From positions 1 through 36,077 of the IMG/VR virus record IMGVR_UViG_3300021963_000354: a stretch of 36,077 bases of DNA. One strand, given 5' to 3'. The stretch's first letter is position 1; the number at the start of each line of letters is the position of its first letter. A program made the position numbers and the translations under genes. Positions 1 to 36,077 of this stretch are shown here, one piece after another. The stretch comes from a virus. Under the pieces are notes generated by a model. It ran no database searches, was not told the origin of the DNA, and was given only the letters and a program-made list of their open reading frames with translations.

Positions 1-845
1 CCACCTAATAATCCACCGAGGGCTGCACCGCCTAATGCGCCATAACCCGCACCGATTGATGGGAACGCTTGACCTAGTGCATAACCGCCTAGACCACCAG
101 CAAGACCGCCACCAAGGATTCCTGCACCACGATTTTGGTAGGTAGGTGCATTTGTGGTTTGTGTGCCATAACTTCCTAATGGAGTGCCATAGACCGATGA
201 CAAATAGCCTTGAAGTTGCTGATAGGGTAACTGTTGTCCAAACTGATAACGAGCCAATTGCTCTTGTAGAGGTTGTGCTGCGATTGCCTCTTGTTGCGCG
301 CCAACTTGGGCTAATGTCTGCGATGGTAGGAATTGTTGGCTGTAGAACTGAGGTGCTAAACCTGCTAACTGAGATTGGGCTAATTGAGCCTGTTGCTGTA
401 GTCCTCGTTCCTGTTGGTACTGTGTGCCTGCGATATTGGCTGTAATGTCCCCTAGAGACCGCCCATAAGCCTCTGTAGCAGTTCCCAAGGCTCTTTCCAT
501 ACTACCGCTACCCAAACGACCAGACTTGCTGTAAAGGCTCGAAATGCCTGGCAATACTGCTTGGCTAAACTGTTGTGTTAATGGGCGAGTCGCTGCCTCC
601 ATCATCGCTTGTTGATAAGGATTCGCATTTAAGAACCCACCGGCAGCAGTTTGTCCAACTTGACCTAAAGACGATGTATAAGCCTGTTGAGCCTGTTGTA
701 GAACTGGAGACTGTTGACGAGCCAATTGTTCTTGCTGTGCAATAGCCTCAGTCGTAGCAGCAGATGGGCTTACATAGGTCTGACCAGGAAAGAACTCAGG
801 TTGCTGTCCTGTCAAAAATAGACTCTGCGCCCTTTCTAGACCTTG
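1..845. repeat. Terminal direct repeat, left copy
   Basis: This block aligns without gaps to 35233-36077 at a constant offset of 35232. I counted 43 mismatches in 845 positions, about 95% identity. Most differences fall at third codon positions of the gene that occupies the repeat, so both copies look like working coding sequence. It may be an assembly or clone overlap between two strain variants, or a tandem gene copy. Confidence 0.93.
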
Positions 846-902
846 GGTAAGGTATGGGAGTAACGCTGGATCAATTGACGATGTGCTTGTGGTTGTTGCC
901 AT
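1..902 (-). CDS. Gln/Ala-rich virion structural protein, 3' end cut by window
   Basis: ATG at 902-900. The frame stays open to base 1, giving about 300 residues. The right-hand copy shows that only a few C-terminal residues (ending GFF) are missing, so the full protein would be about 304 residues. It begins MATTTSTSSIDPALLPYL and is rich in Gln, Ala and Leu with many QQ pairs. It ends in a Gly-rich tail with GGGLAGGLGGYALG and GALGGAALGG, a possible membrane-inserting segment. It lies in the late leftward operon, five bases after the tail protein at 907-1704. Around the join it is followed by an acetyltransferase and probable ejection proteins. An internal or ejected virion protein is my inference from composition and position; I recognise no catalytic motif. 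Confidence 0.8.
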   Translation of the reverse strand, partial: MATTTSTSSIDPALLPYLTQGLERAQSLFLTGQQPEFFPGQTYVSPSAATTEAIAQQEQLARQQSPVLQQAQQAYTSSLGQVGQTAAGGFLNANPYQQAMMEAATRPLTQQFSQAVLPGISSLYSKSGRLGSGSMERALGTATEAYGRSLGDITANIAGTQYQQERGLQQQAQLAQSQLAGLAPQFYSQQFLPSQTLAQVGAQQEAIAAQPLQEQLARYQFGQQLPYQQLQGYLSSVYGTPLGSYGTQTTNAPTYQNRGAGILGGGLAGGLGGYALGQAFPSIGAGYGALGGAALGGLLG

Positions 903-906
903 AGTT

Positions 907-1704
907 TTATCCTACGATGATGTATTTATAAGTCATGCCTGAAACTGTATTAGCTGGATGGCTAATAGTGGCACTTCCGTTGGTTACTGCTGATATATAA
1001 GGTCTTGTAAATAAATTGCTTGTGTATCCATTCGATGACAGATAACTAACTGTTGCTATAACACTAGGTGTTGTTGGTCTAGTTGGTGTGCTTTGTGTTG
1101 CAAAATGCTCTAGGCTTACACCGATGTCGCTTGGTCTCCATGCTAACTGCACATAATCATCTTTTTGCAATGCAATAAAGAAATTTAGTGCAGCAATTGC
1201 TCTTGATGCTGTTCCAGACGATTTTCTCTGTTTGATCCCAAACTCACTATTACTGTTTGCAACATCAGATCCATTCTTTCTGAACCAAATACTAACCTCT
1301 TGCACATCGTTAGTCGTGTTAATTAACTGTGCAGAAAACTGAATATTGTAGAGTCCTGCGTAATCTACTTTTAACTTTGTGCTGTCTACAAGGCTACCAC
1401 CTAACGCATAATCCGTTGTAGAGAACGACATAATATTTACTGCTGTTGTTGTTGTTGCTGCTTGGTCTGTATCGTCTTGTACCGCTAAATAAGGGTAATA
1501 CGCTGTAGCCGACACATCATCTGTTGCCATCAACAAGATGACAGAATCTACACCAATACGAGCATCTGTAATAGTAGTAGTAGAAGCACCACCTGTTGCT
1601 AGAGTTACCGACCCTGTATTGTTGGTCTTGCCATTCATAATGCCATTGACTACTTCGGCAACACCGCGCTGATCTGCTCCAAACGGAGGCAACACTCGAA
1701 ACAT
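907..1704 (-). CDS. Putative tail fibre or tail-tip structural protein
   Basis: 265 residues, start ATG, adjoining the upstream 555-residue tail protein (the start and stop share base 1704). The N-terminus has a short conserved-looking segment (FGADQRGVAEVVNGIMNGKTNNTG). A beta-rich, Ser/Thr/Asn-rich middle follows, containing a stretch that resembles C1q/TNF-like jelly rolls (GLYNIQFSAQL, then VSIWFRKNGSDV, then FIALQKDDYVQLAW). That arrangement is common in phage receptor-binding tips, so a trimeric tip domain at about residues 110-210 is plausible. The C-terminus (residues 225-265) is Asn/Ser/Thr-rich. Position at the end of the tail gene run supports a fibre or tip role. The exact family was not verified. 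Confidence 0.6.
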   Translation of the reverse strand: MFRVLPPFGADQRGVAEVVNGIMNGKTNNTGSVTLATGGASTTTITDARIGVDSVILLMATDDVSATAYYPYLAVQDDTDQAATTTTAVNIMSFSTTDYALGGSLVDSTKLKVDYAGLYNIQFSAQLINTTNDVQEVSIWFRKNGSDVANSNSEFGIKQRKSSGTASRAIAALNFFIALQKDDYVQLAWRPSDIGVSLEHFATQSTPTRPTTPSVIATVSYLSSNGYTSNLFTRPYISAVTNGSATISHPANTVSGMTYKYIIVG

Positions 1705-3371
1705 TATCTAGTTCCTAACGGGTTCATTTCTACATCAATCCCTACTGTATTAGTCCATTGACCTGTAGGAGTTAATTGTAGACGATGATACCTTCCAACA
1801 CCACGCAAAGATACTCTATTTTCGGCATCTGCTGCTGTCTGTGAACCAAATATGACTTGTTCGCTTAAAAGCCTACGAGAGAATAATGCAACGCTACCAG
1901 AGCCATTATCCACAATTGGTTTAGCTAGAGTGATAGCTGAGGTTACACCTGGCATCTCAATATCGCCTGTCTCAATGTAGGCTGTATTGTTTGCACCTGA
2001 GAATGTAATGATCTTGGTGTTTCTGACACCGGCAAACTGCATCTTTCCACCAAGCCAAATACGGCTATCAAACGAGGTAGGAATAGTGTCTAAATTACCG
2101 AATACATCTAATCCTTCTAAAGCTACAGAGGGTGTAGAAGATGATGCAATTCTGCTTGCATTAGTTGTACCGCTAGTCCACTTGTTTGTCTGATAATTGT
2201 AGATAAGTAGTTTATCTACAGTTGCAGAGGCTTGAGAAGCATAAGCCCAAATAACGAGCTTTCTTGCAGGATCTACTGCTGCCGACATAAGGTTTAATGC
2301 ACCTTCATCAACATCTGAAAAAAAGTATCGATTGACCTTTTCGTTCCCAATCGGAATAATCTGCTGTCCATCACACGCATAAAAACCATCGTCTGATAAA
2401 AAGAACGATGTGCCACCATACTGAATAATCGAGTTTGCCTCGTAGCACCCTTGGTTTCTGCTGATATTGTCAAACTGAAACACCAAAGGACTGCCAATAT
2501 ACGACATCCGATGGATAGAACGATCCATAAAGACTAGACCATACTCGCCACCTGTAAGACCGACTACAGAGCCACCATCAGGAATGTCTTGGAAGTCTGC
2601 CTGTGTAGTCGCAGAGTTAGCCCAAGAGGACTCATCTCCCAATGCTGACCATTGCACCCTGTTTGGATATACAGTAGAACTGTTTATGTAACCAGAAACA
2701 ACAAAGTCTCTAACTACAGTTACATATCGTGCTTGTGGTGCATCGGAGGCTAGGTCTTGGAATGTAGAACTTGTGTTTACATTGTATCCCTGTAACCTGT
2801 TACCGCCATTCGCTGCGACCAACACATTACCAAATTGAGTAAATCTCCAACGCTGATTGGTAGGAGTTGTGTATAAAAATGTTACTGTGCCTGTATCAGC
2901 CGTTGTTGTAATGTCTGTGCCAGTTTGAGCATAACTAAATGTTGTAGAAGTAACTACTGTAATAGTAAATGTGCCATTGACACCAGTAGTAGATGTTGCA
3001 GCTACTGTTACCGAATCGCCCACAGAATATCCATGAGCAACAGATGTGGTAATAGTAACGACATTGGTTGTTCTGACAACATTGGTAATTGTTCTGCTTG
3101 CCTTGACTACAGAATCCAAAGATAGGTCTGTAGTGTCTAACTTAAATAGTTTTGTAGCACCGCCAGCAAACACAAGTGTTACTCCTGCTGATGTTCTAGC
3201 AGCAACTACATTGTTTAGGTTCTCGGATGTTGCACCAGAATAGTCCTCGGCTGCGTTAATAGCACCATATCCCAAAGCCTTAGAAAAGACATTTTCTGCC
3301 CTTTGTAATCCATTGGCTAGACCTGGCTGATCTGGAGTCCACTCCCCGAAAGTTATTCTACTTATTGCCAT
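1704..3371 (-). CDS. Tail hub/stabilisation-type protein (P22 gp10-like)
   Basis: 555 residues, start ATG. The N-terminus MAISRITFGEWTPDQPGLAN and the following text (ENVFSKALGYGAINAAEDYSG) match the pattern of large podovirus tail proteins often called stabilisation or hub proteins. The motif region around FGNVLVAANGGNRLQGYN and VVSGYINSS, then RVQWSALGDESSWA, is typical of beta-propeller-like tail hubs. A Thr/Val-rich insertion at about residues 95-165 resembles an Ig-like or ubiquitin-activating-type fold insert seen in phage tails. In P22 this class closes the portal after packaging. It overlaps the preceding repeat protein by 10 bases, consistent with translational coupling. Function is assigned from sequence pattern and position. 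Confidence 0.7.
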   Translation of the reverse strand: MAISRITFGEWTPDQPGLANGLQRAENVFSKALGYGAINAAEDYSGATSENLNNVVAARTSAGVTLVFAGGATKLFKLDTTDLSLDSVVKASRTITNVVRTTNVVTITTSVAHGYSVGDSVTVAATSTTGVNGTFTITVVTSTTFSYAQTGTDITTTADTGTVTFLYTTPTNQRWRFTQFGNVLVAANGGNRLQGYNVNTSSTFQDLASDAPQARYVTVVRDFVVSGYINSSTVYPNRVQWSALGDESSWANSATTQADFQDIPDGGSVVGLTGGEYGLVFMDRSIHRMSYIGSPLVFQFDNISRNQGCYEANSIIQYGGTSFFLSDDGFYACDGQQIIPIGNEKVNRYFFSDVDEGALNLMSAAVDPARKLVIWAYASQASATVDKLLIYNYQTNKWTSGTTNASRIASSSTPSVALEGLDVFGNLDTIPTSFDSRIWLGGKMQFAGVRNTKIITFSGANNTAYIETGDIEMPGVTSAITLAKPIVDNGSGSVALFSRRLLSEQVIFGSQTAADAENRVSLRGVGRYHRLQLTPTGQWTNTVGIDVEMNPLGTR

Positions 3372-4246
3372 TGTGAGTTTCCGCTAGATATATTTGACCA
3401 AGTTGTTACTGTTGGTGTTGTTCCTGTCCAAGTCTCTGAGCCTGACGATGCAACAGTCCATACTGTCGCACTAGGTGATACACCTGTCCAAGCCTCTGTT
3501 CCTGCTGTCTCGTCTGTCCAGTTATCGCCTAAGACTCTGCCAAAGCAATTAACTAGGGTTATTCCGTTGACTGTTGCTACTGCGCTATAAATGGCTACTG
3601 GGCTTGCTGTTACTGTTGCAAAGCACTCTATTGAACCTGTACCTTCGTATTCAACACCGCCAACAGCACTAATTGTAGCTGTTGCTGTAATACTGCCTGT
3701 GCCTAGTCTTTCTCTGATTCCTTCTGCAACTGCTGTGCCTGTGGCTGAAATAGAGCCAGAGCCTGTTCTAGTCCTAATAGCGACTGCCGATACTGTACCT
3801 GTTGCGCTGACAGCACCTGATCCACTAAATATTCCAAATCCATTAGCGAGGATCGTTGCCACACAGCTAACAGATCCAGAGCTTGTTCTAATTCTGATTG
3901 ATTCTGCACTTACTGTTCCTTGTGCTACGACTGAGCCTGATCCACTACGGATTGCAAAACCATTAGCAGTTACTGTGCCATCGGCTGTAATAGAGCCTGA
4001 TGAAGTTCTTGTTCTTATTGCGCTAGATACGACTGTGCCATTAGCAGTTACTGATCCTGCACCTTGTCTTGTCCTAATACCATTGGCTGATGCACTAGCG
4101 TTAGCTGTTACCGAACCATCACCATACAGAATACAAGTGTTAGGTGAGTTCCATATTGGATCATCAAACGAAACAAGTATTTGCTCTAGCGTTCCAAACT
4201 GATCGATACTATCAATCGAGAACGCGCCACAGTAATCCGCAGGCAT
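3362..4246 (-). CDS. Structural protein with nine 20-residue repeats
   Basis: 294 residues. After about 44 residues it consists of nine tandem units of exactly 20 residues (about residues 45-224). The consensus is roughly S-[IV]-T-A-x-G-T-V-x-A-x-x-I-R-T-R-x-G-S-G. Alternating small and beta-branched residues with a Gly-Ser-Gly turn in each unit suggest a regular beta solenoid or beta-sandwich rod. A second short Trp-containing repeat (E-x-W-T-G) fills the C-terminal 60 residues. It lies between the small tail protein (4248) and the 555-residue tail protein, overlapping the latter, so a tail or decoration rod is likely. I do not recognise a named family. DNA of the repeats is diverged, so this is an old expansion under selection. 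Confidence 0.7.
   Translation of the reverse strand: MPADYCGAFSIDSIDQFGTLEQILVSFDDPIWNSPNTCILYGDGSVTANASASANGIRTRQGAGSVTANGTVVSSAIRTRTSSGSITADGTVTANGFAIRSGSGSVVAQGTVSAESIRIRTSSGSVSCVATILANGFGIFSGSGAVSATGTVSAVAIRTRTGSGSISATGTAVAEGIRERLGTGSITATATISAVGGVEYEGTGSIECFATVTASPVAIYSAVATVNGITLVNCFGRVLGDNWTDETAGTEAWTGVSPSATVWTVASSGSETWTGTTPTVTTWSNISSGNSQWQ
3575..4114. repeat. Nine diverged 60-bp coding repeats
   Basis: These are the nucleotide counterpart of the nine 20-residue protein units in the leftward gene. The 60-base period is exact, while base identity between units is moderate, mostly conserved at Gly, Ser, Ala and Thr codons. They also keep a long antisense frame open, which is a composition artefact. 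Confidence 0.8.
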
Positions 4247-4247
4247 A

Positions 4248-4634
4248 TTAAGCCAATGTTACTGTCAGACTTCCTGATGCAATCTTAAACAAATCGCCTG
4301 TTTCTATGGTCTTGGATGCATCTAGGGCTGTGTGATACAAAAGGTTGCCAGTAGTAAGTGCATCTAGGATTCCAATGTGGCTGACTGTTCCCCATGTAGA
4401 AGTACATTGTGGGAATGTAATGTCAGCAGTAGTGGTAGATACTCCGTTACTAGGCGCACCAAAGGTAGCTGATTGACGAGCATACGATCCACCACTTACC
4501 TCTGTGCCTGAACCAGCATCTGTTGGGTCTGCTGTATAGAGACCAACATAGACTGTTGTAGGAGAGGTAAAGGTTGTTGCTCGTAGAGTTGCATTAATAA
4601 GTGCGTTCTCTAGGTAGTTTGACATTTCAGCCAT
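4248..4634 (-). CDS. Small tail/fibre-associated protein
   Basis: 128 residues. The N-terminus MAEMSNYLENALINATLR followed by TTVYVGLYTADPTDAGSGTE is the pattern of a widespread phage protein often labelled tail fibre or virion structural protein. The later segment (HIGILDALTTGNLLYHTALD) and the closing beta-rich residues fit that family. It follows the adaptor-like gene by nine bases and precedes the repeat protein by one, so it belongs to the tail module. Role in the virion is inferred from family pattern and position only. Confidence 0.65.
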   Translation of the reverse strand: MAEMSNYLENALINATLRATTFTSPTTVYVGLYTADPTDAGSGTEVSGGSYARQSATFGAPSNGVSTTTADITFPQCTSTWGTVSHIGILDALTTGNLLYHTALDASKTIETGDLFKIASGSLTVTLA

Positions 4635-4643
4635 GTTATTTCC

Positions 4644-5264
4644 TTATCGTGAAGTTACGCGCATTTGTAATGGGACACCCGAATACTCGCTATTTTGGTC
4701 TGCATCGGATATGTTTTTGATTGCTCTGTCGTACAGGGTTGCCCATGTCTGACTTCTTGCATCGTTAATTAAGTATGGCTCTGCCTCTAAAAGACTTGCA
4801 TAGAGGAGAGCATCTGGATAATTAGCAAGAAATACATTGCTTGCATTACCAGTAGACAATACAGTAGGTTTAGCATAGTAGAGGATCTCCAATGTATATG
4901 CTGTATCTGGCTTTGGTGCTAACTCAAACTCAGTTGCCAGGATTGTGTAATAAATTGGTTTGCCACTCTCGTCTGCTGGAGCATCTCTAGTAAATGTACT
5001 AGGAGACATATAGGTAACTGGGTATCTTGGGTTGCCTTGGATATGCAAATCACGAATCTCTAAGAAGTCTGTAGGTAATGCTACTTTGCCATCACCGCTT
5101 ACTGTTAATGCAGTAGCTGACTGTAACATCTGCCGAGTGCGTAGGTCTCTAGCCATGCGTAGCTCTGCAAAGCTAATAAAGTCGGGGATAACCGATGTTA
5201 AGTCTGATCGACCTAAGTAGTTAGCCACCGATGCTTTCAGATCGGTAAAGTTTGTGTAAGCCAT
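4644..5264 (-). CDS. Head-tail adaptor-like protein
   Basis: 206 residues, start ATG, next to the glycosyltransferase gene. The N-terminal sequence NFTDLKASVANYLGRSDL, then IPDFISFAELRMARDLRTR, is characteristic of the adaptor/connector proteins of podoviruses such as SU10 (functional counterpart of P22 gp4). Those proteins form a dodecameric ring below the portal. A beta-rich middle (LPTDFLEIRDLHIQG) and a helical C-terminus (ALLYASLLEAEPYLIND) follow, as in that family. Position downstream of capsid and portal genes agrees. Family assignment is from memory of the pattern, not a search. Confidence 0.7.
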   Translation of the reverse strand: MAYTNFTDLKASVANYLGRSDLTSVIPDFISFAELRMARDLRTRQMLQSATALTVSGDGKVALPTDFLEIRDLHIQGNPRYPVTYMSPSTFTRDAPADESGKPIYYTILATEFELAPKPDTAYTLEILYYAKPTVLSTGNASNVFLANYPDALLYASLLEAEPYLINDARSQTWATLYDRAIKNISDADQNSEYSGVPLQMRVTSR

Positions 5265-5270
5265 AATTTC

Positions 5271-5906
5271 CTAATCTTTTGGTAGTTCGATGTTATGCCA
5301 TCCATAGACATACTGCCCAATATGCTTAATTCCTTTGGATAGATCGTGATCTACCCAAGTGTCGATTCTTGCATCCTTTGCTTTGATGCAAAAGTAAATG
5401 TCCTCTCCTAACAATTTATTGTTCTTTAACTGCTCAAAGTAAAAGTAGGGCTTTTCTAGCTTGTCAAATACGCTTGCTTTTATAAGCATTATCCCACAGC
5501 CAATACCATCTACTACTTCTATTCCTTCTTTTGCATTTGAGTAAACAGGCAAAAAGATGACTGAACCATCTTCGTTAATCTGTATGTTTCTAGCAGTCGG
5601 TGATACTGGTTCTGCTCTGGTTGTCGCATTTACTCCAATGATCTCTTTATCGTGAGATAGCAATATCTTTAATGTGTCTTTTGGAAACCTCATGTCTGCA
5701 TCGATAAACAGCATATAGTCTGCTTTTATATCTAATGCACTTTGCACTAGGCTATTTCTCTGATCGAATATCAGAGTGCCCTGTGCGGTAAATAAATCTA
5801 TATCGTAATCAGTTGTCTTTACTGTGTAGGTAAGCATTGCCATCATATCGAAAGCAGTAGATACCTCCATCTGACCTCTTGCTGGTATCAATACAGCGAT
5901 TCTCAT
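5271..5906 (-). CDS. Family 2-like glycosyltransferase in the capsid module
   Basis: 211 residues, GT-A-type nucleotide-sugar binding fold. The N-terminal strand MRIAVLIPARGQ and a DxD-type motif DAD at residues 69-71 (in MLFIDADMRFPKDTL) would bind the metal-nucleotide sugar. A conserved segment ILLSHDKEIIGVNATTR follows. It overlaps the 114-residue gene upstream by four bases (ATGA type) and lies between capsid and adaptor genes, so it is expressed late. Possible targets are virion proteins, host surface glycans or modified DNA bases; the capsid-tail position favours virion decoration, which is inference. Donor and acceptor cannot be read from the sequence. Confidence 0.8.
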   Translation of the reverse strand: MRIAVLIPARGQMEVSTAFDMMAMLTYTVKTTDYDIDLFTAQGTLIFDQRNSLVQSALDIKADYMLFIDADMRFPKDTLKILLSHDKEIIGVNATTRAEPVSPTARNIQINEDGSVIFLPVYSNAKEGIEVVDGIGCGIMLIKASVFDKLEKPYFYFEQLKNNKLLGEDIYFCIKAKDARIDTWVDHDLSKGIKHIGQYVYGWHNIELPKD

Positions 5907-6247
5907 ACCTGACCTCCTCTGGTTCTAAATACCTTGTTTTCAGGGTTATTTAGCCACTTCTTGAGGGCATTTTGGTCGGTAATGTGATAACCACGCATGA
6001 TTCCCATCTCGTTTAGAGTCTCAATAATCTCTAATGGTAATGATGCTATTTTATTCTTTGCATCGAATGGAGAGTCTCCCCATCCTGTCTTTTCGCTACG
6101 CTGATTAAATTGTTCCTTGGTATGGTCAATAAAATCTGTTAAGTCTGTTTCTGTCTTAATGATAAGACCGCCTTCGCCATCTGCGTAGGCTGTTTTTACC
6201 ACTCCGTTTACTACACCTAAGTTACCTCGTTTACCGAGTTCTGACAT
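5903..6247 (-). CDS. Conserved hypothetical protein downstream of capsid gene
   Basis: 114 residues. Starts MSELGKRGNLGVVNGVVK and has a compact C-terminal half (EIIETLNEMGIMRGYHIT, then ALKKWLNNPENKVF). No catalytic motif or membrane segment is visible. It is the first gene after the capsid protein, separated by a 63-base gap holding a GC-rich hairpin, and overlaps the glycosyltransferase by four bases. Proteins in this place are often head-completion or decoration factors, but I do not recognise the family. Confidence 0.7.
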   Translation of the reverse strand: MSELGKRGNLGVVNGVVKTAYADGEGGLIIKTETDLTDFIDHTKEQFNQRSEKTGWGDSPFDAKNKIASLPLEIIETLNEMGIMRGYHITDQNALKKWLNNPENKVFRTRGGQV

Positions 6248-6261
6248 AAAGACTCCTAGAA

Positions 6262-6286
6262 AGGGGGCAGGTTTTGCCCACCCCCT
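6262..6286 (-). terminator. Hairpin after the capsid gene, possible attenuator
   Basis: A 6-bp GC-rich arm (AGGGGG with CCCCCT) closes a small internal loop and an inner GG/CC pair. It lies 25 bases past the capsid stop. Only three U residues follow on the leftward transcript, so it may slow rather than end transcription, or may protect the capsid message 3' end. Confidence 0.45.
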
Positions 6287-6310
6287 ATTCTACAACTTAT
6301 CTGTTATTTA

Positions 6311-7255
6311 TCAAGATAAGTCGAATACACCGCCATGAGCAGCTTCGTTGCGAACTTCCAATGTCAACTCAGCCAAGATTTGTTTCTTGTCAGCATCGCC
6401 AACTTTAGCGATGTCGTTGGTTTGGAATGGGCGCAAGTAAGCCAATGCTGCATACTCAGGATCAAGGATCAGAGCATCACGAGTACGCATAAAGCGATTA
6501 GGAACGATCTGCAATACACCAAAGTCGGACTGATACAAATCAGCACCGGCTAGGATTGTTGCTTGACCATTCGTAGGCACTTGATAACGCTGTGCTGCCA
6601 AACCTGTGAAGCCTGATACAACTTGCTTCTGTGTGGGGCTTACAAAGAGTGCTGAAGGTGTGCCACCGCTTGCAAATACTTCTGCGATAACAGTCTTGAG
6701 CAATGTCTCTGTGAAAGAACGGGTTGTTCCATCTGTACGAGTAGAAACACCAATGGTTGTTGGGTCTACACCAGTTACTGATGTGCCGTTAACAGAAGTA
6801 TTGGTCTTGATGTAAGACAAGAGTGAACCCATCTTACGAGCATTACCTGTAGAGGCTGCTGTCTGACCTTGATTAGCTGTGATGATTGTCTCAATATCAC
6901 GCTTGATCTCAGACGAGGCTTTAGCCAATTGGTATGCCATCTCAGACTTACGACCAGCGAGGTCAGAAGCCAAGAGAGTACCAGAAACCATAACTGTCTT
7001 ACCAACGATCTGGGTGTAGTTACCAAGACGAGTTGTTGGGGTGATGCTTGCCTCAGTAGCCGATGCACCTTCTACTAATGCGTTAGCGGTAGTAGCTGCT
7101 GCAAGGCTGTCTGTTTGCCACTCATGGTAAACCGAGGTAGCCTTGGTTTTGCCAATGGATGACATGATTGGGGTGTCGGTAGGGCTGATGTCATAGATAA
7201 CATCGGTTAAGTCCTCACGCGCACCGATTGCTGTGTGGCGATCATATGCTGCCAT
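6311..7255 (-). CDS. Major capsid protein, SU10/DUF5309 type
   Basis: 314 residues. The N-terminus MAAYDRHTAIGAREDLTDVI and the next segment ISPTDTPIMSSIGKTKATS with YHEWQTDSLAA are hallmarks of the DUF5309/SU10-like HK97-fold capsid family. The C-terminal part (ALILDPEYAALAYLRPFQ, then LAELTLEVRNEAAHGGVFDL) also fits. Length is close to the usual 300-350. It follows the scaffold gene directly, and a hairpin lies after its stop. It would assemble the icosahedral head around the scaffold. Confident by pattern and position. Confidence 0.88.
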   Translation of the reverse strand: MAAYDRHTAIGAREDLTDVIYDISPTDTPIMSSIGKTKATSVYHEWQTDSLAAATTANALVEGASATEASITPTTRLGNYTQIVGKTVMVSGTLLASDLAGRKSEMAYQLAKASSEIKRDIETIITANQGQTAASTGNARKMGSLLSYIKTNTSVNGTSVTGVDPTTIGVSTRTDGTTRSFTETLLKTVIAEVFASGGTPSALFVSPTQKQVVSGFTGLAAQRYQVPTNGQATILAGADLYQSDFGVLQIVPNRFMRTRDALILDPEYAALAYLRPFQTNDIAKVGDADKKQILAELTLEVRNEAAHGGVFDLS

Positions 7256-7267
7256 AATAAATTTCCT

Positions 7268-8239
7268 TTATAAAAATCGTTCAAATAAACGAACCGCATC
7301 TTTTTTATTGCCAGATTGGCGTAATACGGCTCTCTCTTTTTTAAATGTTTCATTATCAGAACTCTGCGGATTAGAAGTTCCTGGTCGAATAGTCTTTGGA
7401 GCAGTAGCTACTTTCTTAGAAGTAACTCCCTTGTTTGCCATCAACTTATCGTACTGTGCTGCTTTATAGAGGGCTAGTACAGCGCGACTATCGTAAACCT
7501 GAGACAACTCTTGATCGGAAAATCCTTGAGCTTTAGCATAATTGCGTATGTCTCTACGGATTACTTCGGCTTTCACATCATCCTTAAACTCTGGGATAGC
7601 CTCTACAAGTTTCTGTTGCTCTGCTTGGATATGCTTTTGCAACTGTGCTTGAGTGTAGGACTGCTGTTCTTGTTGAACTCGCTGTCTTTCAATTTGCACC
7701 GCTTGCAACTGCTTCTCTCGTTCCATCTTCTCTGCCATTGCAACTGCGTAAGCAATAGGATCTTCTGCCTTCAATGAGGACAGATCTTCTCCTTGGTTTT
7801 GCTGATGTAACAGTTGCTCGATGACTTGGAGTCGTTGGGCATAGGTTTCTCTGGTCTTTGCTGCTTCTGCAATCTTTACTCGATCAGCTTCTACAGCCTT
7901 TCGTTGTTCCGCTAAAGATTGAGTTTTCTTCTGATAATCGGCAGTCCTACTGTAGCCATTTAGAAGTTCATCAAGGCTAACTTCCACTTCTTCACCAGAG
8001 ACTTTAACTCGGTAGCGCGGTTGTTCCTCTACAACTTCTTCTTGGCTCTCAGCTTCTTCTGCACTTACATCTTGCTCCTCGAACTGTGATGCATCAGAAT
8101 ATTCTTCTGATTGCTCTGCACTAGGTTCTGGTTGGGCTTTCGCCTCCTCCGCTTGTGGTTCAAGAAAAGACATAAATGCATTAGCTGCACCTGATACAGA
8201 ATTGTCTACACTCCCTTGTGGGTTGGTGTTTTCACTCAT
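7268..8239 (-). CDS. Capsid assembly scaffold-like protein
   Basis: 323 residues. The first 110 are highly acidic (many Glu, Ser and Gln), followed by a long Gln/Glu/Lys-rich predicted coiled coil at about residues 115-230 (many QQ and EQQ). The C-terminus is basic (KKERAVLRQSGNKKDAVRLFERF), the classic capsid-binding end of scaffolding proteins. Placement immediately before the major capsid gene supports this. It should act inside the procapsid and leave before or during packaging. No protease gene is seen nearby, so it is probably released whole. Confidence 0.8.
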   Translation of the reverse strand: MSENTNPQGSVDNSVSGAANAFMSFLEPQAEEAKAQPEPSAEQSEEYSDASQFEEQDVSAEEAESQEEVVEEQPRYRVKVSGEEVEVSLDELLNGYSRTADYQKKTQSLAEQRKAVEADRVKIAEAAKTRETYAQRLQVIEQLLHQQNQGEDLSSLKAEDPIAYAVAMAEKMEREKQLQAVQIERQRVQQEQQSYTQAQLQKHIQAEQQKLVEAIPEFKDDVKAEVIRRDIRNYAKAQGFSDQELSQVYDSRAVLALYKAAQYDKLMANKGVTSKKVATAPKTIRPGTSNPQSSDNETFKKERAVLRQSGNKKDAVRLFERFL

Positions 8240-8257
8240 TTTCGACCTCTATGGTTG

Positions 8258-8488
8258 TTAAAAAACCTTTACACGCTTCTTTTCAATTTCGCCATTGTGT
8301 GCGATTGATTGAATAGATGCTTCAAATTCCTCTAGTGCCTTTAGTTTTACTAAGGCTTTCTCTCTACCTTCTACATCATGCTCGGCAGAACTAAAGATAT
8401 ACGACTTGAATGAGTCTTTCTGAGCCTGTAATAGCTCTTGGAAAAACTCATCACCTAATAATGTTTTAGCTCTATCTACTTTGTTCAT
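8258..8488 (-). CDS. Small conserved protein between portal and scaffold
   Basis: 76 residues, mostly helical with alternating charge (KVDRAKTLLGDEFFQELLQ, then KALVKLKALEEFEASIQ). Its start overlaps the portal stop by four bases (ATGA), so translation is probably coupled. No signal, membrane segment or enzymatic motif. Position between portal and scaffold suggests a head-assembly role, but I do not recognise a named family. Confidence 0.75.
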   Translation of the reverse strand: MNKVDRAKTLLGDEFFQELLQAQKDSFKSYIFSSAEHDVEGREKALVKLKALEEFEASIQSIAHNGEIEKKRVKVF

Positions 8489-10497
8489 CCAGGTATCCTG
8501 ACATCTCCGCTAATTTTAGCCCCGATTTGTGCTGCCTTCAATTGGGCTTCTGCTTGGAACTCTGCTGTCTTGAGCTCTAAGTTAGCTGCTGCCTTCTCTC
8601 TTTCGAGTTGGATAGAGGCTTGTGCTTTTGCTTTAGCGATTTCAATGTCGTTTAGAGCTTTAGCACGATCTACTTCGATCTGTGCCTGTGCCTGTTGCAT
8701 CATCATATCTAACGCAGGGTTAGGCTGTTGTTGCTGTGGCTGTGGCTGAGATAGTTGTTGGTCTAGCTCTGGTGGAATCTCCTTGAAGAACTCCATTGAG
8801 TCTTTGTACCCTGCTGCCTCGATAAACTTACCAAGTGTGTTGCGATACTGACCCACGCTTACTAACGGATTAGCAAAGCCTTGGGTTGTCAGAATCTGCT
8901 CTTGTTTCTGCATAACCATTGCTGCCATAGCCATCTTCTGATCTTGGCTACCTGTGCCTAGACCGACATTGACTGTTACATCGTAGTTGTTCTTCCACTC
9001 TCTTGGGTCGATAGAGACATACTTGCCTCGTAAACGAATGACCCTTGGCTTGTCCTGATACTTTAGGATCAAGTGGAATATGCCTGCGAATAAGTCTTTT
9101 ACACCTGTATCGGCAAAGATTCTAGCAATCATCTCTATACGACCAGAGCCTGCTTGTTGCATTGCTGCAATTGCTGTGGCTGTGGTGTTTTGTAGAATGT
9201 TAGGATCTATTCCTTGGCTTGTAGAAGTAACACCTGAACGCTTCTGCAATACCTGATCCATGTAATCGAGCATTGGGAACGACTGAGATGCTGTTGCCGG
9301 TACAGACAATGGTTGAACCGCACCCTGAGACTTAATCCGCACTACACCGCCAGGCGATGAGGTTAGTAGGTCATCTAGGTTTACTTGTCCGTCTAGGGCT
9401 GTAACCCTAGGCATATTGGTTAGGTACAGGTTATCTAGGATCTGACGAGTAATCGTAGACTTGATAAGCTGTATGTCCATTGCTCTGTCGGCTAGACTTT
9501 GACCAAAGAACTTGTGTGGCATAGGAATCGGGCAGATGCTTGCAAAGGGAATGTGATCTGTTTCCTCGTTGTCAATAATCTGATCGCCTGCATAGACTAC
9601 CTTGCGGAGTTCTGCAATACCATCACCATCAAAGTCGGTACGAATATAGCACTCGAACAACTCTACTTCTTGCATCGTAAAGTCTAGGCTTTGTGTCTCG
9701 TCTGGCATCTCGCCTGCGCTGTACCTTGCTACTCTTTCAGGAGTATAAGTAAGGTCGTTGTACGCTGGCATCTTGTCCACTTTGTCTTGTGGATAGCCCA
9801 TAGCGATTAAGTCTGAACGAGTCTTAACTGTGCGATGTGCGACAAATCTTGCGTTCTTAATGCTCTTATCGCGCTTGGCAATTAAGAACTCCTCTGGTGG
9901 CACATTCTCTACACAAACCTTACCGACTTCTTTTTTCTTCTTGATGACTACATTGTAAGAAAGGATAGGCATACCCATTGGGTCTATGCCGACTTCCTCG
10001 GTCTCTTGGCTAATAAGTTCCATCTCATTATCAGCAAACAGAAGTGTTAGTTCTTCTGCGTTCAGACCTTTGTATTCTTCTTTAGTAGGATCTTCGCTAT
10101 CCTCCCACCAATACTTAACGATTCCGTTCTTCTGTAGAAGTGCATCCTTCATCCAGTTATGTAGGATGATGACACCATCGTTATCGCTAAAGAACACATA
10201 GTTTGTAAGTTCGGTAGCTTGCTTGGCGAACTCCTCGTCTCCTGGCATCCTTGGCTCGAACCTACCTAATTCGTCTGATCCAGCAAAGATACGCATTAAC
10301 TGAGGTAAAGCACCATCTACGACCTCGGCTACTTCGCCTGTTACGATCTTAGAACGACCATCTACCTCGTTGCCATACTCGTAACGATTGTAGTAGTTGA
10401 TCGCCTTTGTGCGTTGCTCTACTGTCTCGGTCTCTACATAGCCGATAGCATCGTCTATCTCTGCTTCGAGAATGACCTTTAGTTTTTGTTCATCCAT
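8485..10497 (-). CDS. P22-type portal protein
   Basis: 670 residues, within the usual size of P22-like portals. Recognisable parts: N-terminal RTKAINYYNRYEYGNEVDGR, a GRSKIVTGEVAEVVDGALPQ segment, a core with PIPMPHKFFGQSLADRAMDI, and the helix region TRQILDNLYLTNMPR. The C-terminal 100 residues are Gln- and Ala-rich coiled coil (QPQPQQQQPNP then a long KAKA helix), as in the barrel of P22. It forms the dodecameric DNA gate at one vertex. It overlaps the methyltransferase by eight bases upstream and the 76-residue gene by four downstream. Confidence 0.9.
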   Translation of the reverse strand: MDEQKLKVILEAEIDDAIGYVETETVEQRTKAINYYNRYEYGNEVDGRSKIVTGEVAEVVDGALPQLMRIFAGSDELGRFEPRMPGDEEFAKQATELTNYVFFSDNDGVIILHNWMKDALLQKNGIVKYWWEDSEDPTKEEYKGLNAEELTLLFADNEMELISQETEEVGIDPMGMPILSYNVVIKKKKEVGKVCVENVPPEEFLIAKRDKSIKNARFVAHRTVKTRSDLIAMGYPQDKVDKMPAYNDLTYTPERVARYSAGEMPDETQSLDFTMQEVELFECYIRTDFDGDGIAELRKVVYAGDQIIDNEETDHIPFASICPIPMPHKFFGQSLADRAMDIQLIKSTITRQILDNLYLTNMPRVTALDGQVNLDDLLTSSPGGVVRIKSQGAVQPLSVPATASQSFPMLDYMDQVLQKRSGVTSTSQGIDPNILQNTTATAIAAMQQAGSGRIEMIARIFADTGVKDLFAGIFHLILKYQDKPRVIRLRGKYVSIDPREWKNNYDVTVNVGLGTGSQDQKMAMAAMVMQKQEQILTTQGFANPLVSVGQYRNTLGKFIEAAGYKDSMEFFKEIPPELDQQLSQPQPQQQQPNPALDMMMQQAQAQIEVDRAKALNDIEIAKAKAQASIQLEREKAAANLELKTAEFQAEAQLKAAQIGAKISGDVRIPG

Positions 10498-11152
10498 TTA
10501 TTCGTTTCCTAGCAATCTCAAAATATGCTTCGTCTTTCTCTATGCCGATAAAGTTTCTGTTCAAATTCTTACAAGCTACGCCAGTAGTTCCGCTACCCAT
10601 AAATGGATCTAATACAGTTTCTGTCGGGTTGCTATGAATCTTTACCAAACTTTCCATTAAAGATAGGTTTTTTTGGGTTGGGTGCAGTCCTGTTTCTATT
10701 GATGCTACAAACTTTGGTCTTTGATACTTTTCGTCTTGCCTATTAAATGTCCATTTAGCATTAGTCTTTACAAACCAAATAGCACATTCATAATCTGTAA
10801 TGTACCGCCTATCTCTGTTTCTAGGCATTGGATTAGACTTCTCTAGCCTAATCATATCTTTTGTATCAAATCCCTTAGACTCTGCATATTTTGCAATATC
10901 GCCTAAGTTTTTCCAAGCATTAAAAACAACAAAACTGCCATTTTTATTTAATACTCTAGTTACTTGGTCAATGTAGGAAAACAGATCAAATCCTTTATCC
11001 CACTTACCAAAATCTATTCCTGCCCTTCCCATTGTAGAGAAGTTATTGTCTCTTGCAATATTGTATGGTGGATCAGTTAATACTAAGTCTACAGAACCAT
11101 CTGGTATCTGCTTCATAACCTCTAAGCAATCGCCTAAATGTAGATCGGTCAT
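10490..11152 (-). CDS. DNA N6-adenine or N4-cytosine methyltransferase, beta-class order
   Basis: 220 residues from the ATG that overlaps the terminase stop as ATGA; an in-frame ATG nine bases upstream (11161) is an alternative. Motif IV DPPY lies at residues 27-30 (VLTDPPYNIA), and the SAM-binding motif DPFMGSGTTG lies late at 182-191. That order (IV before I) is the beta-class arrangement, shared by many phage solitary methyltransferases. It sits between the large terminase and portal genes and overlaps both (4 and 8 bases), so it is made with the packaging proteins. No restriction partner is nearby. Target site and base cannot be read. It could protect packaged DNA. Confidence 0.9.
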   Translation of the reverse strand: MTDLHLGDCLEVMKQIPDGSVDLVLTDPPYNIARDNNFSTMGRAGIDFGKWDKGFDLFSYIDQVTRVLNKNGSFVVFNAWKNLGDIAKYAESKGFDTKDMIRLEKSNPMPRNRDRRYITDYECAIWFVKTNAKWTFNRQDEKYQRPKFVASIETGLHPTQKNLSLMESLVKIHSNPTETVLDPFMGSGTTGVACKNLNRNFIGIEKDEAYFEIARKRING

Positions 11153-12435
11153 ACTATCCAACTAGTCTTAACTGTTATCGGTTGCGACCAAGTAGTGTTT
11201 TGTTCCATTCCTAAAGCTAAATAACGAAAGCTGTCGCTGCCATGACTTGCCCAGTCGTGCATTGGCTTGTCAAAAAAGACATTACGCTTTTCATCATAAT
11301 CGCGCCTATAGTTCCTAAGACAGTCTAGCCCTTGCTTTACCTGTGGCATATTAAACCAACATCTCGGTAGGAGTCTACGAACTGCCTGAATACCATCATC
11401 TACAGAAAGTCTTGGCAGAACCCGAACATCTAGTCCAGCTTCTCTCAACACTTCCAATCTGCTCTTGCCTGTGCCTAGTTCTCTTACTTCTACATCGTGT
11501 GGTAGGAGTTGCTCGGCTTTCTCCCAGTTATGTTCTTTTAACCAGTTGACATACCAATCGAGTCCTTGACCATGATTCTCTACATAATCTAGCAGTCTTA
11601 CTTCTTGTCCTGTTGCTTGTGCCACCCACAACGCTGTGCTATCACCCATGCCCAAATCCCAAGCCACATAAGTTCTACAGAGATCATCTCTCGTAATGTC
11701 GCAAAGTCTACCTTTTTCTTCGAGGTCGTTGATGAGTTTGCCATAGTAACTTCCTTCTACTGCTGCATTAAAACTGCACTCGAACTCTTGGTTGTACTTA
11801 TCGTCTCCCATTTCTTTTCTGGCAGACCATAACTCTTGTTCATCTAGTAGTTTTGTTTCGCTTGCCTTAAACTGTAGTGCACTCCATCCTTCTTCTTTCC
11901 CTGCTCTGTCGAACAAGTCCTTGAAGTGGTTATTGCCTTTAGGTGTGCCTATAAACAGACAAAACCCTTTTCTGTCTGCCAAACTGGGTCTCAGGATCTC
12001 GTTCCATATTTTTGGGTTCTGATCGCCTATCTCATCTAAAACTGATCCGTCAAAATATTGACCCCTGAGTGAATCTGGGTTATCTGATCCGTATAACTGT
12101 ATTCGTCTACCAAAGAAGTCTACTCTTAACTCCGCTATATTGGCTGTAGCATCCAATGGTCTTACGAACTCTGTAAGGTAATCCCATGCTACTCTCTTAG
12201 CCTGGCTATATGTCGGCGCGATATAAGCATACCTAGGGTTAGGTTTGTCGTTCTCCATAGCTGCTTTTATCAGCGCGTTTAGAGCCTGTACTGTTTTGCC
12301 CATGCGCCTGTGTGCCACTACCACTACGAAACGATTATTATCCATCGCCTCATGGATCTGTAACTGTGGTTCTCTTGGCTTGTAGGGGATGACTACTCTT
12401 TTTACTTCGTCATCTGCGTACTCTACTTCTCCCAA
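11149..12435 (-). CDS. Terminase large subunit
   Basis: 428 residues with a TTG start overlapping the end of the small subunit; later ATG codons would remove the conserved N-terminal IPYKPREPQLQIHE. ATPase motifs: Walker A variant AHRRMGKT at 41-48, Walker B VLDE at 132-135 and coupling motif GTPKG at 163-167. The nuclease half begins with the acidic strand WDLGMGDSTA at about 259-268. It powers packaging at the portal and cuts the concatemer. Relation to P22-like or other headful terminases fits the circularly permuted reading of the window, but the type should be settled by phylogeny. Confidence 0.9.
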   Translation of the reverse strand: MGEVEYADDEVKRVVIPYKPREPQLQIHEAMDNNRFVVVVAHRRMGKTVQALNALIKAAMENDKPNPRYAYIAPTYSQAKRVAWDYLTEFVRPLDATANIAELRVDFFGRRIQLYGSDNPDSLRGQYFDGSVLDEIGDQNPKIWNEILRPSLADRKGFCLFIGTPKGNNHFKDLFDRAGKEEGWSALQFKASETKLLDEQELWSARKEMGDDKYNQEFECSFNAAVEGSYYGKLINDLEEKGRLCDITRDDLCRTYVAWDLGMGDSTALWVAQATGQEVRLLDYVENHGQGLDWYVNWLKEHNWEKAEQLLPHDVEVRELGTGKSRLEVLREAGLDVRVLPRLSVDDGIQAVRRLLPRCWFNMPQVKQGLDCLRNYRRDYDEKRNVFFDKPMHDWASHGSDSFRYLALGMEQNTTWSQPITVKTSWIV

Positions 12436-12728
12436 GCGACCACCATCTTAAAGATGCCACCTTCTGCATTGCTTAGTTCGGTAGTGTTAACAGGCTTACC
12501 ATCTATCCTGTCCATGACTTCCTTGATTGCCCAAGGCTCTCCGGCTTCTGCTGACTTGACTAGCTTCTCGGTAATGTTCCTGAGTTTCTTACGATCCTCT
12601 TGTACTAGGGCTACTCTTAGTGCATCGTAAAAGAGCTTTCCCTTCTTACCATTCTGATTGCCTGTAGGTGCGCCACCTTTATTAGTTGGCTCAACTTGTA
12701 GATTATTGTTTTCTGTAGAGTTTTCCAT
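12423..12728 (-). CDS. Terminase small subunit candidate
   Basis: 101 residues. Begins with a disordered basic segment (NKGGAPTGNQNGKKGKLF) followed by a helical central part (ALVQEDRKKLRNITEKL, then AIKEVMDRIDGKPV), the pattern of phage small terminase or DUF5681-like DNA-binding proteins. It overlaps the large terminase by 13 bases, the usual gene order. It would recognise the packaging site. No strong catalytic motif; assigned from pattern and place. Two TGTAGA hexamers lie in its first codons (12697 and 12714). Confidence 0.75.
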   Translation of the reverse strand: MENSTENNNLQVEPTNKGGAPTGNQNGKKGKLFYDALRVALVQEDRKKLRNITEKLVKSAEAGEPWAIKEVMDRIDGKPVNTTELSNAEGGIFKMVVAWEK

Positions 12729-12804
12729 TCCATTCCCTATGGGTTGATGGTTGATGATGTTGCTATTCTACAACAGTTTTACTAATATAAACATAACAAA
12801 CTAC

Positions 12805-12842
12805 TTTACTTCTACATTTGCTGTAGATAAAATAAATCTACA
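12805..12842 (+). promoter_or_regulatory. Sigma70-like promoter with operator dyad in its spacer
   Basis: A -35 box TTTACT (12805-12810) and a -10 box TAAAAT (12828-12833) are separated by exactly 17 bases. The spacer is the inverted repeat TCTACA-tttgc-TGTAGA (12811-12827). Another TCTACA follows at 12837. A repressor bound here would block polymerase. The transcript would begin near 12840 and serve the 53-residue gene at 12856. Confidence 0.6.
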
Positions 12843-12855
12843 AACAGGGGGAAAA

Positions 12856-13017
12856 ATGAACTATAAAAACTTTGAAATTGTATACAAACCAGAGTTAAAT
12901 TCTTATGCAATTATTGATAGCAAATTTAATCAAGAGATTAAATGTAAGTCTGTTCAAGCCTGTAAAGTTCGTATTTCTAAAATTCTTGCTACTCGTCAGC
13001 GTATGGGTATTTTATAA
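12856..13017 (+). CDS. Orphan 53-residue protein
   Basis: 53 residues, start ATG preceded by an AGGGGG ribosome site, so the longer open frame reaching upstream is not used. Begins MNYKNFEIVYKPELNSYAII and ends basic (KVRISKILATRQRMGIL). It is the only rightward gene between two leftward late blocks, and it has its own promoter with an operator dyad. This looks like a transcriptionally independent unit (moron) or a small regulator. I do not recognise the family. Confidence 0.65.
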   Translation: MNYKNFEIVYKPELNSYAIIDSKFNQEIKCKSVQACKVRISKILATRQRMGIL

Positions 13018-13032
13018 AACTACTGCCAACAA

Positions 13033-13746
13033 TTAATCTATCAGCCCATCAATATTTAATGGTGGATTATTTTTATCTACAACAACCATTGCGGGCATTG
13101 ATTTTGCATCTAGTTCTCTTAAAGCATCAAATCTGTGTCCACCTTCTAAAATATAAGCACCTTCTTTATCTAAAACAACAATTAAAGGATTTATTTCTTT
13201 AGAATCTTTAATTTGATTGGCTAAGTTTTTTGTTCGTGCTTCTTCCGATACAGAGTAATAAGATGGTTTTCCTTTAGTTTCAAAGATGTTTAATGGAACT
13301 TCTCTTACTCCTGGCAAAACAGCATAATCATCTAGTGATGCAGAAATTGAACTTGTATTAGGTATATTTGATCTTACAAATCTTCCATCTACAGTATCGC
13401 CTGATTTTAATGGTTTTAGTACAGAATTTAAATCTTTTGATACATCCTTAATACTTGCGCCAACTGGCATACCCTTTGTAAATGGTGCTAAGGCTGCTAA
13501 AAGACCATAAGGCTCGCCAGCACTATAACCTTGCATATAAGATGCTTGCATAGGGTCTAACACAGACATATTTGGCTGTTGTGGCAATTGAGCAAAACTT
13601 TCTGCAAAGCCCTGTTGCTGTGGCAATGTAGGTACGCCTAGTAGACCGCTAAACAATGTAGGGTTTACTAATGCCCTTGTTGCCCTTGTTGGGATGTCTA
13701 ACAAGCCTTGTAACCTGGCTTGCGCCATGTCTAGTAGGCTTGCCAT
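13033..13746 (-). CDS. ParB/sulfiredoxin-fold domain protein with virion-like N-terminus
   Basis: 237 residues. Residues 1-110 look like an internal virion segment: low complexity, with AQARLQGLLDIPTRATRAL and QQQGFAESFAQLPQQPN. The C-terminal half has a ParB-like nucleotide-binding fold: NPLIVVLDKEGAYILEGGHRF with the GGHR signature at 202-205, then a closing strand MPAMVVVDKNN. In the ParB family this pocket binds CTP; in phage polyvalent proteins similar domains are injected with the DNA. The gene starts just after the methyltransferase stop. Activity is unproven; it could also be a DNA-binding or modifying enzyme. Confidence 0.7.
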   Translation of the reverse strand: MASLLDMAQARLQGLLDIPTRATRALVNPTLFSGLLGVPTLPQQQGFAESFAQLPQQPNMSVLDPMQASYMQGYSAGEPYGLLAALAPFTKGMPVGASIKDVSKDLNSVLKPLKSGDTVDGRFVRSNIPNTSSISASLDDYAVLPGVREVPLNIFETKGKPSYYSVSEEARTKNLANQIKDSKEINPLIVVLDKEGAYILEGGHRFDALRELDAKSMPAMVVVDKNNPPLNIDGLID

Positions 13747-13748
13747 AT

Positions 13749-14276
13749 TTATCCTTTTACGAGTACGACCTTCATGCTATCTACCATCCTAGGTAGGATT
13801 GTTAGCATTTGGTCTGATATATTCATTTCTTCTGCTAGTTTACTTTTGACCAACTGTAGTTCTTTTACAACAAACTTATCTTTCCACCCTAGATACCAAT
13901 GCCAATCTGTGTAGTAGAGCCAACTGTTTTCGTTAAATGCTCGTACATGGGTTGGGTCTTGCCAAGCTCCTAGGCTTAGATCGTATGGCACTTGTATGTG
14001 GAACTCTCCACCTTCTACAAGTAGATCCTTGCAGTTTGTCATTGCCTTTACTAAGTCTGGGATATGCTCTAAAACATCGTTTGCTGTAATGCTGTCAAAC
14101 ATTCCTTGTTCTACTTTTATCTCTCCAAATCGTGTAGAGATTGTTTCTTCCCAAGGAACTTTTGTAATATCTAGCACCCAATCAGGGTTCTTGATTGCTT
14201 GTATATCTGCGTTTAGACAGTCCTGTCGGAAGTCTTTTCCGCTACCTAAATTCAAGTGCCTTGGATATGAACTCAT
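13749..14276 (-). CDS. SAM-dependent methyltransferase, class I
   Basis: 175 residues. Motif I lies at the N-terminus (HLNLGSGKDF), with an acidic loop NADIQAIKNPDW after strand 2. Motif IV-like text is TANDVLEHIPD, and a post-motif segment LLVEGGEFHIQVPYD follows. It resembles small-molecule or sugar methyltransferases often seen in glycan clusters. It overlaps the acyltransferase upstream by 35 bases and ends two bases before the ParB-like gene. The acceptor is unknown; with the neighbours, a surface or virion sugar is a reasonable inference. Confidence 0.8.
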   Translation of the reverse strand: MSSYPRHLNLGSGKDFRQDCLNADIQAIKNPDWVLDITKVPWEETISTRFGEIKVEQGMFDSITANDVLEHIPDLVKAMTNCKDLLVEGGEFHIQVPYDLSLGAWQDPTHVRAFNENSWLYYTDWHWYLGWKDKFVVKELQLVKSKLAEEMNISDQMLTILPRMVDSMKVVLVKG

Positions 14277-14760
14277 CTATGTTTTCTGAACAAAGTAAAG
14301 GTATAAGTTCTTGGATTCTATCATCTGGTAGATCCCACCAGGCACTTTTGTTTAATTGCTCGATCTGTAGATCTGTAAAGCGTTTCTTGATTATTTTGGC
14401 TGGATTGCCTGCGACTACGCAATAATCAGGAACATCCTTATGCACTACTGCTTTGGCTGCTACTACTGCTCCGTTACCGATCTTGACTCCAGACATAATG
14501 GTGCATTGAGAGCCTAGCCATACATCGTTTCCAATGTGTATATCGCCTTTTGTAGATGGGTGTCCTTGCCCATGCCACTTGAATGTGTCTTGGTTTATGT
14601 GTCCGAATGGGTAGGTTGTTACCCAATCTGTTCTGTGATTGCCACCAAGGAATATCTCTACATTGTCTGCGATGCTACAGAAAGATCCTACATGGAGCTT
14701 TGATCCCTCTCCCCAACTACGAATGATTAAGTTCTCTAGTCCGTAGCTATATCTCACCAT
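14242..14760 (-). CDS. Hexapeptide-repeat (left-handed beta helix) acyltransferase
   Basis: 172 residues of the xenobiotic/CatB-type acetyltransferase family. Hexapeptide repeats run through IHIGNDVWLGSQCTIMSGVK and IGNGAVVAAKAVV, followed by the typical VAGNPAKIIKKRF closing motif. An N-terminal IADNVEIFLGGNHRTDW holds the catalytic His loop. Trimeric enzyme transferring acetyl groups to sugars, amino sugars or antibiotics. It sits with a methyltransferase and near a glycosyltransferase, so a sugar-modifying role is favoured over antibiotic resistance. Confidence 0.88.
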   Translation of the reverse strand: MVRYSYGLENLIIRSWGEGSKLHVGSFCSIADNVEIFLGGNHRTDWVTTYPFGHINQDTFKWHGQGHPSTKGDIHIGNDVWLGSQCTIMSGVKIGNGAVVAAKAVVHKDVPDYCVVAGNPAKIIKKRFTDLQIEQLNKSAWWDLPDDRIQELIPLLCSENIDEFISKALEFR

Positions 14761-14770
14761 TTAACTTGGT

Positions 14771-15061
14771 CTACCATTTGGTTCTGTGCGACCAGTAACG
14801 AGCAGAAAATTTATCTGGATTTGGATCTTGAGCATTATGCCTAGCATAATAAGACTTTTTTCTTGCTTTTTGTTCTGCTGTCTTAGGATTCTTTCCTGCT
14901 CCTTCTACACCTTGTTGCCCAAAACGCACGACCTTAAATTTATCATCTTTTTTTGCTACGACTACATGGCTTTTAGTAGGATGGTTCGGAGTTTTTTTTG
15001 GTTTATTAAATCCGCTTACACCAAGTCTTTCAAACAGCTTGGCTGCATCTCTTACTTTCAT
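14771..15061 (-). CDS. Conserved basic phage protein (96 residues)
   Basis: 96 residues, strongly basic. The C-terminal half has the segment VVRFGQQGVEGAGKNPKT, then KARKKSYYARH and a closing ARYWSHRTKW. That order is shared by a widespread, uncharacterised phage protein family known from memory. No membrane or catalytic motif. It begins a short leftward run with the acyltransferase and methyltransferase, divergent from the HNH gene 51 bases away. Nucleic-acid binding is plausible from charge only. Confidence 0.7.
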   Translation of the reverse strand: MKVRDAAKLFERLGVSGFNKPKKTPNHPTKSHVVVAKKDDKFKVVRFGQQGVEGAGKNPKTAEQKARKKSYYARHNAQDPNPDKFSARYWSHRTKW

Positions 15062-15112
15062 ATATGTTTCCTGTTAAACTATAGCCATTAAGAACACATT
15101 GGAATAGCAATC

Positions 15113-15625
15113 ATGGAAAACATCAATTGCCATAACTGTCAAATATTTTTTAAACCAGTTAGAAAAACTACAAAATATTGCTGTAGAAAATGTCAAGCTA
15201 TACATCTTGCTGTTCGTTTTGGAAAACAACGATCAGAAAAACGAAAGAATGGCAAAGTGCATATATGCCAACAATGCTCTACAGAGTTTTATGCTCCAAA
15301 ATACAGAACAGATACTGCTAAATTTTGTTCAAAACGATGTATTACTTTGGCTCATCCTGAGATAACCGAAATGGCTAGAAAAAACAGCCCAATTATGAAA
15401 AGGGCTGGTTTATCTAAACCTAAAAAATATGTCGTTGTTAATGTAGATGGCAAACGAGTCAGAGAACATAGATATGTTATGGAACAACATTTAGGCAGAA
15501 AACTAGAATCTTGGGAACAAGTCCATCACATAAATGGAAATGAAATTGATAATAGAATAGAAAACCTAATGGTTTTGTCTAACTCGGAACATCAAAAACT
15601 AGAATTAAAACAATTTACTTCTTAA
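15113..15625 (+). CDS. HNH endonuclease with two zinc fingers
   Basis: 170 residues. N-terminal zinc sites: C6-C9 with C24-C27, then C52-C55 with C72-C76. The C-terminal HNH core is [19 protein letters not shown] with the His pair at 138-139. This layout is typical of free-standing homing endonucleases. It is the only rightward gene in this part and interrupts a leftward block, so it is probably a mobile insertion. Its last 11 bases overlap the end of the opposite-strand microprotein gene. Confidence 0.85.
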
Positions 15626-15776
15626 CTTTCATAGACTTACCGGCAGAACTTAATGCAATTGCAATCGCCTGGCGAGGGTTCTTAACGATTTTACCGCCCT
15701 TACCAGAGTGCAGTTTGCCCTCTTTGTACTCGCCCATGACTTTGCCGATCTTCTTCTGAGCCTTGGTCATCTTCAT
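15615..15776 (-). CDS. DUF6496-like 53-residue microprotein
   Basis: 53 residues: [20 protein letters not shown], then [13 protein letters not shown] and [13 protein letters not shown]. The [32 protein letters not shown] pattern is that of the DUF6496 family, small basic proteins common in phages and bacteria, of unknown role. The start overlaps the upstream stop as ATGA, so the three genes 16296-15615 form a tight translationally coupled cluster. Confidence 0.8.
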
Positions 15777-15931
15777 TTTTTGCCCTTTACAGGTTTAGCA
15801 GTTTTAGCTGCTTGTTTAAAAGCCTTGGCTGTTGGTGCGCCTGCTGTGCCAGGCTTACGCATCTTCTCGCCTGATCCTTCGGCTATGCGTTTTCTCTTTG
15901 CTGCGATATTGCTGTAGAGACCCTGTTTCAA
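15773..15931 (-). CDS. Basic 52-residue phage microprotein
   Basis: 52 residues starting at a TTG that overlaps the upstream TGA as TTGA. Sequence begins KQGLYSNIAAKRKRIAEGSG and continues EKMRKPGTAGAPTAKAFKQ, a pattern seen repeatedly in phage genomes beside DUF6496-like genes. Very basic and probably nucleic-acid or virion associated; function unknown. The weak TTG start and exact overlap suggest it is translated only after the gene before it. Confidence 0.7.
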   Translation of the reverse strand: MKQGLYSNIAAKRKRIAEGSGEKMRKPGTAGAPTAKAFKQAAKTAKPVKGKK

Positions 15932-16296
15932 TCTTCTTCCCCTTCGTATTCTTCTTCTGCACCCATAGGCTCAAAAGCCATACAGCCTCGTTCACCTTTG
16001 CAGACAAAATCGAATATTTCGCAATGACCCATATCTTTGGGAACACCGCATTTGCTCATTTCTTCGCCTGTTTCGTAGTATTCGCAAGCTTTGCACTTGC
16101 CTTCGCCATCCTTACGATCACCATATTCGGCTGTCAGGACTGCTTTTTTCATGTTGCCTTTATTAATATCGGCATCCATTGTAGAGAGTGGGCAAGATTC
16201 GGTATCCGATTCCAATAGACCGCCCTCGGACTTTTCAGCCATCTTAGGCTCTTTGCCAAGGAGTCCAATCATTATTGACATACCTTTTTTTTCCAT
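15928..16296 (-). CDS. Cysteine-rich putative metal-binding protein
   Basis: 122 residues. The central part has six ordered Cys residues: C68, C71, C83, C92, C99 and C105 (KCKACEYYETG, CGVPKDMGHCEIFDFVCKG, GCMAFEP). They could bind zinc or an iron-sulphur cluster, resembling small ferredoxin or high-potential iron protein layouts, but this is inference. The tail is acidic (EEEYEGEED). A second Met (residue 6) could be the start. It follows a leftward terminator, so it may have its own promoter or rely on read-through, and it leads the three-gene microprotein cluster. Confidence 0.75.
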   Translation of the reverse strand: MEKKGMSIMIGLLGKEPKMAEKSEGGLLESDTESCPLSTMDADINKGNMKKAVLTAEYGDRKDGEGKCKACEYYETGEEMSKCGVPKDMGHCEIFDFVCKGERGCMAFEPMGAEEEYEGEED

Positions 16297-16305
16297 ATTT
16301 CACCC

Positions 16306-16330
16306 AAAAAAAAGCCCTATTGCTAGGGCT
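16306..16330 (-). terminator. Rho-independent terminator
   Basis: On the leftward strand a stem AGCCCT/AGGGCT with a six-base loop is followed by eight U residues, a textbook intrinsic terminator. It lies between the glycosyltransferase stop at 16390 and the Cys-rich gene start at 16296. It would end transcripts begun at the divergent region near 17550. Confidence 0.8.
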
Positions 16331-16389
16331 ATGAAGAAGAATCACTAAATTCTGGGTGCAATTACCCAAGAAAATTATACAAGTGTTTT

Positions 16390-17115
16390 TTACTTTTGTG
16401 AAGTAAACCATTGTTGATGTAGTTCCGGCATATTTTCTTTTATCCATTGCTCTGCCTCTTGGTGGTTTTTGCCATGATCCATTCCGATAGTTTGGCTGCC
16501 GACATGGTGGACATAAGACCGACTGACATAGTTTTTATATCCGTTTGCCCTGATTTCTAAGCATTGGATGTCATCCGAGAACCAATTGATAGGTTTGTAG
16601 TCTACCCACTTGTCCTTGTGAATATAACCAAAGAGGGGAGAAATAATTTCTGTGGGAATTATTTTTCTTTCTTCTACATATCGGATGCCATCTCTTTCCT
16701 TGAAGGTTCGGATGTTTTGGTATCCACGAACATAGTCCGACTTAGCCGACACCCATGCTGTGTCCTCTGGCAAAAGTTCTACATCTGCCATCAACAATTC
16801 ATAAGAACTAGGGGTTAATACTATGTCATCGTTTGCCACGATTACTTCGTCAAACATAGAGTAGGCAAGACTGACAATATGGTTGTAAGAATCGCCAAAG
16901 TTATCCCCAATGTTTTGGACATTGATGGTTTTGTGCCTAGGAAGCCTTAGATCGCTTCCAGAGACAAAAACAGTAACATCTTGTGGCACATACTGGTCTA
17001 TGCTTGCTAACAGCACAGGGAGGCATTTAGCAGTCTTAGTGGCTATTACGATTGGTACATCTCTCACAGACGAATCTTTCGTTAATCCCATGATTGTAGA
17101 TTTCGAAAATCCCAT
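16390..17115 (-). CDS. Glycosyltransferase, GT-A fold
   Basis: 241 residues; a second ATG at residue 9 (17091) is an alternative start. The N-terminal strand VPIVIATKTAKCLPVLLAS and a metal motif in EVIVANDDIVLTP (NDD at 95-97) match a family 2-like fold. A later acceptor segment contains WFSDDIQCLEIRANGY. It overlaps the regulator gene upstream by 34 bases (10 with the later start) and is followed by a terminator. Probably modifies a sugar polymer or a virion/host surface; donor and acceptor unknown. Confidence 0.75.
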   Translation of the reverse strand: MGFSKSTIMGLTKDSSVRDVPIVIATKTAKCLPVLLASIDQYVPQDVTVFVSGSDLRLPRHKTINVQNIGDNFGDSYNHIVSLAYSMFDEVIVANDDIVLTPSSYELLMADVELLPEDTAWVSAKSDYVRGYQNIRTFKERDGIRYVEERKIIPTEIISPLFGYIHKDKWVDYKPINWFSDDIQCLEIRANGYKNYVSRSYVHHVGSQTIGMDHGKNHQEAEQWIKENMPELHQQWFTSQK

Positions 17116-17525
17116 TCTCGGTTGTCTTTCTCTCCTGACACCTTGAGCATATCCGCATAGTCTTTAGATTTGGCTTTCTTGTCGAGTTGGTCTTGGAGTC
17201 GCTTTTTAGCATTGTGTAGGTCTGTCTCGAATCGTTTTGTAGATATTCTTAGGTGGTGGGCTAGTTGATTCTGACTAGCATAGGGATGGCTCACATACCG
17301 AGCCTTTAGTATCTTTCTGAGTTCTAAGGGTAAACCCTTAATTGCTTCTTCTATCAGTTCACCATCTCGATTGTCGGGTTCGTAGTGCGGTTCTTCTGGT
17401 GCGTATAGGTTGCCTAGTTCGGGAATGTAGTTCTTTTCAAATGATCGACAAGTAGAGTCTGGCTGTGGAATAACTGATCCAGAAACATACCAAGCCCAGT
17501 TTCTTAAGCGGTCATCTAGTGTCAT
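17082..17525 (-). CDS. Sigma-region-4-like late regulator (antiterminator/ArpU-type candidate)
   Basis: 147 residues. Begins MTLDDRLRNWAWYVSGS, as many phage antitermination Q-like proteins do. The middle has a sigma70-region-4 layout: IKGLPLELRKILKARYV, a turn, then NQLAHHLRISTKRFETDLHNAKKRL at about residues 85-115, a helix-turn-helix. It is the first gene of the leftward late block, directly after the divergent promoter region, where late-gene activators usually lie. Exact family not resolved; ArpU-like regulation is the closest match I can suggest. Confidence 0.6.
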   Translation of the reverse strand: MTLDDRLRNWAWYVSGSVIPQPDSTCRSFEKNYIPELGNLYAPEEPHYEPDNRDGELIEEAIKGLPLELRKILKARYVSHPYASQNQLAHHLRISTKRFETDLHNAKKRLQDQLDKKAKSKDYADMLKVSGEKDNREWDFRNLQSWD

Positions 17526-17609
17526 TCACATTCCTGTATTTAATGGACTGTATAATTGTAATCAAATTTTCTGTATTATTTCAATATCTTAACTAATTGT
17601 AGAGATGAA
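17526..17609. promoter_or_regulatory. Divergent promoter region for late-left and the 340-residue gene
   Basis: Leftward: -35 TTGAAA (17584-17579) and -10 TACAAT (17560-17555) with an 18-base spacer, starting near 17547. Rightward: a perfect -10 TATAAT at 17551-17556 with no good -35, so any rightward promoter is weak or activated. One TGTAGA copy lies at 17599. The boxes overlap, so the two directions may compete. Confidence 0.5.
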
Positions 17610-18632
17610 ATGAAAAATCAATTTGGGCTATACCTGACAGACCAAGAATTTGCAGATAAATGGCAAGAATTTCCTAGTCCGATGTTGATGGCTAAGGAGA
17701 TTAAGTTTACCCCTAGAGCCATACAAAATAGAAGGAGATCTGTAGAAATAAAATTAGGGATTAAATTAGAAACCAAAATTAATCTTAGAGACGAACACAA
17801 TAAAAAACAAAAAGAAGAACGATTAGCTAGGTTAAAAGAAGAAAACGAAAATCGTATACAACAAGCACCAATCAACATAAGAAGGGGAACTGATCTTGAT
17901 AAAGGTAGGATTATTGTTTTTAGCGATGCCCATTTTTATCCTGATGATACTACTACAGCTTTTAAAGCTCTCCTTAAATTTATTGAATACTTTAAGCCGA
18001 ACATTATTGTTAATAATGGGGATTCCTTTGATGGTGGTTCTATTAGTCGTTTTCCTCGTATCGGTTGGGATAAGAAACCTACTGTTCAAGAAGAACTGGA
18101 AGCAAACAAGTTCTACTTAGGAGAGATCGAAAAACGCAGACCAGCAGGTGCTAGGCTCATCCATTGTCTTGGGAATCATGATGCCAGATTTGAAACTTTC
18201 CTTGCTGCACAAGCCTCAGCTTACGAGAATGTACATGGATTTCATCTAAAAGACCACTTCCCCCTATGGGAGGGGTGCTGGAGTTTCTTCGTAAACGATG
18301 ACACAGTTATTAAGCATCGGTTTAAGGGTGGGCGATACGCAGGCTATAACAACGCTGTAGCAGCCCAAACAAACATCATTACAGGTCATACCCATGTCTT
18401 AGCTTGTCAGCCGATTACAGGCTATTCTAAAACGATTTGGGGTGTACAAACAGGCACACTAGCCGAACCCAATAGTCTACAGTTTGCTGACTATACAGAG
18501 GATTCTCCTAAAGATTGGCGATCAGGTTTTGTTATGTTGTCTTGGGAACGAGGCAGGATGCTTATGCCGGAGATGATTCAAGTCTGCGGAGAGGATGAGG
18601 TAGAGTTTCGTGGAGAAATTCTAAAGGTATGA
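17610..18632 (+). CDS. Calcineurin-like metallophosphoesterase
   Basis: 340 residues. An N-terminal basic helical part (about 1-95, ARAIQNRRRSVEIKLG-type charge) may bind DNA or template. The enzyme motifs follow: SDAH (105-108), GDSFDGG (137-143), GNHDAR (188-193) and GHTH (259-262), which coordinate two metals. The family cleaves phosphodiesters or phosphates and includes phage DNA-processing enzymes related to Mre11. Its stop overlaps the SprT-like start by four bases (ATGA), so the pair is co-translated. No RBS is obvious upstream. Confidence 0.9.
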   Translation: MKNQFGLYLTDQEFADKWQEFPSPMLMAKEIKFTPRAIQNRRRSVEIKLGIKLETKINLRDEHNKKQKEERLARLKEENENRIQQAPINIRRGTDLDKGRIIVFSDAHFYPDDTTTAFKALLKFIEYFKPNIIVNNGDSFDGGSISRFPRIGWDKKPTVQEELEANKFYLGEIEKRRPAGARLIHCLGNHDARFETFLAAQASAYENVHGFHLKDHFPLWEGCWSFFVNDDTVIKHRFKGGRYAGYNNAVAAQTNIITGHTHVLACQPITGYSKTIWGVQTGTLAEPNSLQFADYTEDSPKDWRSGFVMLSWERGRMLMPEMIQVCGEDEVEFRGEILKV

Positions 18633-18982
18633 AGTTGACCTCCACTATCCTAAAGAATATCTACAATATGCTTGTGGTGTGTGAGCCTTTCGATAAATGG
18701 CATATGCCTTTAGCTGCTCAGATTAAATTTATAGTCAATGCAGATCCCGATGTGATGGGAACTTATATGTATGATGATGGAGAGAAGTGGGAACACACCA
18801 TTACCATCTCTACTGCCAGGTGCGGATTCCTAGATACAGTTATTAGGACTATGGCTCACGAGATGATCCATATGAGTTTTTATCGTAGAAAAGGTAATAA
18901 GTGGGCGCAACATGGAAAGGAGTTCCGTTCTCGCTGTTTTCGTGTTGGAAAAGAACTGGGTCTAGATCCTTTAGAACTTTAA
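18629..18982 (+). CDS. SprT-like zinc metalloprotease
   Basis: 117 residues. The signature MAHEMIHMSF holds HExxH (77-81), and the third ligand is probably H95 in KWAQHGKEFR, the SprT-family order. Such proteins cleave protein attached to DNA. It is coupled to the phosphoesterase, and together they could process DNA ends or DNA-protein crosslinks; this partnership is inference. It ends convergent with the Mom-like gene (overlap 4 bases). Confidence 0.85.
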   Translation: MKLTSTILKNIYNMLVVCEPFDKWHMPLAAQIKFIVNADPDVMGTYMYDDGEKWEHTITISTARCGFLDTVIRTMAHEMIHMSFYRRKGNKWAQHGKEFRSRCFRVGKELGLDPLEL

Positions 18983-19596
18983 ATTTTAATTAGCCATCTA
19001 TCCTTTGGTTTAGTGATATTTGCTGTAAGACCTAAAGTTTTTACAGATTGTTTAAAAGATAATCCTGTTTTTAGTTGATGATGTCTTGGAATCCTGCGAT
19101 GAATAAAACCGCCATCTTTATCAATAAAATGAACTTCTGGTCTTGTAACGCCTAAATGCATAAAGTTTGATGCTTTATAAATTCCACCATTGTGTTTATG
19201 TTCTGGGTCGCTAAAAGAAACTACAAATTTATATTTCATTTTTTTAAGTTTTTTATGGCAAATACTTAAAAATTTAGTTAGTGGAAAATTATCATTTCTT
19301 GGTTCTTTTCTACACAGTCTTTTGAGCTCAATTAAATTATCATCAGTAATTTCAAACCCAGTAATTTTTGATAAAAACTCAGATTGATATGTATTAACTC
19401 CAATTCCGTAGTTTGCTACTGCATACAAATCATTTTCTAAAAACCATCCAAAAAATATATTTTGACCAGCAGGAACAATTTTGCTGTAATGATATGTTTC
19501 AATAAATGCCTTTGCATCATGTAAAGATATTTCTAATACCTTAGGTGGTTCATCTACAAAATACCCAAAATCAAAAGTATTTTGTTTGCTTTTCAT
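18979..19596 (-). CDS. Mom-like DNA adenine modification protein
   Basis: 205 residues with a GNAT-like fold of the Mom family (phage Mu Mom adds methylcarbamoyl groups to adenine). Signature regions: YHYSKIVPAGQ at about 35-45, a segment with ELKRLCRKEPRND at about 90-102 and SFSDPEHKHNGGIYKASNF at 127-145. A basic C-terminus follows. It overlaps the upstream HNH-like zinc gene by four bases (ATGA). Modified adenines would hide the genome from restriction enzymes. Confident in the family, not in the exact chemistry in this phage. Confidence 0.82.
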   Translation of the reverse strand: MKSKQNTFDFGYFVDEPPKVLEISLHDAKAFIETYHYSKIVPAGQNIFFGWFLENDLYAVANYGIGVNTYQSEFLSKITGFEITDDNLIELKRLCRKEPRNDNFPLTKFLSICHKKLKKMKYKFVVSFSDPEHKHNGGIYKASNFMHLGVTRPEVHFIDKDGGFIHRRIPRHHQLKTGLSFKQSVKTLGLTANITKPKDRWLIKI

Positions 19597-19883
19597 TTAA
19601 TCACCCCAATATATCCTCGTTCAAAAAGTTCACCAATGGTAGCTCGGTGCGCTTGTTCCCACATCTCAATCCTTGCGACTTTTGTAAGTGTGCTAGATGT
19701 GTCGGCTTCCGCATGGCAGCGAAAACAGAGGCTGGCAATGCGAAAATCGGATGACTTAAGTCCACGACCTTTGCCATCTCGTAACTGGTTGGAATGTGCA
19801 GCCACGACAGTTCCATCTTCTATCCCACAATGCTGACATGGTAGTAGTCTAGCAACTTCTAGCAGTTTTTTGTTTCTATACAC
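19593..19883 (-). CDS. HNH-like zinc protein upstream of Mom-like gene
   Basis: 96 residues with a GTG start that overlaps the upstream stop by eight bases. Metal site: C16-C19 and later C53-C56 with H57 (ASLCFRCHAEAD), plus H30 in VAAHSNQLRDGKG. The order resembles DUF968/Ref-like HNH nucleases. It sits exactly where com lies before mom in phage Mu, but the sequence is not Com-like, so a regulatory role is speculative. Possibly a nicking nuclease in recombination. Confidence 0.7.
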   Translation of the reverse strand: MYRNKKLLEVARLLPCQHCGIEDGTVVAAHSNQLRDGKGRGLKSSDFRIASLCFRCHAEADTSSTLTKVARIEMWEQAHRATIGELFERGYIGVIK

Positions 19884-20037
19884 AGATTGCCTTGGTATAG
19901 GCTTGTATTCGTTTAGATACTACGACTAGTTCTTCCGATGCCAGTAAAGCCTGTTTTACATCATTCTTTAGCATAGAGTCGTGGTATTCCTTCTCTAGTG
20001 TCTTTAGTCTTAATACGAGTTCTGCATAGTCAATCAT
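19876..20037 (-). CDS. Small helical protein, 53 residues
   Basis: 53 residues, ATG at 20037, overlapping the upstream stop by one base (TAATG). Sequence MIDYAELVLRLKTLEKEYHD is followed by a helical run, heptad-like, so likely a coiled coil. Its stop overlaps the GTG of the next gene (8 bases). No known family. Confidence 0.6.
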   Translation of the reverse strand: MIDYAELVLRLKTLEKEYHDSMLKNDVKQALLASEELVVVSKRIQAYTKAICV

Positions 20038-20192
20038 TAATGGTTTCCTTCTAGTCCTGTTTTTTTATCTAATTCTGCTCTGAGCATAGCATTTTCTTCT
20101 CTAGTTTTCTTTAGCAACTGAGATAAATGGTGTGCTGTCTTTAGCATTTCTTTATACCTATTTAGGTATAAATTGTAGTTTGTAGAGTCCAC
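20037..20192 (-). CDS. Small coiled-coil protein, 51 residues
   Basis: 51 residues from a GTG overlapping the upstream stop by one base. Predicted coiled coil (LLKKTREENAMLRAELDKK). Its coding region contains the palindrome at 20151-20172. Start choice is uncertain; an internal ATG is possible. Function unknown. Confidence 0.5.
   Translation of the reverse strand: MDSTNYNLYLNRYKEMLKTAHHLSQLLKKTREENAMLRAELDKKTGLEGNH
20151..20172. promoter_or_regulatory. Palindrome, ten-base arms
   Basis: TTTATACCTA-TT-TAGGTATAAA is a perfect inverted repeat with a two-base centre, resembling an operator. It lies inside a small gene, so it might be coincidental or a regulatory site within the operon. The site at 22401-22416 is similar in part (ACCT/AGGT core). 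Confidence 0.4.
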
Positions 20193-20275
20193 TATTTTGT
20201 ACCAATCTTTATAGAAATGTAAACTATGAGAAACACTATCAATGCCCAGATGTAGACAAAGTCGCTATCTAGCAT
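20192..20275 (-). CDS. 27-residue membrane microprotein
   Basis: MLDSDFVYIWALIVFLIVYI, then SIKIGTK. A single hydrophobic segment covers most of the length. ATG at 20275 overlaps the upstream gene's end by 11 bases. Very short; expression not demonstrated. Confidence 0.4.
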   Translation of the reverse strand: MLDSDFVYIWALIVFLIVYISIKIGTK

Positions 20276-20600
20276 GACTATCTACAGATCGGTTAGTAGC
20301 CTCTAAACTGCGCCATATCTCGACTTTTAGTTGGGCTGCGGTCAACATCCATTTTATCTTCTCCTCGCACTCCACAGCCTCTTTTAATCCCTCTAGTAAG
20401 CCAATATACTCTGGGTCTGCATACGCATCTACTTCTGCTGCTGCGACAGACTTAGCCGATGATTTAGACATGAGAATACTGCGTTTAGACTTTAAAAAGT
20501 TCTCCAGGTAGATTCTGTTTGCCTTGGCTTTAGCAAAATCTCCTGAGTATTTCATTATGTACTCTACTGCTTTTGTTGGATCTATATCCATTTTCCCCAT
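20265..20600 (-). CDS. Helical phage protein, 111 residues
   Basis: 111 residues, predicted all-helical with a charged segment (KAVEYIMKYSGDFAKAKANR, then LEGLKEAVECEEKIKWM). It resembles small accessory proteins beside phage recombination genes, but I do not recognise a named family. Overlaps the 67-residue gene by 19 bases. Part of the early/middle leftward operon. Confidence 0.7.
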   Translation of the reverse strand: MGKMDIDPTKAVEYIMKYSGDFAKAKANRIYLENFLKSKRSILMSKSSAKSVAAAEVDAYADPEYIGLLEGLKEAVECEEKIKWMLTAAQLKVEIWRSLEATNRSVDSHAR

Positions 20601-20785
20601 TCTCCCTTATTACCTTTTTGCCATTGGTCTGCAAATAGATTTAGTAATTGGCTATCGATTTGGTATTTCGAAAGATATTCTCTAAACTTCTGTAAACCCC
20701 AAACTGCTCTCCATTTACATAGTTGCCGTACTGCCGATTTTTGCCGAAAGTCTGGATCTGAATTGGGCAAAAGATTCTCCTGCAT
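20582..20785 (-). CDS. Conserved small phage protein, 67 residues
   Basis: 67 residues; the conserved-looking part is KSAVRQLCKWRAVWGLQKFR, then YLSKYQID and LLNLFADQWQKGN. It overlaps the replication-accessory gene by 71 bases in another frame. The overlap is long, so the true start may be later (a downstream in-frame TTG is available). Role unknown. Confidence 0.6.
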   Translation of the reverse strand: MQENLLPNSDPDFRQKSAVRQLCKWRAVWGLQKFREYLSKYQIDSQLLNLFADQWQKGNKGEWGKWI

Positions 20786-21116
20786 ATGGGTTTAATCCTA
20801 ACTCTCTGCCCTTGGCTAAAGTAAGTTCATCGCTTGCATACCAAGGCAATGGAGGTTTTACATTCTTCTTTTCCTCTATTACCAACTCATCTTCCCAACG
20901 CTGCTGATTTAGCCAAGTGCTTGCATGAGGTATGTAGTCTAACTCCGTACCTTTAACTGTCCAATACTTACGATGCTCTACTATTGCCTCTAGTGCCTTT
21001 TGCTTGTGATCGTCTGGCATTTTTTGCCACGATCTTTGCGCTGTTAGTTTACCGACCTTACGGGGATAGATCATCCAAAATTCATCAAAATTAACCATGA
21101 TGAGCAAACTCCCCAT
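20715..21116 (-). CDS. Replication accessory (DnaT/helicase-loader-like C-terminal domain) protein
   Basis: 133 residues; the likely start is the second ATG (MVNFDEFW, residue 7, 21098). The pattern FDEFWMIYPRKVGKLTAQRS, a helical middle and YIPHASTWLNQQRWEDE is the C-terminal domain of many phage O-like replication initiators or DnaT-like loaders. Here it stands alone, without the DNA-binding N-terminal part, so it would need a partner. No phage helicase or primase is seen, suggesting it recruits the host's. Overlaps the HNH/AP2 gene by 26 bases. Confidence 0.72.
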   Translation of the reverse strand: MGSLLIMVNFDEFWMIYPRKVGKLTAQRSWQKMPDDHKQKALEAIVEHRKYWTVKGTELDYIPHASTWLNQQRWEDELVIEEKKNVKPPLPWYASDELTLAKGRELGLNPYAGESFAQFRSRLSAKIGSTATM

Positions 21117-21570
21117 GAAAATGCTCTCTAGCTTTTATCATAACCTCTTTAGCTTCATTTATATCATTGTATAAACCTAATGATTTTCTTTTGCCATTTA
21201 TGCAAACTCTTGCCCACCATTTTTTTGTTTTCTTATGAAAGCTAATTCCTTTAACACCACTTGTATTTCTACTGTTTTTTCTTGAATACAAAGTATTTTT
21301 AGATTGATCAGCAGCTCTAAGATTTTCAATATTGTTATTTAGCTTGTTTCCATCAATGTGATCTACTACTTTTGGCAAATATCCATGTTGCATCAAAAAA
21401 ATAATTCTATGCTGACAAAATGTTTGGTAATTTATTTCTACTTTTGCATATCCGTTTTTTTGTTCCCATCCAACCTTTTTGCCAGATGATTTATAAAATA
21501 GTTTTCCATCTTTGTAATAAAACAAATTGTGTAAATTTATTTCTAGTAATGTAAAATCTTTTGCAGCCAT
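21091..21570 (-). CDS. HNH homing endonuclease with AP2 domain
   Basis: 159 residues. HNH core at residues 69-86 (VDHIDGNKLNNNIENLR), then an AP2-type DNA-binding part at about 103-145 (SGVKGISFHKKTKKWWARV). This pair is typical of phage homing endonucleases. Its end overlaps the replication gene start, showing late insertion or adaptation. A stable hairpin at 21602 lies just upstream. No intron boundaries are visible. Confidence 0.9.
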   Translation of the reverse strand: MAAKDFTLLEINLHNLFYYKDGKLFYKSSGKKVGWEQKNGYAKVEINYQTFCQHRIIFLMQHGYLPKVVDHIDGNKLNNNIENLRAADQSKNTLYSRKNSRNTSGVKGISFHKKTKKWWARVCINGKRKSLGLYNDINEAKEVMIKAREHFHGEFAHHG

Positions 21571-21601
21571 ATCAACTCCTGTTTAGTTGTGGTGGTTAGA
21601 G

Positions 21602-21631
21602 ACCCCATTGGTTTTAGCGAACCTTTGGGGT
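21602..21631. other. Hairpin upstream of the HNH/AP2 gene
   Basis: ACCCCA and AACC arms face GGTT and TGGGGT with two mismatched pairs, about ten pairs in total and a six-base loop. A T-rich tract follows on the right side (rightward strand), but the nearby genes are leftward. It could be a leader or a bidirectional terminator. Confidence 0.45.
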
Positions 21632-21636
21632 TTCGT

Positions 21637-21855
21637 TTATTTTACTACCTTTTTTCTTTTTGCTTTTATCTTGGGTACTGCGCCCAAAACAGATTGAACT
21701 CCATCCCTTTTCCCTTTCATGTTTTCTATTGCCTTCACCAACATACTTTCTAAACCATGTTGCAACAACATTTTATGACCCTGACTATCAAATACTACCT
21801 CTACATTAGCAGAGCCATCTATGTTTTCTCTAATTCGTTTGATCTGTATCAGCAT
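21637..21855 (-). CDS. Small phage protein, 72 residues
   Basis: 72 residues, basic C-terminus (KIKAKRKKVVK). The start MLIQIKRIRENIDGSANVEV and HGLESMLVKAIE form a pattern seen in small early phage proteins. It overlaps the 88-residue gene by 26 bases. Possible DNA binding by charge. Function unknown. Confidence 0.65.
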   Translation of the reverse strand: MLIQIKRIRENIDGSANVEVVFDSQGHKMLLQHGLESMLVKAIENMKGKRDGVQSVLGAVPKIKAKRKKVVK

Positions 21856-22096
21856 CCATCCACACCTTTATGTTTTGATTAAAGTCTGCTTTCATAAGAA
21901 CTGGCTTATTTAAACAATCTAACATTCTATACAAAGTCTGTTTTACTTCTTCTTTATCTTCTCCCATCACACCAACACCTCTTGCTGTGTACAGATAAGG
22001 CTCATGGTTCTTATCGTAAAAGACCTCGCACACCTCGACCCAAGGCTCTCCATCGTTCTCGTCTGAAAAGTCTACCACTCTATGATTCCAATGCAT
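21830..22096 (-). CDS. Conserved acidic phage protein, 88 residues
   Basis: 88 residues, acidic. Text VDFSDENDGEPWVEVCEVFY, then YLYTARGVGVMGEDKEEV is a recurrent small phage protein; the function is unknown. It starts one base within the upstream gene stop and belongs to the leftward early/middle operon. Confidence 0.65.
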   Translation of the reverse strand: MHWNHRVVDFSDENDGEPWVEVCEVFYDKNHEPYLYTARGVGVMGEDKEEVKQTLYRMLDCLNKPVLMKADFNQNIKVWMDADTDQTN

Positions 22097-22323
22097 TATT
22101 TACTCGCCAAGATGTAAAGACCAACATTACTAAACGCATATCCGCTATATACAACTGCCATAGGCATATTCCCTTTTAGGGCTTGTTCACACCCAATATA
22201 GGCATAGATTAAGCCGGTAACAATAATTAGCCAAGCACTCACTTTTTCTTTCTCAACTCTATATGCTTTTGTAAAATGTGCCAAAACTTTGATTTGATAA
22301 TCATTTTTTCCCCTAAAGTGCAT
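22096..22323 (-). CDS. Two-segment membrane protein, 75 residues
   Basis: 75 residues with two hydrophobic stretches (VSAWLIIVTGLIYAYIG and MAVVYSGYAFSNVGLYIL), a basic N-terminus and a short C-terminal tail. Inner-membrane microprotein; superinfection exclusion or membrane function is possible. First gene after the structured stretch. Confidence 0.65.
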   Translation of the reverse strand: MHFRGKNDYQIKVLAHFTKAYRVEKEKVSAWLIIVTGLIYAYIGCEQALKGNMPMAVVYSGYAFSNVGLYILASK

Positions 22324-22544
22324 GAAACTTTAATAATCTTATACGAGTTCTACAAATAAGTCCTAAGTATTTTCCCTAATGTATCGTATTTGTTCCATTA
22401 ACTACCTTTAGGTAGTGTTTATATAACAATATACAACTTGTAGGTAAATATTTAAATAACTATACATCTTGTATATATTTTATATATATCAATCCTAACT
22501 TGTATAAAAAAGTGGATATTTTATACATATCCTAAAGACAAAAG
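22324..22544. other. AT-rich gene-free stretch
   Basis: No gene is evident. It is AT-rich, with three CTTGTA copies (near 22436, 22466 and 22498), a hairpin-like dyad ACTACC-TTTA-GGTAGT (22401-22416), and long TATA/ATAT runs that would open easily. It may be a promoter, operator or replication-origin region. A promoter-like pair TTGTAT and TATACA lies near 22500-22530. Confidence 0.6.
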
Positions 22545-22900
22545 AACGACCAACATCACCGAGGTGATGATTTCTACAAGTGATGTATCTTGTTGCAAAA
22601 TCTGAATAGCTGGCTTGTACCAAACTACTCGGCTATCGCAGGTGTCGACCCTCGCTGTCTGCCACTTCCTCGCAGACCCTCTAGCCCATCTAGCATTTTT
22701 CTATCGCGCACAGCATTTAGCGCGTGTCTAGCTGCAAAAGGAAAACCCCAATAGTCTTAGGAGGGGTATGTCCCTTGGCATGGGCAACTGTTGACAGGTG
22801 GAAAGCAGATTTCTCGCTGACTGTCTACAACTACACATACCCCGCCTAAAAATACTGGGGTTGTAACTGCTTTCCTTATCTTGGTTGCCACACCAGACGA
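22545..22900 (-). ncRNA. Candidate large structured RNA with pseudoknot
   Basis: No convincing gene. Inverted pairs: a 28-base arm at 22744-22771 with 22835-22862 (four mismatches), and a perfect nine-base pair at 22800-22808 with 22867-22875. The order is arm, second arm, arm, second arm, which is a pseudoknot. Further hairpins: 22554-22569 (7 bp), 22657-22677 (6 bp), 22705-22724 (5 bp) and 22606-22636 (5 bp). A leftward -10 TATAAT at 22910-22905 precedes it. The strand is a best guess because neighbours read left. Resembles large phage RNAs in character, not identified. Confidence 0.5.
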
Positions 22901-22925
22901 TTCTATTATAAACCAAAAAATTATA

Positions 22926-22985
22926 TCCCGATCAGTTCATTCTGTTTAAAAAGTAGGCAAATTAGCCAATAATTTCCCGATCAGA
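22926..22985. repeat. Ten-base direct repeat pair TCCCGATCAG
   Basis: TCCCGATCAG occurs at 22926-22935 and 22976-22985, 50 bases apart. The second overlaps the end of the nuclease-like gene. It could be a protein-binding site flanking the structured region, or chance. Confidence 0.45.
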
Positions 22986-23292
22986 ACTCAAACTCCTTGT
23001 AGTCGTACCTCCCATTTTCTTTTTTGTACCAGCCGAAAACCAAGACACGCCAGTTTGACCTTAAAACTTCTGGCAACAAAGGCGATTCGCTTATTTTTTT
23101 TATCCGAGTAGACATATTGCTTTTGGAAGTAAGTTGGATGGCTACAGTCTCTCCGTTTCCAATAGCCAATATGTCGAATATTCCAAACAAATCTTTTTTT
23201 CGTTTGGTAAAAGCGTTGTACGATTCCACGACATCGCATTGATAGCCTCTCTCGGTCATTAGCGCAATGGTGCGCTGATTAAGACTAGCCAA
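22981..23292 (-). CDS. PD-(D/E)XK-like nuclease candidate
   Basis: 103 residues. Core DLFGIFDILAIGNGETVAIQ followed by LTSKSNM is the pattern of small VRR-type or resolvase-like nucleases, but the usual ExK reads QLT (53-55), as in some divergent members. The C-terminal part ends WRVLVFGWYKKENGRYDY. Overlaps the Cro-like gene by eight bases. Possible Holliday-junction or mismatch nuclease; catalytic ability is uncertain because of the changed motif. Confidence 0.65.
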   Translation of the reverse strand: MASLNQRTIALMTERGYQCDVVESYNAFTKRKKDLFGIFDILAIGNGETVAIQLTSKSNMSTRIKKISESPLLPEVLRSNWRVLVFGWYKKENGRYDYKEFEF

Positions 23293-23482
23293 GATCTTCT
23301 GCTGTTATCTTGCCTTCTGAGGCAATAATGATGGCTTTGTGGTGCTTTTGTGGGATGCTGTTACGCATTGACCAGGCATAGACAGTTACATACTTCATGC
23401 CGAGCTTGTCTGCTATATCTTTGTAGCTGCCAAATACTTCTAGCAATTTATCAAAGTGTTGTGTTTTTACAACAGTATCCAT
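23285..23482 (-). CDS. Cro/YdaS-like helix-turn-helix regulator
   Basis: 65 residues. Helix-turn-helix at about 18-40 (SYKDIADKLGMKYVTVYAW), with a closing IIIASEGKITAEDLG typical of Cro/YdaS-type proteins. It reads away from the divergent operator region and is the first leftward gene, as expected for a phage repressor or Cro. It is the natural candidate to bind the TGTAGA/TCTACA sites. Preceded by AAAGGAG, a strong ribosome site. Confidence 0.8.
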   Translation of the reverse strand: MDTVVKTQHFDKLLEVFGSYKDIADKLGMKYVTVYAWSMRNSIPQKHHKAIIIASEGKITAEDLG

Positions 23483-23633
23483 ATCTTCTCCTTTTGTAGA
23501 TTTTTGATTCTAGCCTAATTCTGTAGAAATGTAGATATTAGGGTATATCCCTAGTAGATATTCTACAAATCTCTACAAATATCTGTATAGTCATATCTAA
23601 GCGATGTTGCTTATTTCTTGTGAAAGGGAAAAA
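23483..23633. promoter_or_regulatory. Divergent early regulatory region with operator array
   Basis: TGTAGA at 23495, 23522 and 23530, and TCTACA at 23562 and 23572. They flank the dyad TAGGG-TATAT-CCCTA (23539-23553). The whole unit is roughly symmetric about 23547. Possible -10 boxes: leftward TAGAAT and rightward TATAGT near 23586. Five copies in 83 bases far exceed chance, although the hexamer also occurs in coding regions of this genome. Confidence 0.6.
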
Positions 23634-23723
23634 ATGAAGAACTGGCACATGGTAGTAATTGGAATCTTATTAATTATCTTTGCTCAAATTATGTGGTACG
23701 CAACTGGAAAGGGGATTGTATGA
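23634..23723 (+). CDS. 29-residue membrane microprotein
   Basis: MKNWHMVVIGILLIIFAQIM, then WYATGKGIV. A single hydrophobic segment. AAAGGG-type ribosome site upstream. First rightward early gene. It overlaps the next ATG as ATGA. Function unknown. Confidence 0.6.
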   Translation: MKNWHMVVIGILLIIFAQIMWYATGKGIV

Positions 23724-24013
23724 TGAAATCGTATGATAGTTGGTTAGAAAGTGGTGTAGATCAAGGTTCTCTACAAGATCAACAGGAGTATGTGTGGACT
23801 ACATATATGAAACAAGGTAAGCCATGCGATCCGATGGATTTGGATAACTTCCAAGAGTATCTTGCAGATGCAACTGCTGATTATGCTGGTGCTGAGAAGT
23901 GGGAAAATCTGCGAGAGTATGCAGATCGTGGTGAATGGGAAAAGTTTGGTCGGGCTATTTATTTTTTAGTACACGACCATATTGAAAACAAATTAATTGC
24001 GGAGGAAGAATAA
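23720..24013 (+). CDS. Early acidic protein, 97 residues
   Basis: 97 residues from the ATG at 23720 that overlaps the upstream TGA. Acidic and helical (LREYADRGEWEKFGRAIYF). Aromatic and acidic content suggests DNA mimicry or protein binding, but I do not recognise a family. Its stop overlaps the annealing-protein start by one base. Confidence 0.65.
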   Translation: MMKSYDSWLESGVDQGSLQDQQEYVWTTYMKQGKPCDPMDLDNFQEYLADATADYAGAEKWENLREYADRGEWEKFGRAIYFLVHDHIENKLIAEEE

Positions 24014-24546
24014 TGTCTAAATATTTAGAACTTAGAAATGTAGATGTATCGGATAAGATTGAGAAGAAGAATGGTTTGTCTTATCTGTCTTGGGCATGGG
24101 CTGTAGACACATTGCTACAACACGATCCACAAGCTACTTGGAGTTATGGTCAGCCTGTATTGTTTGGTGAGACTGTAATGGTGTTCTGCACAGTTAATGC
24201 CTTTGGTAAGTCGATGACAGCGCAGTTGCCGGTCATGGACTATCGTAACAAGGCAATACCTAACCCAGACGCATTTGCCGTTAATACTGCGATGCAAAGA
24301 TGCCTGGCTAAAGCCATTGCTCTACATGGTCTTGGTTTATCTCTTTATGTCGGTGAAGATTTATGGGATGATATAGAGGTAGATTCTACAAAGTTTGTAG
24401 AAAAGATATTAAGTTCTCAGGACATCCCAGAACTAAAGGTTAACTTTGCCCAAGCGTTTAAGGAAGTGTCCAAGGACAAAGAGGCAATGAAGAAGGTGAA
24501 CGATGCCAAAGAAAAACGGAAGGCAGAACTAAGTGAAACTAGCTGA
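24013..24546 (+). CDS. Single-strand annealing protein, DUF1071/Sak3 type
   Basis: 177 residues. Text KKNGLSYLSWAWAVDTLLQH, then a segment ending NTAMQRCLAKAIALHGLGL and YVGEDL is the DUF1071 (Sak3-like) pattern. It anneals single strands in phage recombination, usually with an exonuclease; YqaJ at 25772 is the likely partner. C-terminal helices are basic and acidic (KEAMKKVNDAKEKRK). Overlaps the zinc protein by 14 bases. Confidence 0.88.
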   Translation: MSKYLELRNVDVSDKIEKKNGLSYLSWAWAVDTLLQHDPQATWSYGQPVLFGETVMVFCTVNAFGKSMTAQLPVMDYRNKAIPNPDAFAVNTAMQRCLAKAIALHGLGLSLYVGEDLWDDIEVDSTKFVEKILSSQDIPELKVNFAQAFKEVSKDKEAMKKVNDAKEKRKAELSETS

Positions 24547-24733
24547 TGAGCAGCCTGATAATGTTTGTTTTGATTGTGGAGAAAAATGGGGTTCACACCC
24601 CATCAAAAATGGGGAGAATCATAGAGTATGGATCGACCAATGCGATGTCTGTTTAAAGCTCACAGCCGTAGCAGATGCCTCGGAATATGGATATATGAAG
24701 GAAGGATGGGATGGAAACAAAGTGGTGTCATAG
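24533..24733 (+). CDS. Zinc-finger microprotein, 66 residues
   Basis: 66 residues with C12-C15 and C37-C40 (VCFDCGEKWG and IDQCDVCLK), a typical zinc ribbon. Overlaps the annealing protein and the next microprotein. Function unknown, possibly nucleic-acid binding in recombination. Confidence 0.72.
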   Translation: MKLADEQPDNVCFDCGEKWGSHPIKNGENHRVWIDQCDVCLKLTAVADASEYGYMKEGWDGNKVVS

Positions 24734-24866
24734 TTGCCAAATTTATCGGTCAAAAGATGGTTTTAAGCTGGTAGAAACAGGGAGCAGACTAAAGCCAGTA
24801 AAAAGGTGGAAGTGTGCATTTTGTCTAAAACGAGAGTCGGAGAGAAAGTATGCGAAAAGAAAGTGA
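24711..24866 (+). CDS. Zinc-ribbon microprotein, 51 residues
   Basis: 51 residues, ATG at 24711 after GGATGGG. C6-C9 and C35-C38 (METKWCHSCQ, KCAFCLK) and a basic C-terminus. Overlaps both neighbours. Short, but the two CxxC pairs give good support. Confidence 0.68.
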   Translation: METKWCHSCQIYRSKDGFKLVETGSRLKPVKRWKCAFCLKRESERKYAKRK

Positions 24867-25110
24867 TTTTTTTGAGAACGCTAGGAATGTAGCCAAGGCG
24901 ATAGATGAGGGTACTTATATCTATACCCCTAGTTCCACAGATATTACGATTCGGTGGAGAAAAATTTATGGCTATGTACCGGCAAGCGAGCAAAAGAAGT
25001 ACCAAAAGAAATGGGCAGAGTTTCGCGCACTAACAGCAAGAACTCTAGAGAATGTGGAGATACCAGAGATACCAGGAGTTGTGCAATGGAAAAAGTGGCA
25101 AAAATCCTAG
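24850..25110 (+). CDS. Early protein, 86 residues
   Basis: 86 residues, ATG at 24850 overlapping the previous microprotein by 17 bases. Helical with many Lys and Arg (IRWRKIYGYVPASEQKKYQK). Ends PEIPGVVQWKKWQKS. No known family; it overlaps the next gene by 25 bases. Confidence 0.65.
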   Translation: MRKESDFFENARNVAKAIDEGTYIYTPSSTDITIRWRKIYGYVPASEQKKYQKKWAEFRALTARTLENVEIPEIPGVVQWKKWQKS

Positions 25111-25202
25111 TAGAGATGGGTATTTACATTTTGTTGCCTTTTGCGATAATGAAGGTATCTTGGGATTTAGCAAATTCTTGGATTGAGGAATTAATAAAAT
25201 GA
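25086..25202 (+). CDS. 38-residue membrane microprotein
   Basis: MEKVAKILVEMGIYILLPFA, then IMKVSWDLANSW. One hydrophobic segment. Ends with ATGA overlap into the next gene. No known family. Confidence 0.5.
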   Translation: MEKVAKILVEMGIYILLPFAIMKVSWDLANSWIEELIK

Positions 25203-25423
25203 GAAATAAGCATTGTATGGAGGCTTTCTATAGAACCCTAAAGGATGTTGATATTCCTTCTGGGCAGTCTATGATTTGTGAGCATTTCTTTGCTTGCGGA
25301 TGGGATGCAGCCATCGATGCTCTTTCTCTCGCATACCAAAGGCAGTTTGAAAATGATGGAGTTGATACACAGCTTATTCGCAGAGACCCACAAGAGCCAA
25401 TCCCAGACGATGACAAAGAATGA
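25199..25423 (+). CDS. Early protein, 74 residues
   Basis: 74 residues, start ATG in ATGA overlap. Contains YRTLKDVDIPSGQSMICEHF and an acidic tail (DPQEPIPDDDKE). Unknown function; the acidic end could mimic an SSB tail or bind basic partners. Confidence 0.6.
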   Translation: MRNKHCMEAFYRTLKDVDIPSGQSMICEHFFACGWDAAIDALSLAYQRQFENDGVDTQLIRRDPQEPIPDDDKE

Positions 25424-25601
25424 TTGGTATCCTGTATGCTTTCATTCCAAATCAGATTACAAGAAATGGCAGTATTACAGAAGGGGATCATGCGAAAGAG
25501 TTACAGTATGTGATGACTGTAGCGATGAGTATCAAAAGAAAATGAAAGGGGAAAATCGGTGTTTTATGGCAGAGGCTATGCACCGATCAAAATATGTCTG
25601 A
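25410..25601 (+). CDS. Cysteine-rich microprotein, 63 residues
   Basis: 63 residues, ATG at 25410 inside the end of the gene before it. C28, C34 and C37, with C10 and C51, could form a zinc site (SCERVTVCDDCSDEYQ). An upstream in-frame extension exists but would overlap the previous gene almost completely. Confidence 0.58.
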   Translation: MTKNDWYPVCFHSKSDYKKWQYYRRGSCERVTVCDDCSDEYQKKMKGENRCFMAEAMHRSKYV

Positions 25602-25761
25602 ACCAGTATCTCAAGCAGTAATGACAGTAACCGAGGTTGCTCCCTTTCAGTTTGCTATTGAAATTGAGGGATCAGATTTATCGTTAGAAGTTTCACAAAT
25701 TATGGTAAAGTTTCTGAATGACTGCTTACAGCAGATTCATGCGGATCAAAAAATCCATTGA
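25594..25761 (+). CDS. Early protein, 55 residues
   Basis: 55 residues, ATG at 25594 overlapping the stop before it. MSEPVSQAVMTVTEVAPFQF, then an acidic and helical end. Unknown function. It ends 11 bases before the YqaJ start. Confidence 0.5.
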   Translation: MSEPVSQAVMTVTEVAPFQFAIEIEGSDLSLEVSQIMVKFLNDCLQQIHADQKIH

Positions 25762-25771
25762 AAGGGATTGT

Positions 25772-26419
25772 ATGGAACAAAGAACAGAAGAATGGTTTTC
25801 GGCTCGTCTAGGCAAGGTAACTGCTAGTCGGGTCTCAGATGTCTTAGCCAAGATTAAGTCTGGCGAGTCGGCAAGTCGTAAGAACTACAAGATGGAGTTA
25901 GTGGTTCAGCGATTGACCGGCAAAGTAGGGGAATCGTTTACCAATGCTGCGATGGAATGGGGTACAGAGCAAGAGCCATTCGCTAGGATGGCATACGAGG
26001 CTCATACAGGCACTTTTGTAAAGGAAGAAGGGTTCGTAGACCATCCCACAATAGAAGGCTTTGGATGCTCTCCTGATGGGCTTGTAGGAACAACTATAAA
26101 TAGCGAGCAAAATTCCGCTTTTATGATAAGCGGATTAATCGAGATTAAATGTCCGAATACAGCCAACCATATTGAGACAGTCTTGGAGAACAAAGCTCCG
26201 AGTAAATATATCCCACAAATGCAATGTCAGATGGCTTGTACAGGTGCTAAATGGTGCGACTTTGTATCATTCGATCCTAGAGTGCCAGATGACTTGCAGT
26301 TGTTTGTAGTACGAGTCGAGAGGGATCAGGAGTATATCGACTCGATGGAAGTAGAAGTAAAGCAGTTTTTAAGCGAGGTCTTAGACCTATTTAACCAACT
26401 AAAAGCGAGGCAGAAATGA
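25772..26419 (+). CDS. YqaJ-type viral recombinase/exonuclease
   Basis: 215 residues from the ATG with an AAAGGGA ribosome site; the longer open frame upstream (from 25718) is less likely. Family motifs: RTEEWFSARLGKVTASR, WGTEQEP (63-69), SPDG (100-103) and EIKC (124-127) with the QMQCQMACTG helix later. It is a PD-(D/E)XK 5'-3' exonuclease like lambda Exo and pairs with the annealing protein for recombination and replication. Overlaps the next gene by four bases (ATGA). Confidence 0.92.
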   Translation: MEQRTEEWFSARLGKVTASRVSDVLAKIKSGESASRKNYKMELVVQRLTGKVGESFTNAAMEWGTEQEPFARMAYEAHTGTFVKEEGFVDHPTIEGFGCSPDGLVGTTINSEQNSAFMISGLIEIKCPNTANHIETVLENKAPSKYIPQMQCQMACTGAKWCDFVSFDPRVPDDLQLFVVRVERDQEYIDSMEVEVKQFLSEVLDLFNQLKARQK

Positions 26420-26670
26420 CCTATGGTAAATACGAAATGAAAGATGGTAGCTTTAGTCTATTTAAGAACGACAAAAAGCTCACAGATAAACACCCTGATT
26501 ACAAGGGGTCAATTAAGATTAACGGAGTTGAGCATTGGTTTGATGCCTGGCTAAAGGAAGGCAAAAAAGGCAAGTTCTTATCGGGTCGTATTGGAGATCC
26601 GAAACAGAAAGGCTTTACTCCCAAGGGCGATGATGAGATGCCCATAAAAGACGATGATTTTGCTTTCTAG
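26416..26670 (+). CDS. Small protein with SSB-like acidic tail
   Basis: 84 residues. Core contains YKGSIKINGVEHWFDAWLKE, consistent with a small beta-barrel. The C-terminus is PIKDDDFAF, close to the bacterial SSB tip DDDIPF that docks many repair proteins. Follows YqaJ with a four-base overlap. A phage SSB or tip mimic is plausible. Confidence 0.7.
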   Translation: MTYGKYEMKDGSFSLFKNDKKLTDKHPDYKGSIKINGVEHWFDAWLKEGKKGKFLSGRIGDPKQKGFTPKGDDEMPIKDDDFAF

Positions 26671-26679
26671 GGGAAAACC

Positions 26680-26814
26680 ATGAAAAAGATTGCTATAGGA
26701 TTGGTAACATATATGTTACTAGGTAGTGCGTATGCTTGTCAGACACAGACACTTATTGTCGGTGGTAAGCTACAAGTATGTACAATTTGTGGTTCTGTAG
26801 TTAGCTGTATGTAA
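26680..26814 (+). CDS. Secreted/periplasmic cysteine-rich peptide, 44 residues
   Basis: 44 residues. N-terminal signal peptide MKKIAIGLVTYMLLGSAYA with AYA-C cleavage-like site, then four Cys (C20, and VCTICGSVVSC later). GGGG-type ribosome site upstream. Likely exported; a disulphide-stabilised peptide or envelope factor. Function unknown. Confidence 0.65.
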   Translation: MKKIAIGLVTYMLLGSAYACQTQTLIVGGKLQVCTICGSVVSCM

Positions 26815-26825
26815 CCCCCCAATGA

Positions 26826-26895
26826 GATCGGCATTAGTAGCGCAATGCTACACCCTTTCAAGGAGTGCCACCCCCCTACCGATCAGGGTGGCTTA
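26826..26895 (+). promoter_or_regulatory. Structured leader before nuclease gene
   Basis: Three inverted pairs: GATCGG/CCGATC (26826 and 26879), GCATT/AATGC, and GCCACCC/GGGTGGC just before the ATG. The last would mask GGGTGG, the ribosome site, so translation may be controlled. Two of the pairs cross, giving a possible pseudoknot. Confidence 0.4.
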
Positions 26896-27315
26896 ATGAC
26901 CTTTCAAAACGACCTACAGAGGGGTTTGGAGATAGAGGAAAGGGTCTTGGCTATCCTACGCAAGAAATACCCTTGTGCGACCCTTGTAAACGCTTTTAAG
27001 GGGTACGATATATGGATACCAGAGATCGATAAGGCAGTCGAGGTAAAGTTTGACCCTATGAGCCAAAGAACAGGCAATATCGTTGTAGAGATAGAGATGT
27101 ATGGGAAAGACTCAGGATTAATGGCTACCCAAGCTGATTACTGGGTTTTCTACGATGGACAGATGTTTGTCATCATGCCAGTCAAGCACATATTTAAGTG
27201 CATCTTCCTGAGTAAACTACAGTATGTAGAATTTATAGGGGAGGGGGATAGTCAGATCAAGAAAGCATTTTTAGTGGACAAGAACACTCTTTTTAAGTAC
27301 GGCAAGATATTATGA
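26896..27315 (+). CDS. PD-(D/E)XK nuclease, resolvase-like
   Basis: 139 residues from the ATG at 26896; an open extension starts earlier at 26845. Core KGYDIWIPEIDKAVEVKFDP has the D..ExK-type motif (GYDIW 36-40, VEVKFD 48-53), and QADYWVFYDGQ follows. Member of the restriction-endonuclease-like fold, plausibly a Holliday-junction resolvase for recombination. Its end overlaps the lysozyme gene's 3' end on the opposite strand by 6 bases. Confidence 0.82.
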   Translation: MTFQNDLQRGLEIEERVLAILRKKYPCATLVNAFKGYDIWIPEIDKAVEVKFDPMSQRTGNIVVEIEMYGKDSGLMATQADYWVFYDGQMFVIMPVKHIFKCIFLSKLQYVEFIGEGDSQIKKAFLVDKNTLFKYGKIL

Positions 27316-27783
27316 GAGGTATAAGGCTCTTTCGTCTTTTCTTCTGTTTGTAAGTCCTTTTAATTCCTTACCGCCTGCCTTATTCCATTTTAGGAACTCA
27401 TCGGCAGCAGACTCAAACTCACCCCTATTGTGTTTCATCCGAAGGGTAGAATTTTGGAGATTACCGAGTCCAACATTGAAGGCGAAAGACACAAGTGCGC
27501 CAAAGCGACCAGGAGTAAGCCCACTAGGACATAATCGTTGTACTCCGCTTTCAAACCGCGCCAAATCCTCTGCCAGCAGTTTGTCCACTTCCTCCATAGA
27601 GAAAGTTCTGTTCCATCCATCTGGGATTGGTAAATTTTTTCGTTCTTCAAGTTTCACCTTTATATGGTTAGGGTCGATAACTCTCCCGACCCCTACAGTC
27701 CAAAGTAAAGCTGGACACCGATAAGGGGTAGTTCTGACCCCCTCATGGTGTTTTATCATCTCAATTACTTTGTGGTCAATCAT
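27310..27783 (-). CDS. T4-like lysozyme (GH24 endolysin)
   Basis: 157 residues. Catalytic triad pattern E14-x8-C23-x5-T29 (HHEGVRTTPYRCPALLWTVG), where Cys replaces the usual Asp, a known variant. Further GH24 features: RFGALVSFAFNVGLGNLQNS and LTNRRKDERALYL. No signal peptide, so it needs a holin. Overlaps the holin-like gene by four bases. Confidence 0.92.
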   Translation of the reverse strand: MIDHKVIEMIKHHEGVRTTPYRCPALLWTVGVGRVIDPNHIKVKLEERKNLPIPDGWNRTFSMEEVDKLLAEDLARFESGVQRLCPSGLTPGRFGALVSFAFNVGLGNLQNSTLRMKHNRGEFESAADEFLKWNKAGGKELKGLTNRRKDERALYLS

Positions 27784-28265
27784 TTCTTAGCAAAGGCTTG
27801 CGTACCGAACCAAAAGGCAATAATAGAGGCTAGGATCTGCATCTCATCTGCATCAAACACCATTGGGATAGCCTCGGCAAACGCTGCGCCAGTTGACCAA
27901 GCCCACCAGATAGAGGCAATGTCTACAACGATTAGGAGTAAAACAAATAGGTAGGTAACCATTGGTCTTACAGATGCTCGTAGGTTAATAATCCATTGGC
28001 TTGCACCCTTACCGATTTCTATATCGTGTTGGTACATGGCTGTGCGTTCTTGTGCCTGAGTCTGCATCTGGACTTGATCGGTACGAATCTCCTCGATCCT
28101 AGCCTGTGCTGCGTAGCCTCTTTCTAGCATTTGGAGTTCTCGTTCCATCTGCATCCGAGCAAGTTCTAGTTCGTGAGATTTATCAGATTTATCTTGGAAG
28201 AAGTCTAATAGTTTAGGCAGTCCACCCATTAGGAAGGACAAGGCTGTAGAGATTAGTGTAAACAT
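27780..28265 (-). CDS. Holin-like protein, GTA-type three-segment
   Basis: 161 residues. N-terminal segment FTLISTALSFLMGGLPKLLD, a charged coiled coil at 30-100, then two membrane segments (VTYLFVLLLIVVDIASIWWAW, residues about 111-131, and MQILASIIAFWFGTQAF). This matches the GTA_holin_3TM family. Adjacent to lysozyme, with an ATGA overlap. Controls release timing. Confidence 0.82.
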   Translation of the reverse strand: MFTLISTALSFLMGGLPKLLDFFQDKSDKSHELELARMQMERELQMLERGYAAQARIEEIRTDQVQMQTQAQERTAMYQHDIEIGKGASQWIINLRASVRPMVTYLFVLLLIVVDIASIWWAWSTGAAFAEAIPMVFDADEMQILASIIAFWFGTQAFAKK

Positions 28266-28268
28266 TGT

Positions 28269-28373
28269 TTATCCAAAAATAATAAGAATGACTAAAAGAA
28301 AAGCAATAAGAGCAGAATAAAAGATAGCAAAAGGTTTATTACGCTTTATGACCCCAAGTAAGATACCAGGCAA
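28269..28373 (-). CDS. Possible 34-residue membrane peptide, TTG start
   Basis: TTG start inside the end of the upstream 150-residue gene. PGILLGVIKRNKPFAIFY, then a strongly hydrophobic end. It could be a small holin or pinholin in the lysis cluster. Start is weak; a doubtful gene. Confidence 0.3.
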   Translation of the reverse strand: MPGILLGVIKRNKPFAIFYSALIAFLLVILIIFG

Positions 28374-28791
28374 TGACCGCAGCCAACGCATAGCACATAT
28401 ACATAACTCTACGCACTTCTGCCAAATCTTTTCTAAATTCATTTTCTATTTCCTTCTCTTGTTTTTCAATCTTGAGTTTGATGGCTTCTACTTCTGACCA
28501 TCGCTTTTGACCATGATTTTTTACAAAATCTTTCTTGACCTGTTCTTCTTTTATTCTTATATCTTCTTGTTTTTGCCATTGGATCATGGCTCGTTTGAAA
28601 TACTGCTCTTTTAGGACTTCTGCTTCTCTTATTTGCCTTCTGCGTTCTAAGGCTTTTTGTTGCGCTACCGAGGCTGCTTCTTTTTGGACATCCTCGATAG
28701 ATGATCCAATAGCCTTACCGGCTTCTTTGCCTGTCTTTACGCTTTCGCTAAATGACTTTGCACCCTCTAAAAACCCAAATTGATCGGACAT
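28339..28791 (-). CDS. Coiled-coil protein with C-terminal membrane anchor, 150 residues
   Basis: 150 residues. A long charged coiled coil (about 40-120) with QKALERRRQIREAEVLKEQY, then a single C-terminal membrane segment (YMCYALAAVIAWYLTWG). The layout resembles spanin- or tail-cap-like membrane-linked lysis factors. Sits upstream of holin and lysozyme. A family name cannot be given. Confidence 0.65.
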   Translation of the reverse strand: MSDQFGFLEGAKSFSESVKTGKEAGKAIGSSIEDVQKEAASVAQQKALERRRQIREAEVLKEQYFKRAMIQWQKQEDIRIKEEQVKKDFVKNHGQKRWSEVEAIKLKIEKQEKEIENEFRKDLAEVRRVMYMCYALAAVIAWYLTWGHKA

Positions 28792-28794
28792 ATT

Positions 28795-29007
28795 TCATTT
28801 TCTAAATACCAAATCAGCCATCCAAGTTACAAAACCACCAAAGACAGAGGCAGCACCCATAATAGCCCACAAACTACCCTTAGACCTTTCAGCCATTGCT
28901 ACGAGCTTTTTTATGTCTACTTCCATAGCATCTACTTTCTTTTCCATCGACTCAACTTGTGCTACCAGTTTGCCGTATTTGTAGATGTCGAATGAGTCCT
29001 CTGTCAT
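28795..29007 (-). CDS. XhlA-like membrane-linked lysis accessory, 70 residues
   Basis: 70 residues. Heptad-rich coiled coil (AQVESMEKKVDAMEVDIKKL) followed by a membrane segment (LWAIMGAASVFGGFVTWMA). This coil-plus-anchor layout is that of XhlA/hemolysin-type lysis accessories. Part of the lysis cluster. Confidence 0.65.
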   Translation of the reverse strand: MTEDSFDIYKYGKLVAQVESMEKKVDAMEVDIKKLVAMAERSKGSLWAIMGAASVFGGFVTWMADLVFRK

Positions 29008-29011
29008 TTAT

Positions 29012-29227
29012 TTACTCGTCTGTAGCTGGTTTCTCTAAACTGGCTTTTAGCATCCCAAAGAACGCATCTTTGCCTACTTTTAATTGGTCTAACGCAAATG
29101 CTGTATTGTTAATTTTTCTGTCTAAATCTACACAATGCGAAAATAACTGTTGTTGCTCTTGTGTTAGGTCAGAAAATTCATACTCTACATTGTCAATGGT
29201 AATGGGGTTTTTTTGTTTATCGCCCAT
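29012..29227 (-). CDS. DUF6447-like small phage protein
   Basis: 71 residues. ITIDNVEYEFSDLTQEQQQL and a closing helical part (DQLKVGKDAFFGML) match the DUF6447-type pattern from memory, of unknown role. Positioned between fibre and lysis genes. Confidence 0.6.
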   Translation of the reverse strand: MGDKQKNPITIDNVEYEFSDLTQEQQQLFSHCVDLDRKINNTAFALDQLKVGKDAFFGMLKASLEKPATDE

Positions 29228-29241
29228 GTCATTCTCCTTTG

Positions 29242-29457
29242 TTATTTACTTGCATCTTCTAAAGGCTTGAGGTTTTCATTAGTCCAAAAGTCTTTAGCCA
29301 GCATAATCTTGAGATGCTCTTTATTGCGAGCAATCGTATCTGCCCAGTCAGCATCTTCCATGCCCTCTGGCTTATCGCCATTGATTAGGTTTACGGAATC
29401 CATCGCTGCCGAGTAGTGCTGGGCGATTTCTTCTGCGGTTTGTACGATTTCAGTCAT
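29242..29457 (-). CDS. Small protein downstream of the tail fibre, 71 residues
   Basis: 71 residues, acidic, with EGMEDADWADTIARNKEHLK. Overlaps the fibre stop by one base (TAATG). Fibre-adjacent small proteins are sometimes assembly chaperones, but nothing specific is visible. Confidence 0.62.
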   Translation of the reverse strand: MTEIVQTAEEIAQHYSAAMDSVNLINGDKPEGMEDADWADTIARNKEHLKIMLAKDFWTNENLKPLEDASK

Positions 29458-30968
29458 TATTTTGCTCCTTTAAGTTGGTCAATTTCAGCTTTAAGCTGTT
29501 TTACTGCGTTAATCAAATACCAAGTAAGGTTATCCGTATCGACCGACATTACACCAGTAGATTCTGTCTTAACGCACTCAGGCAAAACTTCTGCAAGTTC
29601 TTGGGCAATCACACCTAGTTGAACACCCGATTTATTGATTGCACAATGTTCTTCTAATTCTGTAATTTCTTCAGGCAAACGATATTCAAAGTTGCGAACT
29701 TGAATTGCAATAATCTTATTAAGACCGTCTGTGTTATCAACAATGTTCTTTTTAAGTCTACGGTCAGAAGTGGTTGACCAAGATGACGAGTTGTTGCCTT
29801 GATAAACTCCACCACCACCAGGGCTAATAAATCCAGTATTTGTGCCTTTGCCCGTTGCATCTTTGCCAATAACAATGGTGCTTGTATTTGTACCTGCTGC
29901 TGGTTGTGAATTATGCCCAATGAATATTGAATCTTGACCTGTAGTTAAGTTATATCCAGCTTGATAACCAATAGCAACAGATTGTATTCCTGTAGTATTG
30001 CTATATAAAGCCTGATAACCTACTGCTGTGTTGTTAGATGCGGTGGTGTTTGACTGTAAAGCTGAATCACCTAACGCCACATTGTAAGAGCCTGTCGTAT
30101 TTGCATTAAGCGTATTTACACCAAAAGCATCATTGGCTGTGCCTGTAGTGTTATTTCTCAATGCTAATGCACCAACAGCAGTAAGTTGTCCTGTTGTATT
30201 TGGATAACCAGCTTGATAGCCTACGATTGTACTATAGGAACCTGTAGTATTAGAGAAAAGTGCTTGACCACCTACTGCCGTATTAAAAGCACCTGTTGTA
30301 TTACTATAACCCGCTTGATAACCTACTGCTGTGTTGTTAGATGCGGTGGTGTTTGCTTGAAGGGCTTGAGAACCAACAGCTACATTGTTGTCGCCAGTAG
30401 TGTTTGAATCAGCCGCTTGATAACCTATTGCAGTATTATCTGTTCCGCCAGCTTCATTTACCGCCAACGCACTAGCACCTACCGCAGTATTACTGGATAC
30501 AGCACCACCACCCTTACCAACAGTAAGACCTGATATAGATGCATCATTCGCCATTGTTACTGTAGTGCCGTTAAAGGTAAAGTCGGCATCGTCTTGTAGA
30601 ACTCCACTTGTGCCAGCGTAGGTTACTCGACCAGATGTTAGTGCTGAGTTTGTAACGGCTGTAAATTTACCTGTAGATGCTGTAGTAGCACCAATAGTCG
30701 TTCCATTGATAGTTCCACCAGTAATAGTTGCACCAGAGCTAGAGAAAGTATTAGAAGTAACAGTTGCGCCAGTAATTGTTCCACCTGTGATCTTAGGTGC
30801 AGTCATGGTATATGTACCATCACGAATACCATCTCCGCAGTCTCGGATCTGCGCCATCATATCGCGCATAGTATCGTTTACTGCTGATGGGAGCATCCCT
30901 TCTGGAGCACCATCTGGAGGAGTAGCTGTGTTATTAGCAGGGGTTAGAGAATACTTTGTATATGCCAT
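29457..30968 (-). CDS. Tail fibre with YadA-like 17-residue repeats and S74 chaperone
   Basis: 503 residues. N-terminal 1-100 is a Thr/Gly-rich attachment region. Residues 160-353 hold about eleven units of about 17 residues (N-T-A-V-G-Y-Q-A-G-Y-S-N-T-T-G type), like YadA-head repeats that form a trimeric left-handed roll. The C-terminus (401-503) begins SDRRLKKNI, the S74 intramolecular chaperone that cuts itself off at the Ser after trimer folding. Main receptor-binding candidate. Confidence 0.88.
   Translation of the reverse strand: MAYTKYSLTPANNTATPPDGAPEGMLPSAVNDTMRDMMAQIRDCGDGIRDGTYTMTAPKITGGTITGATVTSNTFSSSGATITGGTINGTTIGATTASTGKFTAVTNSALTSGRVTYAGTSGVLQDDADFTFNGTTVTMANDASISGLTVGKGGGAVSSNTAVGASALAVNEAGGTDNTAIGYQAADSNTTGDNNVAVGSQALQANTTASNNTAVGYQAGYSNTTGAFNTAVGGQALFSNTTGSYSTIVGYQAGYPNTTGQLTAVGALALRNNTTGTANDAFGVNTLNANTTGSYNVALGDSALQSNTTASNNTAVGYQALYSNTTGIQSVAIGYQAGYNLTTGQDSIFIGHNSQPAAGTNTSTIVIGKDATGKGTNTGFISPGGGGVYQGNNSSSWSTTSDRRLKKNIVDNTDGLNKIIAIQVRNFEYRLPEEITELEEHCAINKSGVQLGVIAQELAEVLPECVKTESTGVMSVDTDNLTWYLINAVKQLKAEIDQLKGAK
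29910..30491. repeat. About eleven 51-bp coding repeats of the fibre
   Basis: Approximate 51-base units encoding the YadA-like motif. Some are nearly identical over short runs, so they may recombine to change fibre length. Confidence 0.75.
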
Positions 30969-30980
30969 GATTTTCCTTAA

Positions 30981-32852
30981 TTACTCTGTTATTCCAAATG
31001 CAGCACCATACCCAAGGTTTAGCGCTTTCCGTTGCAATTCTTTACTAATTGGTTCTATGTTTGTTGTAGATGCTTTAGACATTAATCTTGCTGCTAATTT
31101 AGGATCTAGCATAGAATCAACAAGCAACTCTCTAATTTGGTCATCTGTACCATTGTAGAGCCAATTAAGAGGTGCTACCACCTTGTTTGCTGCTGCCGGT
31201 ACTTCTCCAAACATTTGTTTGCCGATGATTCCACCGATAACATTAGCTGTAGAAAGATTTTTAAATGTATCTGATCCTGGCACTCTGCCTGATTTGTTTA
31301 GAACACCAGAATCTAAGTCTCTACCAACTCGTTCTAGGATCTTTACTTGCATCTGAGACATATCTGTTTCTTTTGCTGCTGCTCGGATAGCATTAACAAA
31401 TTTAGGTTGAGAAATCATAAACTGACCAACATTAATAGGATCAGGAATTGTAGAAAGAACCTTACCTCTAAAGCCTTGGGCTGCTTCTACTTTCTCAATA
31501 TTTTTACTTCTTTGAGCATAGACTTTTAGATAGTCTTTATATCCAGGTGCTGACGAGTCAAGTACATCATCTACAGCCTTAATAACGCTTTCTAGCTGTC
31601 CTTTTGCTAGACTATATGCAGAACCTTCTCTATCCAAAAGACCTTGTGCTGCTGCTCGTAAATCCTTGCGAACCTCATAAAGTGATCCAACTGTATCTGC
31701 TCTGTTTACAGAGTTTTTAGCAAAGTTCATAGCATTGATAACTGTAGATCGCTTACCCACATCAGAAGCTAAAATATCGTCAATCTGTTTATTAACTACC
31801 AAAGAGATAGCAGACTGTATTTGTTGTGGTGTTTGTGTTGATGCAGCAAACGCTGCCTCTCGCATTGGTGCAGTAGCAGTCTCTCGATTAGCAACAGCAA
31901 TGTTAACCGCATCTTGGTCTTTAGCTAATCTGTCAATAATAGCCATTCTTGCTTTATTAGCTTCGGATGCTTGTGCAGCAAACTTGCCTGTAACATCCAA
32001 TGCGCGAATAGGTGTTTCTGCTGAGATTAATCCTACATCTCTGCTTGCTTGTGCTGTAGTTGGTGTATAGCCAGGAACTTGTGGTTGGAACTCTTGCATA
32101 CGAGTAATAGCAGTCTCTGGTTTGTTTGCCAACTGTCGTAAGACATTACCTGTAATAACTTCTCTGCCTGCCTCAGTAAATGGTCGAACAGTCTCTCTAA
32201 CTGCTCTGCCTGCTGCTGGAATAGCCGTAGTTGCTGTTCCAGGTGCGACCATGCCTCCTAACATTGCCAAGCCTAATTGACCGCCTGCACCAACATCTGC
32301 ATATTCTCTACCGGCAGCCGATGCACCAGCACCACCTACCGCAGCAGATGTTTGTAGAGGTAAATTCTCAGTAAAGAACTTTTGTACAGCAGATGGCTGT
32401 GTTAAGGCTGTTTTACCAGCTTGGTATGCTCTTTGAACTAACGCAGCAGGGGCAGCAACACCAGATACGGCAGAAGTAATATCTTGAATTACTTTCTCGC
32501 CTTTAGTCTCCGCCTCTGGCAATCCTGCTTGTGTCATGCCTCTTTGTAGAACTTGGCTAGGCATTTGTAACTGTGGAATTTCTGTTCCTGTTACCTTACC
32601 AACACCGCCTGTAATAAGATTAATAAGTGTATTAAGAGCATCACCAGCTAATACAGGAAGCCCTGCTGCGCCTGTAGTAGCAGCCCTAGCAGTCAATCCT
32701 AATTGCCGACCAATATCTCTACCTAATTGATTTTGGTCTTGTCCACCCAAAGACTCAGCAATTAACTTTTGAGCCTGTTCTGGTGTAGTTCCTTCTGGAA
32801 CTTCAAATCGACCTATTCTGCCATCAGGCATTTCATATCGAGCTATTGGCAT
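30981..32852 (-). CDS. Large internal virion/ejection protein, 623 residues
   Basis: 623 residues. N-terminus MPIARYEMPDGRIGRFEVPE resembles the short beta motif seen in many phage internal virion proteins. Then Ala/Gly-rich potentially membrane-active helices (TRAATTGAAGLPVLAGDALN) and a long helical body. Overlaps the 407-residue gene by one base. P22-like ejection proteins have such composition. Role inferred. Confidence 0.68.
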   Translation of the reverse strand: MPIARYEMPDGRIGRFEVPEGTTPEQAQKLIAESLGGQDQNQLGRDIGRQLGLTARAATTGAAGLPVLAGDALNTLINLITGGVGKVTGTEIPQLQMPSQVLQRGMTQAGLPEAETKGEKVIQDITSAVSGVAAPAALVQRAYQAGKTALTQPSAVQKFFTENLPLQTSAAVGGAGASAAGREYADVGAGGQLGLAMLGGMVAPGTATTAIPAAGRAVRETVRPFTEAGREVITGNVLRQLANKPETAITRMQEFQPQVPGYTPTTAQASRDVGLISAETPIRALDVTGKFAAQASEANKARMAIIDRLAKDQDAVNIAVANRETATAPMREAAFAASTQTPQQIQSAISLVVNKQIDDILASDVGKRSTVINAMNFAKNSVNRADTVGSLYEVRKDLRAAAQGLLDREGSAYSLAKGQLESVIKAVDDVLDSSAPGYKDYLKVYAQRSKNIEKVEAAQGFRGKVLSTIPDPINVGQFMISQPKFVNAIRAAAKETDMSQMQVKILERVGRDLDSGVLNKSGRVPGSDTFKNLSTANVIGGIIGKQMFGEVPAAANKVVAPLNWLYNGTDDQIRELLVDSMLDPKLAARLMSKASTTNIEPISKELQRKALNLGYGAAFGITE

Positions 32853-34075
32853 TATTCAAATCCTAAAAATTTAACACCTCTTGCAGATGGGATACCTAAA
32901 TCTTTTGATTTTGGAACTTTGTTAACTTTTTCGTAAAAGTCTTTAGGTAATACTGCACCAAGTTTTGCATCGTACTCTTGAACTGCTGTAAGGTTAAATT
33001 CGTTCTTTTTGTACAGATTTCTAGAAAAATCAGCAATTTTTTCTGCTCTTTCAGCAAACCTATTATTAGCATCAGCCATCAATGCTCTACCAGACTCTGA
33101 ATTAGCAAGGCTTGGAACTGCATTAATATAGGCTTCAAATTCTATATTAGATGTTGCACCAGAGCCAGGAGGTCTAACTTTAACTGCTGTCTGAACAACT
33201 AAAGATTTAGCCAAATCGTTTGCTGTTACTGTATCTGTATTTAATCCTAAAGTTTTTGCAGTATCGGCTGTTAATTGAACTATCTTACCACCACCTTTAC
33301 CTTTTAACAGTTCATTAATCTGTGTTGCAGATGTAGCAAACTGTCTTGCTGATACAGCTTGGTTTGTAAGGTTTTCTACTACACCTTTATCAATCTCTGC
33401 TAGGTTCTTTTGACCAAGATCAACTACTGTCTTTGGTGCGGATAGTGTTTTAATTCTATCAAAGGCTGCTTTTTGATCTGGTGGCAATTGGTTATATGCT
33501 ATTGCCGACTTAATATCAGCAGGCAAATTGTCTTGTTTTGCAGTAAGTTCTGCATACTTGCCAGGATCTGTAGCTGCTAAAAATTGCAATGCTGCTGCAT
33601 TAGCTTTTACTGGATCTATAGTGGTTGGTAGGTTTCCTCGTAATGCTGCAACAGTTTCAGGTACAGCCATATCTCCACCAAACTCAGGGCGAGATAGCAT
33701 TTCTAACTGAGATCCTTGACCTGTAGCCATTGGAATAGCTTGTGGAACTTCTGCACCTTTTAGCATTTTTTGGTATTGTTCTTGGGCTTGTTGTTTTTTC
33801 TTGTATTCAGCCAACTGTATGCCAGTTACCATCTGTTTGAGACTGCGATCAAACGATTGGTTATAGCCTTCCATGCCTGCACCTAATGCGCTACCAAATA
33901 ACTGTCCTGTGCTAATAGGCTCTCTTGTTCTGCCAGACTGTGCTAGTAAAGCAATAGCAGAATTTAACAAGGCTTGTTGTCCTGCATTAGACTGTATACG
34001 CTGTTGCTCGGCAGGACTAAGAATTTGCGAATAGTCTTGTTGCTGACCGAATAAAGTAGATAGATCAATTGCCAT
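32852..34075 (-). CDS. Internal virion protein, 407 residues
   Basis: 407 residues. N-terminus with QQQDYSQILSPAEQQRIQSN and Gln-rich helices, then a mixed middle. No enzyme motif. Sits with two other low-complexity virion proteins before the fibre. Likely ejected or internal. Confidence 0.65.
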   Translation of the reverse strand: MAIDLSTLFGQQQDYSQILSPAEQQRIQSNAGQQALLNSAIALLAQSGRTREPISTGQLFGSALGAGMEGYNQSFDRSLKQMVTGIQLAEYKKKQQAQEQYQKMLKGAEVPQAIPMATGQGSQLEMLSRPEFGGDMAVPETVAALRGNLPTTIDPVKANAAALQFLAATDPGKYAELTAKQDNLPADIKSAIAYNQLPPDQKAAFDRIKTLSAPKTVVDLGQKNLAEIDKGVVENLTNQAVSARQFATSATQINELLKGKGGGKIVQLTADTAKTLGLNTDTVTANDLAKSLVVQTAVKVRPPGSGATSNIEFEAYINAVPSLANSESGRALMADANNRFAERAEKIADFSRNLYKKNEFNLTAVQEYDAKLGAVLPKDFYEKVNKVPKSKDLGIPSARGVKFLGFE

Positions 34076-34078
34076 GTT

Positions 34079-34777
34079 TTATCCTAGTAAAGAATTTGGA
34101 TTTCTTGGTTTTTGTAAAGCCAATAAGTTGTATAAACCTGAGTAATCAACTGCGCCTTGAGGCATCTGTGTTCTACCGCCCATCTGCATTTGTGGATAGG
34201 CTTGTGCTTGTTGTTGCTGACCACCACCTAATAAACCACTAGCAGATCTAATTCCTTGAATAGCTTGCATTGGTGATATTTTTGTAGGAGCAGATGCTGC
34301 TGCACTAGCAATCTCTGCATCTAACGCAGCCATTTCTGTAGGCAATGTAGTAGCAGGCACATAATTACCGCCAGGAGATAAAACAACTTCTGATGAATAA
34401 TCAACTATTGGTGCGCCACCACTTGCACCTACTGTTCCTAATAAAGTTTCTGTGCCAATAGGCAATCCTGTATTTGCTGCACCGACCATACCTGCTGTAG
34501 TTGCACCTTCTGCTAATGCTGCTGCCTCTAACGCTGCTGCTGCTTCGGCTGATGCTGCTGCTGCTGATCCTGCTGCTGCTGCCTCTGCTGTGGTTGCGCC
34601 TGCTAGAACTGCTGCATCTGCTGCTGCTGTATAGGCTGCTGCACCTGCTGCTGTCAATCCAACAGTAACCCATCCACCAGGTATTTCTCTGTTAACAAAA
34701 GTATCTACTTCTGATAAACCTTTGCCTATGGGTTGTACAACAGCTTTTTCAATTTGCTCTACGACTCCACCACACAT
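34079..34777 (-). CDS. Ala-rich virion protein, 232 residues
   Basis: 232 residues. Starts MCGGVVEQIEKAVVQPIGKG. A long Ala-rich stretch (about 45-105), partly hydrophobic, may insert in membranes. C-terminus Gln-rich (GGGQQQQAQAYPQMQMGGRT). A candidate ejection protein; the Cys at position 2 is a possible lipidation site, but there is no signal peptide. Confidence 0.65.
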   Translation of the reverse strand: MCGGVVEQIEKAVVQPIGKGLSEVDTFVNREIPGGWVTVGLTAAGAAAYTAAADAAVLAGATTAEAAAAGSAAAASAEAAAALEAAALAEGATTAGMVGAANTGLPIGTETLLGTVGASGGAPIVDYSSEVVLSPGGNYVPATTLPTEMAALDAEIASAAASAPTKISPMQAIQGIRSASGLLGGGQQQQAQAYPQMQMGGRTQMPQGAVDYSGLYNLLALQKPRNPNSLLG

Positions 34778-34779
34778 AA

Positions 34780-35163
34780 TTAATCCTTTAAGTGTTTGAC
34801 TGTGTTAAAGCCAACAGTTTTATAACCTAGTCTCTCATAAAACTGTCTGGTTTTATCCATGTCTACTGCTGTTGTTTGTCCTAAATGCAGATCGTCTGCA
34901 CCCATATCTTTAGCCCATGTTTCTAGTGATTTTACTAGTTTAAGTGCCACTCTACTACCTCGATACTCAGGCAATACAAAGAACCCTAGATCGCTGACTC
35001 TTTTACGATTACTAAAGAAATACTCATGGGCTAGACCAGATATAAACCCAACAATTCTGTTGTGTTCTATTGCGATAAATCCGACTGCATTAGGATTCTT
35101 AAATAAATGTAGAATCTTGTGCTTTTCTGGTATTGCGTAAGAAAACTCTGCTTCGGCTACCAT
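34780..35163 (-). CDS. GNAT acetyltransferase
   Basis: 127 residues as drawn from the ATG at 35163. GNAT motifs: VGFIAIEHNRIVGFISGL, a core with LGFFVLPEYRGSRVALKLVK and TRQFYERLGYKTVGF. The frame stays open upstream for about 18 more codons with family-like residues (LHRLEEFFELVTKM), and a strong ribosome site AGAGGAG lies 9 bases before a CTG at 35175, so a non-ATG start is plausible. It may acetylate a protein or small molecule. Sits among virion genes. Confidence 0.82.
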   Translation of the reverse strand: MVAEAEFSYAIPEKHKILHLFKNPNAVGFIAIEHNRIVGFISGLAHEYFFSNRKRVSDLGFFVLPEYRGSRVALKLVKSLETWAKDMGADDLHLGQTTAVDMDKTRQFYERLGYKTVGFNTVKHLKD

Positions 35164-35219
35164 CTTGGTAACCAGTTCAAAAAACTCCTCTAAACGATGT
35201 AGGGTTAGTTTTTCTATTA

Positions 35220-36077
35220 TCAGAAGAATCCACCACCTAATAATCCACCGAGGGCTGCACCGCCTAATGCGCCATAACCCGCACCGATTGATGGGAACGC
35301 TTGACCTAGTGCATAACCGCCTAGACCACCAGCAAGACCGCCACCAAGGATTCCTGCACTACGATTTTGAAAGGTAGGTGCATTTGTGGTTTGTGTGCCA
35401 TAGCTTCCTAATGGAGTGCCATAGACCGATGACAGATAGCCTTGGAGTTGTTGATAGGGTAACTGTTGTCCGAACTGATAACGAGCCAATTGCTCTTGTA
35501 GAGGTTGTGCTGCGATTGCCTCTTGCTGTGCGCCAACTTGGGCTAATGTCTGAGAAGGTAGGAATTGCTGGCTGTAGAACTGAGGTGCTAAACCTGCTAA
35601 CTGAGATTGGGCTAATTGAGCCTGTTGTTGTAGCCCTCTTTCCTGTTGATACTGTGTGCCTGCAATATTGGCTGTAATGTCCCCTAGAGACCGCCCATAA
35701 GCCTCTGTAGCCGTTCCCAAGGCTCTTTCCATACTACCACTACCCAAACGACCAGACTTGCTGTAAAGGCTCGAAATGCCTGGCAATACAGTTTCGCTAA
35801 ATTGTTGGGTTAGTGGGCGAGTAGCTGCTGCCATCATCGCTTGTTGATAGGGATTCGCATTTAAGAATCCACCGGCAGCAGTCTGTCCGACTTGACCTAA
35901 AGATGATGTATAAGCCTGTTGAGCCTGTTGTAGAACAGGAGACTGTTGACGAGCCAATTGTTCTTGCTGTGCAATAGCTTCAGTCGTAGCAGCAGATGGG
36001 CTTACATAAGTCTGACCAGGAAAGAACTCAGGTTGTTTTCCTGTTAAGAATAGACTCTGCGCCCTCTCTAAACCTTG
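35220..36077 (-). CDS. Gln/Ala-rich virion structural protein, 5' end cut by window
   Basis: Right-hand copy of the gene at 1-902; frame open to the window end, with the start off the window. 285 residues are visible. Differences from the left copy are mainly synonymous. It ends GGLLGGGFF. Same comments: likely internal virion protein, possible membrane-active Gly tail. Confidence 0.8.
   Translation of the reverse strand, partial: QGLERAQSLFLTGKQPEFFPGQTYVSPSAATTEAIAQQEQLARQQSPVLQQAQQAYTSSLGQVGQTAAGGFLNANPYQQAMMAAATRPLTQQFSETVLPGISSLYSKSGRLGSGSMERALGTATEAYGRSLGDITANIAGTQYQQERGLQQQAQLAQSQLAGLAPQFYSQQFLPSQTLAQVGAQQEAIAAQPLQEQLARYQFGQQLPYQQLQGYLSSVYGTPLGSYGTQTTNAPTFQNRSAGILGGGLAGGLGGYALGQAFPSIGAGYGALGGAALGGLLGGGFF
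35233..36077. repeat. Terminal direct repeat, right copy
   Basis: Matches 1-845 without gaps, about 95% identical. If the join is removed, the non-redundant length would be 35232 bases. Confidence 0.93.

Follow-up and report, generated by a model that had tools for sequence, protein, structure and literature searches.

A previously uncatalogued structured RNA of freshwater phages at the start of the early genes, with exchangeable 5' domains and a hypervariable pseudoknot stem

What does a stretch without an evident gene encode at the start of a phage early operon, and what could it be for? The window analysed here comprises the 36,077 nucleotides of IMG/VR record IMGVR_UViG_3300021963_000354. 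For one part of it (22545-22910), a sequence-only reading had proposed a large structured phage RNA with a pseudoknot and no convincing gene. Consistent with the latter, homologues of the window's type (type A) share no long reading frame. We found that the locus encodes a previously uncatalogued structured RNA of freshwater phages, located at the start of the early genes. The RNA lies on the minus strand at 22542-22899 and is approximately 360 nt long. The minus strand folds with z = -4.10, a value equalled by 0 of 100 shuffles, while the plus strand reaches z = -1.77. The extent proposed earlier holds as a structured stretch, and the element reaches further down, to about 22542. In near relatives the block 22522-22915 is approximately 97% identical, while the flanks diverge.

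Homologues were collected with a motif from the 3' half, which retrieved 87 viral contigs; added patterns extended the collection to about 130 related IMG/VR contigs with the same 3' core. The RNA was found within 400 bases of a contig end in 22 of 134 contigs, an enrichment that is not clear. Searches of INPHARED with blastn gave no real match for the window RNA or for the form without a 5' domain (type 0); a different core, core II, touches one Manatee Spring phage. The GTDB genomes yielded one short contig (L202) in a Bacteroidota MAG and one chance match. L202 is 3.5 kb long, carries a type B element with the same core as the window and is probably a phage fragment mis-binned into the MAG.

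No Rfam family accounts for this RNA. The window gave no match at the gathering threshold, including to GOLLD, ROOL and other large phage RNAs, for which a search had been proposed, and in the surrounding region only chance matches appeared up to E = 10. Across the homologue loci no GOLLD, ROOL, P4 CI/SeqA, IsrK or C4 model matched, and a search for tRNAs and tmRNAs found none. Since no Rfam model matches, the RNA is not filed under GOLLD, ROOL, C4, SeqA/IsrK or Betaproteobacteria-1. What may be new is the RNA class, of which subscription papers or preprints may hold an earlier description; the mechanism is possibly of a known kind. That the stretch encodes a large, pseudoknotted phage RNA of a class outside Rfam is strongly borne out by compensatory changes, whereas the idea of a giant RNA of the GOLLD or ROOL type is not, as there is no Rfam match and the RNA is only about 360 nt long and leader-like with swappable domains. 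Group I and II introns, RNase P, tmRNA, retrons and packaging RNAs were considered as well, and no supporting feature was seen. For HEARO/omegaRNA there was no HEARO model match, and the tested neighbours are an HTH gene, a VRR-NUC-like gene and small ORFs, with no IscB, IsrB or TnpB among them.

Four further short hairpins had been noted beside the pseudoknot. The 3' half of the element, treated before as such side hairpins, is its most conserved part, here termed core I. Measured over 28 diverged cores, covariation amounted to 0.563, compared with 0.155 +/- 0.012 in shuffles and at most 0.119 with slid partners. A covariation check of the kind proposed with the earlier reading thus gave compensatory changes far above both controls. 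In the nine-helix model of the core 91.6% of cells are paired, and 30 pairs have changed on both sides. GGCUA/UAGCC, for instance, is replaced by GGAUU/AAUCC and by GGGUA/UACCC, and in a loop helix GUCAAG/CUUGAC is replaced by GUUGCG/CGCAAC. One of the two crossing helices, helix 4, joins the 3' end of the RNA back to the core. The core is a real structure; its peripheral helices 5, 8 and 9, only 63-77% paired, are less certain. Model R1, built from the core alignment, finds the window (Table 1) and fits the cores of the type 0 elements L185, L226 and L231 at 85-98 bits, none of which was used in building it. In type B relatives, the loop of hairpin H1, which opens the 3' core, pairs downstream (CGAC/GUCG, CUCC/GGAG, AGUC/GACU); the window sequence itself does not show this pairing.

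Table 1. Features of the RNA and its neighbourhood (positions in the window)
Feature	Position	Strand	Basis or remark
Core I, nine helices, two crossing	22542-22691	-	Covariation; model R1, 132 bits
Crossing helix (helix 4), CGAC + GUCG	22644-22647 with 22547-22550	-	CG to AU with partner kept (AGAC/GUCU), 4 sequences
Crossing helix (helix 7), loop UACAAG + CUUGUA	22614-22619 with 22575-22580	-	Two-sided changes in 5/6 pairs; pairing in 97.5% of cells
Hairpin H1	22701-22726	-	Sequences
P1, 3' strand GCUAGAC, beyond the U-run	22726-22732	-	Pairs with 22892-22898
U-run UUUUCCUUUU after G-run, terminator-like	22736-22745	-	Sequence
Long helix of type A 5' domain, 3' arm	22744-22771	-	RNAalifold consensus
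Hypervariable stem, 3' arm CUGCUUUCC	22800-22808	-	Cis/trans pairing test
Long helix of type A 5' domain, 5' arm	22835-22862	-	RNAalifold consensus
Hypervariable stem, 5' arm GGAAAGCAG	22867-22875	-	Cis/trans pairing test
Leader hairpin, 3' strand ACCAAGAU	22878-22885	-	Pairs with 22892-22898
5' strand GUCUGGU	22892-22898	-	Two mutually exclusive partners
-10 box TATAAT	22905-22910	-	Sequence; putative own promoter
Second TATAAT, with -35-like partner	22920-22925	-	Sequence
VRR-NUC-like small nuclease gene, upstream of the RNA	22981-23292	-	Authors' reading; no Pfam/PHROG match
Cro/YdaS-like HTH gene, first in early operon	23285-23482	-	PHROG 35, 409; Pfam YdaS_toxin, P22_Cro; below curated cut-offs

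Core I is joined to differing 5' domains, namely A (in the window), B, C or D, or to none (type 0). Compared across the contigs, at least four such domains are interchangeable, and parts are swapped between phages. The type A domain contains a long helix of two 28-base arms, whose coordinates had been given correctly; of the four mismatches counted before, two are true mismatches and two are G-U wobbles. The helix shows little covariation because it is mostly invariant. In types A and B it ends in a G-run followed by a U-run, and types C and D are alike by eye. A G/C-run with at least four T ahead of the core was found in 126 of 131 elements, the remaining five being the type 0 elements and one chance match. 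The U-run end of the 28-base helix resembles an intrinsic terminator, and transcripts may end there. At the other end, the leftward TATAAT noted earlier was found on the minus strand directly upstream of the RNA (Table 1), and a TATA-like box lies directly 5' of the element in types A-D and is missing in type 0. The type 0 elements L185, L226 and L231 begin right after the stop codon of the nuclease-like gene, without a promoter of their own. They may represent the simplest form of the core.

The nine-base pseudoknot is formed by the leader and a loop region inside the long helix. As proposed from the sequence, its arms pair perfectly and this pairing crosses the 28-base pairing; moreover, it persists in homologues with wholly different arms. 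The arms of the window, GGAAAGCAG/CUGCUUUCC, correspond to GAAUAAGAG/CUCUUAUUC in L126, UCUGAAUAGG/CCUGUUCAGA in L168 and UCACCAGUAG/CUGCUGGUGA in L187. The near-identical elements L003 and L126 show 16 differences over 440 positions, 13 of them within the two arms, with pairing kept. The type A stem pairs over 8.4 bp in cis vs 4.8 bp in trans, and none of 5000 permutations reached the observed value. The two stems of type B gave 7.5 vs 4.4 bp and 6.9 vs 3.6 bp (0/5000 permutations each), and in the type D pair L214/L219 an arm swap with pairing was seen by eye. Variable segments that are complementary within one transcript, as in P4 CI/SeqA, IsrK and C4 RNAs, are thus present here. A helix that changes very fast in sequence yet keeps its pairing, together with swapped parts, indicates that the locus is probably a switch or an identity tag and not an ordinary gap.

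The extreme 5' strand of the type A element has two partners. In the leader hairpin, which contains a bulge, 100% of cells are paired and covariation is 0.661 vs 0.246; in P1, formed with a strand beyond the U-run, 93.9% are paired and covariation is 0.518 vs 0.212. For these counts the strands were cut and joined by hand, so that the register is our choice; slid controls stayed at or below 0.154 for the leader hairpin and 0.190 for P1, which argues against a register artefact. All covariation and pairing counts come from small sets of related sequences and are to be read as support for pairings, not as probabilities. They support two conserved, mutually exclusive pairings of the type A 5' strand, as judged from aligned sequences. 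In type B, GCAGA has a local partner and also a UCUGC partner after the U-run, by sequence and uncounted. Next to the hypervariable arm, the leader of types A and B has a segment similar to the inner hairpin's proximal arm, and the two could compete for one strand.

The RNA belongs to the early operon, where a Cro-like or a VRR-NUC-like gene usually precedes it. This operon diverges from a recombination operon encoding a Sak-like annealing protein and a YqaJ-type exonuclease. A Cro/YdaS-like HTH gene lies upstream of the RNA, with or without the VRR-NUC-like gene, and variable small genes and a replication-type gene follow downstream. As these downstream genes vary, the target would be the operon and not one gene. 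The operon begins with the RNA in L219 (type D) and L212; there, and in type 0, where it directly follows the nuclease gene, it is accordingly transcribed in cis. Neither an integrase nor a CI-type repressor was recognised among the proteins examined, which were part of the ORFs, so lysogenic immunity is unlikely for the window phage. The nearest isolated phage by capsid (54% identity) has a Methylophilales bacterium as host; judging by the capsid relative Venkman, freshwater Methylophilaceae would be a guess at the hosts of such phages.

Further features were seen in the neighbourhood. In the window, CTACAAAT(A)TC-like words recur between the divergent early operons, at 23480-23600, where the HTH protein may have its operators. 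An AT-rich tract with TATACAAGTTG-like near-repeats lies just downstream of the RNA (22330-22520), possibly an origin or another promoter region. The window also encodes a Mom-like DNA modification protein and two HNH endonucleases at 18979-19596 (-), 21091-21570 (-) and 15113-15625 (+), one HNH gene with a weak AP2 match.

In relatives, this slot can be filled by other RNAs. Core I was present in one (G036) of 37 records, many of them fragments, whose capsids are related, and R1 found no core I in the Methylophilales phage Venkman and four other records. Behind the nuclease-like gene, G010, G011 and G016 have a type B 5' domain followed by other cores in this slot. Seven relatives without core I match RF02932, the Betaproteobacteria-1 RNA, in the same early-operon slot by gene order. 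The RF02932 model has no match in the window or in G036, and R1 has none in the relatives carrying RF02932. RF02932 was observed in the slot in L246, L248 and L249 and in G014, G017, G018, G020, G022, G023 and G028; its 5' arms vary yet stay complementary by eye, and a TATA-like box lies just upstream. Betaproteobacteria-1 RNA, whose likely source is reportedly a 2017 study of 224 candidate RNAs, may hence be among the phage early leader RNAs. G010 carries the same core II with different 5' domains near its two contig ends (511-635, 35424-35563), and G036 has core I and a core II-like RNA, one near each end (2932-3088, 39900-40027). Such paired versions fit several alleles in one population, and may stem from mixed-strain assembly or from a true duplication alike. 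Their position at contig ends looks as if assembly had broken at a polymorphic locus.

How could these parts work together? Structure, modularity, hypervariable pairing, alternative pairings and genomic position are observed; we infer that the promoter is used, that transcription terminates at the U-run, that the RNA refolds when read through and that it acts on early transcription. Tentatively, we favour a leader RNA that controls early transcription through a short terminated form or through readthrough and refolding. A host sigma-70-type promoter would initiate the RNA. Part of the transcripts would fold the leader hairpin, the pseudoknot and the long helix and stop at the U-run, giving a short RNA of roughly 160 nt. 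In transcripts that read through, the 5' strand would shift to P1, the 5' domain would refold and the core would form. The core would then act on early-operon transcription, most likely on elongating RNA polymerase, like the put RNA of phage HK022. Owing to the hypervariable stem, the switch of each phage would not interfere with those of co-infecting relatives.

The leader model is favoured by the covariation of the core together with the independent fit of type 0 cores to R1, by one 5' strand with two exclusive covarying helices, by the U-run after a G/C-run in nearly all elements and by hypervariable arms that are always complementary. The conserved early-operon position, the same map position as HK022 putR, and the filling of this slot by other RNAs, including RF02932, point the same way. 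However, there is one element per genome where HK022 has putL and putR, and put RNA is far simpler. In addition, a constitutive promoter followed by termination at the U-run would yield the core only on readthrough, and the putative competition of leader and proximal arm is a by-eye reading. The counts come from related sequences.

The swapping of arms en bloc between near-identical elements also speaks for a trans-acting identity, immunity or exclusion RNA, the chief rival reading, though of rather low probability. Here, the short RNA with its hypervariable loop would pair with the complementary leader arm of nascent copies in the same cell and force or prevent their termination, comparable to P4 CI RNA with seqA and seqC or to Gifsy-1 IsrK acting on its own readthrough transcript. 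Several versions within one assembled population, and a promoter and terminator-like end in the fashion of a small RNA, agree with this, and the IsrK isoforms provide a precedent (PMC4825925). Against it stand the lack of a recognisable integrase or CI-type repressor in the proteins examined, the conserved core and P1, which it leaves unexplained, and type 0, which has no 5' domain. In a related proposal, which we consider doubtful, the slot would be an RNA-only allelic identity locus with exchangeable 5' domains and cores, and the hypervariable helix would provide the specificity when RNAs of phages infecting one cell together recognise, exclude or ignore one another.

Similarly unlikely is a noncoding RNA that acts in trans by binding a host protein or molecule, for example as a counter-defence decoy, and has diversified to escape recognition. 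An own promoter in most types, the compact conserved core, early expression by position and the fast turnover of exposed parts would suit such a role, but no partner is indicated, type 0 has no promoter of its own, and the diversified stem keeps pairing, so that shape is preserved and not sequence. A homo-multimer like GOLLD or ROOL appears very improbable: identical molecules could join by pairing of their complementary arms in trans, with the leader arm beside the base of the long helix and its partner near the far end, but the RNA is unrelated to both by their Rfam models and shorter, and position and U-run suggest a leader. We give still less weight to an origin-linked RNA such as a replication primer; the adjoining AT-rich tract and the replication-type gene downstream in relatives would fit, but variable small genes often intervene. 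The weak single-sequence fold of the core alone (z = -1.2) is all that speaks for a chance structure or an unrecognised coding region, which the covariation far above shuffled and slid controls and the lack of a long frame common to type A homologues render practically negligible.

The RNA family described here covaries strongly, has crossing helices in both of its domains and two conserved, mutually exclusive states, and is spread over approximately 130 contigs of metagenomic phages. In this natural system one can ask what makes a phage diversify a single RNA helix at such speed and, should the stem indeed act in trans, it would be an RNA-based recognition system.

GOLLD and ROOL are considerably longer than the window RNA. 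They are large ornate phage RNAs with crossing helices (PMC12286853), and they form multimers; the window RNA is likewise large and ornate, with crossing helices, but their covariance models do not match it. Closer by position is Betaproteobacteria-1 RNA, which shares the slot in close relatives, the upstream TATA-like box and, by eye, variable 5' arms, but differs in sequence, neither model matching the carriers of the other. For this RNA, for which no function was found, our data provide a genomic slot and a testable role. IsrK, encoded in an early prophage operon and made as a short and a readthrough isoform, was called a structural homologue of P4 SeqA (PMC4825925). Gifsy-1 IsrK and P4 SeqA with CI RNA resemble the window RNA in their location in an early operon of a phage, in having a promoter and a terminator of their own, in a short form beside a readthrough form, and in RNA-RNA pairing within the locus (PMC4825925), the promoter, termination and two isoforms being putative in the window RNA. 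Unlike them, it has no Rfam match, is much larger and has a separate conserved core and no sign of lysogeny. HK022 putR is located about 270 nt downstream of PR (PMC9378689), so that the two phages have in common a structured early-operon RNA a short way downstream of the early promoter, with a matching map position after a Cro-like gene. In contrast, put has about 70 nt and two stem-loops and is found in both early operons, whereas the window RNA has about 360 nt, of which the core with its nine helices, two of them crossing, takes up 150 nt, an internal U-run and swappable domains, with one core in the window and one motif match per locus. By analogy, the mechanism may be like that of put or IsrK, and a core that did act on RNA polymerase would make this RNA a second put-like antiterminator, much larger than the first.
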